Shown piece after piece: positions 1-64,000 of a DNA stretch of 64,000 nucleotides. The position numbers were made by a program, and so were the translations under genes. Positions within the stretch are counted from its first letter, which is position 1; each line of letters starts with the position of its first letter. The notes below the pieces were generated by a model. The model had not been told where the DNA came from. It did no database searches and worked only from the letters and a program-made list of their open reading frames with translations. The DNA comes from Bacteroidota bacterium (GTDB lineage Bacteria > Bacteroidota > Bacteroidia > UBA7662 > CANHCV01), in assembly GCA_947501265.1 (NCBI GenBank), contig CANMVY010000001.1:248001-312000 (forward strand). Reading direction: 5' to 3'.

Positions 1-403
1 GGTGAATTCTGAAATCCGCGCATCCGGTTACGAAAAGAAATTAATTGGAGGAATCGTTTTAACTGGCGGTGGTGCCATGTTGAAAAACCTAAAAGCCCTT
101 TTTGAATTGGAAACCGGATTCGACGTTCGCATCGGATCACCAGCCGAATTCCTCGCCAAAAACGACCGTTCGCTTCAACATCCCATGCACGCCACCGGCG
201 TTGGCTTGGTTCTTCAAGGAATTCGAAACAAGCGAACCGTTCTTACGGCACAGGTTGAAGATGAGGGCGTTACAGGTCAACCCATTTCTGTAACCCAGAA
301 GAACGATCCTCCACGCGGTCCATTCTATCAAAAGATTCTTGCCGGATTCAAAAAAATCCAAGGAATGTTGGGAGAAGATGAGGAAGACTACAACGATCGT
401 TAA
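1..403 (+). CDS. ftsA: Cell division protein FtsA, C-terminal part (5' end outside window)
   Basis: GGIVLTGGGAMLKNLKALFELETGFDVRIGSP is typical of the FtsA C-terminus; directly upstream of ftsZ. Confidence 0.9.
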   Translation, partial: VNSEIRASGYEKKLIGGIVLTGGGAMLKNLKALFELETGFDVRIGSPAEFLAKNDRSLQHPMHATGVGLVLQGIRNKRTVLTAQVEDEGVTGQPISVTQKNDPPRGPFYQKILAGFKKIQGMLGEDEEDYNDR

Positions 404-518
404 TGCAAATTGTTGAAAAAATATGCATAATCAACCTGTTGGTTACCTTTTGAAATCGACGTTCTATCTCGATTTTTGTAGAGGTCGCAACAGGTCCACC
501 ACTTAACACTTTAACAAC

Positions 519-2204
519 TTGGAAAACAATAACTTTATGTTTGATTTACCCACTTCTCGCCCCAAAATTATCAAAGTCATTGGTGTTGGTGGCGGTGGAA
601 GTAATGCTGTTTCGGCCATGTTTCAACAAGGAATCAAAGATGTTGACTTTTTGGTTTGCAATACCGATGCTCAACACTTGGACGCTTGCCCGATACCTCA
701 GAAGTTAATTCTGGGCCCAAGTTTAACCGAGGGAATGGGCGCAGGTTCCATCCCCGCGGTTGGAGAACAAGCGGCTTTGGAAACGTTGAACGACATCAAT
801 TCGATGATTGGCACGGAAACCAAAATGGTTTTCATTGCAGCCGGAATGGGCGGAGGTACCGGAACAGGTGCTGCTCCGATCATTGCCGAAGAATGCCAAA
901 AAGCTGGAATTCTCACCGTAGGAATTGTAACCATGCCCTTCAAATTTGAAGGACCACGTCGAAGAAAACAAGCAGAAGAAGGTTTAAAGTCTTTGGCCAA
1001 ACATTTGGATTGTTTGATCGTGGTTTCCAACGACCGTGTGATGGAAATTTATGGAGAGTTGTCCTACTCCAACGCTTTTGCCAACGCTGATTTGGTTTTA
1101 ACCAATGCAGCAAAATCCATTGCAGAAATCATTACCGTTCGAGGAATCATCAACGTGGATTTCAAAGATGTTGAAACGGTGATGCGCAACAGTGGAAAGG
1201 CTGTCATGGGAACCGGTTCGGCAGAAGGAAACGATCGCGCTATTCGTGCTACCGAAGCTGCATTGCGTTCTCCTTTGTTGAACGACACCGATATTTCCGA
1301 CGCTCGTTACGTATTGTTGAACATTACATCCGGTGGAAAAGAAATCACCATGAATGAAATCAGCGAAGTTACCGATTACATTCAAGATTATGCTGGAAAC
1401 AATGCAGATTTGATTTGGGGAACCTGCGTAGATCCAAACATGGGCGATAAAGTACAAATCACTGTCATTGCTACCGGCTTTAGCGGAGAAAAAGGAAATA
1501 TGTTGGCCGATCACATCAACGAACCCGTAAAAAAGGAAGTGATTGATTTGAATGGAGGTCGTGTGCAACAAGTAACGGTGAATCCGGTTGTTGCAACAGT
1601 ATTCGAAGCTCCCAAAACCATTCAACCGGAATCCTTTTCTTCTCCTGAAAACAAAGTTGTGGTTCCTCTTGAAAAACAAGAACCAATTTCTGTTCAGGAA
1701 AATGAAAATACCATCGTTTTTGAATTTTCACCCTCAGTTTCAGCACCTGAACCCATCACTCCAGAACAATTCTTTCATCCAGAAGCTGCCTCAGTAGATT
1801 TACCTCAAGCTGAATCATCCCCAATCTTGGCTTCCGAAATGGGAGGTATTAATCATTCCGAAGAATTTCAAGAAGAAGATCATGGCTGGAAAGTTTACGA
1901 AAAACAAGCATCAGATACCATTAGTGTGATGGGCACCCGTTCCGTACATCCCGGAAACGACGCAACATCTTCCCCAAATCAACACCGGGCCGATACCCTA
2001 CGTGGGTTATCCATGATGCAACATTTCGATTTAAAACAAGTGATTGAAATGGAAAATACCCCGGCCTACCAAAGAACCGGACTTGAATTGGATCCGACAC
2101 CACATTCTTCGGAAAGTGCTGCTTCACGCTTTACTGTGAATGCTCAAGGCGAAGGAATTACTATCCGTCCTCATAATCCATTCTTACACGATAATGTGGA
2201 TTAA
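519..2204 (+). CDS. ftsZ: Cell division protein FtsZ
   Basis: IKVIGVGGGGSNAV, AAGMGGGTGTGAAP, long C-terminal linker and LHDNVD end; TTG start giving MENNNFMFDLP (alternative ATG at 537). Confidence 0.97.
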   Translation: MENNNFMFDLPTSRPKIIKVIGVGGGGSNAVSAMFQQGIKDVDFLVCNTDAQHLDACPIPQKLILGPSLTEGMGAGSIPAVGEQAALETLNDINSMIGTETKMVFIAAGMGGGTGTGAAPIIAEECQKAGILTVGIVTMPFKFEGPRRRKQAEEGLKSLAKHLDCLIVVSNDRVMEIYGELSYSNAFANADLVLTNAAKSIAEIITVRGIINVDFKDVETVMRNSGKAVMGTGSAEGNDRAIRATEAALRSPLLNDTDISDARYVLLNITSGGKEITMNEISEVTDYIQDYAGNNADLIWGTCVDPNMGDKVQITVIATGFSGEKGNMLADHINEPVKKEVIDLNGGRVQQVTVNPVVATVFEAPKTIQPESFSSPENKVVVPLEKQEPISVQENENTIVFEFSPSVSAPEPITPEQFFHPEAASVDLPQAESSPILASEMGGINHSEEFQEEDHGWKVYEKQASDTISVMGTRSVHPGNDATSSPNQHRADTLRGLSMMQHFDLKQVIEMENTPAYQRTGLELDPTPHSSESAASRFTVNAQGEGITIRPHNPFLHDNVD

Positions 2205-2222
2205 TTTATAAAGATGAAACCC

Positions 2223-2259
2223 AATAAAAAAGCCCCGACGATGTCGGGGCTTTTTTATT
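2223..2259. terminator. Bidirectional intrinsic terminator between ftsZ and tRNA-Leu
   Basis: Perfect 17-bp inverted repeat aataaaaaagccccgac-gat-gtcggggcttttttatt with A/T flanks. Confidence 0.93.
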
Positions 2260-2345
2260 GGTGCCCAGAACAAGACTCGAACTTGCACATCCGTAAGGAA
2301 ACCACCCCCTCAAAGTGGCGTGTCTACCAATTTCACCATCTGGGC
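2259..2345 (-). tRNA. tRNA-Leu (anticodon GAG), CCA encoded
   Basis: Reverse strand GCCCAGATGGTGAAATTGGTAGACACGCCACTTTGAGGGGGTGG...GTTCGAGTC...TCTGGGCACCA; acceptor stem GCCCAGA/TCTGGGC, class II variable arm, anticodon loop TTGAGGG. Confidence 0.95.
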
Positions 2346-2393
2346 AACGGGAGCGCAAATATACAAAGACGTTTTGAAAAAGAAAGAAGGAAA

Positions 2394-2483
2394 TCAGCGA
2401 ATAAATAAAAACCAAATGATGCACACCAAGGTGTAAAAAATGATCATGAAAATGAAAAATTTAGACTTAAAGAATCTAAACAT
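2394..2483 (-). CDS. Small membrane peptide, 29 aa (MFRFFKSKFFIFMIIFYTLVCIIWFLFIR), not in ORF track
   Basis: Open ATG..TGA frame; basic N-terminus then continuous hydrophobic helix; TAnnTTTG box on same strand at 2506-2513. Confidence 0.55.
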   Translation of the reverse strand: MFRFFKSKFFIFMIIFYTLVCIIWFLFIR

Positions 2484-2552
2484 GTTGATTAGTTAATTAC
2501 AAAGTCAAAAGTAACCAAAATTGCGTTATTTTTGATTTATTATCAACTCAAA

Positions 2553-4601
2553 ATGAAAAAAATTCTGACATTCCTTTTTGGATTGCTTTTTATTCATCTC
2601 GGTGCTCAAAACTTTTCAGGTAGTGGAGGAGCCATTACCGATAACCAACAGCCATCTTTTTTCCCTCTTACCATTCAAGGAATTGCAAATCGGATTGATT
2701 CTTCGTTCGGAATACAGCAACTTTGCTTCAACATCACCCATGCTCGAGCCAACGATTTGGAAATAAAATTAGAATCCCCAGATGGCTCGATCATCACCTT
2801 AGCATCTCGTTTGGGAAACCCAACTTCTCAAAACTTTTCATCAACGTGCTTTCGTGGAAGCTCTCCCAATAGCATTCGTACCGCAATCGCTCCATTCACA
2901 GGCACATTTCGCCCGTTCGAAATGCTGGGAGCTTTTAATAACGGACAAAATCCGAACGGAACATGGAAACTTTGGGTGACCGATTTGGTTACCGGGGTCA
3001 CTGGTAGCGTATCCAGTTGGACGTTGTCCTTTTCAGGGACGTCACCAGCCATTCCCGAATTACCCTATTCCAACCTTCCGATCATTAAAATCAATACGGG
3101 CGGGCAAACCATTGTAGACGAGCCCAAAAGACGCGTAGCCATGGAATACGTGATGGATTCGGCAGGAGGAAACACCTATCCGTACCGCTCTGCTTCCAAA
3201 TTCAAAGGAACCATTGGTATCGAATTCCGGGGCTCATCTTCCCAAGGATTTCCCAAGAAAAGCTATGGATTTGAAACATGGGATGTAACATTGAACGATT
3301 CCGATGTTGCTTTCCCAGGTTTTCCAGCCGAATCCGACTGGATCCTCAATGCCAACTATACCGATAAGTCGTTGTTGCGAAATGTTTTTACGTACGACAT
3401 GGCCAGAAAGATGGGTTGGTATGCACCAAGAACCCAATTCGTTGAGTTGATCATCGATGACAAATACCAAGGGATTTACATTTTGATGGAGAAAATCAAG
3501 AAAAACAACGACCGGGTCGATATTGCCACCATGAAAGCAACCGACACCTCGGCCATTGAAATCACGGGAGGATACATTTTCAAAATTGATAAAACAACCG
3601 GAAGCGGTTCCGGAAACGGGTGGAATTCTAACTTCCGGTCACCGAGCAGCAATAAAGTCATTTCCTTTCAACCGGAATACCCCGATGCCGATTCCATCAC
3701 CCCGCTTCAGAAACAATACCTCATTCGGTACGTCGATTCTTTTGAACGTGCCTTGGCCGGCCCCAACTTCATGGATTCGGCTTTGGGATGGAGAAAATTC
3801 GCCGACGAGGCATCGTTTATCGATTATTTTCTACTCAATGAATTGGCGAAAAACGTAGATGGCCTCCGAATTTCTACCTATTTACACAAACATAAAATCA
3901 CGAATAAAAAGGGGAAATTGGTCATGGGGCCGGTTTGGGATTACGACATTGCCTACCGAAATGCCGATTATTGCGACGGCGACAATTTAACGGGTTGGGC
4001 CTACAATTTCAATTTGGTTTGTGGCACTGATGGCATGCAAGTTCCGTTTTGGTGGTCGAGATTGGTGCAAGACACCGCATTCACGACCCATTTGCGTTGC
4101 CGATATGATCGCTTAAGATCTGGCTATTGGAGCAACGCATCCCTTAACCGTTGGGTAGATTCGATGGCAACCGTTTTGAGCCCAAGCAAAACCCGTAATT
4201 TCAACAAGTGGCCCATCCTTGGAGTTTATGTGTGGCCCAATCCAAGTCCCATTCCATCCACCTATGCCGGTGAAATTGCCAATTTTAAAAGCAATCTTTC
4301 CTCTCGCTTGAATTGGTTGGATGCCAATATTCCCGGACAATGCTGGGGAATTCCTTTGACCAATGAAGAAGAAAAGGTTGGGCCCGCTCAAATTTATCCC
4401 AATCCTGCCAACAACCAAGTCTTGGTAGTCCTTTCAAAATCCGTAAATCAGTTGGAATGGTTCAACTTGGCCGGTCAAAAAATCATGGCTATTCCTACCC
4501 AAGGAGTTTTGCAATTGTCGGTTTCTACCGCGCAACTGCCGAACGGGATCTATTGGTTGAAAATGGGAAATGAGGTTCGAAAAGTGGTTATTCAACATTA
4601 A
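2553..4601 (+). CDS. CotH kinase family protein with N-terminal P-domain-like region and T9SS type A C-terminal sorting domain
   Basis: Signal peptide MKKILTFLFGLLFIHLGAQ; CotH-like GTIGIEFRGSSSQGFPKKSYGFETWD; C-term IYPNPANNQVLV...LPNGIYWLKM. Confidence 0.85.
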   Translation: MKKILTFLFGLLFIHLGAQNFSGSGGAITDNQQPSFFPLTIQGIANRIDSSFGIQQLCFNITHARANDLEIKLESPDGSIITLASRLGNPTSQNFSSTCFRGSSPNSIRTAIAPFTGTFRPFEMLGAFNNGQNPNGTWKLWVTDLVTGVTGSVSSWTLSFSGTSPAIPELPYSNLPIIKINTGGQTIVDEPKRRVAMEYVMDSAGGNTYPYRSASKFKGTIGIEFRGSSSQGFPKKSYGFETWDVTLNDSDVAFPGFPAESDWILNANYTDKSLLRNVFTYDMARKMGWYAPRTQFVELIIDDKYQGIYILMEKIKKNNDRVDIATMKATDTSAIEITGGYIFKIDKTTGSGSGNGWNSNFRSPSSNKVISFQPEYPDADSITPLQKQYLIRYVDSFERALAGPNFMDSALGWRKFADEASFIDYFLLNELAKNVDGLRISTYLHKHKITNKKGKLVMGPVWDYDIAYRNADYCDGDNLTGWAYNFNLVCGTDGMQVPFWWSRLVQDTAFTTHLRCRYDRLRSGYWSNASLNRWVDSMATVLSPSKTRNFNKWPILGVYVWPNPSPIPSTYAGEIANFKSNLSSRLNWLDANIPGQCWGIPLTNEEEKVGPAQIYPNPANNQVLVVLSKSVNQLEWFNLAGQKIMAIPTQGVLQLSVSTAQLPNGIYWLKMGNEVRKVVIQH

Positions 4602-4636
4602 ACAAAAAGCCCCGAATTTCTTCGGGGCTTTTTGTT
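4601..4636. terminator. Bidirectional intrinsic terminator
   Basis: Perfect 16-bp inverted repeat aacaaaaagccccgaa-tttc-ttcggggctttttgtt, overlapping the stop codons of both convergent genes. Confidence 0.93.
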
Positions 4637-5219
4637 ATTTCATCATCATCCTTTGCAAATACTTTCCAAGGATATCAAATTCCAAATTAACCGAATCGCC
4701 CACTTTTAACGAGTGAAAATTGGTATGTTCGTAGGTATAGGGAATAATAGCCACTGAAAATCCATGAAGGGTTGAATCAACCACGGTCAAACTAACTCCA
4801 TTCACGGTAATGCTGCCTTTGGGAACTGTCATCATTTCGGGCTTGTTCTCGTGCTCGAATCGAAAACGCCAACTGCCGCCGTCATCGTTTACCTCAACAC
4901 ATTTACCCAATCCATCCACGTGCCCTTGAACCCAATGCCCGTCTAACCGATCGCCCATTTTCAAACAACGTTCCAAATTAACCATCGTTCCAACGGCCCA
5001 ATCGCCCAAGTTGGTCTTCAACAAGGTTTCACGAATGGCCGTTACCCGGTGCGCACTTCCCTTTACCTCCACCACGGTGAGGCAAGCTCCGTTGTGCGCA
5101 ACCGATTGGTCGATTTTTAACTCGGATGAAAAGGATGATTCAATCCAAAAATCGACATTCTGTTCGTTTTCCATGCGGCCCACAACGGTGCCCATGGCTT
5201 CCACAATCCCTGTAAACAT
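4635..5219 (-). CDS. ribE: Riboflavin synthase alpha subunit
   Basis: MFTGIVEAMGTV start, two lumazine-binding repeats, GSITVNGVSLTV. Confidence 0.95.
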   Translation of the reverse strand: MFTGIVEAMGTVVGRMENEQNVDFWIESSFSSELKIDQSVAHNGACLTVVEVKGSAHRVTAIRETLLKTNLGDWAVGTMVNLERCLKMGDRLDGHWVQGHVDGLGKCVEVNDDGGSWRFRFEHENKPEMMTVPKGSITVNGVSLTVVDSTLHGFSVAIIPYTYEHTNFHSLKVGDSVNLEFDILGKYLQRMMMK

Positions 5220-5234
5220 GGTGGTAATTTTCTG

Positions 5235-5242
5235 CAAAAGTA
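5235..5242 (-). promoter_or_regulatory. Bacteroidota -7 box (TACTTTTG) of riboflavin synthase gene
   Basis: TAnnTTTG on minus strand 15 nt upstream of ATG. Confidence 0.6.
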
Positions 5243-5266
5243 GGGAATAACCCGCTCAACCGTTTG

Positions 5267-5274
5267 TATTTTTG
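5267..5274 (+). promoter_or_regulatory. -7 box TATTTTTG, 4 nt upstream of ATG (putative leaderless)
   Basis: TAnnTTTG motif directly before ATG 5279. Confidence 0.55.
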
Positions 5275-5278
5275 TTGA

Positions 5279-6124
5279 ATGAAATTGTATCCCATTTCTA
5301 CCGGAACCTTCAAGTTAGACGGTGGAGCCATGTTTGGTGTAGTGCCAAAAACGCTCTGGAACCGCCACAACCCTGCCGATGAAAACAATTTGTGCACTTG
5401 GGCCATGCGTTGTTTACTCATTGAAAACGGAAATCGATTGATGTTGGTAGATACCGGATTGGGAAGCAAACAAACCGAGAAATTTTTCAGTTATTACCAG
5501 CCCAACCGCGAGGAAAACCTTGAAAATTCGCTGAAGCAACTCGGGTTCCACCCTTCCGATATTACCGATGTGCTGCTTACCCATTTGCATTTCGACCATT
5601 GCGGAGGAGCCGTTAATCTGGAAAAAGATGGCACCCATTCCATTGCCTTCTCCCAAGCACAATATTGGGTTTCAAAAGGGCAATGGGAAACATCTCACCA
5701 ACCCAACCCCAGAGAAAAAGCTTCCTTTTTAGCCGAAAATTTCGATCCCATCCAAGCCTCAGGCCAACTTAACCTCATTGAAAATGCTTCTTCTTTGAAT
5801 TTTGATGGGGTTGATTTTATCACCGTGAACGGACATACCGAGCAAATGATTCTTCCTTTGGTAGAAATGAACGGACGCAAAGTTGTTTACCTAGCAGATC
5901 TGATGCCGTCCATCGACCACATCAATCCTTCTTGGGTAATGGCTTACGATATTCGTCCGCTCGACACGATGAAAGAGCGCCAATCGCTCATTGATAAAGC
6001 GATTAAAGAAGATTGGATCTTTTTTTTCGAACATGATGCTATAAACGAAGCCGCACTCCTTTCTACCAATGAAAACGGAAAGACCGTTTCTACCGCCACT
6101 ACCCTATCTGAAATATTCGGATGA
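5279..6124 (+). CDS. MBL-fold metallo-hydrolase
   Basis: LLTHLHFDHCGG metallo-beta-lactamase motif. Confidence 0.9.
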   Translation: MKLYPISTGTFKLDGGAMFGVVPKTLWNRHNPADENNLCTWAMRCLLIENGNRLMLVDTGLGSKQTEKFFSYYQPNREENLENSLKQLGFHPSDITDVLLTHLHFDHCGGAVNLEKDGTHSIAFSQAQYWVSKGQWETSHQPNPREKASFLAENFDPIQASGQLNLIENASSLNFDGVDFITVNGHTEQMILPLVEMNGRKVVYLADLMPSIDHINPSWVMAYDIRPLDTMKERQSLIDKAIKEDWIFFFEHDAINEAALLSTNENGKTVSTATTLSEIFG

Positions 6125-6816
6125 AACGGATCATCATTGCCCTCGATGGATTTAGCGCTTGCGGGAAAAGTACCCTTGCCAAAGATTTAGCCAAGAAGTT
6201 GCATTACAGTTATGTAGATTCTGGTGCCATGTACCGTGCTGTTACGCTCTATTTCATCGAAAACGGAATTTCCTTGGAAGACCCGATTGCCATTGAATCG
6301 GCTTTGAAAAACATCCACGTAGAATTTCACCGAAATCCAGAGACCAAAGCCAACGAAACCTGGTTAAATGGAGAAAACGTAGAACAACCCATTCGTAAAA
6401 TGGAAATTTCTAATTTGGTAAGTGAAGTGGCCGCCCTCAAATCAGTGCGACGTGAGATGGTAGCTCTTCAACGGAAAGCGGGAAAAAAACGCGGAATTGT
6501 AATGGATGGCCGAGACATCGGAAGCAACGTTTTTCCCGATGCCGAATTGAAAATTTTTCTCACCGCTCGTCCAGAGATTCGTGCCCAACGCCGTTACGAC
6601 GAATTGGTGGAAAAAGGAACGCCCGAAAGCATGGAAACAGTCGTCGAAAATTTGGCTCATCGCGATCATATCGACTCTACCCGGGAAGAGAATCCGTTGA
6701 TTCAATGCCACGATGCCCGGGTACTCGATAATTCAGATCTTTCCAAAGCCGAACAATTGGAAACCGTATTCCGCTGGGCCACCGAACTCAAAGAAACGAT
6801 TTCTCTCCTACCTTAG
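6121..6816 (+). CDS. cmk: (d)CMP kinase
   Basis: IIALDGFSACGKSTLAKDLAKKL P-loop, VDSGAMYRAVTLY, MDGRDIGSNVFPDAELKIFLTA. Confidence 0.95.
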   Translation: MKRIIIALDGFSACGKSTLAKDLAKKLHYSYVDSGAMYRAVTLYFIENGISLEDPIAIESALKNIHVEFHRNPETKANETWLNGENVEQPIRKMEISNLVSEVAALKSVRREMVALQRKAGKKRGIVMDGRDIGSNVFPDAELKIFLTARPEIRAQRRYDELVEKGTPESMETVVENLAHRDHIDSTREENPLIQCHDARVLDNSDLSKAEQLETVFRWATELKETISLLP

Positions 6817-6826
6817 TTTTCCATCC

Positions 6827-8992
6827 GTGAAAACACTCCTCTATTTCTGCCAATATTTTCCCTTTGGTCAACGTGAACCACTAGCCCAAACCGAAATATT
6901 TCAGCTCGCACCCCACTTTGAAAAAATCCTCATCATCCCATTTTTTCGAGAAGAAGGAGAAAGGCCCATTCCCGAAAACGCCGAAGTTCATTGGTTTGAA
7001 AAATCTACCCGATCTTGGAATACACCCAAAACCTGCAACACCCATCAAGCATCCCAAAACATTCTGAAAAGAATTCCAGAAATTGGACCAATTGATCAAT
7101 GGAATCTGGAATTTGCTCGAAAATGGAGAGCAGCTAGAATTCATGCCGAACGGTTGATGTTCGATTTGGACATTTCATCGGAAACCATCCTATATTCCCC
7201 GTGGATGAACCCTTGGGGGCCAACTTTATCCATCGTAAAAGAATACCTGCAGGAATTGAAGGTATTTCCACCGTTGTTTTTCCGTGCAAATGGAGCCGAT
7301 TTGTACCGCGAACGCATGACGGACGTTCAACGGAAATTTCAAGCGGTAACCTTGGAGCTCGCTACCCGAGTTTTCCCGGTTTCCAACCACGGAAGCGAGC
7401 ATTTGAAACATCATTATCCAAGGTATTCTTGGAAAATTGAAACGTCTTACCACGGGAATATCCCGCTGCAATTGTTTTATTCACCCGGAAACGAGAAACG
7501 CTGGCTAACGGTTTCTACCCTGCAACCTGTGAAACGGTTGGAACGAATTTTGGAATTGCTTTCGAAAGTAACCGAACCAACCGTTTGGACGCATCTTGGA
7601 GGTGAAGGAAAAGCGTTGGCAGCGTTGAAAAAACGCTGCGAAGCGTTGCCGCCTCACGTTAGCGTTGATTTTCGAGGACGAATGCGGCAAGGTGAAATTC
7701 TGGATGTTCTTCAAAACGAGCACTTCGATTTATTCCTAAACGTAAGCGATTCGGAAGGACTGCCCCTTTCGGCCGTTGAGGCCGCCCAAGCCGGCATTCC
7801 ACTGCTCCTCAGCGATGTGGGCGGCTCCAAAGAAATTCCGCATGCCCAAGTGCTACCCGTATCTCCATTTCTACCCGAGGTTTGGCTTTCGAAGATTCAC
7901 GAATTGCAAAACCAACCTTTGCAAGATCGTCAATTGATTCAATCGGGTGCGCAACAACGATTTGGATTGAAGAATTACAGCGAGTTTGCTCAAAAAATGC
8001 TCTTCGATGTTCAAGGAACGGTAGTGATCATGGACGATAATTTACCGGGATATTCCATCGCCAAAGCCCTCATCGATGCCGGAGTTGCACCATCAAAAAT
8101 AACGGTTATTCGGAAACGCGTAGGAAGAATGGAACAACTTTCCATTGCCGATTTCGATGCATCGATTGCCCCCAAACCGTGGATTTTATTCCCGCTCAAT
8201 GAAGGCCATTGGGAGGAAGCAAAAAAATGGAAAGAACGTGAACCTGATTCCATTCGATTAACGTTTGACCCAATAACGCGGAACGATTCTTTGCAGAAAC
8301 ACCTACAAAGAGAAAAAGTACAAAGGGCGGGAATTCCCACCGTTCCATTTCAATTGGTTGCCGAATTCAACATGGAACATTTCTCGTTTCCGTTGGTGGT
8401 TAAGCCTTCCAATAAAATGGAGGTAGACCGGAAGGCTGAGCGCTTGGTATTGATTGATTCGTTGAAAGATTGGGAAGAACAACGTCATCAATTCCAACCC
8501 ACTGATTTGGTAGAATCGTGGAAAAAAGGAGCTAAAGTAGCGGCCGTGGTAGGTTTCAGGGGCGAAGGTGCGGTAGAACAATTTTCGGCTTTTCGCCGGC
8601 GGTGCTACCCCGATGATTATACGGTTTTTTCAACGGTAGAAGTTTTGGAAAACGAGGAACTTCTACAATTATCTTCTCAAATTTTGGAACAAATACCGGT
8701 GAAAGGATTGTTAGAAATTGAATTTTTAGAAACGGAGAACGGTTTTGAATTTTTGGAATTGAATAACCGCGCTACCACCTGGATCGAAGCATGGCGATGG
8801 GCGGGCAAAAACGTAATTTTTCAAACCATTTTGTGGTCGCTTGGCAAACCAATCAACGTAACCTCAGAAAAAATGGGCAGCGGATGGTTGGTTCATCGAA
8901 AGCACGAATGGCTCAATTTAAAGCACAAACCCGACCAAGTTCGGTGGTTGGTGAGCCTTTACCTCAAAGGGAAAAAGGCAATGTGGATTTAA
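6827..8992 (+). CDS. Glycosyltransferase (GT4-like) fused to C-terminal ATP-grasp-like domain
   Basis: GTG start at VKTLLYF; GT4-like N-half (TVSTLQPVKRLERIL, SEGLPLSAVEAAQAGIPLLLSDVGGSKEI); ATP-grasp-like C-half (FPLVVKPSNKMEVDRKAERLV, GLLEIEFLETENGFEFLELNNRATTW). Confidence 0.75.
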   Translation: MKTLLYFCQYFPFGQREPLAQTEIFQLAPHFEKILIIPFFREEGERPIPENAEVHWFEKSTRSWNTPKTCNTHQASQNILKRIPEIGPIDQWNLEFARKWRAARIHAERLMFDLDISSETILYSPWMNPWGPTLSIVKEYLQELKVFPPLFFRANGADLYRERMTDVQRKFQAVTLELATRVFPVSNHGSEHLKHHYPRYSWKIETSYHGNIPLQLFYSPGNEKRWLTVSTLQPVKRLERILELLSKVTEPTVWTHLGGEGKALAALKKRCEALPPHVSVDFRGRMRQGEILDVLQNEHFDLFLNVSDSEGLPLSAVEAAQAGIPLLLSDVGGSKEIPHAQVLPVSPFLPEVWLSKIHELQNQPLQDRQLIQSGAQQRFGLKNYSEFAQKMLFDVQGTVVIMDDNLPGYSIAKALIDAGVAPSKITVIRKRVGRMEQLSIADFDASIAPKPWILFPLNEGHWEEAKKWKEREPDSIRLTFDPITRNDSLQKHLQREKVQRAGIPTVPFQLVAEFNMEHFSFPLVVKPSNKMEVDRKAERLVLIDSLKDWEEQRHQFQPTDLVESWKKGAKVAAVVGFRGEGAVEQFSAFRRRCYPDDYTVFSTVEVLENEELLQLSSQILEQIPVKGLLEIEFLETENGFEFLELNNRATTWIEAWRWAGKNVIFQTILWSLGKPINVTSEKMGSGWLVHRKHEWLNLKHKPDQVRWLVSLYLKGKKAMWI

Positions 8993-10674
8993 ACGAAATT
9001 GGGGATTTGAATGGTGAATCGGGTCCAGCGACCTTCTTCCGATTCAACCTGAATACTTCCCTGAAGGAAACGAATCGTTTCCGAAACGATAAATAAACCG
9101 ATGCCAGTTCCCGGTAAATCGGGATGTGCGCGGTAAAACATTTGAAATACTTTGTTCAAGTGTTCAGAAGAAATGCCTTTGCCGTTATCTTCAAAAATTA
9201 ACGTTGTTTCTTTATCGGTCACTTTCCAGGTGATGTTCAACCGAGGGATATGATTGGTATTTCTATTCCGGTATTTGATGGCATTGCTGATGAGGTTATT
9301 GAATACGATTTCCATTCTACGTCTATCGGTTACCAAAGGCACTTCAGAAAGGTCAACAAATTCAAGTTGAAAATTTTCAACATCAACAGGAAGGACCATT
9401 TTATATACATTTTCTGCCATTTCCTGAACCGAAATTTTCTCAAGTTCCAAAGCCAAGCGTCGATTGCGGGAATAATTGGTAAGATCTTGAATGAACCGCT
9501 CCAATTTGTGAAGGGAGATCGACATGAATCTGAGGTATTCCTGTATGGTTTCAATGTTTTGCTCGAGCTGGGAAAGCTCGATCAATCCCATAACGGTAGC
9601 AATGGGAGCACGTAAATCGTGAGATGCCCCGTACACCATGCGATCTAATTCTTCATTCAATGATTTGAGCTCTTCATTTTGATCAGAAAGTTTACGTTCA
9701 CTTTCCCGAATATCGGTAATATCCGTACCAAAACCCACTACATAAATTAGTTTACCCCCATCCAAAACGGGAACAAAGTTTCTCCAAAGGTTTCGTTTCT
9801 CCCCTTTTCCATTAACAAATTCCTCAAAATATTCAACCGTTTTTAAGGTAGAGACACACTCGTTGAATCGCTCTTCCCGATTTCTACCTAATTCCAATTG
9901 TGAATTCCTGCGAATAAAATAATCCAAATTGCTTTTTCCAATGATCCATTTTCTCAGTTCTTCATCTTTCATGGCAAATTTAGATAAGTAAAGGAATTTA
10001 CCTTCCAAATCAAACAAGACCACGTCCATGGGAATTCGGTCAAAAACATTATGAAAAAGCTGAACCGTTTGGTCGCGCTGCTTTTCGGATAGCCCTTTTT
10101 CTTCTTCGGTTTTACGAAGTGCGATGACGTAGAAATAGGCCACAAAAAAGGAAATCAGCAAACATGAAATGGTGTTGGTGGTCGCCATTTGTTTTATTTC
10201 CATCTCCGTTGTTGGTAAAATACCGTTTTGAGGCAATTGGAAATACAACAGGTACAAACTCACCAATGGAATGATGATGATGAATAGGCGCTGAATAAAA
10301 CTCAATTCCCTCATCACCAAAACAATCACAAAAGCAATGGGAATGTAGTAAACCTGGTAATTCGCGTCGGTTCCGTACAAATAAACCGAAACTCCGTTGG
10401 TGATGTTAACAAGAAGGATAAAATAATTTAAGGAAAGAGCGTGCCATTTTACCGCATTAAAAACAAGGGGAAGTAGGTATAAAACAAACAGGCCAATGGA
10501 GGCCAATTTAATCGCAGGTTCAGTTTCTTTGAAGAGAATACTTACAAGAACACCAGCGGAAAACAATAAAGAAAGCGATCCTAACTGATTTACCTTTTTT
10601 ATATTTTCAATCTTATTCGAAGAATAGCCCTCTCCTAAACCGATTTCGAAAGTCCATTTCAGAAAGCTCTTCAT
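8989..10674 (-). CDS. Membrane sensor histidine kinase with PAS domain
   Basis: Multi-TM N-terminus, PAS-like region, H-box MVYGASHDLRAPIATVMGLIELSQ, N-box NLISNAIKYRN, G-box EDNGKGISSEH/GTGIGLFIV. Confidence 0.92.
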   Translation of the reverse strand: MKSFLKWTFEIGLGEGYSSNKIENIKKVNQLGSLSLLFSAGVLVSILFKETEPAIKLASIGLFVLYLLPLVFNAVKWHALSLNYFILLVNITNGVSVYLYGTDANYQVYYIPIAFVIVLVMRELSFIQRLFIIIIPLVSLYLLYFQLPQNGILPTTEMEIKQMATTNTISCLLISFFVAYFYVIALRKTEEEKGLSEKQRDQTVQLFHNVFDRIPMDVVLFDLEGKFLYLSKFAMKDEELRKWIIGKSNLDYFIRRNSQLELGRNREERFNECVSTLKTVEYFEEFVNGKGEKRNLWRNFVPVLDGGKLIYVVGFGTDITDIRESERKLSDQNEELKSLNEELDRMVYGASHDLRAPIATVMGLIELSQLEQNIETIQEYLRFMSISLHKLERFIQDLTNYSRNRRLALELEKISVQEMAENVYKMVLPVDVENFQLEFVDLSEVPLVTDRRRMEIVFNNLISNAIKYRNRNTNHIPRLNITWKVTDKETTLIFEDNGKGISSEHLNKVFQMFYRAHPDLPGTGIGLFIVSETIRFLQGSIQVESEEGRWTRFTIQIPNFV

Positions 10675-10702
10675 ACATTAAATTTACGATGCGAAAATAA
10701 AA

Positions 10703-10732
10703 AAAGAGGTCGCTTTTCAGCGACCTCTTTTA
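10703..10732. terminator. Intrinsic terminator downstream of Omp28-like gene
   Basis: aaaagaggtcgct-tttc-agcgacctctttt inverted repeat. Confidence 0.85.
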
Positions 10733-10747
10733 AAATAAAATCTCGAA

Positions 10748-12952
10748 TTATTTTCTAACGCTCAATTTTTGAACGAAGTTTTCACCTCCAACGTTCATCT
10801 TCAAAAGATAAACCCCTTCAGCTAAGTCTTGAGTTCCAATGGTTTCCTGGAAACGACCAGCACCTTGAATACCCAAATTCTTTTGGATCACTATTTGACC
10901 CAACTGATTCACCAATTGGTAAGAAACGGTAGTTCCTTGTGTAATTTCATAAGCAACGGTAGTGGATTCCTTCGCAGGATTTGGGAAAACCGCTTTAATT
11001 CCGGCTGTACCATCTACCATGTTCGCTGCAAGTCCATAAGAAACTGCTTCATTACTCTGAAATACTTCCCTTGTGATGATGTCTTGAATCCAAGAAACCA
11101 CCATCAAATCGCTCATTTGCTCGGGAACACGACCAGCTGGGAACGTGTGAGCCAAATTGAAGGTGCGAGGAGTACCGGCTGTTAAAGCTCCCACGGTATT
11201 TCCGTTTCCATTAGGAAGCATTTTGTGAACCACATGATTGAATTGTGTTTCACCATTTGAAGCAACATTTCCTGTAGTCAATTTCTCAGCAACGGCAACG
11301 AACAAACGCAAGTTGGTGTTATTTACGTTGATCGTTGGATTGATGGTAACATCAACATTCACATCGCGATTGGTTACCCAAAAACGGCTGCTCATAGCGT
11401 AGGAAGACAAACGATCGGAAGTTGTATCGTAATCGAACTGATTCCAAGAACGAGGATCAAAAACAACACCATCTACTCTCCAGTAAGGAATGGAATTGAA
11501 GTTGTAAAGCGTACGGCGGTTTCCGTTATCAGCATTGTAATAAGGATCTCCAGAACCAGGCCAGTTCATTTGGAATTTCAAGTATTCGTGATCACCGGTT
11601 GGGTTGGCATCAAAAATACCTTTCATGTTTACGTTGGCGGATACACATGGTCCACAAGTGGATGAAGAATATCCTTCGTACATGATCTTTTTAACGATTC
11701 CGTTATCTACCACGTTGGTGGTGTGGGTTAAGGTATCGTTGGCGTTATTTCCATCGTTGTTGGTTCCGTTCAAATTGGTTGCAAACATTTTGATGGAAGC
11801 AGAACCGGAAGTAGCTGGTGCATAACCAGTTGGGAAGTTAAAAGAATAGGTTCCGTTAAATGGAGCTACGTTTACCCCAGTAACGTTGTAAGAAACAGGA
11901 GTACCGCCATTCACTGAATAATTCATGGTGAAAGAGGTAATTGCTGCAGATCCAACGTTTTTCACAACACCTTTGATGTTCATGGCACCTAAGTTACGAG
12001 CCCAATTCTTACGAGTAGAAGAAGCCGTTACGCTCATATCAAAAGCATTTTGAACGGTTACATTGTGAACCAATGCATTGTTCGCCGCCATGATGTCGGC
12101 TGCACCGTTTGGATTGATGGCAGAAACCGTCAAAGCGTAATTTCCAACTGCTGTAGGGTTCCAAGGAGTAGAACAAGTGAAGTTGTAATTAGCTCCAGGC
12201 AAAACGTTCAAACCGGTTAGGGTATCAGAAAACGTAGTTCCTGTTCCAACTTGGTAAGAAACAACAATGGAACGAACTGTATCCAAACCAATGTTAGCGA
12301 AGTTACCTGTAACACTGTAAGCACCGGAAGTTAATCCCCAGTTGGTTGCAGAAGTTACCGCGTTCATGCCCACTTCCGTGCGAGAAGTACCAGTGTAAAC
12401 GGTGTAAGAAATCGCACCGGTGAACTGACGTGGAGTAAAGGTTGGATTCGGAATCGGTCCGCCGAAACCAGCTCCAGTTCCCAATTTCATGGAAATGTCG
12501 CCGTTCGCAGCAGAATCAGAAGTACCCGCTGCCCAGTTGGTATAAATGGTACCGCAAGCACCATCAACGTTACCAATGTAGAAACCGTAGTTCTGACCCG
12601 CCCACAAAATCATCTTTCCTGTTGTTGGCAAAGGTGAAAGCGTGGTAGTACCGGTTGCTGTTTGTTGAGCTGTCATCATTCCAGATGCTGCTTTTTTCCA
12701 AGTTGGACCAGCAATGGTAGGAGCAGAAGTAAGGAAACCGTTTCGGGTCCAAACCTCAAACATTCCTTGATCACCAACTGCTGCTCCGTATACCGGATTC
12801 CAGATGGTATCAATGATTACAGTTCGGTAAGCACGAAGGTTGAAAGTCACCCCCGCCTGTCCGTTAGCTCCAGCGCGGCCGGTAGCTAAGTACTGGGCAT
12901 CAGCGCCGAATGCCGCAAGGGCCAACGCCAATCCAAAGTAAAGTTTTTTCAT
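10748..12952 (-). CDS. Omp28-related secreted protein with T9SS type A sorting domain
   Basis: Signal peptide MKKLYFGLALALAAFGADAQ; thioredoxin-like YEGYSSSTCGPCVSANVNMK; C-term AVFPNPAKESTTVAYE...EGVYLLKMNVGGENFVQKLSVRK. Confidence 0.85.
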   Translation of the reverse strand: MKKLYFGLALALAAFGADAQYLATGRAGANGQAGVTFNLRAYRTVIIDTIWNPVYGAAVGDQGMFEVWTRNGFLTSAPTIAGPTWKKAASGMMTAQQTATGTTTLSPLPTTGKMILWAGQNYGFYIGNVDGACGTIYTNWAAGTSDSAANGDISMKLGTGAGFGGPIPNPTFTPRQFTGAISYTVYTGTSRTEVGMNAVTSATNWGLTSGAYSVTGNFANIGLDTVRSIVVSYQVGTGTTFSDTLTGLNVLPGANYNFTCSTPWNPTAVGNYALTVSAINPNGAADIMAANNALVHNVTVQNAFDMSVTASSTRKNWARNLGAMNIKGVVKNVGSAAITSFTMNYSVNGGTPVSYNVTGVNVAPFNGTYSFNFPTGYAPATSGSASIKMFATNLNGTNNDGNNANDTLTHTTNVVDNGIVKKIMYEGYSSSTCGPCVSANVNMKGIFDANPTGDHEYLKFQMNWPGSGDPYYNADNGNRRTLYNFNSIPYWRVDGVVFDPRSWNQFDYDTTSDRLSSYAMSSRFWVTNRDVNVDVTINPTINVNNTNLRLFVAVAEKLTTGNVASNGETQFNHVVHKMLPNGNGNTVGALTAGTPRTFNLAHTFPAGRVPEQMSDLMVVSWIQDIITREVFQSNEAVSYGLAANMVDGTAGIKAVFPNPAKESTTVAYEITQGTTVSYQLVNQLGQIVIQKNLGIQGAGRFQETIGTQDLAEGVYLLKMNVGGENFVQKLSVRK

Positions 12953-13010
12953 AAAATTTGATTGATTAGTTTTCTTTCCTAAAAGTACAAAGAATCCGTT
13001 AACTTCCAAA

Positions 13011-15629
13011 TTATTGCAACTGTTTCAAAGCATTTTGCAACGATGAAATTTTGGATTCTGCATCGGCCATTTTTTTCCGCTCGTTGGCTACCACCGCTTC
13101 CGGTGCTCCAGCCACAAATTTTTCATTGCTCAATTTCGCATTTATCGACTTCAAAAACCCTTCTTGATACGCAATTTCCTGCATAATCTTCTGAATTTCT
13201 TCTTCTTTATTGATGTTTTCACTCAAGGCAATGTACGCCTCGTTGGTTCCTACCACCAGCGTCAATTGGCCATCAATCGGCGCATCCATCATGGACAAAG
13301 CAGAAGTGTTTCCCAATTTAACAATCATGCTTTCCATGCGCTTCCATGACTTTGAATGGTTCGAAATCCCCACTTCCAAACTTTCCTTGGGCGATAACCC
13401 CTTCTGCTGACGAAGATTTCTCAATTCCGAAACCAACGCAATGGCGGCTTCTACATCGGTCAAAATTTGGTGGTCAACCGATTGGGGAGTTGGCATTTTT
13501 GAAATGGCCAAAAACGATTTGGAGATGCCCAAGTGGCTCCACAATTCTTCCGTAATGAACGGCATGAACGGGTGCAGAAGTGCCAATACATCGCCCATCA
13601 AAGCGATGGTTGCTTCATACGTTTCCCGATCGATGGGCGCACCGAAAGATGGTTTAATCCATTCCAAATACCAGGAACAGAAATCATCCCAAACCAATTT
13701 GTACACCTTCATCAAGGCCTCGCTCAAGCGGAATTTTGCATAATCGTCCTCCAACTCGGCCATCACCTGGTTCAAACGGTTGCGGAACCAATCCACGGCC
13801 ACACGGTTTTCTTCCACGGCTCCATCCACCACTTCCCATCCTTGAATCAAGCGGAAAGCATTCCACAGTTTATTGCTGAAGTTCCTACCTTGCTCGCACA
13901 ACCTCTCGTCAAATGGCAAATCGTTCCCCGCTGGCGAGCACAACAACATGCCCACCCGAACTCCATCGGCCCCGAATTGAGCAATCAAGTCCAACGGATC
14001 GGGTGAATTGCCCAAACTTTTACTCATTTTCCGACCCTGTTTGTCGCGAACGATACCGGTTAGGTACACATTTTTGAACGGGGCCTTTCCGGTATAATGC
14101 TTGCCGGCCATGATCATTCTCGCCACCCAGAAAAACAAAATCTCGGGAGCAGTCACCAAATCGCTGGTCGGATAAAATTGCTTGAAATCTGGATTCTCGG
14201 GATGTGTCAAACCGTCGAAAACCGAAATGGGCCACAACCAACTCGAAGCCCAGGTATCCAAAACGTCTTCATCTTGGCGTAAATCGGCCAAGGTTAATTG
14301 AGCGTTCCCGGTTTTTGATTTGGCCTTTTCCAAAGCTTCTTCGGCCGTTGGTGCAACCACAAAATCGTTGGTTTCTCCCAAGTAATACGCCGGAATGCGA
14401 TGTCCCCACCACAACTGTCGACTCAAACACCAATCGCGAACGTTTTCCATCCAGTGTTTGTAGGTATTCACAAATTTATTGGGGATGAGATTGACTTCTC
14501 CATCTAGAACAGCATCTAAGGCAGGTTTTGAAAACTCTTGCATCTTCAAAAACCATTGCATGCTCAAGCGGGGTTCAATCACCGCATTGGTACGTTCGGA
14601 AACGCCTACTTGGTTGGTGTAATCTTTCAACTGATCCAACAAACCGGCTTCTTCCAACGCTTTGATCATTTTTTTACGAACGATGAAGCGATCTTCGCCA
14701 ATGAATAAACCTGCCGCTTCGCTCATCGTCCCGTCGGGATTGAATACATCGATCACCGGAAGCTGGTGACGCAAGCCGATTTCGTAATCGACCAAATCGT
14801 GGGCAGGGGTGACTTTCAAACAACCCGTTCCAAATTCCATATCCAACGCTGCATCGGCAATGATGGGAATCATGCGATTAACCAAAGGAACTTGAACTTT
14901 TTTACCAACGAGATGGCGGTAGCGCTCATCGTCGGGGTGTACCGCAATGGCCACGTCGCCCATGATGGTTTCCGGACGCGTTGTGGCTACCACTAAATGT
15001 CCTGATCCATCTTCCAGGGCATATTTTACGTAACAAAGTTTGCCGTGGCTCTCTTTGTACAACACTTCTTCATCCGAAACCGCGGTTTGCGCTTGCGGAT
15101 CCCAATTCACCATGCGAACACCGCGGTAAATGTATCCTTGTTCGTACAAATCGCAGAACACCCGAATTACATCGCGGTAATAATCTGCATCCATGGTAAA
15201 ATGGGTTCTATCCCAATCGCAGGAGGCGCCCAATTTGAGCAATTGCTTTAAGATAATCCCACCGTATTTTTCTTTCCATTCGAAAGCATGGCTTAAGAAT
15301 TCATCTCGAGAAAGGTCTTGTTTCTTGATGCCTTGATCGGCCAAAAGTTTTACCACTTTGGCTTCGGTAGCAATGGAAGCGTGATCGGTTCCAGGAACCC
15401 AACAAGCATTTTTACCCTGCATTCTTGCCCGACGCACCAAAACATCTTGAATGGTATTGTTGAGCATGTGCCCCATGTGTAAAACACCAGTAACGTTGGG
15501 CGGTGGAATGACCACGGTGTACGGCTCTTTCGACGGATCGGGAGTTGCTGTAAAGCAATTCGCATCGATCCATGCTTTGGTCCATTTTTCTTCAAAAAGT
15601 TCGGGTTGCCAGGTTTTAGAAAGCGACAT
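13011..15629 (-). CDS. valS: Valyl-tRNA synthetase
   Basis: PPPNVTGVLHMGHMLNNTIQD (HIGH-type motif), GRKMSKSLGNSPDPLDLI (KMSKS), class I architecture. Confidence 0.97.
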   Translation of the reverse strand: MSLSKTWQPELFEEKWTKAWIDANCFTATPDPSKEPYTVVIPPPNVTGVLHMGHMLNNTIQDVLVRRARMQGKNACWVPGTDHASIATEAKVVKLLADQGIKKQDLSRDEFLSHAFEWKEKYGGIILKQLLKLGASCDWDRTHFTMDADYYRDVIRVFCDLYEQGYIYRGVRMVNWDPQAQTAVSDEEVLYKESHGKLCYVKYALEDGSGHLVVATTRPETIMGDVAIAVHPDDERYRHLVGKKVQVPLVNRMIPIIADAALDMEFGTGCLKVTPAHDLVDYEIGLRHQLPVIDVFNPDGTMSEAAGLFIGEDRFIVRKKMIKALEEAGLLDQLKDYTNQVGVSERTNAVIEPRLSMQWFLKMQEFSKPALDAVLDGEVNLIPNKFVNTYKHWMENVRDWCLSRQLWWGHRIPAYYLGETNDFVVAPTAEEALEKAKSKTGNAQLTLADLRQDEDVLDTWASSWLWPISVFDGLTHPENPDFKQFYPTSDLVTAPEILFFWVARMIMAGKHYTGKAPFKNVYLTGIVRDKQGRKMSKSLGNSPDPLDLIAQFGADGVRVGMLLCSPAGNDLPFDERLCEQGRNFSNKLWNAFRLIQGWEVVDGAVEENRVAVDWFRNRLNQVMAELEDDYAKFRLSEALMKVYKLVWDDFCSWYLEWIKPSFGAPIDRETYEATIALMGDVLALLHPFMPFITEELWSHLGISKSFLAISKMPTPQSVDHQILTDVEAAIALVSELRNLRQQKGLSPKESLEVGISNHSKSWKRMESMIVKLGNTSALSMMDAPIDGQLTLVVGTNEAYIALSENINKEEEIQKIMQEIAYQEGFLKSINAKLSNEKFVAGAPEAVVANERKKMADAESKISSLQNALKQLQ

Positions 15630-15670
15630 AATTTGGAAAATAAAAAACAAAAATACGGAAAAAAAACGGC

Positions 15671-16699
15671 TTATAAACCGATGAAATCCATGGAACCGCC
15701 TAAGAGTTGTTGACTGCGTTCCTGCTGGGTATCGGTAATGAAGAGTTGGGCAAACGGTTGCCCCTGCACCCATTCCAGCAAACGTTTCAATCGCTGCTGA
15801 TCGAGTTTTTCAAAAAGGTCGTCGAAAAGCAGCGTTGGAGGAGCGGTATTTTCCTGGGACAAGCGTTGAATTTGGGCCAATTTAATAGCAAAAACCAAGC
15901 TTTTCTGCTGCCCTTGGCTCGCAAATTTCTTCACCGAAAATCCATCCAACTTCCATTCGATTTCATCGGCTTGTGGCCCCACCAAATTTCTTCCTGATGC
16001 TTTTTCTTGAGGTGTTGCGGGGCAAAATTCCGAGGGTTGGTACTCCATGCTGGGAAATTCTTTGCCTCCGCTGATGCTTTTGTAAATCCCTTCCAATTCA
16101 GGCGCCAAGGCGTCGGCAAACGTTTTACGTCGATGTTGGATCAAGGTAGCGAGCGGCCCCATTTTCAACTCGGTAAACTCCAGTAAAAAAGGATCAACGG
16201 GACTGTTTTCGGAAATTTGTTTGAGGATGGCCGAACGTTGCTTCAGCCATTTCTGGTATTCGGTTAGGGACGCAAGGTACTCGGCGTCTACCTGACACAA
16301 AAAGCGGTCCATCATCTTCCTTCGTTCTTCGCTACCGCCCAAAATGAGTCCGGTGTCCGAAGGAGCCACCATCACCACAGGGCGTTTTCCAATTAGAGCT
16401 TTGGCCGTTTGGTTGGATCCGTTTTCGCGAATAACTTTTCCTCTCCCCTCTTCCCATCCCATGAACACTTGCCCGTTATCGAACATTCCTTCCAAGGTAA
16501 AAAGAGCACATCCGAACTTCACATTGTGCTGTTCCATTGATTTGAAATAGCTCTTGGTGAGGCAAAGTTGATGCACCGAATCCATCAAATTGGTTTTACC
16601 CAATCCGTTTAATCCGTGAATAACCACCACTTTTTCTTCAAAATGGCAAGTCATTTCGGGGAGGTTTCGGTACTGAAATAATTTAAGTTGATGGAGCAA
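15671..16699 (-). CDS. recF: DNA replication and repair protein RecF
   Basis: HGLNGLGKTNLMDSVHQLCLTKSYF Walker A, SQGQQKSLVFAIKLAQ signature, LLFDDLFEKLDQQR; TTG start. Confidence 0.93.
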   Translation of the reverse strand: MLHQLKLFQYRNLPEMTCHFEEKVVVIHGLNGLGKTNLMDSVHQLCLTKSYFKSMEQHNVKFGCALFTLEGMFDNGQVFMGWEEGRGKVIRENGSNQTAKALIGKRPVVMVAPSDTGLILGGSEERRKMMDRFLCQVDAEYLASLTEYQKWLKQRSAILKQISENSPVDPFLLEFTELKMGPLATLIQHRRKTFADALAPELEGIYKSISGGKEFPSMEYQPSEFCPATPQEKASGRNLVGPQADEIEWKLDGFSVKKFASQGQQKSLVFAIKLAQIQRLSQENTAPPTLLFDDLFEKLDQQRLKRLLEWVQGQPFAQLFITDTQQERSQQLLGGSMDFIGL

Positions 16700-16758
16700 T
16701 GTTGGGGATTGAATGGTTTGTTGTATTTTTACGCGCTATTTAAAAAGCACGGAAAAGC

Positions 16759-17754
16759 ATGGCAAAAATAAACATCACCAAGGAAACCTACTTAAAATGG
16801 TTTGAAAGTATGGTGTTGATGCGCAAATTTGAAGAAAAATGTGCTCAAGTTTATGGAAATCAGAAGATCAAAGGATTTCTTCACCTCTACAACGGACAAG
16901 AAGCCGTTGTGGCAGGCACCTATTCGGTGATTAACAAAAACGACCGTGTGATTACGGCTTACCGCGATCACGCCCATGCTCTTGCTGCAGGAATTACTCC
17001 CAATGCTTGCATGGCCGAAATGTACGGACGCAGTACCGGCTGCTCCAAAGGAAAAGGTGGTTCCATGCACTTCTTCTCCAAAGAACACAACTTTTTTGGC
17101 GGCCACGGAATCGTAGGCGGACAAATTCCCCTCGGTGCAGGTTTGGCTTTTGCAGATAAATACCTGGAAACCGGTTCGGTAACCGTAGCTTATATGGGCG
17201 ATGGTGCTGTTCGCCAGGGTGGGGTTCACGAAGCGTTTAATATGGCCATGAACTGGAAATTGCCCGTGGTTTTTGTTTGCGAAAACAACGGATATGCCAT
17301 GGGAACCTCGGTAGAGCGCACAGCCAATAGCGAAGATATTTACAAATTAGGATTAGCCTACGACATGCCTTGCATGCCGGTAGATGGCATGAGTTGCGAA
17401 GCGGTTCACAAAGCCATGGACGAAGCTGTTGACCGTGCTCGCCGCGGCGATGGTCCTACTTTCTTAGAAATTAGAACGTACCGTTTCCGCGGACACTCCA
17501 TGTCGGATCCTCAGAAATACCGCTCCAAAGAAGAAGTGGAAGAATTCAAAAAGCAAGACCCCATAGAGGTTGTTCGCGATATCATCCTTAAGAAAAAATG
17601 GGCTAAAACAACGGAATTAGAAGCCATTGAAGCCCAAATGAAAAAAGTGGTGGAGGAAGCCGAACAGTTTGCCGAAAACTCTCCTTGGCCCGAATTATCG
17701 GAACTTTACACCGATAATTACACCCAGGCCGACTACCCATTTATCATGGATTAA
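16759..17754 (+). CDS. pdhA: Pyruvate dehydrogenase E1 component alpha subunit
   Basis: VAYMGDGAVRQGGVHEAFNMAMNWKLPVVFVCENNGYAMGTS thiamine-PP-binding motif; FRGHSMSDPQKYRS. Confidence 0.95.
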   Translation: MAKINITKETYLKWFESMVLMRKFEEKCAQVYGNQKIKGFLHLYNGQEAVVAGTYSVINKNDRVITAYRDHAHALAAGITPNACMAEMYGRSTGCSKGKGGSMHFFSKEHNFFGGHGIVGGQIPLGAGLAFADKYLETGSVTVAYMGDGAVRQGGVHEAFNMAMNWKLPVVFVCENNGYAMGTSVERTANSEDIYKLGLAYDMPCMPVDGMSCEAVHKAMDEAVDRARRGDGPTFLEIRTYRFRGHSMSDPQKYRSKEEVEEFKKQDPIEVVRDIILKKKWAKTTELEAIEAQMKKVVEEAEQFAENSPWPELSELYTDNYTQADYPFIMD

Positions 17755-17798
17755 AAATTCAACCCTTTTTGTTAACTTTGCAATTCAATTCGTAAAAC

Positions 17799-18494
17799 AT
17801 GTCACAACAAAACGAAGAAAACGTTTTCAATTTAGAAAACATCAACGTTGAAGAAACCCTAGGAAAAGCGGAATTGTTCATCCGCAAAAACCGAAATATT
17901 TTAATTGGCGTTGCCATAGGTTTATTGGCCATTATCGGTGGTTTGTACTACTACAATAGCGTTTACCTTCCAGAAATGATCATGGAAGGCAACGACGCTT
18001 CCTTGGAAGCGCGTTCCTATTTGAAACAAAACGATTTTGACAAAGCCTTGAAAGGCGATGGAAAAAACATGGGCTTTTTGGCGTTGGCCGATGAATACAG
18101 TGGAACACCGGTTGGAGATCGCGCCAATTACTACGCTGCTACCATTCTGATGGCTCAGGGAAAATTCCAAGACGCTATCGAACATTTGGAATCTTACCAC
18201 CCTGGCGATTTGATCACCGAGTCGTTGGCAATGGGTTTAATTGGAGATTGCCAAGTTGAATTGAATAAAAAAGAGGATGCTTTAACGCAATACGAAAAAG
18301 CAGCCGGCAACAACCCTAATAATTTGACCTCTCCTTTGTTCCTTTTCAAAGCCGGAATGTTGGCAGAAGAATTGAACAAATCCGATAAAGCCATCGAATT
18401 GTACAAAAAAATCAAAGCCGATTACCGCAGCTCTGATCAAGGAATGGACATCGATAAATACATCGCAAGAGCAGAAGCTAAAACTGGAAAATAA
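17799..18494 (+). CDS. Membrane-anchored tetratricopeptide repeat protein
   Basis: N-terminal cytosolic segment, one TM (ILIGVAIGLLAIIGGLYYY), TPR-like repeats. Confidence 0.8.
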   Translation: MSQQNEENVFNLENINVEETLGKAELFIRKNRNILIGVAIGLLAIIGGLYYYNSVYLPEMIMEGNDASLEARSYLKQNDFDKALKGDGKNMGFLALADEYSGTPVGDRANYYAATILMAQGKFQDAIEHLESYHPGDLITESLAMGLIGDCQVELNKKEDALTQYEKAAGNNPNNLTSPLFLFKAGMLAEELNKSDKAIELYKKIKADYRSSDQGMDIDKYIARAEAKTGK

Positions 18495-18985
18495 TGGCTA
18501 CAGCAATTTCGGCAATCCCGAATTTCGATGTAACCCAGCTTCAAAATCCACAAAATATTCGAGTAGGAATCGTTACTGCTCAATGGAATAACGACATTAC
18601 AGGGCCCTTGGAACAAGGGGCCCTTGGTGTTTTAGAAAAGGCTGGTCTTATCCCCGAAAATATTCGGGCAGCTTCCGTTCCTGGAAGTTATGAATTACCC
18701 GTTGCTGCCCGTTGGATGCTGGAATCTGGATGCGACGCCGTGGTTTGTATCGGTTGTTTGATCAAAGGCGACACCCCACATTTTGAGTTCATTTCTGAAT
18801 CGGTTGCAAAAGGATTGATGGATTTGAATCTTCAGTTCGGCAAACCCGTTATTTTCGCGGTCATCACCACCTTAACCCATGAACAAGCCCTCGATCGAGC
18901 AGGCGGAAAATTGGGAAACAAAGGAGCAGAAGGAGCAGAAGCTGCTTTGCACATGGTTCAGTTAAAGCAACAACTCCTTTCCTGA
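18494..18985 (+). CDS. ribH: 6,7-dimethyl-8-ribityllumazine synthase
   Basis: VGIVTAQWNNDIT, VPGSYELPVAARWM, CIGCLIKGDTPHFEFIS, GKLGNKGAEGAEAAL. Confidence 0.95.
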   Translation: MATAISAIPNFDVTQLQNPQNIRVGIVTAQWNNDITGPLEQGALGVLEKAGLIPENIRAASVPGSYELPVAARWMLESGCDAVVCIGCLIKGDTPHFEFISESVAKGLMDLNLQFGKPVIFAVITTLTHEQALDRAGGKLGNKGAEGAEAALHMVQLKQQLLS

Positions 18986-18986
18986 A

Positions 18987-19703
18987 ATGACTTCAGAATT
19001 AGGCACCTTGTTTTTAGTCCCTTGCCACTTATCGGAGGACAATAAATCGAATATCCTTCCCGAATACACCGTGAATGTTGCCAAGGAATTGGTGCATTGG
19101 GTAGCAGAAAGCGAAAAAACAGCGCGCAGATTCCTTCGCGATATGGGTACCCAAATCCCTTTGAACGACCTTCAATTTTCCCTGCTCACCAAAGACACCA
19201 AACCCGAGTTGGTGAAACACCTTTTAGCCCCAGCGCTCAACGGCCACTCCATAGGAATGATGAGCGAAGCGGGATGTCCGGCCGTGGCCGACCCCGGGAA
19301 TCTATTAGTAGCAGCCGCCCATCAATTGGGAATTCGGGTGGTACCCTTGGTAGGTCCTTCGTCCATTTTGATGGCGCTAATGGCGAGCGGTATGAGTGGA
19401 CAGCAATTCGCTTTTCATGGTTATTTGCCCATTGATCGGGAGCAGCGAAAAAAAGCCCTTCAAGAATTGGAATTAAATTCAAAGAAGCGCAAACAAACTC
19501 AAATATTCATGGAAACCCCTTTCAGGAACGATGGGCTGGTAGAAGAAGCATTGAAATGCCTACAACCTTCTACTCGTTTCAGTATTTCGGTTGATTTAAC
19601 GGGTACTACTGAATGGAATTTTTCGGGAACCGTGGCCCAGTGGAAGAAAATGGAAGTTCCTTCCTTTCATAAGCGATTGGCCGTTTTTTGTTTATTAGGA
19701 TGA
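18987..19703 (+). CDS. Tetrapyrrole methylase-fold SAM-dependent methyltransferase (RsmI-like)
   Basis: GMMSEAGCPAVADPGNLLVAAAHQLGIRVVPLVGPSSILMALMASGM. Confidence 0.88.
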   Translation: MTSELGTLFLVPCHLSEDNKSNILPEYTVNVAKELVHWVAESEKTARRFLRDMGTQIPLNDLQFSLLTKDTKPELVKHLLAPALNGHSIGMMSEAGCPAVADPGNLLVAAAHQLGIRVVPLVGPSSILMALMASGMSGQQFAFHGYLPIDREQRKKALQELELNSKKRKQTQIFMETPFRNDGLVEEALKCLQPSTRFSISVDLTGTTEWNFSGTVAQWKKMEVPSFHKRLAVFCLLG

Positions 19704-20434
19704 GTAATAAATTACCACTTCACAAACGAATATCTCTATCGGCCGGTTATGCGTTGGGATCTTTCGGGCTGTTGTTTTTGTTGTACTATCCGGTTATATG
19801 GTTCTTTTTATTGCGTCCGAAAACATATCGAACGGCTTTAATTGCCCGAACTGCTTTTGCTCGAATGTTTTTGCGATTTGCAGGAATCCGATGGAAGGTG
19901 GAAGGAGCCGAGAACATTCCAAGTAGCGGAAAAATTATTTTAGCGGCCAACCACGATAGTTACTTAGACATACCTGTTTTGATGATGCTATCGAAAGAAC
20001 CGGTGTTTTTCGTTGCAAAAGCAGAATTGCTAAAAATACCCTTGTTTGGGGATTTTTTCAGAACCGTAGATGTACCTGTTGATCGAGAAAATGCTGAAGA
20101 CGGTCGGCGAGCGTTCAAAGCGGCCATGGAAAAAATGAAAGAAGGGTACCATTTGGCCATTTTCCCAGAAGGAGGCGTGAAAAAAGGAAAACACGTTTTA
20201 TCGCCTTTAAAATCGGGGGTATTTCGCATGGCCGAAGCCACGGGTGCCACCATCGTTCCGGTGTACATTCACGGCACCGCCGATCGGATTTTCGATGATG
20301 GGGAAAAAACGTTTTACCGCCCTGGACGGGTAACCATTCGAGTTGGTAAGCCACTGGAAGCCGATACGGTTGCCGGCCAAAAGGGTGAGTTCAAGGACCG
20401 AATTTTCGAATTGGCCGGGGTAAAACGGTCGTAA
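19700..20434 (+). CDS. 1-acylglycerol-3-phosphate O-acyltransferase (PlsC-like)
   Basis: NHDSYLDIPVL (HX4D), FPEGGVKKGKHV, PVYIHGT acyltransferase blocks. Confidence 0.9.
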   Translation: MSNKLPLHKRISLSAGYALGSFGLLFLLYYPVIWFFLLRPKTYRTALIARTAFARMFLRFAGIRWKVEGAENIPSSGKIILAANHDSYLDIPVLMMLSKEPVFFVAKAELLKIPLFGDFFRTVDVPVDRENAEDGRRAFKAAMEKMKEGYHLAIFPEGGVKKGKHVLSPLKSGVFRMAEATGATIVPVYIHGTADRIFDDGEKTFYRPGRVTIRVGKPLEADTVAGQKGEFKDRIFELAGVKRS

Positions 20435-20476
20435 CGGTTATTGCCAGAATCCCGAAAGATCTCGGGGTCGAAGGGC

Positions 20477-20713
20477 TTATTTCCGACTCGTATAAATCAA
20501 CTGACAAACCTTATCCATGGCCTTAAACAAAGGCACATCTACCTCGGTTTGTTTCGAAATTTTCGCAAGAAGAGTCACGGCATTAAAGAGCATCTCATCC
20601 TCGGCTGAAGGAATTCGCTCAATCTCGGTTATTTTAAAACTCCCTTTGGCCGATTCCGAGACCAAAATTTCGCTGCTTGCAGCGACGATGGCAAATAAAT
20701 AAGTGGATTTCAT
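20477..20713 (-). CDS. Hypothetical small protein (78 aa)
   Basis: Compact ORF 12 nt downstream of the HNH gene on the same strand; no recognised family. Confidence 0.55.
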   Translation of the reverse strand: MKSTYLFAIVAASSEILVSESAKGSFKITEIERIPSAEDEMLFNAVTLLAKISKQTEVDVPLFKAMDKVCQLIYTSRK

Positions 20714-20725
20714 GGTGTTTATTTT

Positions 20726-21148
20726 TTATTGGTGATGATGGCAACGAGCATTGGAATTGGTGGTTCGGTTGCGGCAACGTTCCCCCTTCTTGGTGGTTCC
20801 GGTGCATTGTTGACTGGAAGACTGGGAAGAAGATCGTTGAGTTGAACTTCCTCCATCGCAGCAATTGGTTCCAACCCGCCTTTGGTGAATTTTGCAAACA
20901 CAACTGTTGGATTTACTGCGGTTGCACTTCTGACATAGCAGTTGAATATTGGAAGCATCGCTGCTTCCACCGCAGGAAAACGGTGTAATGTGATCAAACT
21001 CCAAATTCAATGAACTTCCACAACATTGGCAAATACCTCCATCTCTGGAATAAACCATTTGCTTGGTGGTAGTAGAAATGTACCGACTTTGAGAAAATCC
21101 GAGGCTTCCCAAAAGTAAAAAAGCCCACAAAAGAATAACCTTTTTCAT
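20726..21148 (-). CDS. Exported HNH endonuclease with C-terminal Cys-rich motif
   Basis: Signal peptide MKKVILLWAFLLLGSLGFSQ; HNH motif VYSRDGGICQCCGSSLNLEFDHITPFSCGGSSDASNIQLLCQKCNRSKSN; C-term CTGTTKKGERCRNRTTNSNARCHHH. Confidence 0.85.
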   Translation of the reverse strand: MKKVILLWAFLLLGSLGFSQSRYISTTTKQMVYSRDGGICQCCGSSLNLEFDHITPFSCGGSSDASNIQLLCQKCNRSKSNSCVCKIHQRRVGTNCCDGGSSTQRSSSQSSSQQCTGTTKKGERCRNRTTNSNARCHHHQ

Positions 21149-21528
21149 AATGCTAATTTGATGATGAATCTTCCTTAGCAGGAACTAGAATTCAAAAATA
21201 AGTTTTTTTTATTTAGGGATAATATTATTTTAACTTTTTCATCCCTTTTTTCCAAATGCCTCTATTAAAGTTCAGCGAACAAAACGCATCCATTTCATTC
21301 ATTCAAAGGTTTTTATTCGATCCACAAAAAAAGAAAAAAACGGGTTCCTCCTATTGCCTTCCATCATGCTTGGGCACTAAACTTGCTCCATAATAAAAAA
21401 CATCATCTTCTTTCAAGAACATTAATTGAATTGTGGACATTCTTTCGCATTAAACTTTTAAACCATTTAAAATTAAACCTTGTTTTATGATGTAAAAAAC
21501 CCTAATTTGGCGAAAAATTCGACAAGAT

Positions 21529-22032
21529 ATGCTGAAGTACATTTTACCAATTTTTGTTTTATTCCTATTTTCTTGTTCATCGCCAGTCGTTGAAAAAGTT
21601 TCCAGCCCAGAGCTGGTTCTTGAAATGGAAGGCCCCATTTATGAAGGGGCAAATACAGCCCTTGGCGTTTGGAAAAATCCACTCGAAGCTTGGTTGAAAT
21701 CCAAAAACATCGACAAAGAAAAAATCAAAAACATCAAAATCATTTCGGTTAAGTTTCAACCGAATTCGCCTTTAAGCGAAAAAGATCTTCAGGAAATCAC
21801 CTTGCAGCTCACCGCCAAATCGGCTGATATGCAAAAAATTGCATTTTTGAATCCTTATCCGGCAAAAAGTGGCAGTGCAGATTTAAAAGTAGCCGAGGAA
21901 CAAAATCACATCTTAGAGCTGTTTTTGTCCCCAGAGCTTACCGTCGTTGCCGATGTGAACATCAATAAAGATTTTGAAGAAAATTTGAGTTCAAAAATCA
22001 TTTTGGAATTTGAAATTAGTTATCAACCATAA
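21529..22032 (+). CDS. Hypothetical lipoprotein
   Basis: Lipobox-like MLKYILPIFVLFLFSCSS. Confidence 0.7.
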   Translation: MLKYILPIFVLFLFSCSSPVVEKVSSPELVLEMEGPIYEGANTALGVWKNPLEAWLKSKNIDKEKIKNIKIISVKFQPNSPLSEKDLQEITLQLTAKSADMQKIAFLNPYPAKSGSADLKVAEEQNHILELFLSPELTVVADVNINKDFEENLSSKIILEFEISYQP

Positions 22033-22042
22033 AATAAAAATC

Positions 22043-22492
22043 ATGAAAAAGTTTTTTTACTTCTTTACCGCATTTTGTTTGTTCGCTTTTGCCCCTCAAA
22101 GCAATGAAGCAGATAAATTAATTGGCGTTTGGGAACCAAGCCATGGAAAAGCTCGGGTTAAAATCGATAAAATTGCCGACAAATTTTACGGAAAAATTGT
22201 TTGGTTAAGAGAACCGAACGATCCTGCATCCGGACTTCCCAAATTAGATAAAAACAATCCCGACGAATCGATGAAAAAGGTACCACTTAAAGGTTACCGA
22301 ATTCTAAAAGATTTCGTTTATTCCGGTAATAAAGAATGGACCGAAGGCACCATTTATGATCCCGAGAACGGTAGTACTTACAGTTGTGTTATTAAGTTAA
22401 AGGACGACAACACCCTTGATATTCGGGGTTATGTAGGCATCAAAACTTTTGGAAGAACCGACATTTGGAAAAGGGTACAACTTAAAAAATAA
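22043..22492 (+). CDS. DUF2147 family secreted protein
   Basis: Signal peptide; LIGVWEPSHGKARVKIDKIADKFYGKIVWLREPNDP...GYRILKDFVYSGNKEWTEGTIYDPENGSTYSCVIKLKDDNTLDIRGYVGIKTFGRTDIWKR. Confidence 0.88.
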   Translation: MKKFFYFFTAFCLFAFAPQSNEADKLIGVWEPSHGKARVKIDKIADKFYGKIVWLREPNDPASGLPKLDKNNPDESMKKVPLKGYRILKDFVYSGNKEWTEGTIYDPENGSTYSCVIKLKDDNTLDIRGYVGIKTFGRTDIWKRVQLKK

Positions 22493-23586
22493 TGGGCATG
22501 AAGCACTATTTCATCCTTGCATTTTCGGCCTGTTTCTTTTTACATACTCAAGCGCAAGATTCCACAAAAACATCCAAAGAAGAAGAAGAAGATTATAGTC
22601 AATACGGGGATGTAGAATATGTTGGCAGCGAAACAAAAACTTATGCCAATGCTAAAATTAACGGACTCGCTCCTCAGCGATTTGCTTCCATTTCTTGGGA
22701 TGCCCAAGGAGCGCATACGCTGAAATTTTCGGACATTGGAAGTTATGCTCCTGAATCAACTTGGACCGCAAGCGAAGAAGGCAAGGTAAATTACCTTGGG
22801 GGATTACGTCTTTATGCAAACATCCCGGTTGTTTCCAGCAACAAATTACTGTGGCAATTGGGATTTAACTACGCAGCAAGCAACTACCAAATCACCGGCA
22901 TTAGTCCTTCATCTAAGATTATTTCGGTTTTGGACGAAAAAGGGCTAAAAACAACGGGGTTGTTCTCGACTTTGTACAAGCCGTTGGATGCCAAACAATT
23001 TATCTTGGTTCAGGCACAAGCCGATGTTAGTGGAGATTACAGTTTATCGAACCCACAATCGCTTCGTTATTCCCGATATTCAGCTGCTGCACTTTGGGGG
23101 AAAAGACCACACGATCGATTTCAATGGGGGGTTGGATTATCCCAAACCTACCGAGCTGGAGCTCTCAATTACATCCCCGTTATTCTTTACAACAAAACCT
23201 CTAAAAGCGGGAAATGGGGGACAGAAATTTTATTCCCGGCTCGTGCTCATGCCCGCTACCGATTTTCTACCAACAGCCTTTTGTTGGTTGGTTATGAATT
23301 GGAAGGAAACAGTTACCGCCTGGAAGATTTTTCAAACTCTGCAAATAGTTTCGAACTACGCAGATCCGAACTCAGACCTCGATTGGAATTTCAAAAGAAA
23401 TTAACCGGCTTTTTCTGGGTTTCTGCCCAAGCTGGAGTTCGTTTGAATTATTCCTTTGATGGAGATAACTTGCCCAACGGCAAAGACTTTTTTCGAGGAT
23501 TTACGGGTCAACAACCCTTTGCAGCTTTCAGTTCAATGACTCCTGCACCTTACCTCAATTTCGGAATTCACTTTGTAAGTCCGTAA
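22492..23586 (+). CDS. Predicted outer-membrane beta-barrel protein
   Basis: Signal peptide ending HTQAQ; alternating amphipathic strand pattern to C-terminus. Confidence 0.65.
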   Translation: MGMKHYFILAFSACFFLHTQAQDSTKTSKEEEEDYSQYGDVEYVGSETKTYANAKINGLAPQRFASISWDAQGAHTLKFSDIGSYAPESTWTASEEGKVNYLGGLRLYANIPVVSSNKLLWQLGFNYAASNYQITGISPSSKIISVLDEKGLKTTGLFSTLYKPLDAKQFILVQAQADVSGDYSLSNPQSLRYSRYSAAALWGKRPHDRFQWGVGLSQTYRAGALNYIPVILYNKTSKSGKWGTEILFPARAHARYRFSTNSLLLVGYELEGNSYRLEDFSNSANSFELRRSELRPRLEFQKKLTGFFWVSAQAGVRLNYSFDGDNLPNGKDFFRGFTGQQPFAAFSSMTPAPYLNFGIHFVSP

Positions 23587-23625
23587 TTCGTTAAAAATTA
23601 GGAATACTTCTAACGATCAAATAAG

Positions 23626-23659
23626 AAAAAGGGGAAACAAATTTTTGTTTTCCCTTTTT
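23626..23659. terminator. Intrinsic terminator
   Basis: aaaaaggggaaacaa-attt-ttgttttcccttttt, 15-bp stem with one G-U. Confidence 0.8.
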
Positions 23660-23926
23660 TTATGCTCTACTCGATTGGAAATCTTGGATTAAAGGGCTTA
23701 AAAACTATCGAGTAAAAAATCATTTACCCCTAGAAAAACAAGGAAGTCCTAAGAAAAACTTGATGTTCGTAAAAGAGCTAAAAACATTCTTTATCAACCA
23801 TTTAATAAATTCAGATCCTCCTTCGATGAAAATCAGGGACCACCTTCAAGCTTGGTCAAAAATGGGGTGCTTTTTCCCGCTATCCGTTTATAAACGTTTC
23901 AAAACGGATAAGTCGGTCCTGCGATT

Positions 23927-23934
23927 TACCTTTG
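23927..23934 (+). promoter_or_regulatory. -7 box TACCTTTG, 4 nt upstream of ATG (putative leaderless)
   Basis: TAnnTTTG directly before ATG 23939. Confidence 0.55.
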
Positions 23935-23938
23935 TACC

Positions 23939-25603
23939 ATGAACTCCATCACCAAAGAATTTCTCCGCACCGGATACGAATCTTTACTTCAATTTCCCAT
24001 TTCCTCGTTGAATGATTTTCAAACCTGGTTGAGAGAACGCGCCACTTTCGAAGCTCAAATTGAGGAAGAATCGGGGTGGCGCTACATCAAAACCACTACT
24101 CATACCAACGACGAACAAGCCCAACAGGCATTCGAAGAATTTTCCACCGAATGGTACCCCATCATCGCCGAAAAAGCCCACGAACTCAATCAAAAAATGC
24201 TTGAATGTTCGTTCATCGAACAATTGAACGAACCCGGGTTTCATCGCTACCTCAACGATATCCAAAAACAAGTTCAGCTTTTTCGGGAAGAAAACATTCC
24301 CATTGAAACCGAGTTGAGGATGCTGGGAAATGAATACGGGAACATCATGGGAACCCTGCAAGTGGAACACCAAGGACAAACCCTCACCTTGCAGCAAGCT
24401 GCCAAATTATTGAAGGAAAACAATCGGGCCCTACGTGAATCCATCTACCGAAAAATTGGAGCCGCCCGACTTGAAAAACGCGACCAATTGAATCAGCTAC
24501 TCAGCAAAATGATTCAACTACGTCACCAAATGGCCCTCAATGCCGGTTTCCCCAACTACCTCGAATACAAGTTTGTGGAACTTGGTCGTACCGATTATAC
24601 CCCGGCCGATTGCCTTCAATTCCACCAAGCTGTTGAGGTTGCAATCGTTCCCATCAATCGAAGTTTCATTCAAATTAGAAAAGACCAACTTAAATTGGAG
24701 TCCCTCAAACCATGGGACCTCAAAGTTGATCCTTTCGGGAGAACCCCTTTGTCGCCGTTCAAAACCGCAACAGAACTCATCGAAAAGTCGAAGCAACTCT
24801 TCCGTCGCCTCGACTCTTCCATGGCCGACTGGCTTCAAACCATGGAAAATCAACATCGCCTCGATTTGGAAAGTCGAGCCAACAAAGCCCCAGGCGGATA
24901 TCAATATCCACTCCCCCATTCCGGAATTCCGTTTATTTTCATGAACGCCACCGGAACCATGGCCGATCTATCCACCATGGTGCACGAAATGGGACACGCC
25001 GTTCATACCCAATTGGCCAATCCACTTCCTACCATTTACCAGAATCCACCCATGGAAGTAGCCGAGCTCGCCTCCATGAGCATGGAATTGGTTACCATGG
25101 ATTTATGGGATGAGTTTTTTGGTACGGAAGATTTACTTCGGGCTAAAGAAGATCAATTGCAAGATGCCATAGGCATGTTGCCGTGGATCGCTCAAGTGGA
25201 TGCTTTCCAACATTGGTTGTACCTCAATCCGGAACACACCTCGGAAGAAAGAGAAGCCCATTGGCAATCGTTGAATGAGCGTTTTGGCACCGGAATGGTG
25301 GATTATACTGGATTTGAAATTCTTCAAAAAATATCTTGGCAAGGTCAATTGCATATTTACGAGGTGCCATTTTACTACATTGAATACGGTTTTGCACAAT
25401 TGGGAGCCATCGCACTTTGGAGAAATTATCTTTCCAACCCAACTCAATGTTTAGAAAATTATAAAAAAGCACTAGCTTTAGGAAACACCGAAAGCATTCC
25501 GAACGTTTACGAAATAGCAGGCATCTCTTTCAATTTTTCACCCGAGTACTTGGAGGAATTGGCCAGCTTCGTTTCTCAAGAATTCAAAAAAATACATGCA
25601 TGA
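23939..25603 (+). CDS. M3 family oligoendopeptidase
   Basis: MVHEMGHAVHTQ zinc-binding HExGH motif and MEVAELASMSMELVTMD. Confidence 0.93.
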   Translation: MNSITKEFLRTGYESLLQFPISSLNDFQTWLRERATFEAQIEEESGWRYIKTTTHTNDEQAQQAFEEFSTEWYPIIAEKAHELNQKMLECSFIEQLNEPGFHRYLNDIQKQVQLFREENIPIETELRMLGNEYGNIMGTLQVEHQGQTLTLQQAAKLLKENNRALRESIYRKIGAARLEKRDQLNQLLSKMIQLRHQMALNAGFPNYLEYKFVELGRTDYTPADCLQFHQAVEVAIVPINRSFIQIRKDQLKLESLKPWDLKVDPFGRTPLSPFKTATELIEKSKQLFRRLDSSMADWLQTMENQHRLDLESRANKAPGGYQYPLPHSGIPFIFMNATGTMADLSTMVHEMGHAVHTQLANPLPTIYQNPPMEVAELASMSMELVTMDLWDEFFGTEDLLRAKEDQLQDAIGMLPWIAQVDAFQHWLYLNPEHTSEEREAHWQSLNERFGTGMVDYTGFEILQKISWQGQLHIYEVPFYYIEYGFAQLGAIALWRNYLSNPTQCLENYKKALALGNTESIPNVYEIAGISFNFSPEYLEELASFVSQEFKKIHA

Positions 25604-26274
25604 AGCATTCTGAAGACATTCACCAATTACTGGCAACCAAAAGTTCGTTGAAACAACGCACCCACCGAAACACCATCGAGGTTTTTCAAAGGATGAAAAA
25701 AATTTTGGAATCCATTGCCAAAGAACAACACGATAAAATCAAAGGAGTTGACGCCTACGTTCCCGTAAGTTATCAATCTAGGAGCCAGTTCGAAGCCCAA
25801 ATTCAGTTTTCAGGAGATGTGCTTTTGCTGCAGCAACACACCAATACCTTCACGTTTCCTTCTGATCATCCCATCCACCACAATTCGTATGTAAAAACAA
25901 ACTCCGATCATGCCTACGTTGGAGTTATTCGCATTTACAACTTTTTGGCAGATTCGTTCAAATTCGCCCGAATGAATGACATGGGGTACTGCATCGGCCG
26001 CATTTTTGTGAATGCCGAAAATCAGTTTTTCATGGACGGATTGAGGCCATTTTCCTTTCTTTATGAAGAATACGGTAAGAAAGAACTGACCGAAGACGTG
26101 ATCAAGGAAATTTTGGAAATGGCCATGAAAGGTGCCATTTATGATGAATTAACCGTACCGCCTTTTGAACAAGAACAGTACATTTCTATTGGAGCCAAAA
26201 TTTCCCAAGACGGAAATATTCTGATCGCCACCTCCAAAAGGGTTGGCTTTCCTTATACCGATGCCACCGATTGA
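25600..26274 (+). CDS. Conserved hypothetical protein
   Basis: ATGA overlap with upstream peptidase and coupled to downstream gene; no recognised family. Confidence 0.7.
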   Translation: MKHSEDIHQLLATKSSLKQRTHRNTIEVFQRMKKILESIAKEQHDKIKGVDAYVPVSYQSRSQFEAQIQFSGDVLLLQQHTNTFTFPSDHPIHHNSYVKTNSDHAYVGVIRIYNFLADSFKFARMNDMGYCIGRIFVNAENQFFMDGLRPFSFLYEEYGKKELTEDVIKEILEMAMKGAIYDELTVPPFEQEQYISIGAKISQDGNILIATSKRVGFPYTDATD

Positions 26275-26297
26275 TCAATTATTATTATCTTGAGGGC

Positions 26298-28850
26298 ATG
26301 AAATGGTTTTTCGTTTTCTGCTCCATCTTCCTCTTTCAAACCGTTGGATTCGCTCAAGTTTCCGACGCTTTTACCGACAATGATTTCACCGCAAACCCTT
26401 CGTGGAGTGGTGAATCATCCAAATTCCAAGTCATCAATCAACGGTTGCAACTCAATGGCCTTCCGGCCAACGACACGGCTTATTTATCAACGTCCAACGC
26501 TCTGTTCCGGAATACCGAATGGAGCTTTGTTGCCCAGCTGAATTTCGCTCCTTCCGATAATAATTTATTGAGGGTGTATTTGATGTCCAACACGGCTGAC
26601 TTAAAGAGTTCAACTTTGCAGGGCTATTACCTCAAAATTGGGGAAAATGGAAATGCTGATGCACTGGAATTGTACCGCCAAAACGGCTCAACCCACACCT
26701 TGGTTACCCGGGGAACGAACGGCCGTTTCGCTACCCCTAAAACCATGCGCATCAAAGTCCTTCGCGACTCCATTGGCAATTGGGAACTCTACACCGATTC
26801 TACCCTTACCTCGGCTTACAACTTGGAAATCACCGGATTCGATTCCACTTATCAATTCACCCAATCCGTTGGATTTTGGTGCAAATACACCACGTCCAAC
26901 AAATCCAATTTTTGGTTCGATGCCGTTTATGTGGGTCCCGAACAAAGAGACACGGTTCCGCCACGAGTGGTTGGCCTCACCATCGGCTCCCCAACCAGCA
27001 TCACGGTGTTTTTGGACGAAACCATAACTCCAGCCACGGGAGAAACAACCACCAACTATTTTATTGATCAGGGTATAGGATTTCCCACATCGGCTACGCT
27101 CTCGGCCTCGGCCACCGAGGTAACGTTAACCCTGCCTTCGGCCCTTCCGAATGCAACCCTTTGCTCGCTTACGGTGGGCCGACTGTCTGACATAAAAGGC
27201 AACCTAAAACCCATCAGCTACCATCCCTTCTCGTTGATCATTCCTCAATCGGGAGACATCGTAATATCTGAACTTATGCCTGACCCTGAACCTCCGTTGG
27301 GACTTCCGAATACCGAATACGTTGAACTCACCAATCGCCTTACATCGTCGATAGATTTGGCGGGATGGACCTTGGATGATGGAGGCACCCCGGTTGTTTT
27401 GCCCAACCTAACCATCCCCGCGGGAGGTTCGTTGGCATTAGCACCCATTGCACAAGCGGGTAATTTTGTTGGTTTTCGAAATGTAATTGGCGTTCCGTCT
27501 CTTCCTTCTTTGAATAATACGGGAGATATCATTTCCTTGAAAAACGCCCAAGGGAAAATCATTCATCAAGTGGCGTATTCCGATTCTTGGCATCAAAACT
27601 CGGTGAAAAAAGGCGGGGGTTGGTCTTTGGAAATGGTGGACCTTTCGGTGGCCTGCGTGGGACAAGGAAATTGGAGCAGCAGCAACGACCCGCGCGGTGG
27701 AACTCCAGGAGAACCCAACTCGGTGCGCGGAACTTTCCAAGATACACTCCCCCTCCAAGTTTCTGGAATTCGAGTGGTTCATCCCGACACCCTTGAAATT
27801 CGGTTTAACCTTCCATTGGCGCCTCCTCAAAAATCATGGTTCTCTTCTCCTTTGTTGGTGATTGATACTTTGATTTCGAACGGCAGCCAATCGGTTCTAA
27901 TAAAATTGAATTCCAGTTTGGTGGCCGGCTCCTCCTATTGGTTATATTGGAAGAGCGTAGGTACGTGTTACGGTTCTTTGGGTGGACAAGATTCCGCATT
28001 AATCGGTTTACCGGTGAACCCTCAACCCGGAGATTGGATCATTTCGGAAGTGCTTTTTGATCCCAAAACCGGAGGAGTAGATTATGTGGAGTTATTCCAC
28101 AACGGGAAGAAAATGTTGGACTTGAAAGATCTCCTTTTTTCAACGGAAGATGCCAATGGCAACCCCATCGATTTTGCAACAGTTCCCTCTGGAAGATTGG
28201 CTGTACCTGGAGATTACTACGTCCTTACGTCGAATCCCAACATCGTTCAAAATCAATATTTTTGCCCAAACCCGAAAAATTTGGTCAGCCTTTCGCTTCC
28301 TTCTTTGGGATTGAGCGATACGCGAATTACGCTGAGAACCCTTTCATTGAATCTGTTAGACAGTTTGCAGTATTCGGAAAAATGGCACAGCCCCATCATT
28401 AAGGATACGAAAGGGGTTGCGTTGGAGCGGTTGAATTCCAACGAGCCTTCCACCCAACCCCAAAATTGGTACAGCGCCTCCTCCCGTGTTGGTTATGGCA
28501 CCCCAACCGGTCCTAATTCTCAATGGAAGGGCCTGTTACCCGATGAAATTTCCTGGAGTTCCGACATCCTTACACCCAATGGCGACGGCGATCGGGATTT
28601 ATTGTTCTTCCAAATTCCGAATGATGCGTTGGGCACCACCCTCTCGGTTCGCATTTTCGATACCCAAGGTTTCCTTTGGGCCAATCCTTACGAACGAATT
28701 TTAGCTGGAAGCTCCAACGAATTGCGGTGGGATGGGACTGGATTGAACGGAAGTACGGTTCCTCAGGGTCTCTACATCATATGGGTTCAACTCATGGGGT
28801 TGGATGGAAAATCGCAAATCATTAAAAAAACCATAACCGTAGTCCCTTAA
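26298..28850 (+). CDS. Large secreted protein with lamin-tail-like domain and CHU_C/FlgD-like C-terminal domain
   Basis: Signal peptide ending VGFAQ; ISELMPDPEPPLGLPNTEYVELTNR (LTD-like); C-term ILTPNGDGDRDLLFFQ...YIIWVQLMGLDGKSQIIKKTITVVP. Confidence 0.82.
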   Translation: MKWFFVFCSIFLFQTVGFAQVSDAFTDNDFTANPSWSGESSKFQVINQRLQLNGLPANDTAYLSTSNALFRNTEWSFVAQLNFAPSDNNLLRVYLMSNTADLKSSTLQGYYLKIGENGNADALELYRQNGSTHTLVTRGTNGRFATPKTMRIKVLRDSIGNWELYTDSTLTSAYNLEITGFDSTYQFTQSVGFWCKYTTSNKSNFWFDAVYVGPEQRDTVPPRVVGLTIGSPTSITVFLDETITPATGETTTNYFIDQGIGFPTSATLSASATEVTLTLPSALPNATLCSLTVGRLSDIKGNLKPISYHPFSLIIPQSGDIVISELMPDPEPPLGLPNTEYVELTNRLTSSIDLAGWTLDDGGTPVVLPNLTIPAGGSLALAPIAQAGNFVGFRNVIGVPSLPSLNNTGDIISLKNAQGKIIHQVAYSDSWHQNSVKKGGGWSLEMVDLSVACVGQGNWSSSNDPRGGTPGEPNSVRGTFQDTLPLQVSGIRVVHPDTLEIRFNLPLAPPQKSWFSSPLLVIDTLISNGSQSVLIKLNSSLVAGSSYWLYWKSVGTCYGSLGGQDSALIGLPVNPQPGDWIISEVLFDPKTGGVDYVELFHNGKKMLDLKDLLFSTEDANGNPIDFATVPSGRLAVPGDYYVLTSNPNIVQNQYFCPNPKNLVSLSLPSLGLSDTRITLRTLSLNLLDSLQYSEKWHSPIIKDTKGVALERLNSNEPSTQPQNWYSASSRVGYGTPTGPNSQWKGLLPDEISWSSDILTPNGDGDRDLLFFQIPNDALGTTLSVRIFDTQGFLWANPYERILAGSSNELRWDGTGLNGSTVPQGLYIIWVQLMGLDGKSQIIKKTITVVP

Positions 28851-28851
28851 A

Positions 28852-30369
28852 ATGCGCAGCTTCGTTCTCGTTCTCGTTTCTATTTTATTTTTTGTTTTGG
28901 GATTCCCTCCCTATTCCGTATTGCCCTTAATGATGTTGGCCTGGGTTCCCCTTCTCTGGCTTTGGAAAGAAAAAAAATCAATTTGGTGGTGCATTGCAGC
29001 ATTTATTGGATGGAACGTTGGATCAATCGGTTGGTTGATGGAGGTTCAAATGAATCAAATCATGGCCTTTGTCCCAGCCTTAGTGGTGAACACGAGTTTG
29101 TTTGCATTGGCTTGGTTTCTAGTCCGAAGAACGTGGATTCGTTTGCCTAAAACTTGGTCGTGGTTGGCTTTGCCCATCGCATGGATTCCAGTAGAATGGA
29201 TTCATTTCTATTGGGATTTGGATTTCCCCTGGCTTACAGTGGGGAATGCCTTGGCCGAATGGCCCATTTTTGCCCAAGGCTACGAAATTGCCGGAACTGC
29301 GTTGGGCAGTTTGTGGATTTTAGGAATCAATGGACTCGTTTTTTCACTTTTGAAGAAGGAAATAAATTGGAATAGAAAAGCAGGAATTGCTGTAGCGATT
29401 TGGACCACGTTTCCGTTGTTTTTTCTTCCTTTAGGTTGGAGAGATCAAGAAGAAAAATCAGCAGTGGTATCGGTGGTTCAACCGAACATTGAAACCTACC
29501 AAGAAAAGTACGATTGGGGAAGATACGCGGATCAATTCCATTCCATGGCCTTGCTTTCTGAAAAAGAGGGAAATGGAGATTGGATCATTTGGCCGGAAAC
29601 GGCTGTTCCTGGAAACTTCCCCATTCGATTTCCGGCCGGATTCGACCGTAAATCGATACAGATTTGGCAATGGGATAGCTTGGAAAACCTTTCGGTTCGA
29701 TTAAAAAATAAAAACCTCTTGGTAGGCGCTTCCTGTTACGGGGTGTTTTCAGATTCTTTGGCGCCCAATGGTCAACGGGTTGAAACCTACAATGCAGCAC
29801 TTTGGTTCCGAAACGGCACTTTGAAAGGCATTTACCAAAAATCGAAAATGGTAGCAGGAGTGGAGAAAATACCGTTCATCAACCTTCTTCCCGGTTTAAA
29901 ATCGCTTTCGCTTGACTTTGGTGGAACCACCGAAAGCCTATCGGGCCAGGATACCTTGTCGATTTTTAGCGATGGAACCTCCTCGGTTTGTCCGCTCATT
30001 TGTTTTGAACAGGACTTTGGTCGACATGCCTCCAAAGGGAATCGAGCAGATTTTTTGGCCATTGGAACCAACGATGGATGGTGGAACAACAGCAATGGCC
30101 ACCTTCAGCATTTTGAAATCGCTCGCCTTCGCGCTATTGAAAACCGCAAATGGGTGGCAAGAGCGGCCAACACGGGCAAATCGGGATTCATCCAACCCAA
30201 TGGAGACGTTGTAGGTTCGCTATTGAACTGGAATGAGAAGGGAGTCATAACCCAGAGAATCTCCCTAGAAAGCAGAACCACTTGGTATGCGCTGTTCGGA
30301 GATTATTTGGTAATGATTCTTTTGTTGGGATTGATCGGAATTCAATTCCGGAAACCCAAAGGAAATTAA
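28852..30369 (+). CDS. lnt: Apolipoprotein N-acyltransferase
   Basis: Multi-TM N-term, WIPVEWIHFYWDLDFPWLTVGNAL, nitrilase-like C-half IIWPETAVPG, KSKMVAGVEKIPF, CPLICFEQDFG. Confidence 0.93.
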   Translation: MRSFVLVLVSILFFVLGFPPYSVLPLMMLAWVPLLWLWKEKKSIWWCIAAFIGWNVGSIGWLMEVQMNQIMAFVPALVVNTSLFALAWFLVRRTWIRLPKTWSWLALPIAWIPVEWIHFYWDLDFPWLTVGNALAEWPIFAQGYEIAGTALGSLWILGINGLVFSLLKKEINWNRKAGIAVAIWTTFPLFFLPLGWRDQEEKSAVVSVVQPNIETYQEKYDWGRYADQFHSMALLSEKEGNGDWIIWPETAVPGNFPIRFPAGFDRKSIQIWQWDSLENLSVRLKNKNLLVGASCYGVFSDSLAPNGQRVETYNAALWFRNGTLKGIYQKSKMVAGVEKIPFINLLPGLKSLSLDFGGTTESLSGQDTLSIFSDGTSSVCPLICFEQDFGRHASKGNRADFLAIGTNDGWWNNSNGHLQHFEIARLRAIENRKWVARAANTGKSGFIQPNGDVVGSLLNWNEKGVITQRISLESRTTWYALFGDYLVMILLLGLIGIQFRKPKGN

Positions 30370-30857
30370 ATGTTGTTGTTTTCTTCTTTGGCCACCAACA
30401 TCCACTTGCCATTGGTACGCTTGAAGTAGTAGTTTTTGTTGCCTTCAATGAAACTCAACACGCTAATCACCATGGAATCTGACTCGTGCGGCTTCATGTC
30501 GAAATTATCATACGTTTCAACGCGATAAGTATTTCCTTGTCCGTCGTGATCGCCAACAATGGCAACGGGATTGAAGTTTTCGGCTTTGGTGTAAATGGTA
30601 TCCCGGGCATTATCATCGGCGTAACCGATATCGATCAATGGGAACTGGGTACGTTCTTTTTGGAACTGAGGATCGTCAAAAAACTGAAGGCGGAACTGTT
30701 CGAAGGATTCACCTACTTGGGTTGAATCGGTGGTAGAAACGGATGCTTTATCAGAAGCTTTATCTCCTGATCCAATGAAATAACCTAGAGCTGCGGCAGC
30801 GATTCCTACTCCGGCCACCCAAATCCAAAGGGTGTTTTGAGATCTATTTTGTTCCAT
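30366..30857 (-). CDS. Hypothetical protein with N-terminal membrane anchor
   Basis: TM segment TLWIWVAGVGIAAAALGYFIG; no recognised family. Confidence 0.7.
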   Translation of the reverse strand: MEQNRSQNTLWIWVAGVGIAAAALGYFIGSGDKASDKASVSTTDSTQVGESFEQFRLQFFDDPQFQKERTQFPLIDIGYADDNARDTIYTKAENFNPVAIVGDHDGQGNTYRVETYDNFDMKPHESDSMVISVLSFIEGNKNYYFKRTNGKWMLVAKEENNNI

Positions 30858-30861
30858 ACAT

Positions 30862-30869
30862 CAAAGATA
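30862..30869 (-). promoter_or_regulatory. -7 box TATCTTTG, 4 nt upstream of ATG (putative leaderless)
   Basis: caaagata on plus strand just upstream of minus-strand ATG 30857. Confidence 0.55.
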
Positions 30870-30894
30870 AGGTAAATGCCGTACAAAAACCCAA

Positions 30895-30902
30895 TATCTT
30901 TG
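30895..30902 (+). promoter_or_regulatory. -7 box TATCTTTG of 30920 gene
   Basis: TAnnTTTG 17 nt upstream of ATG. Confidence 0.55.
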
Positions 30903-30919
30903 CAGGAAGCATTGGCATT

Positions 30920-31270
30920 ATGAAAATTAAAACTGCAAAATTTGGCTATTTGGCGTCGTACGCCTTTTTGTTCGCCTACCATTTGGTTTGGTTGTATTTG
31001 AACATCACTGTTGGGGGCAAAAAGGAGTTTTTGAACATTCTAACGATTCCCATTTTGCCCATTGGTTACTACTCGTTGATCTTTATTTTCTTTGAGATCA
31101 TTGCCTTGCTTTATTTAGCTTGGTACATTGTTCGGGTGGAATACCGGGATTACGACTTTCATTTTTCGGACGTTGTTTTTTACCTGAGTATCATTTTTTA
31201 CGCCGCTTCGGTTGGCTTCCAAGTCATTTATGCCGCAGCTCAGGGAGCGAATACCTACATCAATGGGTAG
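30920..31270 (+). CDS. Small hypothetical multi-TM membrane protein
   Basis: Three to four hydrophobic segments; overlaps start of downstream SDR gene. Confidence 0.72.
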   Translation: MKIKTAKFGYLASYAFLFAYHLVWLYLNITVGGKKEFLNILTIPILPIGYYSLIFIFFEIIALLYLAWYIVRVEYRDYDFHFSDVVFYLSIIFYAASVGFQVIYAAAQGANTYING

Positions 31271-32060
31271 TGTTGATCAATCGGTCGTTTGGATCACCGG
31301 TGCCTCATCGGGCATCGGTACAGAATTGGCTTTGGCATTTGCTCGCCGGAAATGCAAATTGGTGCTTTCTGGGAGAAAAGTAGATGCGCTCCAAACGGTG
31401 GCCGATCAAGCTCAACTCTTGGGAGCGCCCCACGTTTGGGTCAAACCCTTTGATGGTACCGATTTTTCGGTTATTCCATCTTTAGGGGCTCAAATTTGGG
31501 AAGAAACGGGAGGAGTGGATATCCTCATCAACAATGCTGGAATTTCGCAACGAAGTTTAACGGCAGAAACCGATTTATCGGTGGATCAATCCATCATGAA
31601 CATCAATTATTTTGCTGCCGTAGCCCTCACAAAATCCATTCTCCATCAGATGATCGAAAAAGGAAACGGACACGTTGTTATGATGAGTTCGGTGGTTGGT
31701 TATTTCGGATATTACCAGCGTTCCGCTTACGCCGCATCAAAACATGCCTTGCATGGATTTACCGATTCACTCTGGGCAGAGTGTTCCAATCAGGGCATCA
31801 AAACCCTTTTGGTAACTCCTGGGGGCGTTCGAACCAATATTTCATTGAATGCCTTGAACGGCAAGGGGGAGCAATTTGGAAAATTGGATAACTTACAAGC
31901 CAAAGGTATGGAGCCCGATTGGGTGGCCAATAAAGTTATTCAAGCCATTGAATCCAATAAAAGAGAATTGCTTCTCGCCCAAAAAGAAAGGATACTGGTT
32001 GTATTACGTCGTTTTTTTCCAACAATCTATTTTTGGATCATCCCAAAGGTTCGTCGGTAA
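31263..32060 (+). CDS. Short-chain dehydrogenase/reductase
   Basis: VVWITGASSGIGTELALAFARR, NNAGISQRS, YQRSAYAASKHALHGF (YxxxK). Confidence 0.92.
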   Translation: MGSVDQSVVWITGASSGIGTELALAFARRKCKLVLSGRKVDALQTVADQAQLLGAPHVWVKPFDGTDFSVIPSLGAQIWEETGGVDILINNAGISQRSLTAETDLSVDQSIMNINYFAAVALTKSILHQMIEKGNGHVVMMSSVVGYFGYYQRSAYAASKHALHGFTDSLWAECSNQGIKTLLVTPGGVRTNISLNALNGKGEQFGKLDNLQAKGMEPDWVANKVIQAIESNKRELLLAQKERILVVLRRFFPTIYFWIIPKVRR

Positions 32061-32096
32061 TAATAATTCCTTATTTTTGATAAATTTGAAAACAGT

Positions 32097-33152
32097 ATGG
32101 CCGATTTAATCAGTGGAATTCAACAAGTTGGCATAGGAGTAACGAATGCTGACGAAGCCTGGAAATGGTACATTCGCCACTTTGGAATGGATATCAAAGT
32201 ATTTGCCGATGAGGCTCGAGCCGAGTTGATGAAGCCGTACACGGGTGGAGAGGGCCACGATCGCTATGCGATATTGGCATTGAACATGCGTGGAGGTGGC
32301 GGATTCGAAGTTTGGGAATACAAAAGTCGGAAATCGGCACCGCCCATTCGCCCATTCCTCTTGGGAGATTTGGGATTCAACATTTGTAAAATAAACTCAG
32401 TTTCCGTAAAAGATGTTTGCGAGTTTTTGCAACCCTTAAATCCACCATCTTTTACCGGTTTAATGAACAATTCCCTCGGTAAAACCAATGCTTTTTTGCA
32501 GGATCCCTACGGGAATTGGTTTGAGATCATTACCGCCAGAAGCAAATTTATGGAAACCAACCATCCCTGCGGTGGAGTTGGAGGAGTTACCATTGGTGTT
32601 TCAAACATGGATAAATCCATTGTATTTTATGCGGGTGTTCTGGGGTACGATATCATCAAGCACGACGAAACGGGTGTCTTTGAAGATTTTAAATCGTTAC
32701 CCGGTGGAAATCAAACGTTTCGAAGGGTAGTTATGATTGCAGGAAAAACCCGAAAGGGGCCTTTTTCCGATCTTTTAGGCAGAACAGAAATAGAATTGAT
32801 TCAAGTTTTAGATCGAAAACCTGAAAAAATTTACGAAGGACGATATTGGGGAGACCAAGGTTTCATCCATTTGTGTTACGACGTGAATGACATGAAGGGA
32901 TTGAAGAAACATTGCTCTAACCTTGGGTCTGAATTTACGGCAGATAGTTCCAACAGTTTCGACATGGGTCAGGCTGCTGGACATTTTGCCTACATTGAAG
33001 ACCCCGACGGGGCACTCATTGAATTCGTGGAAACCCATCGTGTTCCTGTTATCAAAAAAATCGGCTGGTATTTCCGTTTAAAAGGTAGAAATCCCAAACC
33101 ACTTCCAAAATGGATGGTGTGGGCGCTCAGCTTCAATCGTGTAAAAGCATAA
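32097..33152 (+). CDS. VOC family protein with two glyoxalase-like halves
   Basis: Repeated VOC-type segments IQQVGIGVTNADEAWKWYIRHFGM and VGGVTIGVSNMDKSIVFYAGVLGY; AAGHFAYIEDPDGALIEFVETH. Confidence 0.82.
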   Translation: MADLISGIQQVGIGVTNADEAWKWYIRHFGMDIKVFADEARAELMKPYTGGEGHDRYAILALNMRGGGGFEVWEYKSRKSAPPIRPFLLGDLGFNICKINSVSVKDVCEFLQPLNPPSFTGLMNNSLGKTNAFLQDPYGNWFEIITARSKFMETNHPCGGVGGVTIGVSNMDKSIVFYAGVLGYDIIKHDETGVFEDFKSLPGGNQTFRRVVMIAGKTRKGPFSDLLGRTEIELIQVLDRKPEKIYEGRYWGDQGFIHLCYDVNDMKGLKKHCSNLGSEFTADSSNSFDMGQAAGHFAYIEDPDGALIEFVETHRVPVIKKIGWYFRLKGRNPKPLPKWMVWALSFNRVKA

Positions 33153-34504
33153 TGGCAAAAGCAAAAACAGCTTGGTTTTGCTCGAGTTGCGGACAACAAT
33201 CTTCGGCTTGGGTGGGAAAATGCCATTCTTGTGGCTCATGGAATTCCTTTGTGGAAGAACTCGTTGAACCGGCATCAACCTCGAAAACAGGACCTCGAAA
33301 GAAAATCAACGTACTTCCACAGACCATTCAATCGGTCGAGCGCAAAGAGGAAGCCAGAATGGTTACTCCCGACTCGGAATTGAATCGGGTTTTAGGGGGT
33401 GGAATTGTTCCCGGAGCATTGATGCTCTTGGGAGGAGAACCCGGCATTGGAAAAAGTACGCTGCTTCTTCAATTGGCCATGCAAATGCCGGGAGTAAAAG
33501 TTTTGTACGTTTCCGGAGAAGAAAGTCCAACCCAAATCAAACTCAGGGCAGAACGCATTGAAGGTGGGAACGAAGAAGTGTATTTGTTTCCAGAAACCGA
33601 TACCCACCTGATTGCCGAGCAAATGGATGAATTGGAACCCGATTGGGTAGTCATCGATTCCATCCAAACCATTCACTCTCCTACCCTTGATTCAGGGCCC
33701 GGTTCGGTGGGGCAAATCCGCCAAACTGCAACCGAATTGATGAAGTTAGCCAAAGAAAGAAACATCCCCATTTTCCTCATTGGTCACATCACGAAAGATG
33801 GAAGCATTGCAGGACCAAAAGTGTTGGAACATTTGGTAGACACCGTCCTTCAATTTGAAGGTGATCGACACTATTCGTACCGCTTGTTGCGAACCATGAA
33901 AAACCGATTTGGCTCAACTTCCGAACTCGGTTTGTATGAAATGCAAGGCAGCGGACTTCGTTCCGTGGAGAATCCTTCGGAATTATTGCTTTCTACCCGT
34001 GACGAACCCACTGCAGGCATCGCCATTGGTGTTCTTTTGGAGGGAAGTCGACCCCTGCTGATCGAAGTTCAAGCCTTGGTTACTCCCACGGCCTACGGCA
34101 TGCCCCAAAGAAGTTGTACCGGATTCGATCCGAGAAGATTGAACATGCTGCTCGCCGTTTTGGAAAAACGAATGGGTTTCCGATTGGGCCAAATGGATGT
34201 ATTTCTGAACATGGCAGGAGGGATTAAAGTTGAAGATCCGGCCTTGGATTTAGCAGTTTGTGCGGCCATTGCCAGCAGTGTTAGAGATACACCGCTACCC
34301 GAATTAACCGTATTTTGTGGAGAGGTGGGATTGAGCGGAGAAATTCGCCCGGTTCACCGTTTGGAACAACGAACCAATGAAGCTTCTCGTTTGGGATTCA
34401 CTCAGGTTTTCTGCGGCCCAGGAAACACCGAAGACAAGGGAAAAGGAACTTTAAAAGTGGTGCAGAAAAATCGACTTTTCGAAGTGCTACAATCCATTCT
34501 ATGA
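33152..34504 (+). CDS. radA: DNA repair protein RadA
   Basis: CSSCGQQSSAWVGKCHSCGSWNSF zinc finger, GGEPGIGKSTLLLQ Walker A, KNRFGSTSELGLYEM, Lon-like C-term. Confidence 0.96.
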   Translation: MAKAKTAWFCSSCGQQSSAWVGKCHSCGSWNSFVEELVEPASTSKTGPRKKINVLPQTIQSVERKEEARMVTPDSELNRVLGGGIVPGALMLLGGEPGIGKSTLLLQLAMQMPGVKVLYVSGEESPTQIKLRAERIEGGNEEVYLFPETDTHLIAEQMDELEPDWVVIDSIQTIHSPTLDSGPGSVGQIRQTATELMKLAKERNIPIFLIGHITKDGSIAGPKVLEHLVDTVLQFEGDRHYSYRLLRTMKNRFGSTSELGLYEMQGSGLRSVENPSELLLSTRDEPTAGIAIGVLLEGSRPLLIEVQALVTPTAYGMPQRSCTGFDPRRLNMLLAVLEKRMGFRLGQMDVFLNMAGGIKVEDPALDLAVCAAIASSVRDTPLPELTVFCGEVGLSGEIRPVHRLEQRTNEASRLGFTQVFCGPGNTEDKGKGTLKVVQKNRLFEVLQSIL

Positions 34505-34563
34505 CTTATTTTTGAAGTTGTGGGTTACCTTTTTAAGAAGAATAGAATTAAGTACGAACCGAT

Positions 34564-35124
34564 ATGTCGCTGAACGACTTAGATGGTTTGAGATCGGGTG
34601 ACCGATTTATTACCGGAAAAATTTACGCCGAGCATTATTCTCTCATCGAGCGGATGATTGTTGCCCAAAAGGGCGACTCCGACGATGCGAAGGATATTTA
34701 TCAAGAAGCGTTTATCATCTTTCTGGATAATATTCAAAATCCGAGTTTTGAACTTACTGTCAAAATCAGCACTTATCTGTATGCGATTGCCAAAAACTTA
34801 TGGTATAAACGTTTGAAAGTAATTGGGCAACAGGGCTTTGTGATTGACGATCGCTTCGCCGATGAATTGCCCGACGTAACGGAAAACGTGGATCGATTTT
34901 TGGAAGAAGAGCAGAAGTACGACGATTTGTATTCGGGTTTGGACCAATTGGGAGAGCCTTGCAAATCGGTTCTTACCGACTTCTTCTTTCAAAAACTAAG
35001 CATGGAGGCGATTGCAAATAAGCACGGTTATACCAATGCCGATAATGCCAAAACACAGAAATATAAGTGTTTGATGCGGTTAAAAAAATTGGTAGCGGTT
35101 GGACAAAAAAGAAGAAACGGATGA
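34564..35124 (+). CDS. ECF-type RNA polymerase sigma-70 factor
   Basis: Region 2-like DAKDIYQEAFIIFLDNIQN and region 4-like LSMEAIANKHGYTNADNAKTQKYKCLMRLKKLV. Confidence 0.88.
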   Translation: MSLNDLDGLRSGDRFITGKIYAEHYSLIERMIVAQKGDSDDAKDIYQEAFIIFLDNIQNPSFELTVKISTYLYAIAKNLWYKRLKVIGQQGFVIDDRFADELPDVTENVDRFLEEEQKYDDLYSGLDQLGEPCKSVLTDFFFQKLSMEAIANKHGYTNADNAKTQKYKCLMRLKKLVAVGQKRRNG

Positions 35125-36146
35125 ACCCATTCAGCGAAGAAATGAACGAGCTATTTGAAAAAATGGCGTCTGGAGAAGGAAGTAGAGCGGAGCGAACCCT
35201 CTTTTTTCAAGAATTAGAGTCCAACCCCACCCTAAAGAATTTGTACGAATCTCATTTGAGTTTTCGGAAGGGCATTGAAGTAGTTACAAGAAGAACAGCA
35301 CTTCGAAGTGAAATTTCAGGTTACCACCAACAGGTCAAAACAACTAAAAGAAAATCTTCCAATCCCATTTCCATTTCTCGTTGGGCTATTGCGGCTTCCG
35401 TTTCTGCCTTAATTGCCGTTGGAGCTTGGTTTGGATACGATTGGGAGCAACGGCAAAAAGCAAATGGCGAGCAATTATTGGCTCGCTCAACCCCTAAATC
35501 TCGGCATTCTAATCATCCCATAAGAACCATCGAGTCGGGAGAAGAAGTGGTTTCAGGAACCGCTTTCGCGGTAAATGCAGAGGGTTATTTCCTTACTTCT
35601 TCCCACGTGATTGGAAATAAATCCGAAGTTGAATTGGAAAATCCGGAAGACGGTAGTATTTATGCCGCTCGAGTTGTTGCGAGAGATACCAAGTACGATT
35701 TGGTTTTGGTGAAAATCGACGACGAGAGTTTCATAGGATTATCGAGAATTCCTTACCCCATCAAATCATCCAAAGTTAATCTAGCTCAAGATGTTTTTAC
35801 ATTGGGGTTCCCCAAAGAGGACATCGTTTTTGGGGAAGGAAGCGTGAGTTCCTTGAACGGTTATAACGGTGATACCTTAAAATATCAAGTTTCGGTACCG
35901 GTAAATCCTGGACAATCTGGATCTCCCTTGTTCGACGAACAAGGAAATGTCATTGGAGTTATTTCAGCAAAAAATGGAAGTGCAGATGGGGTTTCCTATG
36001 CCGTTAAATCTTCCCACATGATTCACTTTTTTGAAAATGCCTTGGAAGATCCCATCCAACTACCGAAATCCAACAGTGTTTCTGGGCTATCAAAAACAAA
36101 GAAGATTCAGAAGATTAAGTCTTTTATTTTTATTGTTCGCGCTTAA
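35121..36146 (+). CDS. Membrane-anchored trypsin-like serine protease with anti-sigma-like cytoplasmic N-terminus
   Basis: ATGA overlap with sigma gene; TM ISRWAIAASVSALIAVGAWFGY; triad candidates SSHVIG, YDLVLVKID, NPGQSGSPL. Confidence 0.82.
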   Translation: MNPFSEEMNELFEKMASGEGSRAERTLFFQELESNPTLKNLYESHLSFRKGIEVVTRRTALRSEISGYHQQVKTTKRKSSNPISISRWAIAASVSALIAVGAWFGYDWEQRQKANGEQLLARSTPKSRHSNHPIRTIESGEEVVSGTAFAVNAEGYFLTSSHVIGNKSEVELENPEDGSIYAARVVARDTKYDLVLVKIDDESFIGLSRIPYPIKSSKVNLAQDVFTLGFPKEDIVFGEGSVSSLNGYNGDTLKYQVSVPVNPGQSGSPLFDEQGNVIGVISAKNGSADGVSYAVKSSHMIHFFENALEDPIQLPKSNSVSGLSKTKKIQKIKSFIFIVRA

Positions 36147-37252
36147 CTGATTGAAAGTAGCTTTTTATACATGATTTCATGCTTTTCTACCTCAATTGCT
36201 AAGGAAAATTGTTCGCGAATGATTTTCAACTGTTGATCGATTACCTGTTTCATTTCATCCTGCGTTAGTTGAATCGCCAATTCCAATTTGTGTTTTAATT
36301 CTTCATGATCTCCAACCTGAAATAACTGCTGAGGGAGTTCCTTCAATTGATCCTTCAATCCTGGAATGTTACTTCCTAAAGAATAAGTCCCAGAGGCCAT
36401 CGCTTCCAAGAAACTTACCGGAGAGGCTTCCTTAAAAGAAGGAAAAACAAAAAAATCAGCAAGGGATAAAAAAGCGGCAACGTCCATTCGCTTGCCTGTA
36501 AAAACCACAGGAATGGGCAACCTCTTTGCATGACTTTTCAATTCATGACCGTATTCAGTGGTATCATCTCCAACAATAAATATCCTAAAATCGCTACCTG
36601 AGGGAAAAGTCATGGTTTCAACAGCTTTAAACAGCACTTCAATCCCCTTCAATGGAACCAAATTAGCAACATTCACGATCACTTTGGTTTCAGGAGTCAA
36701 GTTGAACTCTTTCATTAAATCCTCGCTTGGTGGCTTGGGATAAAATTCATTCAAATCTACACCACTGCTGCAATACATCACCTTGGAGGCTTTATTAAAA
36801 AAGTCTTCGTAAATATTTAAGTTTTGAGCAAAGATTCCGTTCGCAAGTAAAGATCGAAGCTTCCAACCATTTCCACCCCAGTTCATGTTTTTCTTGTGAT
36901 AAACCCATTTTACTCCGGCCATTCTAACGCTCAAAGCCTCGGAATAATCGTCGGAATAATGATACGAGTGAACCAAGTCGAAATGATGTTCTCGGTAAAA
37001 TTTCCTCATTTTCCAACACGTCTTCACCCCATTCAACTTGTTTTTCATGGACGTTGTTGTTGGCATGATGTGCACTGGAATACCCGAATCCTTCACAACC
37101 TTAAAAAATGCACCGCGATCATGATTGCAAGCAATATGAGGTTCGAACAAATTTTTATCCAGTCGTTGAATAATTTTTAACATGGCCTTACCCGAACCAG
37201 CGGTATCGAAATTGGGAATGGTGAACAGAATTTTCTTTCTCTTGTTAGGCAT
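36143..37252 (-). CDS. GT4-like glycosyltransferase
   Basis: NVANLVPLKGIEVLFKAVE, FPSFKEASPVSFLEAMASGTYSLGSNIPG. Confidence 0.88.
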   Translation of the reverse strand: MPNKRKKILFTIPNFDTAGSGKAMLKIIQRLDKNLFEPHIACNHDRGAFFKVVKDSGIPVHIMPTTTSMKNKLNGVKTCWKMRKFYREHHFDLVHSYHYSDDYSEALSVRMAGVKWVYHKKNMNWGGNGWKLRSLLANGIFAQNLNIYEDFFNKASKVMYCSSGVDLNEFYPKPPSEDLMKEFNLTPETKVIVNVANLVPLKGIEVLFKAVETMTFPSGSDFRIFIVGDDTTEYGHELKSHAKRLPIPVVFTGKRMDVAAFLSLADFFVFPSFKEASPVSFLEAMASGTYSLGSNIPGLKDQLKELPQQLFQVGDHEELKHKLELAIQLTQDEMKQVIDQQLKIIREQFSLAIEVEKHEIMYKKLLSIS

Positions 37253-37263
37253 ACCTCAAAAAT

Positions 37264-37294
37264 AAAAAGGGGGACTCAATGAGTCCCCCTTTTT
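37264..37294. terminator. Intrinsic terminator
   Basis: aaaaagggggactc-aat-gagtcccccttttt, 14-bp perfect stem. Confidence 0.9.
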
Positions 37295-37310
37295 AATAAA
37301 AATGTTTGAA

Positions 37311-37793
37311 TTATTTTTTGTTCATTTTGATGTTGTAGTTCACGTTAGTGGTTTCTGTTCCATCAACATTAATTTGATTGAATTTCCACTCTTGTGCAGA
37401 CTTCTCACTTGAAACAATGGTAAAAGCAGTGTTTTGTGTTGTACCTGTTTTATCCTTGATGGTCATGGATACATCTTTATCGGAATTGTTCCACAAAGTA
37501 ATGTCTCCAGCAAGGGTATCTTTGAAAGTGAAGGTGGTACCGCCGAAAGGAACATCAATATCATAGATTACATTGATTTTACCGGTTGCTGTTTCGCGAT
37601 CCAAAGACATGTCTCCAGTACCGTTTTTAAGCGTTAATGTTTCGGTTTGGCCTTGATCTGTAATAGCAACAGTACCGTTCAAAGAAGCAACTGTCCAATC
37701 ACCGTTCAAAATCTTTTCGGTCTTTTCTTCTTTGTTGCAAGAAGCCAAGCTTACTGATAGTGCAACAGCACCAAATAAAAATACTTTTTTCAT
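37311..37793 (-). CDS. Lipocalin-like hypothetical lipoprotein
   Basis: Lipobox VSLASCNKE; LNGDWTVASLNGTVAITDQGQTETL. Confidence 0.7.
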   Translation of the reverse strand: MKKVFLFGAVALSVSLASCNKEEKTEKILNGDWTVASLNGTVAITDQGQTETLTLKNGTGDMSLDRETATGKINVIYDIDVPFGGTTFTFKDTLAGDITLWNNSDKDVSMTIKDKTGTTQNTAFTIVSSEKSAQEWKFNQINVDGTETTNVNYNIKMNKK

Positions 37794-37795
37794 AA

Positions 37796-38287
37796 TTATG
37801 GTTTTTTAGTTAGTTCAAATTTTGTAACACGCCAAGAGGCAGATTCCCCTAAAACAGACGCAGACACGTTGCTGGAGGTTGCCCAACTTTGAAATTCTTT
37901 TTGATTAACATTCACGTCCCAATTCCAAGTTATTTGTGCAGCACCCGCAGCCGATGTTTTCATGGTTACTTTAACACCTTCAGCATTGGACCAAGAAGTG
38001 ATGGTTGCATCCATGGTATCGCGAACTGGAATTCCAGCGTAACGGAAGATGGTGTACAATTTAAAAGATCCTTTTCCGGTTGTTGCATCGAATTTTACTT
38101 CGCCTCCATCCGAACCTAAATCTACCGAATCGGTACCAAATTGATTGGTAATGATGGCTTTCCCTTCGAATTTGTCGATATTCCAGTTACCATCTAATCG
38201 TTTGTTCAAAGAATTTTCTTTGGAACAACCAACGAAAGCCAAACCCATCGTAAGTGCTAAACCCGTTGTAAATAATAATTTTGTCAT
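37796..38287 (-). CDS. Lipocalin-like hypothetical lipoprotein (apparent paralog of neighbour)
   Basis: Lipobox AFVGCSKE; LDGNWNIDKFEGKAIITNQFGTDSV similar to adjacent gene product. Confidence 0.7.
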   Translation of the reverse strand: MTKLLFTTGLALTMGLAFVGCSKENSLNKRLDGNWNIDKFEGKAIITNQFGTDSVDLGSDGGEVKFDATTGKGSFKLYTIFRYAGIPVRDTMDATITSWSNAEGVKVTMKTSAAGAAQITWNWDVNVNQKEFQSWATSSNVSASVLGESASWRVTKFELTKKP

Positions 38288-38326
38288 TGATAAAATTTTT
38301 GCGAACTCAATTTAGGAAAAAAAACC

Positions 38327-39469
38327 TTAACCTTTTAATACTTCTCGTGAAATGACAATTTTTTGCACTTCTGAGGTACCTTCATAAATCTGCGTAATCT
38401 TCGCGTCGCGCATCATGCGTTCCACATGGTATTCCTTTACGTAGCCGTAACCACCGTGAATTTGAACCGCTTCATTGGTTACTCGCTGAGCAATTTCAGA
38501 AGCATACAATTTTGCTTGAGCAGAAATCAAATTGTAATCCAACCCTTGGTCTTTGGTCCAAGCTGCTTTCAAACACAACAAACGGGCAGCTTCTACCTCA
38601 GTAGCCATGTCGGCCAATTTAAACTGAATAGCTTGGTGATTCTTGATTTCTGTACCGAATGCTTTTCGCTGTTTTGAATACGCCAATGCCAATTCCAAAG
38701 CACCGGAGGCAATGCCTAATGCTTGTGCTGCAATACCAATTCGACCACCGGCTAAGGTTTGCATGGCAAACTTGAAACCGAATCCATCTTCTCCAACGCG
38801 GTTCGCTTTGGGAACTTTTACATCATTGAACAACAAGGTATGGGTATCACTTCCGCGAATGCCCATTTTATCTTCTTTCGTTCCTACCACAAAACCTGGC
38901 ATATCGCGTTCAACGATCAAACAGTTGATCCCGCGGTGTCCCAACTCAGGGTTGGTTTGTGCGATCACCAAATAAACCGATGCAGAAGAACCGTTGGTAA
39001 TCCAGTTCTTCGTTCCATTTAACAGGTAATAATCGCCTTTGTCTTCAGCAGTTGTTTTCTGGCTAGTTGCATCGGAACCGGCTTCGGGCTCAGACAAGCA
39101 AAAAGCGCCGATTTTTTCGCCACGAGCAAGTGGTTTTAAGTATTTTTCTTTTTGCTCTTCCGATCCAAATTTCTCCAAACCGTAGCAAACCAAAGAGTTA
39201 TTCACCGACACACACACCGAAGTTGAAGCGTCTACTTTCGACAACTCTTCCATCGCCAAAACGTAGGAAATCGTATCCATTCCTGCTCCATCGTACTTGG
39301 GGTCAACCATCAATCCCATGATGCCCAACTCACCCAATTTTTTGATTTGTTCAGCTGGAAATTTCTGATGTGTATCGCGTTCAATGACTCCAGCCAATAA
39401 CTCTGTTTGCGCGAAATCGCGCATGGCTTGTTGAATCATTTTTTGTTCTTCGGTCAATTGAAAAAGCAT
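38327..39469 (-). CDS. Acyl-CoA dehydrogenase
   Basis: AFCLSEPEAGSD, NGTKNWITNG, QIHGGYGYVKEYHVERMMRDAKITQIYEGTSEVQ. Confidence 0.95.
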   Translation of the reverse strand: MLFQLTEEQKMIQQAMRDFAQTELLAGVIERDTHQKFPAEQIKKLGELGIMGLMVDPKYDGAGMDTISYVLAMEELSKVDASTSVCVSVNNSLVCYGLEKFGSEEQKEKYLKPLARGEKIGAFCLSEPEAGSDATSQKTTAEDKGDYYLLNGTKNWITNGSSASVYLVIAQTNPELGHRGINCLIVERDMPGFVVGTKEDKMGIRGSDTHTLLFNDVKVPKANRVGEDGFGFKFAMQTLAGGRIGIAAQALGIASGALELALAYSKQRKAFGTEIKNHQAIQFKLADMATEVEAARLLCLKAAWTKDQGLDYNLISAQAKLYASEIAQRVTNEAVQIHGGYGYVKEYHVERMMRDAKITQIYEGTSEVQKIVISREVLKG

Positions 39470-39549
39470 AGTAAAAAGATTTTTGCAAAAGTAACGTCTA
39501 ACGCCCTAAGAAACAACAAAATTAAACGCTGTTGTTTTCTTAGAAAACC

Positions 39550-40302
39550 TTATCGTTTTCCTTCTAAATAGTAACTCAATTTCATATCAAAGGTTTCACC
39601 CGTTTTTTTTCCTTTTAGTAGAAAAGGGATTTCAACGAAGCCTTTGTTTTCCAACTTTTTCGACTTCACTTCCAACCACAACACATTAACTTGCTGCTCT
39701 TTAACCCATTTTCTTTTCAATCGAAAGCCTTTAGGAAGATACAACACTTCCACTTTTTCCTTTTTTCTTCCCTCTAATCCCAACGTTATTTTTGCCTTTG
39801 CCGCCTCTTTTCCTGAAACGTTTCCGAAAACTACCAAAGGCGTTAACAACAACAAATGCTTATTCTTATAAGGAAATCTCTCACGATAAGCAGGTTGAGG
39901 GGGTTGAACTTCCCCGTGCAACAGAAGCGTATCTGAAAAATTCAATTCATTTGCCTCGTACTCCACCACCAATAACTTATGCAGATGTCCCACTTGCCCC
40001 GCAGAAAGAAAACGAAAGGCAAAACTGTCTACCGATTGCGGGGCAATTGCCCTCCCTTCCACAAAATTGGTAGAAGTGCACCCGCAGGTGGTTTGAAGTT
40101 TCTTCAAGATGACCGAACGATTTGAAACATTCTGAAATTGAAAAAAACCGGAAACGGAATCGCCTTCGGTTAAAACACCTAGTTCCAATTGGGTTTCTCT
40201 CCACCGAATGGAACGTTCTTGGGCAAAAGAACCCAAACAAAAAAAGAGCCCTAAACCGAAGATTAGGACTCTTTTTTTGAAATTATTTGATGAATTACGC
40301 AT
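39550..40302 (-). CDS. DUF1573-family secreted protein
   Basis: Signal peptide [47 protein letters not shown]. Confidence 0.85.
40239..40278 (-). terminator. Terminator-like hairpin downstream of nrdA, inside DUF1573 signal-peptide codons
   Basis: Minus strand AAAAAAAGAGTCCTAA-TCTTCGGT-TTAGGGCTCTTTTTTT, 16 bp with one G-U, 7-T tract. Confidence 0.55.
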
Positions 40303-42586
40303 TAGATTTTTGCGCAGCTTGGGTGTCTACCGTGAACTGAATGGCATTTACCGCCGGTTTAGTTCTAAGGTAATACATGCCTGTTTTCAATCCCTTTTTC
40401 CAAGCATAGAAGTGCATGGAACTGAGCTTAGAGAAGGTAGGTTCGGCCATGAATACGTTCATGGATTGACTCTGACAAATGAATGCTCCTCGATCGGCGG
40501 CCATATCTAAGATGGACTTTTGTTTGATTTCCCAAGCGGTTTTGAAAACTTCACGAATTTCTTCGGGTATTTCATCGATTTGTTGAACGGAACCGTTGGC
40601 CGCCATGATTCGATTTTTCATGTCGTCGTTCCACATGTCCAAGCGCACCAATTCATTCAACAAGTGTTTGTTAACGATAGCGAATTCTCCGGAAAGAACG
40701 CCTCGGCTGTACACGTTGGAGGTGTAAGGTTCAAAACACTCGTTGTTTCCTAAAATTTGGGAGGTCGAGGCGGTTGGCATCGGGGCAACCAATAACGAAT
40801 TTCTGGCTCCAAACTCCATTACTTCTTTGCGAAGTACATCCCAATTCCATCGGCCTGACAAACGGGGCGCTTCCCAGAAATCGAATTGGAACATGCCCTT
40901 GCTGAGGGGTGAACCTGGGAAAGATTCGTAATATCCTTCTTTTTTGGCTAAATCTACCGAGGATTGCATGGCCGCGAAATAGATGGTTTCAAATATTTCA
41001 GCGTTCAGTTGCGCGGCTCCATCAGATTCAAAAGGTAATCCCATGAGAATAAAGGCATCGGCCAATCCTTGCACACCTAAGCCGATAGGACGGTGGCGAA
41101 AGTTGGAGTTTTGGGCTTCAATAACCGGATAATAATTCACATCGATAACCTTGTTCAGGTTTTTGGTAACGGTGTAGGTAATGTCGTACAACTTTTGGTG
41201 GTCAAATTGACGATCAGCCGTCACGAAACGAGGGAGGGCCAAGGATGCGAGGTTACAAACGGCTACCTCGTCTTTGGAAGTATATTCCAAAATTTCGGTG
41301 CACAAATTGGAGGAACGGATGGTTCCTAAGTTTTGTTGATTGGATTTGCGGTTCGCAGCATCTTTGTAAAGCATGTACGGGGTGCCGGTTTCGATTTGAG
41401 ATTCGAGAACGGCAAACCACAATTCTTGGGCGTTGATGGTTTTTACCGCCTTGCCTTCGCTTTCGTACCTCAGGTAATGCTGTTCAAATTCTTCGCCCCA
41501 GGTATTGAACAATTCAGGGGTAACATTGGGATCGAACAACGACCATTTCTCGTTTGCCTCTACCCGCTGCATGAACAAATCAGAAATCCAAAGGGCGTAA
41601 AACAAATCACGGGCACGCATTTCTTCGGCTCCGTGGTTTTTCTTCAAATCCAAAAACGAAAAAATATCGGCATGCCATGGTTCGAGGTAGATAGCAAAGG
41701 AGCCTTTTCGCTTTCCACCGCCTTGATCAACGTAACGGGCCGTATCGTTGAAAACGCGAAGCATAGGAACAATTCCATTGGAGGTGCCGTTGGTTCCTTT
41801 GATGTAAGAACCCGTAGCACGAATGTTGTGGATGCTCAATCCAATACCACCTGCACTTTGAGAAATTTTTGCGCACTGTTTCAAGGTGTCATAAATTCCA
41901 TCGATGCTATCTTCTTGCATGGTTAACAAAAAGCAACTGGAGAGTTGTGGCTTGGGGGTTCCAGCATTAAACAACGTGGGTGTAGCGTGAGTAAACCAAC
42001 GTTCACTCATCAAATTATACGTTTCAAGAACAGAATCGATATCGGTTTTGTGAATCCCAACTGCAACACGCATGATCATGTGCTGAGGGCGCTCAACCAC
42101 GCGACCGTTGGTGCGTAGGAGATAGGAGCGCTCCAACGTTTTGAATCCAAAATAATCGTAATCGTAGTCGCGGTGATAGATGATGGCAGAATCGAGCTGC
42201 TCGCTGTGTTTTTCAATGATTTCCATCACGTCGCTCGCAATAAGAGAGGCCGATTCTCCGGTGTGGGGATCGACGTACTCGTACAAGTCGCGCATGGTTT
42301 CGGTGAAGGACTTTTTCGTTTCTTTATGAAGGTTAGAAACTGCAATTCTTGCCGCTAGAACGGCATAATCAGGATGTTTGGTTGTTAAGGATGCGGCGGT
42401 TTCGGCAGCAAGATTATCCAATTCAATGGTGGTAACCCCATCGAATAAGCCGTTGATGACTTTTTTTGCTACCTCAGCCGGGTCAACAAACCGCTCATGA
42501 AGGTTGTAACAAAGCTTGCTGATTCGAGCGGTAATTTTATCGAATTGTACGGGCTCTTTGCGACCGTCGCGTTTAACTACAAACAT
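40295..42586 (-). CDS. nrdA: Ribonucleoside-diphosphate reductase large subunit
   Basis: ATP-cone N-term, [66 protein letters not shown]. Confidence 0.97.
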
Positions 42587-42595
42587 GGCTTTGAA

Positions 42596-43573
42596 TTAAA
42601 AATCTTCGTTAAGGGTGATGGTTCTTTCGGCAGGAGCTTGTCCTACACCGGCTTTTTTGTATTCAGCTACTCGCTTTTCGAAGAAGTTGGTTTTGCGCTC
42701 CAAAGAAATAAATTCCATAAAATCGAACGGATTCACGGCGTTGTATACTTTGTTGCATCCCAATGAAACCAACAAACGATCGGCAACGAATTCGATGTAT
42801 TGACACATCAATTCGGAGTTCATTCCGATCAAACGAACTGGAAGCGCATCGGAAACGAATTCTTTTTCAATTTCAACCGCTTCGGTAATGATGGAAGTAA
42901 CAACTTCTTGGCTTGGACGGCTTTGCAAGTGGTTCGTGAACAAATGACACGCAAAATCGCAATGCAAACCTTCGTCTCTGGAAATCAATTCATTTGAAAA
43001 ACTTAAACCGGGCATCAACCCGCGCTTCTTCAACCAGAAAATGGAGCAGAAAGAACCAGAGAAGAAAATTCCTTCCACTGCAGCAAATGCGATCAAGCGC
43101 TCGGCAAAAGAAGCTTTCTTGATCCACTTCAAGGCCCAATCGGCTTTTTTGCTCACGCAATCCAAGGTTTCGATGGCCTTGAACAACTTGTTTTTCTCCT
43201 GGGTATCTTTGATGTAAGTATCGATCAACAACGAATACGTTTCGGAGTGAATGTTCTCCATCATGATTTGGAAACCATAGAAAAATTTGGCTTCGGTGTA
43301 TTGCACCTCGCGCACAAAGTTTTCGGCCAAGTTCTCGTTCACAATCCCGTCGGAAGCTGCGAAGAAGGCAAGAACGTGCTTGATGAAGTGGCGCTCGTTA
43401 TCGTTCAATCGCGTATTCCAATCAACCAAGTCTTGATTCAAATCAATTTCCTCGGCAGTCCAAAAACTCGCTTCCGATTTTTTGTAGTATTGCCAAATAT
43501 CATGATGCTGAATTGGAAACAATACAAATCGATCTGGATTTTCAACGAGAATGGGTTCGGTGGTGTGAGACAT
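42596..43573 (-). CDS. nrdB: Ribonucleoside-diphosphate reductase small subunit
   Basis: [87 protein letters not shown]. Confidence 0.97.
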
Positions 43574-43638
43574 AGCTATGATTTTTGTGTGATTTTTTTC
43601 CTTTCGGGATAACAAAGATGGTGGATGAAGTTTTTCTG

Positions 43639-43668
43639 AAATCCACAATCCGATTCGAGTTATTCACA
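43639..43668. promoter_or_regulatory. Putative DnaA-box pair upstream of nrdB
   Basis: TTATTCACA at 43660-43668 (fits TTATNCACA) and AAATCCACA at 43639-43647 (7/9), 21 bp apart. Confidence 0.3.
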
Positions 43669-43866
43669 CTTCCAAAAAATAATCTTATATAAACCATATC
43701 AGCATCTTACAAAATTGTTTTTTATATCATTCATATCTTTCAATTTTTCACCACCTTTCCAAAAAGAAATCAAAAAACGTCTAAAAAACAGGATGTTTTT
43801 ATCCCTTCTTACCTCAATTTTCACGAAACTTTCGTTATTTGCAAAGCCAAATATTTTTTCCACCTC

Positions 43867-44505
43867 ATGAATCGAATTTTCTTTTTTCTTCTTTTTTTCA
43901 CGCTCACCTCCGTTACAAAAGCAGGGCCTTCCAAAGTGCTTCAAGAATTCATCTCCTGGTACTCGGGAACATTCACCAATACCTCCCAATGGAAGTCAGA
44001 TACCACCTTGCCCCACTACCAACTGGAAGTGAAAGAGATTTGGAAAACCCAGAAAGAAGAAGGCATTACTTGGCTGTTTGAACAAATAACTTACGTGAAC
44101 AAACCCGATGTGGTATTTTCTCAGTTCTTCTTAAAGTTGAGCGAAAGTGGTAAAGGCCGATACGAAATGGAAATTTTCACCATCAATTCCTTGTTCGATG
44201 CCGACAAAATGAGGAAGCCGGATGGCTTCGACGGGCTATCTCCAGACGATTTGGAACCCCTTGGTGAATGCGTCATGGCCGGTAAAAAAGCCGATGTAAA
44301 CAAATTTAACTTCGCAACACCCAACAGTCAAAACTGCAAAATTTCTGACTTCCAGGGCAGTTACCACCTCATCGATTTGTCGGTGTACAAAGAGGGGAAG
44401 ATTTTTCGCAAATTCGACGGTTACAACGACGATGGCGAACGTGTCTTAGGAATAAAAGACGACCGAGGCGTCATGTTCCTTAAAAAGCAACCGGCCAAGA
44501 AATGA
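43867..44505 (+). CDS. Secreted CpcT/CpeT (chromophore lyase-like) family protein
   Basis: Signal peptide; FISWYSGTFTNTSQWKSD, IWKTQKEEGITWLFEQITYV, GYNDDGERVLGIKDDRGVMFLKK resemble the CpeT/CpcT motif order. Confidence 0.6.
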   Translation: MNRIFFFLLFFTLTSVTKAGPSKVLQEFISWYSGTFTNTSQWKSDTTLPHYQLEVKEIWKTQKEEGITWLFEQITYVNKPDVVFSQFFLKLSESGKGRYEMEIFTINSLFDADKMRKPDGFDGLSPDDLEPLGECVMAGKKADVNKFNFATPNSQNCKISDFQGSYHLIDLSVYKEGKIFRKFDGYNDDGERVLGIKDDRGVMFLKKQPAKK

Positions 44506-45773
44506 AGAAACCGCTTCTTCCAATCCTACCTACTTGGCGGTGGATCCTCCTTTTATCAGCCATCTTGGGATTGTTGTCGTTTTTCAATTTAGACTCCACC
44601 CAAATGCAGGGGTTGATTCCCAATTACATCGATTTTGCTCATTTCTTCCGCAGCGGTTTTGATTTGAATTCACCTTTTAGAACGGGGCAAACCACCTTTC
44701 CGATGTGGGGTTACGGGATGATTTTAGCAACGGCTTGGCCGAAGTGGTTGATCATTCTTCTACAACAAGCGGCCAACCTCTTGTTTTTGGTTTGGCTCGA
44801 CAAGCAGTGGTTGGCCTTGGGTTACTCCACAAAAGCCAGAAATACCTTTCGTTGGCTCACCTTTTTCGCTTGGCCGTGGCACCTGATGCATGCCGTTATG
44901 TGGCCGTATTCGATCGGTGCCATCGGCATTTCTGTTGCCGTTTTCTCGCTTTTCCGCTTTTTAAAGGACGGCCATTGGAAATTTGCCATCGCTGCGGGGG
45001 TTGCGTTTGGAATTACCCTTCATTTCCGCAGCGACTACACGATCTTCTTCCTCCTTGTTTCTTCGGGGATTGCCGTTTATTCGTGGTGGAAAACCAAGCG
45101 ATGGATCGGTTTCAGCATTCCAGCCATCGGCCTATTTCTTCTACTCCCGTGGATGCAATACACCCAGCAGCGAACCGGACATCGTTTACTAACTTCTACC
45201 AACGCCGGACACACTTTTTTCTGCGGATTGGGGCAATTGAACAACAACGTTTGGGGAATTACCCCATTCGACGAGGACTCCACCATGCAAGCCATTGCAC
45301 GTCCGTTTGGAGGAACGCTTTCCTATGCCGGCGATTCGATTTTAAAAAAAGCATGGAAAGATTCCGTGTTGGCCCATCCTTTTGAATTCGTTAGAAAAAT
45401 GGGAAGCGTAGCCGTGTTTCGATTAGCGCCTAGGCCGTTCAACGCCGGCGGAATGATGGATCCCGTTTTGGAACAAGCTGCACTACCGAAAAATCCAACG
45501 AGCTACGGGATTCGGTTCTTTTTAACCGTTTTAACCGTTGTTTTTGGGTTCTGTTGGTTTGCTATTGGTTTGATTGCCATCGTGTTTTGGATTTTTCGAA
45601 TCCGCAAAAAAGATTGGGAATGGTTGGGCCTCGGTCTCATTGCTTTTCAAATTGCGTTGGTGCTGGGTGCCATCTTTATGCCGCCCTACCACACCAACAT
45701 TTTTTGGTTCTACGCTTTATTTTTTCTTCATCCTTCGGTAAATTTTTCATTTAAGAATCGAAGAAGAAATTAA
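44502..45773 (+). CDS. Multi-TM membrane protein, possible GT-C glycosyltransferase
   Basis: About ten hydrophobic segments; ATGA overlap with upstream gene. Confidence 0.65.
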   Translation: MKKPLLPILPTWRWILLLSAILGLLSFFNLDSTQMQGLIPNYIDFAHFFRSGFDLNSPFRTGQTTFPMWGYGMILATAWPKWLIILLQQAANLLFLVWLDKQWLALGYSTKARNTFRWLTFFAWPWHLMHAVMWPYSIGAIGISVAVFSLFRFLKDGHWKFAIAAGVAFGITLHFRSDYTIFFLLVSSGIAVYSWWKTKRWIGFSIPAIGLFLLLPWMQYTQQRTGHRLLTSTNAGHTFFCGLGQLNNNVWGITPFDEDSTMQAIARPFGGTLSYAGDSILKKAWKDSVLAHPFEFVRKMGSVAVFRLAPRPFNAGGMMDPVLEQAALPKNPTSYGIRFFLTVLTVVFGFCWFAIGLIAIVFWIFRIRKKDWEWLGLGLIAFQIALVLGAIFMPPYHTNIFWFYALFFLHPSVNFSFKNRRRN

Positions 45774-45985
45774 ACTTGAGGAATGTTGAATCAATTCGGC
45801 GTTCACAACCATCTACTTAAAATTGCCCCATCTTCATTGCTGTTATCATTGTTGGAGAAGCGGCAAAGAATTACTTCATCGAAAAGGATTGAAAAACAAA
45901 GTCCTCACCTTAATTTTACCTATTGGATTGAACATTTCGCGGCCTCTCACGGCCAACGAAATGCGGAACATCAAGAATACAAAGC

Positions 45986-47419
45986 GTGAGTAGTCTTAAA
46001 AAATTAGCCCAGCAAACTGCACTTTATGGCATCAGCAATGTTGTTGGAAGGCTGTTGAATTTTCTGCTTGTACCTCTTTACGTTCGCCTTTTCGCGCCAG
46101 AAGATTATGGAATTGTTACGGAATTATACAGCTATGTAGCCCTTTTGAACGTGATTTATACTTACGGAACCGAAACGTCTTTTTTCCGATTTTCACACGA
46201 ATCTCCCGAAGTTTCCAAGAGCGTTTATCCTACCCTTTTTGCCAGCCTTTTCGTTTCCAGTTGTTTGTTTAGTGGTGTACTTTGGCTGGCATCCGATGTG
46301 CTATCCAACTGGATGAATTATCCCGACAAAGGTCATTACATTCGTTGGTTTTCGCTCATTTTGGCGTTTGATGCGTTGGCCAGCATTCCTTTTTCCCAAC
46401 TTCGGCAGCTTCAAAAGCCCTTGCTTTTCGCGGGGCTAAAACTCTTGAACATCGGCATGGTCATCGGTTTGAATTTATTCTTGTTGGTTTATGCCCCCAA
46501 AAACGGCATTTCTATGTCGGCCTCCTTCCAAGGCGTTGATGCCGTTTTCTTCAGCAACCTCATTGCCAATGGCATCACCCTGCTTCTGCTTCTGCCTTGG
46601 TTTCCCAAAATGTGGAACCTTTTGAATTGGGAGTTATGGAAAAAAATGATGCAGTATTCTTGGCCATTGCTCTTCGTTGGATTGGCGTTTGTGGTGAACG
46701 AAGCCATGGACCGCATGCTCCTCAAATACTGGATCCATGCCGAAAATCCGGAGCGGGAATTGGGCATTTACGGGGCCGTTTATAAACTTGCCATGTTCAT
46801 GACGTTGTACACCCAAAGTTTTCGAATGGGCGCTGAGCCGTTTTTCCACCAACGATTTCGGAAGGAAGGAAATACCGAAATTTTCGGACACATTGGCTAT
46901 GCATTTTTGCTCGTTGGCCTCGGCTTTTTTCTTGTTGTGGTTGGGTTTCGAGAAGAAATCGGACGTGCTTTTTTAGGAAAAACCCATCCCGAATATTTGG
47001 AAGGTCTTACCGTTGTTCCGCTTTTATTTCTCGCAAATTTGTGCCTCGGCATGTACTACAATTTTAGCGTTTGGTACCGCCTTGCCGACCAAAATCGAAA
47101 AGGAATGTGGATGAGCATCGGCGGTGCCGGTATCACCATCCTTGGAAATGCGCTTTTGATTCCCATTTTTGGGTACGTTGGTGCTGGAATGACCACCCTT
47201 CTGTGTTACGGAAGCATGATGCTGGGCAGTTATTGGTGGGGGCAGCGCATTTTTCCCATTCATTACCCCATTCAAAAAATGATCATGGCTGCAGCGGTGG
47301 TTTTATGCATTTGGGGATTCATGGAATTAAATCCGCAAATCTGGGTACGCATTTCTGGAATAGGAATCGCCTTGGTTTACCTGGGTTGGAACCTTAAAAA
47401 ATCTCTCCAAAGTTCATAA
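45986..47419 (+). CDS. Polysaccharide biosynthesis flippase (Wzx/MOP-like)
   Basis: GISNVVGRLLNFLLVPLYVRLFAPEDYGIVTELYSYVALLNVIYTYG; about 12-14 TM; GTG start. Confidence 0.9.
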   Translation: MSSLKKLAQQTALYGISNVVGRLLNFLLVPLYVRLFAPEDYGIVTELYSYVALLNVIYTYGTETSFFRFSHESPEVSKSVYPTLFASLFVSSCLFSGVLWLASDVLSNWMNYPDKGHYIRWFSLILAFDALASIPFSQLRQLQKPLLFAGLKLLNIGMVIGLNLFLLVYAPKNGISMSASFQGVDAVFFSNLIANGITLLLLLPWFPKMWNLLNWELWKKMMQYSWPLLFVGLAFVVNEAMDRMLLKYWIHAENPERELGIYGAVYKLAMFMTLYTQSFRMGAEPFFHQRFRKEGNTEIFGHIGYAFLLVGLGFFLVVVGFREEIGRAFLGKTHPEYLEGLTVVPLLFLANLCLGMYYNFSVWYRLADQNRKGMWMSIGGAGITILGNALLIPIFGYVGAGMTTLLCYGSMMLGSYWWGQRIFPIHYPIQKMIMAAAVVLCIWGFMELNPQIWVRISGIGIALVYLGWNLKKSLQSS

Positions 47420-47421
47420 AG

Positions 47422-47985
47422 ATGGATTTCATCCAAACCATTCGCATGGAATTGGCCCCGGAAGGGCGATTGTATCCATCGGCCGAATGGATGGAAAAAC
47501 AACAACCCAAACAATCGGCCGTGGCCATCATTCTAGCTCCTATTGAGCAACATCCTACCATTTTGTTAACCCGAAGAGTGGAATACGGCGGGGTTCACAG
47601 CGGCCAAATGAGTTTTCCAGGCGGCCGGCTGGAACAGCATGAACAACCTCTGCAGGCCGCCATTCGAGAAACCCAAGAAGAAGTAGGGATTAACCTTTCG
47701 CCCTCCGCCCTTATTTCTGAACTTCACCCCCTCTACATTCCCCCTTCCAACTTTTTGGTTTACCCTTTTGTATTTCAGCTGAATAACCTCCCCGAGCTCC
47801 AACCCAACGAAGAGGTAGCCTACTCGAGGTGGATTGGTTGGAATAATTTGGTTGAAGCAAGCATCCATCATCAAGAAATGAGTGAAAAAAGATCGGTTCC
47901 CGGATTTTTATTCGATAATGATTTTGTTTGGGGGGCAACGGGAATGCTGCTCAACGAAATCAGAAAAACGTTGTTTACTCCTTAA
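47422..47985 (+). CDS. NUDIX hydrolase (CoA pyrophosphatase-like)
   Basis: MSFPGGRLEQHEQPLQAAIRETQEEVGI NUDIX box. Confidence 0.93.
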   Translation: MDFIQTIRMELAPEGRLYPSAEWMEKQQPKQSAVAIILAPIEQHPTILLTRRVEYGGVHSGQMSFPGGRLEQHEQPLQAAIRETQEEVGINLSPSALISELHPLYIPPSNFLVYPFVFQLNNLPELQPNEEVAYSRWIGWNNLVEASIHHQEMSEKRSVPGFLFDNDFVWGATGMLLNEIRKTLFTP

Positions 47986-47994
47986 ATTCCATTC

Positions 47995-48798
47995 ATGGCC
48001 CATTTGAAAATTGATAAAAAAACGAAGCTTCTGATGTTTTTATCGGCATTTTTCGTTAGCAACGCCCTCATTGCGGAAACCATTGGCACGAAAATTTTTT
48101 CTTTGGAAGCCTTGTTGGGCTGGTCCGTTTCAGACTTTTCCCTGTTTGGAGAAGACCACCTGAGTTTCAACCTTACCGTAGGCGTATTGCTGTGGCCGTT
48201 GGAATTTGTGATGACGGATATTGTGAACGAATATTTCGGTTTTCGCATCGTTCGACGCATCTCCTACATTGCTGTTGGTCTCATTTGCTATGCGTTTCTG
48301 ATGTTTTACTTAGGCATTCACGTTCCGGCACCGAGTTGGTGGATTTTCGGGAAAGTAGATCAAGGAGTTCCCAACATGCAAGACGCGTTTTCATCCATTT
48401 TTGGTCAGGGAATGTGGATCATTGTGGGAAGCATTTGTGCCTTCTTGTTCAGTCAATTTGTTGATGCTTTTATTTTCCAGAAGATCAAAAAATTAACCAA
48501 TGGAAAGTACGTTTGGCTTCGAGCAACGGGCAGTACGCTTTTCAGTCAGATGGTGGATAGTTTCATCGTTTTGTACATCGCCTTTGGAATTGGTGCGGGA
48601 TGGCCATGGCAAAAAGTATTGGCCATCGGCTTGGTAAATTACACCTACAAATTCACCATGGCGTGGGTGTTAACGCCTGTCATTTTATTGGCTGAAAAGC
48701 TCATTGACCGGTATTTGGGAAAAGAAGAAGCCGAGCACATGAAAAGGCTATCGATTTCGGAAGAAGAGGAAGAAGTCGAACCCATTGCCAATTTGTAA
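47995..48798 (+). CDS. Queuosine precursor transporter (YhhQ/VUT family)
   Basis: NALIAETIGTKIFSL, FVMTDIVNEYFGFRIVRRISYIAVGL, FSQMVDSFIVLYIAFGIG. Confidence 0.9.
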   Translation: MAHLKIDKKTKLLMFLSAFFVSNALIAETIGTKIFSLEALLGWSVSDFSLFGEDHLSFNLTVGVLLWPLEFVMTDIVNEYFGFRIVRRISYIAVGLICYAFLMFYLGIHVPAPSWWIFGKVDQGVPNMQDAFSSIFGQGMWIIVGSICAFLFSQFVDAFIFQKIKKLTNGKYVWLRATGSTLFSQMVDSFIVLYIAFGIGAGWPWQKVLAIGLVNYTYKFTMAWVLTPVILLAEKLIDRYLGKEEAEHMKRLSISEEEEEVEPIANL

Positions 48799-48886
48799 TT
48801 GGGAAAAGTAAAAAGAAAACGGGAAGAACTTCGAAGAATAAAACCTGTTTTCATTCCGGCCCAAGTCGTTGTACCTTTGTGGGAAG

Positions 48887-51800
48887 ATGCGTTTTCTCCT
48901 CCTTTTTTCTTTCTTTCTCCTTTCCATTTTTTCCTCTGCCCAAATTTGGAAGCGGAAATCACCCGATGTGATTGGGGTGATGAATGGGCCGAACGCATGG
49001 GCCGATTCGGTTTTTAGAACCTTAACGGTGGAGCAACGTTTGGGGCAATTGTTCATGGTTGCCGCCTACTCCAATTCCAAGGAAACCACCGAAGCCCGCA
49101 TCGACTCCCTCATTAAAATCTACAACATCGGCGGGCTGATCTTCATGCAGGGAACACCCGAGAAACAAGGCACCCAAACCAATTATTACCAATCCATCGC
49201 TCCAACCCCACTCATGATTGCCATGGACGCCGAATGGGGACTTGGCATGCGCCTAACCGGCATCAAAGACTTGCCCCGCAGCATGACGTTGGGCGCCACC
49301 GGAGACGAACGATGGGCCTACGAATTAGGAAAAACCATGGGCCGCCAATGCAAACTCATGGGCGTGCACATCAATTTCGCACCGGTGATGGATATCAACA
49401 ACAATCCCGATAATCCGGTCATTAATTTCCGATCTTTTGGAGAAGACAAAGAAAATGTTACCAGAAAGGCATTAGCGGTTGCTCGTGGTTTACAAGAGGA
49501 ACGTGTCATGGCTTGTTCCAAACATTTTCCCGGACACGGAGACACCAATACCGATTCCCACGAAGATTTACCAACCATTTCAGCATCCCTTTCCCGTATA
49601 GATTCCCTGGAATTGTTTCCGTTTCGAGAAGCGGTTAAAAAAGGTATTGGGGCAACCATGGTTGCGCATTTGAACGTACCCGCATTGGGCGATTCAGCAC
49701 GAATTCCGACCACCTTATCTGCCAAAGCGATCCAAGAATTGTTGCAAGATGATCTCAAATTTAGAGGTCTTACATTTACCGATGCGTTGAACATGAGAGG
49801 AATTTCCAAATACTACGATCCAGGAGAATTGGAAGTTCGAGCATTGGAGGCCGGAAACGATGTTTTACTTTTCGCACAAGATGTTCCTTTGGCCATCGAA
49901 GAGATTAAAAAAGCCCTGCTTTCCGGACGTTTGGATGAAAAGGAAATTGACCGAAAGGTGAAGAAAATTCTTCGTTCCAAATACTGGATGGGATTATCCT
50001 CTTTCACGCCCATTGATACTACCCGATTAACCGGGCGGCTTCAGCCCGAGGAGAATTGGGAACTTTCTCGAACCATTTATGAAGAAGCCATCACCTTGGT
50101 AAAAAACGATTCGTTGTTTTTGCCCTTGGTTCCATCAGAAACGGAAGAAGTGACGTGCATTGTGGTTGGGAACAACAAAAATCAAGAAATCATTTCCGAA
50201 AACATTCGGCTTTCCGGAAGATCAACCCTTATTCATGTCGATTGGAAAGCCGACTCTTCCACCCTTCTTCACCTTTTCGATTCGGTAGCAACGCCAAAAA
50301 AGCTTCAGTTTTTCCTTCAAATTCCCACCGTTTATCCGAAGAAAAAATTCGGTATGCCGGATTCCTTTTTAGGTTGGATGGATAGCGTTGCCCAACGAAT
50401 TCCAAGTGGAGTAATGATTCTTGGCAACGCCTATGCTTGCAGGTATTTCGACTCGGTGTACCGCTCGGTAAGTGTGGTGTATGAAAATACGCCAATGGCC
50501 CAACTAACCGCCGTTCAAGCTGTTTTTGGAGCCATTCCTTTCAAAGGAGCCTTGCCTGTAACGGCCGGAAATTATTCCCACTGCTCGGGCATTTGCATGG
50601 CACCGCTCACTCTTCCTGCCGTTGGAAAACCCATCGCATGGACCAGAGAATACCAATGGCTTTCTCAAAAAATAGACTCCATTGCTCAAATTGGACTTTC
50701 ACAAAATGCCTATCCGGGCTGCCAAGTAATCGTCATTCACCGCGATCGCATCGTACATCGAAAAAATTACGGCTACCTCGATTATTCCAAATCTCAACCG
50801 GTGCAATCCCAAACGATTTACGATTTAGCATCGGTCACCAAAGTGGCATCCACCACCAATTTATTGATGATGGCCCGAGAAGATGGAAAGTTTAAACCCA
50901 CGGACACCCTTGGAAAACTAGAACCCAATTGGCAATTCACCAACAAAGCGTCCATTTCTATGGCCGAATGGATGACCCACCAAGCAGGTCTTCCGGCGTT
51001 CATTCCGTTTTACCAAAAATGGGATCTCAGAAATCCCGATCGACCCTTAGTTTCCGATACGCCTCATCCAGATTTTCGATTGGAAATCGCCAAAAATCTT
51101 TGGGGAAACAACGATTTACCAGCATTGGTATTCGATAGTGTTCTTAAAGCTCCGCTACAAGGGCGAGGCATGTACAAATACAGCGATTTGGGCTTTGGGT
51201 TTGGTCAGTATTTGTTGGAATTGTGGTACCGAAAGCCCATTAACATGCAATTCGAAGAGAAAATTGCTGCACCATTAGGATTAAACACCGCCACGTTTCT
51301 TCCCCTCAAGAAATTCCCACTAAATCAGATTGCCCCAACCGAGGACGATAAAACTTTTCGGAAGCAAGTTGTTCGCGGCTACGTGCACGACCAAACGGCA
51401 GCCATGAAAGGTGGAGTAGCCGGACATGCTGGGCTTTTCTCCAACGCCACTGATCTCAGTAAAATTGGTTATTTATGGATGCGAGACGGGGTTTATGGGG
51501 ATGAAACCCTCCTTTCCGATTGGGTGATTTCAACGTTTACTCAACCTTACAATAATAGCAATCGCAAAGAAAGCCTCCTTTCCGATCGGGTGATTTCAAC
51601 GTTTACTCAACCTTACTTTATGAGCAATCGCAGAGGTTTGTGTTTCGACAAACCCGCCGTGGGCCAAGGTGGGAGTCCATGCAGCAAGAGTACACCGGCC
51701 ACGGCCTTTGGTCATACCGGATTTACGGGAACGTGCATTTGGGTAGATCCTGAAAACGAATGGGTTTTTGTGTTTCTGTCCAACCGTGTTCATCCATTTG

Positions 51801-51922
51801 CCGAAGTGAACAAATTGGCTTCGCTTAATATTCGAACCCTTATTCAAGAAGAATTGTACCAATTTAAAACCGAAGACGGTGGCGAAAAAATGGGAAAATT
51901 ACCGAAAGAAGGTTTGGATTAA
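48887..51922 (+). CDS. Glycoside hydrolase family 3 fused to C-terminal serine hydrolase (beta-lactamase fold)
   Basis: GH3: GLIFMQGTP, KHFPGHGDTNTDSHEDLP, FTDALNMRGI; C-half YDLASVTKVASTT (SxxK), YKYSDLGFG (YxN-like); preceded by TACCTTTG at 48872-48879. Confidence 0.9.
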   Translation: MRFLLLFSFFLLSIFSSAQIWKRKSPDVIGVMNGPNAWADSVFRTLTVEQRLGQLFMVAAYSNSKETTEARIDSLIKIYNIGGLIFMQGTPEKQGTQTNYYQSIAPTPLMIAMDAEWGLGMRLTGIKDLPRSMTLGATGDERWAYELGKTMGRQCKLMGVHINFAPVMDINNNPDNPVINFRSFGEDKENVTRKALAVARGLQEERVMACSKHFPGHGDTNTDSHEDLPTISASLSRIDSLELFPFREAVKKGIGATMVAHLNVPALGDSARIPTTLSAKAIQELLQDDLKFRGLTFTDALNMRGISKYYDPGELEVRALEAGNDVLLFAQDVPLAIEEIKKALLSGRLDEKEIDRKVKKILRSKYWMGLSSFTPIDTTRLTGRLQPEENWELSRTIYEEAITLVKNDSLFLPLVPSETEEVTCIVVGNNKNQEIISENIRLSGRSTLIHVDWKADSSTLLHLFDSVATPKKLQFFLQIPTVYPKKKFGMPDSFLGWMDSVAQRIPSGVMILGNAYACRYFDSVYRSVSVVYENTPMAQLTAVQAVFGAIPFKGALPVTAGNYSHCSGICMAPLTLPAVGKPIAWTREYQWLSQKIDSIAQIGLSQNAYPGCQVIVIHRDRIVHRKNYGYLDYSKSQPVQSQTIYDLASVTKVASTTNLLMMAREDGKFKPTDTLGKLEPNWQFTNKASISMAEWMTHQAGLPAFIPFYQKWDLRNPDRPLVSDTPHPDFRLEIAKNLWGNNDLPALVFDSVLKAPLQGRGMYKYSDLGFGFGQYLLELWYRKPINMQFEEKIAAPLGLNTATFLPLKKFPLNQIAPTEDDKTFRKQVVRGYVHDQTAAMKGGVAGHAGLFSNATDLSKIGYLWMRDGVYGDETLLSDWVISTFTQPYNNSNRKESLLSDRVISTFTQPYFMSNRRGLCFDKPAVGQGGSPCSKSTPATAFGHTGFTGTCIWVDPENEWVFVFLSNRVHPFAEVNKLASLNIRTLIQEELYQFKTEDGGEKMGKLPKEGLD
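51508..51639 (+). repeat. Tandem duplication, 2 x 66 bp, in frame
   Basis: LLSDWVISTFTQPYNNSNRKES followed by LLSDRVISTFTQPYFMSNRRGL; first 43 nt of each unit differ at one base. Confidence 0.95.
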
Positions 51923-52287
51923 GATTCATCCAACTCGTCCAAATCAACCTTGAGTCGGTGGAGGAATCGGTGAAAGATGGGAGCGAAAAAAACAGCAAAG
52001 ATGGATAAAAAAGCCACGCCGCTGTACAGGGCGTAGAAGCTGGAAAACAGTTTTGCGGCGTCATTCGGCATTTTATCAACCGGTCCCATGCCGGTTAAAA
52101 TCATGCTTGCGTTCAACAGGGAATCTACCCAATTCAATTTTCCCAATTCATGGTAGCCGACCATTCCCAAACCCACAGAAAACGAAATCAATCCAAAAGA
52201 GAACAGCAAACTCCGTCTGATTTTCTTTTGAAAATCGTGAACGGGATGCAAACCTTTTTTCTTGGTCGACGGTAGAAATCGAATCAT
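51919..52287 (-). CDS. Small membrane protein, 2-TM ion-channel-like topology
   Basis: TM1 SLLFSFGLISFSVGLGMVGY, pore-loop-like WVDSLLNASMILTGMGPVDKMP, TM2 LFSSFYALYSGVAFLSIFAVFFAPIF. Confidence 0.6.
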   Translation of the reverse strand: MIRFLPSTKKKGLHPVHDFQKKIRRSLLFSFGLISFSVGLGMVGYHELGKLNWVDSLLNASMILTGMGPVDKMPNDAAKLFSSFYALYSGVAFLSIFAVFFAPIFHRFLHRLKVDLDELDES

Positions 52288-53414
52288 TCAAATATTTTCT
52301 TGAGCACCTCGATGGTGTAATCTACCTCTTCCAAGGTATTGTGTTTACCAAACGAGAATCGAACGGCTGGAGCATCCATGTCCCGGTCCATTTCGGCCAA
52401 AACGTGACTCCCTTTTGTGGCTCCACTGCTGCAGGCCGAACCTCCGGAACAACTGATTCCGTTTAAATCCAATTGAAACAACAACATGTCGGGACGATCT
52501 ACTTTTGGGAAGTTTACGTTGAGAACGGTGTACAAGCTTTTCTCCAAATCACCACTCGTGCCGTTGAAAGAAATCCCCGGAATTTCTTGGGTTAATCGTT
52601 GAATGAAATGCTGTTTTACGGCTTCAATTTTCTTGCGTTTCTCAGGCATGATCGAATAGGCCAATTCCAACGCTTTGGCCAAACCAACCATACCGTAAAC
52701 GTTTTCGGTTCCACCTCGCATGCTGCGTTCTTGTCCACCACCGGTGATGAACGGGTGCAATTTTAGTCTCTTATTGATGTACAAGAATCCCGTTCCTTTG
52801 GGTCCGTTAAATTTATGCGCAGCTGCCGTGATAAAATCAACCGGAAGCACCGACAAATCGTGCTCGAAATGTCCTATGGTTTGAACCGTATCGGAATGAA
52901 AAATCCCATCGTACTTGCGAACCAAATTCCCGATGGCCACCAAATCAATCATGGTTCCCACTTCATTGTTGGCATGCATCAAACTCACAAACGAGCGAGC
53001 GTTGTTTTGCAGTAACTCTTCTAAATCCTTCAAATCCACTTCTCCCTGCCCATTCATTTTCACGAAGGAAAGTTTGATTTTACCCTTTTCAGCCAATTCT
53101 TCCAAGGTATGAAGAACGGCATGGTGTTCAATTTTAGTGGTGATGCAATGGGTAATGCCAAGGTCTTCCACCGAATTTCGAATGGCCATGTTATCGGCCT
53201 CGGTGCCGCCCGAAGTGAAAACTATTTCTCCTGTGGTACACCGCAGCAATTGGGCTACTTTCTTGCGCGCCAACTCAATCTGCACCTTCACTTTTCGTCC
53301 ATGCTCGTGGGTGCTGGAAGGATTTCCAAAATGATCGCGAAGCATGGGCGCCATTACCTCAAAAACCTGGGGATCGAGGGGCGTAGTAGCGGCATTATCG
53401 AAATAAATACGCAT
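52284..53414 (-). CDS. Cysteine desulfurase (IscS/NifS family)
   Basis: MRIYFDNAATTPLDP, SAAAHKFNGPKGTGFLYI PLP lysine, SGGSACSSGATKGSHVL active Cys. Confidence 0.95.
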   Translation of the reverse strand: MRIYFDNAATTPLDPQVFEVMAPMLRDHFGNPSSTHEHGRKVKVQIELARKKVAQLLRCTTGEIVFTSGGTEADNMAIRNSVEDLGITHCITTKIEHHAVLHTLEELAEKGKIKLSFVKMNGQGEVDLKDLEELLQNNARSFVSLMHANNEVGTMIDLVAIGNLVRKYDGIFHSDTVQTIGHFEHDLSVLPVDFITAAAHKFNGPKGTGFLYINKRLKLHPFITGGGQERSMRGGTENVYGMVGLAKALELAYSIMPEKRKKIEAVKQHFIQRLTQEIPGISFNGTSGDLEKSLYTVLNVNFPKVDRPDMLLFQLDLNGISCSGGSACSSGATKGSHVLAEMDRDMDAPAVRFSFGKHNTLEEVDYTIEVLKKIFE

Positions 53415-54790
53415 TAGATGAAGGATTTAATTTGATGAATGATTTCTTGGGCCAATTGATCGGCACGTTCAGGGGTTTCGCTTTCGGAATAAATGCGAAT
53501 GATGGGTTCGGTGTTCGATTTGCGCAAGTGAACCCATTCGGTTGGAAAATCAATTTTCACCCCATCGATGGTGGAAATGTTTTGGTGGGAATGGTGCGCA
53601 GCCATTTTCGCTAAAATTCCATCCACATCGATTCCGGGAGTAAGTTCTATTTTATTCTTCGACATGAATTTGGCCGGATATGAAGCCCGAAGTGCTTTGC
53701 ACGACATTCCGGTTTCGGCCAAATGCGACAAAAACAGGGCGATACCCACCAGGGCGTCGCGGCCGTAGTGCAACTCGGGGTAAATGATTCCTCCGTTGCC
53801 TTCTCCACCGATGATGGCACCGATCTCTTTCATTTTTTCAACCACGTTAACTTCTCCAACTGCTGCGGCCTCGTAACGTTGGCCATGGGCTTGGGTTACA
53901 TCGCGCAAGGCACGGGTGCTGCTGAGGTTGCTCACGGTTGCACCGGGAGTGTGCTTCAGAACGTAATCGGCAACGGCAACGAGGGTGTACTCTTCACCAA
54001 ACATGCTGCCGTCTTCGTTCAAGATGGCCAAACGATCAACATCTGGATCAACCACAAATCCAACATCGGCTTTTTCGCGAGCAATCAAATCCGATAAATC
54101 GGTTAGGTGCTCGGGAAGTGGCTCGGGATTGTGCGGGAAATGTCCGTTCGGTTCGGTATACAGTTCCAATACGTTTTCAACGCCCAAGGCTTTCAATAGG
54201 CGAGGAAGTGCAATGCCGCCGGTGCTGTTCACCGCATCGATGGCTACTTTGAAATTTTTTGACCGAATAGCGGAAACATTCACCAAGGGCAAAGCCAAAA
54301 TTTGTTGAATGTGCTCATCGATGTAATCCAATTCACGGTAAGATCCCAAAAGATCTACCTCGGCAAAAGTGAAATTTCCGCTTTCTCCAAGTGCCAATAC
54401 CGCTTGACCTTCTGAGGCGGAAATGAATTCGCCTTTTTCGTTCAAAAGCTTCAGGGCATTCCATTGTTTGGGATTGTGGCTGGCCGTTAGAATGATTCCG
54501 CCATGGGCTTTCAAAGCCGGAACGGCCATTTCAACCGTTGGCGTGGTGCTCAATCCCAAATCGATGACGTGAATGCCTTGCATCCGCAAGGTATTCACCA
54601 CCAAAGCCGAAACCATGGGCCCGGAAATGCGGGCATCCCGCCCGATGACCAAAGTTGGATGCTCTTTCCCGCGGGTTAAAATGGAAGCGAAAGCCGCCGA
54701 AAACTTTACAATATCAATGGGGGTAAGGCCTTCTCCTGGAAATCCTCCCATCGTTCCTCGAATTCCAGAAATGGATTTTATAAGTGTCAA
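53414..54790 (-). CDS. glmM: Phosphoglucosamine mutase / phosphomannomutase family
   Basis: MTLIKSISGIRGTMGG, TASHNPKQWNALK phosphoserine loop, VDPDVDRLAI; TTG start. Confidence 0.88.
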   Translation of the reverse strand: MTLIKSISGIRGTMGGFPGEGLTPIDIVKFSAAFASILTRGKEHPTLVIGRDARISGPMVSALVVNTLRMQGIHVIDLGLSTTPTVEMAVPALKAHGGIILTASHNPKQWNALKLLNEKGEFISASEGQAVLALGESGNFTFAEVDLLGSYRELDYIDEHIQQILALPLVNVSAIRSKNFKVAIDAVNSTGGIALPRLLKALGVENVLELYTEPNGHFPHNPEPLPEHLTDLSDLIAREKADVGFVVDPDVDRLAILNEDGSMFGEEYTLVAVADYVLKHTPGATVSNLSSTRALRDVTQAHGQRYEAAAVGEVNVVEKMKEIGAIIGGEGNGGIIYPELHYGRDALVGIALFLSHLAETGMSCKALRASYPAKFMSKNKIELTPGIDVDGILAKMAAHHSHQNISTIDGVKIDFPTEWVHLRKSNTEPIIRIYSESETPERADQLAQEIIHQIKSFI

Positions 54791-54913
54791 AATTGCTTTC
54801 CTTTCTTATTGAAACAAACTAAAATGGTCTTCAAAGGTCGGTTTTTTCAGGGAGAAAAGCAATGAAAAAATGACAATTGGAGTAACAAAACAAATAGGTT
54901 GGTGGAATTTTGC

Positions 54914-54921
54914 TATTTTTG
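54914..54921 (+). promoter_or_regulatory. -7 box TATTTTTG, 4 nt upstream of pheS ATG (putative leaderless)
   Basis: TAnnTTTG directly before ATG 54926. Confidence 0.55.
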
Positions 54922-54925
54922 AGGC

Positions 54926-55948
54926 ATGATTCAAAAAATCAATGCTTTGTTGGCCGAAGTGGCCCAAGCGAAAGCCAAGAATGCGGAAGAAGTAGAACAA
55001 TTCCGTTTGAAGTTTTTAGGGAAAAAAGGAGCGATGAACGACTTGTTCGAGGCGTTTAAATCGGTTCCAGGCCCAGAAAAAAAGGATGTTGGACAAGCGT
55101 TGAACCAATTGAAGGTGGCTGCTGCTGCTAAATTGGAAGAATTTCAACAAGCCTTGGAAGAAACCGCGAACGATCAAGTTGCTTACGATCCATTTCTTCC
55201 ACCTGCGCCTTACCCCATTGGCTCTTTGCATCCCATTACCATCATCAAAAATCAGATTACTGATATTTTCGAGCGGATGGGATTCAACATTTCGGAAGGG
55301 CCTGAAGTGGTCGATGATTTCCACAATTTCGAAGCCCTTAATTTCGCAGCAGATCATCCAGCTCGCGACATGCAAGACACGTTTTTTGTCCAAACCAACC
55401 CCGATATTTTACTCCGCACCCATACTTCATCGGTTCAAGTAAAAGTGATGCGGGAAGGAAATTTGCCCATTCGTACCATTTCACCAGGAAGAGTGTACCG
55501 AAACGAAGCCATTTCTGCCCGTTCGCATTGTTTCTTCCACCAAATTGAAGGACTTTATATCGATGAAAAAGCGTCTTTTGCCGATTTAAAGCAAACCCTT
55601 TTCAAATTCGTTCAAGAGTTTTTTGGGGAAGGCGTGAAAATTCGTTTTCGTCCAAGCTTCTTCCCCTTCACCGAACCCTCAGCCGAAATGGACATCTACT
55701 GGGGTTTGGAAACCGAAGTGGATCATCGCATCACCAAAGGAACCGGATGGTTGGAAATTTTGGGTTGCGGCATGGTCGATCCTCAAGTTTTAGAGAACTG
55801 CGGAATTGATTCCAAACAGTACTGCGGATTTGCTTTCGGTTTAGGAATCGAGCGCATTGCCATGTTGAAGTACCAAATTGGCGATTTGCGCATGTTCAGC
55901 GAAAACGATTTGCGCTTTTTGAAACAATTTGTTGGAGAAACCGCCTAA
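54926..55948 (+). CDS. pheS: Phenylalanyl-tRNA synthetase alpha subunit
   Basis: FRLKFLGKKGAMNDLFEAFK, HPITIIKNQITDIFERMGF, LRTHTSSVQVKVM, LGCGMVDPQVLENCG, GLGIERIAML. Confidence 0.97.
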   Translation: MIQKINALLAEVAQAKAKNAEEVEQFRLKFLGKKGAMNDLFEAFKSVPGPEKKDVGQALNQLKVAAAAKLEEFQQALEETANDQVAYDPFLPPAPYPIGSLHPITIIKNQITDIFERMGFNISEGPEVVDDFHNFEALNFAADHPARDMQDTFFVQTNPDILLRTHTSSVQVKVMREGNLPIRTISPGRVYRNEAISARSHCFFHQIEGLYIDEKASFADLKQTLFKFVQEFFGEGVKIRFRPSFFPFTEPSAEMDIYWGLETEVDHRITKGTGWLEILGCGMVDPQVLENCGIDSKQYCGFAFGLGIERIAMLKYQIGDLRMFSENDLRFLKQFVGETA

Positions 55949-55954
55949 TCGATC

Positions 55955-56809
55955 ATGGCACACTCCATCGAAAAAATTGCAGTTATTGGTGCCGGCACCA
56001 TGGGCAGCGGAATTGCTCAGGTAGCCGCTGTTGCCGGATTTCAAGTTCAACTTTTTGACCTCAATCCAGAGGTTTTGAAAAAAGGAATGACTGGAATTCA
56101 GAAAAACCTTTTGAAAGCCGTAGAATTGGGGAAGTTATCGGCAGAAAATGCTGAGGCCACCCTGGCTCGCATTGCTCCAGCCGACGACCTTCGACAATTG
56201 GTTTGCGACGTGGTGATCGAGGCCATCATTGAAAAAACGGAAGCCAAGCAAAACGTTTTTCAATCCCTCGCTCAAATCAATCCCCCCACCACCATTTTTG
56301 CTTCCAACACTTCTTCCATTCCCATTACCCGAATTGCCCGTGGCATTCCTCACCCCGAACGCGTGGTTGGTATGCACTTTTTCAATCCAGCACATTTGAT
56401 GAAGTTGGTGGAGGTTATTTCCGGTGAGGCAACCTCGGCTGAAGTAGCACAAACCGTTGCCGAACTGAGCACCCAAATGGGAAAAACTCCGGTTATGGCG
56501 GCCGACGCTCCTGGATTTATTGTGAATCGCGTAGCCCGCCACTTCTACCTTGAAAGTTTAAAATGCTTGGAAGAACGCGTGGCCGATTTTGCCACCATCG
56601 ATGCATTGATGGAGAATTCCGGATTTAAAATGGGTCCTTTCAAGTTGCAGGATTTAATTGGAATGGACATTAATTTCTCGGTAACTTCGAGCATGTTCGA
56701 TAGTTTTCATGGGGAATCGCGTTTTCGCCCAAGTCGTTTGCAAGAAATGAAAGTGGAAGGTGGATTTTTAGGAAAGAAAACCGGAAAAGGCTGGTATTCT
56801 TACGAATAA
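55955..56809 (+). CDS. 3-hydroxyacyl-CoA (3-hydroxybutyryl-CoA) dehydrogenase
   Basis: IAVIGAGTMGSGIAQVAAVAGFQVQLFDLNPE, FASNTSSIPITRIA, MHFFNPAHLMKLVEVI. Confidence 0.95.
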   Translation: MAHSIEKIAVIGAGTMGSGIAQVAAVAGFQVQLFDLNPEVLKKGMTGIQKNLLKAVELGKLSAENAEATLARIAPADDLRQLVCDVVIEAIIEKTEAKQNVFQSLAQINPPTTIFASNTSSIPITRIARGIPHPERVVGMHFFNPAHLMKLVEVISGEATSAEVAQTVAELSTQMGKTPVMAADAPGFIVNRVARHFYLESLKCLEERVADFATIDALMENSGFKMGPFKLQDLIGMDINFSVTSSMFDSFHGESRFRPSRLQEMKVEGGFLGKKTGKGWYSYE

Positions 56810-56813
56810 TTCC

Positions 56814-58013
56814 ATGAATGCCCATTCTTTGTTGCGCAAATCGGTTGGAGCGAAATTCTCCAAAATCGCTGGTTTTTTAGCCGTAACGGGAGTTGGATTG
56901 GGCACCATGGTGATTCTGATTACCATGGCCATTGTTCAGGGCTACCAACAAGAGGTTCCCAAATTACTTCAAACCTTTTCGGGAGAAGCACAAATTTTAC
57001 CGGCTCGCATTAGCCAATCCACCGAAAGTGGCTCGATGGTTCTTCCCAAAGAACAACGGAAAGCCCTTCAAGCCAACGAAAACATCCAATCGTTTTTTCC
57101 GTTTGCACTCAAAGCAGGCATTACCCAAACCGAAACCGAATTTGAGGGCATCGTTCTTCAAGGGGTAGGCGAAGGTTTCCCCGCCGAAAAACTCAAAAAC
57201 GTTTTGTTGAAAGGCCGCACACCTTCGTTTCAAAATGGAAGTAAAGAATGTGCCATTCCCGAACCTCTTGCTAAAAAATTAGGACTGAAAATCGGGGCAA
57301 CACTACCGGTTATTTTTGTTCAACAACCGCCCCGAACCAGGGCTTTTACCGTGGTAGGGATTTTCAAAAATCCGATGGAACACCAAACCGGCCGGCCCGT
57401 TGTTTTGGTTCCCCTCCATCATGTTCAGGCCGTGAATGGCTGGGATTCGGCCACCGTTGGCGGATACCAACTCCATTTCAAACAAGGAACCAACATCCAA
57501 AAAGAAGTCGATCAAATCCATAACAGCCTACCGATGACGCTTGAAGCGTTTTCTTTGGGCGAATTGTTCCCTCAACTTTTTCAATGGCTTGCGCTTTTCG
57601 ACACCAATCAAAGCATCATTTTGGTGATCATGTTGGCGGTTGCGGGGTTAAACATGATGAGTGCCCTGGTGCTCTTGGTACTCGAGAAAAAGAAGGAAGT
57701 TGGATTGATGAGAGCCTTAGGTCTTCCCACCGCTGCCGTGAGCCAGTTGTTTCGGTGGTGGTCGTTGCGGTTGGTGGGACGAGGACTTCTCTTCGGGAAT
57801 CTTTTGGCTGGAAGCATTTTGTTAAGTCAGCATTATTTCCATTGGCTTTCATTGGATGAAAAATTGTATTACCTTTCGTACGCTCCGGTTGCACTGGATG
57901 GGCTTTCTTGGGCCATCACCAACCTGGGAATTGCTTTGTTTTGCTGGCTGAGCATGATGGTCCCATCTCGGGTAGTCGCAAAATTGGACATCATTGAATC
58001 ATTAAAAAATTAA
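56814..58013 (+). CDS. ABC transporter permease (LolC/E-like, FtsX fold)
   Basis: N-term TM, large periplasmic domain, three C-terminal TMs, EVGLMRALGLPTAAVSQLF. Confidence 0.88.
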   Translation: MNAHSLLRKSVGAKFSKIAGFLAVTGVGLGTMVILITMAIVQGYQQEVPKLLQTFSGEAQILPARISQSTESGSMVLPKEQRKALQANENIQSFFPFALKAGITQTETEFEGIVLQGVGEGFPAEKLKNVLLKGRTPSFQNGSKECAIPEPLAKKLGLKIGATLPVIFVQQPPRTRAFTVVGIFKNPMEHQTGRPVVLVPLHHVQAVNGWDSATVGGYQLHFKQGTNIQKEVDQIHNSLPMTLEAFSLGELFPQLFQWLALFDTNQSIILVIMLAVAGLNMMSALVLLVLEKKKEVGLMRALGLPTAAVSQLFRWWSLRLVGRGLLFGNLLAGSILLSQHYFHWLSLDEKLYYLSYAPVALDGLSWAITNLGIALFCWLSMMVPSRVVAKLDIIESLKN

Positions 58014-58016
58014 TCG

Positions 58017-58724
58017 ATGAAAAACGTTATTTCGGTTCTCGCCTTAGGGGTTTCACTGGTTTTTCTTTCTGCTTGCAATAAAGAGAAACCGCCGAAAGTG
58101 GATACGCGGGAAGTCACAGAAATCACCATGCAATCGGCCAAATGCGGCGGAAACGTTAGCAGCATTGGAAGTTCGGGAATTACCAGCCGTGGGGTGTGTT
58201 GGAATACTTCAGGAACTCCCACCACGGCCGATGCGTTCACCATCGATGGAGCCGACGTGGGCGATTATTCTTCTATGCTTACCCAACTCCAACCCAACAC
58301 CGAATATTTCGTTCGAGCTTATGCCAAAAATGTTTTTGGAATGGCGTATGGCAAAGAGAAATCCTTTAAAACCCTTCCCGGAGTGGTGGATCCAAGAGCT
58401 GCTGTAATTGGTTACTACTATGGTCAAGATACGGTTCAATATATTACACCACCACAATCAACGCCAACCACCAGTCAGATTTCATTTTCAGTCACCACCG
58501 AAGGAACGGTAAAAGACACCATTTATATCGCTTCCATTGGCCCACAAAACAGCGTTTTGATGGCGTACTGGAACGGGACCAAATGGGTTATGCCAAATCA
58601 ATTCCACAGCCAAACCGGATTCGACGGATTTTCCATCATTACTCAAGGCAATTATTTCTATGCTGGAGGATACATCGACAACGGTCCATCGCGTTTGTAT
58701 TACTCGTTTTTCGGGAATAAATAA
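58017..58724 (+). CDS. Hypothetical lipoprotein with fibronectin-type-III-like segment
   Basis: Lipobox VFLSACNKE; TSRGVCWNTSGTPT...LQPNTEYFVRAYAKNVFGMAYGKEKSFKTLPG. Confidence 0.75.
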   Translation: MKNVISVLALGVSLVFLSACNKEKPPKVDTREVTEITMQSAKCGGNVSSIGSSGITSRGVCWNTSGTPTTADAFTIDGADVGDYSSMLTQLQPNTEYFVRAYAKNVFGMAYGKEKSFKTLPGVVDPRAAVIGYYYGQDTVQYITPPQSTPTTSQISFSVTTEGTVKDTIYIASIGPQNSVLMAYWNGTKWVMPNQFHSQTGFDGFSIITQGNYFYAGGYIDNGPSRLYYSFFGNK

Positions 58725-58771
58725 GGTTTTTTAAACTTTCTGAATCAAGCCAAAGGCTATCTTTGCGTTTC

Positions 58772-61207
58772 ATGAAAACGTGGGCGTTGCTTTTATTCTG
58801 GATCTTCGGAACCACCTTGGTTTGGGGACAGAAAAATAAATCGGGAAAAATTTCTTTAAAAGTAGTTGAGATCAACAGCCAAAAGCCCGTTCCTTTGGCT
58901 TCGGTTGGCGTGAGCTTAGGCACCCAAGTTTTTGGTGGATTTACGAACGAGGAAGGATTCATTCAAATTTCGAACCTCCCCTTGGGTTGCTATGAAGTAA
59001 AAATCTCAGCCATCGGATTTGAGACTCCGGAATTGAAAAAAACGTGTTTAACGGAAGAAAAACCCGTTCAATTGCTCGGCACCTACTCCATTCAAGCCAA
59101 TCCCAAAGTACTGCAAGGTGCCGATATTCAAGGATCACGTACCGCTTTCGAAATTCAACTCGACAAAAAAGTCTTCAACGTAGGCAGCAACGCAACCGTT
59201 CAGGGTGGAACAGCGCTTCAGGTTCTGGAAAACGTTCCTTCCGTAAGCGTTGATCAAGAAGGGAAGGTTTCCCTCCGCGGAACCGGAAATGCCAATATCT
59301 TCATCGATGGGAAACCTTCCAACCTTTCTCTTCAACAAATCCCTGCCTCTTCCATCGATAACATCGAACTCATCACCAACCCTTCCGCCAAATACGACCC
59401 CGATGGAATGTCGGGTATCATCAACATCGTTCTCAAAAAGAATAAAGCGAACGGATTGAATGGAGTAGCAACGGCCGTGGTGGGCTACGGTGGAAAATAT
59501 TCTTCCGGATTCAACATCAACTACAAAAAAGGAGCGTGGAATTTCTTCGCCAATGCCAATTACCGGGATTGGGAATTGTACAAGAAGAATAGCGCCAATC
59601 GCATCAATTACTTGTCGGATTCTTTGCCCTGGATCATTCAATTCTCTAGCGGATTTCAACGTACCCAAACCACCAATACCAAAGCAGGAGCCGAATATTC
59701 TTGGAAAAGAAATACCCTCAGCACCTCGTTTGGTTTTACCCCGAACCGGGAAACCTCGGAAGACATTTATCGCTACCAAATTTTGTCCTTGGACACCGTT
59801 GAAAAATTCCAATACAGCGGAGCTCAAACGGGAAAAATCCCTGGATATACGGCTGAATTCAACGCCCTCTACAACAAAAAATTTGAGAACAAGAAAGAAG
59901 ACCTCACTGTTTCTTACCAGTTCAGCAAGAATTTAACCGATCAGTTCAACGATTTGCGTCAAGATGTTTGGACGTGGCAACCCCTGAAACAAACCAATGC
60001 AAATTTGGGAATCATTGGCACCCACACACTTCAACTCGATCGAATCAAAATGGTGCAACACGGTGCCAAGTGGGAGTTTGGAGGAAAGGTGATCCTTCGG
60101 AATACCGATCGCGATTTACGCTTTGATCGGTTGGATACGGCCCTGCAATCGTACTTCAACGACGCTTCGGTAACCAACCGATTCGTTTACGACGAGAAAA
60201 TTTACGCCGTTTACAGCACCTACACCCGAACATTCGGAAAGTGGAACACCACCGGCGGTTTGCGCATCGAGCAAACGAATACCCAAAGCGATCAGCTCAC
60301 CCAAGGCAGTCGGTTTTTGTTCAACTACGGAATAAGAGGAAGCGGAGACACCTTGGGAATTTGGCCAGGCTTGTTTCCCAGCTTTGCTGTTTCGCGCAAG
60401 GTGGCCAAAAATTGGGACGCGAGTTTGTCTTATTCCCGACGTTTAACCCGTCCCAACGGCGGACAAGTTAATCCGTTTCGGAATCTGCAAGACCCTTTGA
60501 ATATTTTCATCGGAAATCCCTATTTGAGGCCCGAATACATTCATTCGTTCGATTTCAATCTGATTTATCGTTCTCCCAAATTCACCTTTACCCCAGCCTT
60601 GTACTTCCGTCAGAGTTCAGGAGAAATGTGGCGTTTCCGCACGGTCGATTCCAAGGGCATCAGCACAACGACCTTCATCAATTTTAATCAAAGCAACAAC
60701 TATGGAAGTGAATTCACCTTGGTGGGCGACCTTTTTCCCTGGTGGAATTTGAATGCCAACGTGAACGTGTTTTATTATCAGGTTGATGCTACCAATTTGA
60801 TTGGCGGATTGGTGAACCGAGGATTGACTTACAATGCCAAAGCAATTCAGAGTTTTAAAATTAAAAAAGGATGGAATGCTCAGGTGGTGTACAACTACCG
60901 TGGAAAATTGAAACGTGCCATTGGGGTCATCGATCCCATTCCGGCCTTCGATTTCAGCCTTCGAAAAGACGTGATGAAAGGCAAAGGAAATCTAACTTTT
61001 GCCGTGAACGATGCCTTTAACCAGCGTTACTTCCGCATTAACATTGCCGATCAAGGTCAGGGTTTCGCCCAGGAAATGCGTTGGAAAACCGAGAGCCGAA
61101 TCTTTACGCTGGCGTTTAACTACTACTTCGGAAGAGCTGAAGGAGGAAAGAAACCCGCCAAAGTGGAAACCGGACCAGTGGGCGGCGAAGGCGGAGGCGG
61201 TTTTTAA
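58772..61207 (+). CDS. TonB-dependent receptor / outer-membrane beta-barrel with carboxypeptidase-regulatory-like N-terminus
   Basis: VPLASVGVSLGTQVFGGFTNEEGFIQISNLPLGCYEVKISAIGFE; plug domain VLENVPSVSVDQEGKVSLRG; TATCTTTG box at 58758-58765. Confidence 0.9.
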   Translation: MKTWALLLFWIFGTTLVWGQKNKSGKISLKVVEINSQKPVPLASVGVSLGTQVFGGFTNEEGFIQISNLPLGCYEVKISAIGFETPELKKTCLTEEKPVQLLGTYSIQANPKVLQGADIQGSRTAFEIQLDKKVFNVGSNATVQGGTALQVLENVPSVSVDQEGKVSLRGTGNANIFIDGKPSNLSLQQIPASSIDNIELITNPSAKYDPDGMSGIINIVLKKNKANGLNGVATAVVGYGGKYSSGFNINYKKGAWNFFANANYRDWELYKKNSANRINYLSDSLPWIIQFSSGFQRTQTTNTKAGAEYSWKRNTLSTSFGFTPNRETSEDIYRYQILSLDTVEKFQYSGAQTGKIPGYTAEFNALYNKKFENKKEDLTVSYQFSKNLTDQFNDLRQDVWTWQPLKQTNANLGIIGTHTLQLDRIKMVQHGAKWEFGGKVILRNTDRDLRFDRLDTALQSYFNDASVTNRFVYDEKIYAVYSTYTRTFGKWNTTGGLRIEQTNTQSDQLTQGSRFLFNYGIRGSGDTLGIWPGLFPSFAVSRKVAKNWDASLSYSRRLTRPNGGQVNPFRNLQDPLNIFIGNPYLRPEYIHSFDFNLIYRSPKFTFTPALYFRQSSGEMWRFRTVDSKGISTTTFINFNQSNNYGSEFTLVGDLFPWWNLNANVNVFYYQVDATNLIGGLVNRGLTYNAKAIQSFKIKKGWNAQVVYNYRGKLKRAIGVIDPIPAFDFSLRKDVMKGKGNLTFAVNDAFNQRYFRINIADQGQGFAQEMRWKTESRIFTLAFNYYFGRAEGGKKPAKVETGPVGGEGGGGF

Positions 61208-61209
61208 CG

Positions 61210-61779
61210 TTACAATCCCAATCGTTTCTGCACCGTTCCCGAAACCATTTCGAAAAATTGAAGCGGACGTAGCGTTCGCCAGGCCGTAGCATCCAAACTT
61301 CCGCCGTGGATGAAATACCGATCGATGCCGAATTGATGAAAATCTTCACGCACGTGATCCAAAAAATTAATCGCGGCAATCCACCCTTCTTCCACTTCAT
61401 CAAACCATTCTTCGTAGTAACTATCATCGCTGGGGTGAAAGACCATCACGTTTTCACCGATGAGAATGAAATGGATGATTCCACGATGGATGAGCGGATC
61501 AATGACTTGGCGCTTTAACAGGGCGATGTCGTTGTGCAAACAGTCGTTCCATTCGCCAATAAACTCCAAAATGGCGACTTGTTGGCGGTCGTCAACAAAG
61601 AGAATTTTGCAATACAGGGTTTCGGAACCAAACTCATCCCATTGAGGATGAATGACGTAATTGTATACTTGATTAACGAATTCGAATTCGTGGTATTCCC
61701 TTCCAAAAAACGGGGATTTTTCATCCTCGGCAGCGTCGTAAATTCCGCGCCACCGATCGTACGGTTCGATGCTATGCAT
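61210..61779 (-). CDS. Conserved hypothetical protein
   Basis: 189-aa ORF with its own TACTTTTG box; no recognised domain. Confidence 0.75.
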   Translation of the reverse strand: MHSIEPYDRWRGIYDAAEDEKSPFFGREYHEFEFVNQVYNYVIHPQWDEFGSETLYCKILFVDDRQQVAILEFIGEWNDCLHNDIALLKRQVIDPLIHRGIIHFILIGENVMVFHPSDDSYYEEWFDEVEEGWIAAINFLDHVREDFHQFGIDRYFIHGGSLDATAWRTLRPLQFFEMVSGTVQKRLGL

Positions 61780-61783
61780 GGGG

Positions 61784-61791
61784 CAAAAGTA
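61784..61791 (-). promoter_or_regulatory. -7 box TACTTTTG, 4 nt upstream of ATG 61779 (putative leaderless)
   Basis: caaaagta on plus strand. Confidence 0.55.
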
Positions 61792-61819
61792 GTTTTTTTC
61801 GGCGTATCTTTACCGGCTC

Positions 61820-62812
61820 ATGCGAAGAATAATTTTTGCTTTTGTTTTGTTGATTTGCGGATCGGTTCAAGCCCAAATTCTCCCTTCTTTTGGAGGATCA
61901 CGGTCGGGCACAACGGGCATGCAGTTTTTAAAATTGGGCGTCGATGCCCGTTCTTCGGGAATGAGTGGAAACGTGGTGGCTTCTACCAACGATGTTGCTT
62001 CATTGTGGTGGAACCCGGCTGGAATTGCCCAGCTCGACTCTTCTCGATTGCACGTTTTAGCTGCCCATACCCAATATTTTGCAGATGTTCCAGTGAACGC
62101 ACTAGGAATTGTGAAGCAACGCAAAGGTACCTACTTCGGCCTTTCTCTATTTTCCCTCAATACCGGTCAAATGCCGTTAACCACCGAGTTCCAACCTTTT
62201 GGAACGGGGCAAACGTTTTCGGTGAACGATTTCGTGGCGGGATTAACCTTCGCAAAATCATTAACCCGCCAATTCAATTTTGGAATGACGGCGAAATATG
62301 CCCGAGAGAACATTGCTGGATTGACCAATCAGAACTTTTTGGTTGATTTGGGATTTCAGTACGACATCGGTTGGCAGAATACCCGTTTTGCGGTAACCAT
62401 TTCCAATTTCGGGGTCAACAATCAGCCAACGGGAACGTGGACTTCCACTTCGTTAAATGGACCGTTAACTCAAAAGGATTTCGAAGAAATGGGTGTACCC
62501 GCCGTTTTCCGTTTTGGAATTGCTTGGGATGCCATTCGCACAGATCAACAGGTGCTTACCGCTACGGCCCAATTGAATCACCCAACCGATAACAAAGAAA
62601 CGTTTGGACTGGGTGCCGAATACCGCTTCAATCAAGTGCTTTATGCACGCACTGGTTACGAATTCGGCATGGATGAAGCGTTTGTTCCATCGTTTGGAGC
62701 AGGAATATTGATTCCTCGTTCCTTCGGAAAAATACGGTTTGATTACGGTTACCAATCCAAATCTCGTTTAGGAAATGTGCATCGCATCACCCTACAAATG
62801 AATATTTTATGA
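61820..62812 (+). CDS. PorV/PorQ-like outer-membrane protein (type IX secretion associated family)
   Basis: GTTGMQFLKLGVDARSSGMSGNVVASTNDVASLWWNPAGIAQLD. Confidence 0.85.
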   Translation: MRRIIFAFVLLICGSVQAQILPSFGGSRSGTTGMQFLKLGVDARSSGMSGNVVASTNDVASLWWNPAGIAQLDSSRLHVLAAHTQYFADVPVNALGIVKQRKGTYFGLSLFSLNTGQMPLTTEFQPFGTGQTFSVNDFVAGLTFAKSLTRQFNFGMTAKYARENIAGLTNQNFLVDLGFQYDIGWQNTRFAVTISNFGVNNQPTGTWTSTSLNGPLTQKDFEEMGVPAVFRFGIAWDAIRTDQQVLTATAQLNHPTDNKETFGLGAEYRFNQVLYARTGYEFGMDEAFVPSFGAGILIPRSFGKIRFDYGYQSKSRLGNVHRITLQMNIL

Positions 62813-64000
62813 AGAAGTACTGGTGGATTTCTTGGATGTTTTTCGCGATGTTCCTCACCTCGTGCGATTTCCTTTTTGGCCGAAAAGACGATGATACCGT
62901 AAAAGATATCATTACCCAAGGAGCCATCGATCCCAACTTGGTTCCCAATACGGTAGGTTATGTTCCTGTTCTTCCCACTTGGGGAGGCTTTGTACAGCCG
63001 CACGACGTGTTTGTGGGCTACGACGAAATGGTGTACATTGCCGATGATCGGGGCGTTCATATTTTGGATCAAAAAGGGACTTTGCACCGCAGCATTCCGT
63101 TTTCGGGCGCTACCAAAGTAAGTCAAGATCGACGGATGAACACCTACGTTTGCGCCCGAATTGCCTACAACAACAACGGCACAACCTACCAACTTCCAGC
63201 AGTTTTTGTACTGCGAAACGGAAGCGGCACCAATCCCGAATTCATCGACACCCTCATTCATCCATTCTGCGATAATTCGCGGAATAACACCAACTTCCGA
63301 GGCGTGCTTGACGAACAAGTGGAATTTGCAGGGGTTTCGTTTATGCACGATAACACCTTTTATTTGGCACGTCGCGGGCCCACCAATAGCTTAACGTCCT
63401 CTGCTCGCCCCGACAACTGCGTGTTGTCTTTCGATGCTTTCCGCAACAATTCCGGTTACGCACAAGGGCTTTCTCCCGTGGGAACCAGTTTAAAAAGTTG
63501 CCTCTCACCCACGGGCATTACCACTTTTGCCTCGCCACCTCAAGTGGCTTTTGGAATGAGCCAAAGCACCGATTTCCTACTGCTCCAAGGCGATCCTGCA
63601 GCCGAGTACAAAACCCTGTGGATTAAGAAATTTGAAGACCCCGATTTGGGGATTCAATACACCGAAAATCCTGGCATGTTGAATTTTGACACCAGCAAAA
63701 GCAGTCGTTTCCTTTACGATTCTTATCGATTTGGGAAACCCATGGATGTTTGTTTTGCTCCCGATGAAACCCAGTATTTATTTGTGGTTGATGCCGCGAA
63801 AGATTCGGTTTTTCAATTTACTTTCCGCGGCTTTGAAGGGGTGAATGCTCCTCCAACGTTTACCGACAAAAAGCAAATCATCGCCAGTTTTGGAGGAACA
63901 GGAAGTGGCCCAGCCCAATTTAGAAATCCGGAAGGCGTCGCCTATTTCAAGCGAGTGTTGTATGTGGCCGATACCGGCAATGGCCGCATCGTTCGTTTCA
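62809..64000 (+). CDS. Lipoprotein with NHL-like beta-propeller C-terminus (truncated by window end; absent from ORF track)
   Basis: ATG at 62809 in ATGA overlap; MKKYWWISWMFFAMFLTSCDFLFG lipobox; open to window end with FRNPEGVAYFKRVLYVADTGNGRIVRF. Confidence 0.85.
   Translation, partial: MKKYWWISWMFFAMFLTSCDFLFGRKDDDTVKDIITQGAIDPNLVPNTVGYVPVLPTWGGFVQPHDVFVGYDEMVYIADDRGVHILDQKGTLHRSIPFSGATKVSQDRRMNTYVCARIAYNNNGTTYQLPAVFVLRNGSGTNPEFIDTLIHPFCDNSRNNTNFRGVLDEQVEFAGVSFMHDNTFYLARRGPTNSLTSSARPDNCVLSFDAFRNNSGYAQGLSPVGTSLKSCLSPTGITTFASPPQVAFGMSQSTDFLLLQGDPAAEYKTLWIKKFEDPDLGIQYTENPGMLNFDTSKSSRFLYDSYRFGKPMDVCFAPDETQYLFVVDAAKDSVFQFTFRGFEGVNAPPTFTDKKQIIASFGGTGSGPAQFRNPEGVAYFKRVLYVADTGNGRIVRF

Follow-up and report, generated by a model that had tools for sequence, protein, structure and literature searches.

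An ECF sigma factor of a Bacteroidota bacterium is encoded together with a protein that joins an anti-sigma-like N-terminal domain (N-domain), a transmembrane (TM) helix and an HtrA/DegS-like serine protease. We assign a probability of roughly 0.6 to a self-contained envelope-stress circuit, in which the ECF sigma factor is autoregulated and its anti-sigma factor carries its own site-1-type protease. The computational analysis established two genes and a conserved fusion with an intact catalytic triad, whose N-domain has anti-sigma kinship and is linked to sigma genes. It also established that a promoter-like element is conserved at both the sigma and the lipoprotein genes.

Locus and sigma factor

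The window, the whole stretch of 64,000 nt that was analysed, covers positions 248,001–312,000 of the forward strand of contig CANMVY010000001.1 (assembly GCA_947501265.1). Two overlapping plus-strand genes, the sigma gene and then the fusion gene, occupy positions 34564–36146 (Table 1). A previous sequence-only reading of this locus had all main points of the gene description right, including the ATGA overlap (35121–35124). The N-terminus that it quoted, MNELFEKM, is present in the protein, but the probable start lies seven codons further upstream, at ATG 35121. Across genera, no conserved neighbours were found besides sigma and fusion genes, apart from divergent lipoproteins. Downstream of the operon, on the minus strand of the window (37311–38287), are two adjacent related lipoprotein genes for ~160 aa, a paralogous pair according to blastp.

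Table 1. Features of the sigma–fusion operon (window coordinates).
Feature	Position	Strand	Basis or remark
Promoter-like element GGGTTACCTTTTTAAGAAGAATAGAATTAA (GGGTTAC-N16-GAATTAA)	34522..34551	+	12 nt 5' of sigma start codon
Sigma factor ORF, ECF-type	34564..35124	+	186 aa; TIGR02937 above cut-off, Pfam Sigma70_r2
Anti-sigma-like N-domain / TM / HtrA-like protease fusion	35121..36146	+	341 aa
Cytoplasmic N-domain, residues 1–78	35121..35354	+	Helices 6–16, 22–34, 36–78; AlphaFold, hhalign, profile searches
Single TM helix, ~residues 86–107	35376..35441	+	Hydropathy peak 82–107; predicted helix 86–121
Periplasmic linker	35442..35543	+	pLDDT <50 at 117–139; stalk sequences
HtrA/DegS-like serine protease domain, without PDZ	35544..36086	+	Trypsin_2 7.7e-24; Foldseek
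Catalytic H162 codon	35604..35606	+	Invariant 50/50
Catalytic D193 codon	35697..35699	+	Invariant 50/50
Catalytic S266 codon (GQSGSP)	35916..35918	+	Invariant 50/50
Conserved C-terminal helix (325–335) and last strand (336–340), replacing PDZ	36087..36143	+	pLDDT 97, residues 321–340

The ECF assignment of the sigma factor was borne out. The 186-aa protein scores 50.2 bits with NCBIfam TIGR02937 sigma70-ECF over residues 20–175 (cut-off 42.9) and passes Pfam Sigma70_r2 at 3e-9. This places it in group IV of the sigma70 family, the ECF sigma factors, whose only sigma regions are 2 and 4. Region 4 received no Pfam call. The protein carries the family motif GYTNADNAKTQKYKCLMRLKKL in region 4.

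The N-terminal domain

AlphaFold modelled residues 1–60 of the N-domain with a pLDDT of 84–95. An HHpred-type similarity to anti-sigma domains had been set beforehand as a test of the anti-sigma reading, and it was found. In hhalign comparisons with zf-HC2 anti-sigma domains, the profile of the wider N-domain family reached 93.9% / 1.5e-7 and the N-domain profile of the protease-fused family 89.2% / 2.2e-6; the sigma profile, used as negative control, gave 0.2%. In single-sequence Pfam scans of the N-domain, zf-HC2 matches stayed under the cut-off (14.6 vs. 22.2 bits). The zinc motif Hx3Cx2C that defines the ZAS subgroup is absent from the window N-domain and its aligned relatives. Its profile suggests that the N-domain is related to zf-HC2 anti-sigma domains and is itself zinc-free. 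A PDB sequence search with the N-domain profile returned merely helical chance matches, for example protein A and PPAR.

The genomic context follows the N-domain. A sigma gene is located directly upstream in 27 of 27 named fused loci. It is also directly 5' in the other fetched fused loci, with one locus cut by a contig end. None of 17 unfused secreted relatives of the protease is encoded beside a sigma gene. With the N-domain profile, 133 of 295 genomes were found to encode this domain. All 20 non-protease proteins with this domain that were fetched are encoded directly after a sigma gene, and nearly all have a clear TM helix. Their periplasmic parts are cytochrome c, PKD/CHU_C, TonB_C, FGE-sulfatase, TPR-like or unrecognised. 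Since the non-protease partners always follow a sigma gene and proteases lacking the N-domain never do, it is the N-domain and not the protease that tracks the sigma factor. For a single gene pair, co-transcription alone could account for the linkage, as expected for a plain membrane-anchored protease under a neighbouring sigma factor, with the N-domain as scaffold without a role in sigma control. The 20 non-protease loci and the hhalign similarity to anti-sigma domains speak against this reading, which we consider the least probable of all.

Two profile searches connected the window protein to these families. A fused-family profile built without it recovered its N-domain at 1.8e-8. With a profile from the non-protease sigma partners only, it was the sole significant match among the 586 reading frames of the window (1.1e-11, a score that may in part stem from the TM region).

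Class I anti-sigma domains (ASDI) are defined by an N-terminal domain of four helices, three bundled and the fourth after a linker (PMC7406223). Three helices were predicted for the N-domain, and the third (36–78) would be long enough to represent helices 3 and 4 joined. The encoding of an ASDI beside its cognate ECF sigma factor is seen in the 27 fused and 20 non-protease loci. Sequence similarity to known anti-sigma domains is present in the hhalign profiles, with single sequences under the Pfam cut-off. On the computational tests available, the N-domain is very probably an anti-sigma domain.

Sigma and fusion genes share a frame in several relatives, so that a natural read-through chain of sigma factor and N-domain could be folded. 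For the Mucilaginibacter ortholog L072, AlphaFold modelled this chain with its read-through tether at a mean pLDDT of 87.1 and a pTM of 0.81. The N-domain helices had mostly pLDDT values of 92–97. The best PDB matches of the model in Foldseek were the sigma chains of AlgU–MucA complexes; sigmaE–RseA and BldN–RsbN were also listed. The rmsd was ~9–13 Å to sigma chains of anti-sigma complexes versus ~22–24 Å to RNA-polymerase-bound ECF sigma factors. The modelled geometry fits a closed sigma factor bound by an anti-sigma factor. Profile similarity, sigma linkage, domain reuse and this fold support the anti-sigma reading of the N-terminus, and the two genes are very likely a sigma/anti-sigma pair.

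Some class I anti-sigma factors, such as FecR, are required for sigma activity (PMC7406223). A FecR-like pro-sigma function, with the N-domain needed for sigma activity and the pair activating transcription instead of simply inhibiting it, would be compatible with loci L057 and L059 (family f68). Both lost ~40 residues from the start of the N-domain, have no upstream frame for them and yet keep the sigma gene and the promoter. Pfam scans show no FecR-type similarity, however, and the hhalign similarity is to zf-HC2 anti-sigma factors, which makes a pro-sigma function very improbable. The N-domain of L057 and L059 would be a natural minimal anti-sigma domain.

Transmembrane helix, linker and protease

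The one TM helix of the sequence-only reading was confirmed as a hydrophobic helix at ~86–107. Within it, A91-A92 are invariant across the family. The linker of most relatives is a conserved helical heptad-like stalk (LRREIxxIKxSQNxLI). The linker of the window protein is disordered, with the usual coiled stalk degenerate. The linker is variable, and no conserved site for cleavage was recognised in it.

Pfam Trypsin_2 covers residues 146–280 of the fusion protein (7.7e-24). The best PDB matches of the protease domain in Foldseek were HtrA and DegS-deltaPDZ (4e-12 to 5e-12). Like HtrA, the domain has a trypsin-like fold with a His-Asp-Ser triad. The triad proposed from the motifs SSHVIG, YDLVLVKID and GQSGSP corresponds to H162, D193 and S266, which are invariant in 50/50 orthologs, down to ~30% identity. 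Around the nucleophile, the window protein has GQSGSP versus GNSGGP in nearly all relatives (N in 48/50, G in 46/50). HtrA proteins have at least one C-terminal PDZ domain; no PDZ match was obtained for the fusion protein, which ends 46 residues past the Trypsin-matched part. The DegS equivalog model TIGR02038 gave 37.4 bits versus a cut-off of 422.95. At the C-terminal family positions R325, Q328 and V341, each present in 46/50, the window protein has K, K and A. Unfused secreted relatives share the protease and the same C-terminal end. The fusion joined two mobile modules, since the same protease also occurs as secreted, sigma-free proteins.

Distribution and origin of the fusion

A search with a profile of six fused proteins recovered full-length orthologs from ten families, in 58 of the 395 genomes sampled from the class, so the fusion is not a chance event. 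A broad gap in score (1e-80 versus 1e-59) set these orthologs apart from relatives matching the protease part alone. Named carriers include Mucilaginibacter, Pedobacter, Sphingobacterium, Daejeonella, Chitinophaga and Hymenobacter. Within the window's own order, the pair was present only in the two genomes of its genus with the region assembled. The third genome of that genus (G001) lacks the pair, which is uninformative because the preceding gene, radA, is also missing there. In a tree of the protease domains, one branch with 100/99 support separates all fused proteins from the others, and the window protein is the first, long branch among them. This topology indicates a single ancient fusion and no oddity of the window. 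The combination of N-domain, TM helix and protease in one polypeptide, proposed earlier for this locus, is thus genuine.

Promoter-like element and putative targets

The pattern GGGTTACN{13,18}NNATTAA has a single match in the 64-kb window, at the sigma gene (expected 0.02). Two additional GGGTTAC sites, at 44708 and 44819, fall within a coding sequence and were treated as chance. The fixed pattern [GA]GGTTAC-N15/16-G[TA]A[TA][TA]A preceded the sigma gene in 53 of 55 orthologous cases, with an expectation of 0.007 per region derived from the rest of the same loci. The family element is GGGTTAC-N15/16-GTATTAA, from which the window deviates in the -10-like half (GAATTAA, at N16). Almost no matches to the housekeeping Bacteroidota promoter (TTTG/TAnnTTTG) were found 5' of the sigma genes, and no E. 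coli sigma70-type promoters near the operon. In Sphingobacteriaceae (L065–L073), the first possible sigma start codon, a GTG, is located just 2–3 nt past GTATTAA, which suggests that the message is leaderless or that the true start lies further downstream.

An exact search of 395 genomes detected the strict element in 32 of 58 sigma-positive versus 5 of 337 sigma-negative genomes (Fisher 5e-26, a statistic that ignores shared ancestry), with 70 versus 5 sites. This co-occurrence of element and sigma factor suggests that the element is recognised by its own sigma factor.

Besides the sigma genes, the element is mostly located 23–47 nt 5' of small lipoprotein genes, in several bacterial families. 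The encoded proteins have 60–90 aa, with a lipobox followed by a disordered tail rich in D/S/T/K/A and without aromatic residues. The genes are often divergent from the sigma gene and present in two or three tandem copies. Autoregulation of the sigma factor and control of lipoprotein targets are likely. A slightly looser pattern has four sites in the window's genome: the sigma operon, a lipoprotein gene, the tmRNA gene and one within a gene. The lipoprotein gene (L226:1501-1784; G000:C8:17624) has the element GGGTTACCTTTGAGGCCGTTAAGAATAAA 27 nt 5' of the coding sequence for a disordered 76-aa lipoprotein (MKAIRNFAIIATMASFVVACGGKK...APAAH) and is a likely unlinked target in this organism. On the minus strand of L228:1122-1529 (G000:C14:29153), the element GGGTTACCTTTGCAAGGTTTTTGAATAAA ends 12 nt 5' of the tmRNA gene ssrA. 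None of the other inspected matches had the element before a tmRNA, and the site may be chance or a lineage-specific target.

Two of the lipoproteins resemble the PG1828 family (NCBIfam NF050142) in sequence and were not assigned as members. The Sphingobacteriales-type lipoprotein from L065 has 49.2 bits (6e-13) and the Mucilaginibacter-type lipoprotein 38.6 bits, both under the cut-off of 50. The lipoprotein of the window's genome did not match NF050142. In four genomes of family f37 (L229, L231, L232, L234), the element is found before the gene of a 96-aa AMPK1_CBM/CBM48-like protein. In family f43 (L199, L200, L230), it precedes a conserved ~290-aa lipoprotein (CKGGDDKEINPLADSLN...).

Proposed mechanism and comparison with known systems

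In the proposed circuit, a co-translated partner would tether the sigma factor to the inner membrane through a zinc-free anti-sigma domain. This partner would span the membrane once, with the PDZ-less DegS/HtrA-like protease in the periplasm. A misfolded or mislocalised envelope protein would engage the protease, which may then make a site-1 cut in the juxtamembrane linker, either its own or that of an adjacent molecule. Degradation of the inhibitor by an RseP-like site-2 protease and then a cytoplasmic protease would free the sigma factor. Transcription of its own operon could start from GGGTTAC-N15/16-GTATTAA, and small disordered outer-envelope lipoproteins would be activated in trans. These lipoproteins may double as protease substrates that reset the switch. 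We infer sigma binding and sequestration, the RIP cascade, its signal and the lipoprotein role. The window's genome encodes a full-length RseP-type site-2 protease (PF02163, 7.7e-59). The lack of PDZ, the peptide-sensing part of DegS, counts against the circuit, as do GQSGSP in place of GNSGGP, the degenerate stalk of the window protein, the zf-HC2 scores of single members below the Pfam cut-off and the deviating -10-like half of the window element.

Self-cleavage of the fusion protein is a reasonable assumption in view of two precedents: a membrane HtrA removes its own TM anchor by intermolecular autoprocessing, only in the presence of substrate (PMC5359297), and autocleavage of the anti-sigma factor RsgI initiates a RIP cascade (PMC12203970). 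We hold it for possible, at somewhat less than even odds. The more elaborate scheme of RseA and DegS in one protein, with its own site-1 protease, envelope substrates as trigger and disordered lipoproteins as competing substrates that reset the protease, is rather doubtful. An anti-sigma factor without self-cleavage, whose protease domain acts as sensor or quality-control effector, is unlikely to about the same degree or slightly more so. Substrate binding would then alter conformation or oligomeric state and, through the membrane, loosen the anti-sigma domain; alternatively, a separate site-1 protease would cut the linker. In the wider family, the anti-sigma/TM module is also joined to domains that are clearly not proteases, so it has to be capable of signalling with no protease of its own; the variable linker without an identified conserved cleavage site points in the same direction. 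Pure sensing, however, would not require the three catalytic residues that are invariant over 50 proteins to ~30% identity.

The circuit with a built-in site-1 protease resembles the sigmaE/RseA/DegS/RseP system of E. coli in the ECF sigma factor, the single-TM anti-sigma factor, the DegS-like periplasmic protease and a site-2 protease in the genome. In E. coli, RseA and DegS are separate and DegS senses by its PDZ domain, whereas the window has one polypeptide without PDZ. No RseB was seen beside the window pair, and the anti-sigma domain belongs to another sequence group. RsgI and SEAL-domain anti-sigma factors of Clostridium and Bacillus also have the site-1 step built in, and RsgI autocleavage starts RIP (PMC12203970). 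RsgI uses a dedicated autocleavage domain, whereas the fusion has a serine protease with a full triad, in principle able to cut other molecules. HtrAw of Brevibacillus and other self-processing HtrAs share the TM anchor and the HtrA-type protease, and HtrAw removes its own anchor intermolecularly (PMC5359297). HtrAw has a PDZ domain and neither an anti-sigma domain nor a sigma partner; the fusion protein is the reverse. Class I (zf-HC2-type) anti-sigma factors share the N-terminal helical domain, often followed by one TM helix, and the gene position directly after the sigma gene. The window N-domain differs by the lack of the zinc motif, scores below the Pfam cut-off and one long predicted helix in place of helices 3 and 4.

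The individual parts belong to known kinds; apparently new are the way they are combined, how widely this combination occurs, the promoter and the targets. No earlier description of the architecture was found in the open literature, the main ECF reclassification (gkaa1229) lying outside that scope. In the protease-fused version, a single protein would act as inhibitor, stress sensor and site-1 protease, and a promoter and lipoprotein targets are predicted for it. By standard models, class I anti-sigma domains are encoded beside just 6% of Bacteroidetes ECF sigma factors (PMC7406223). The divergent N-domain family, reused on many periplasmic domains, could fill part of this gap and suggests that divergence hid some of the missing Bacteroidota anti-sigma factors. 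Loci L152–L171 represent a wide Bacteroidia family with a sigma gene followed by an anti-sigma-like domain, a TM helix and a variable periplasmic domain, probably a large set of anti-sigma factors so far unrecognised. Upstream of the sigma genes of L154, L158, L162–L164, L166, L168 and L170 is a related element, GGGTnACCTTT ... ATTAA, in which one base is T, G or C. This one-base variation is a possible promoter specificity code between paralogous sigma factors.
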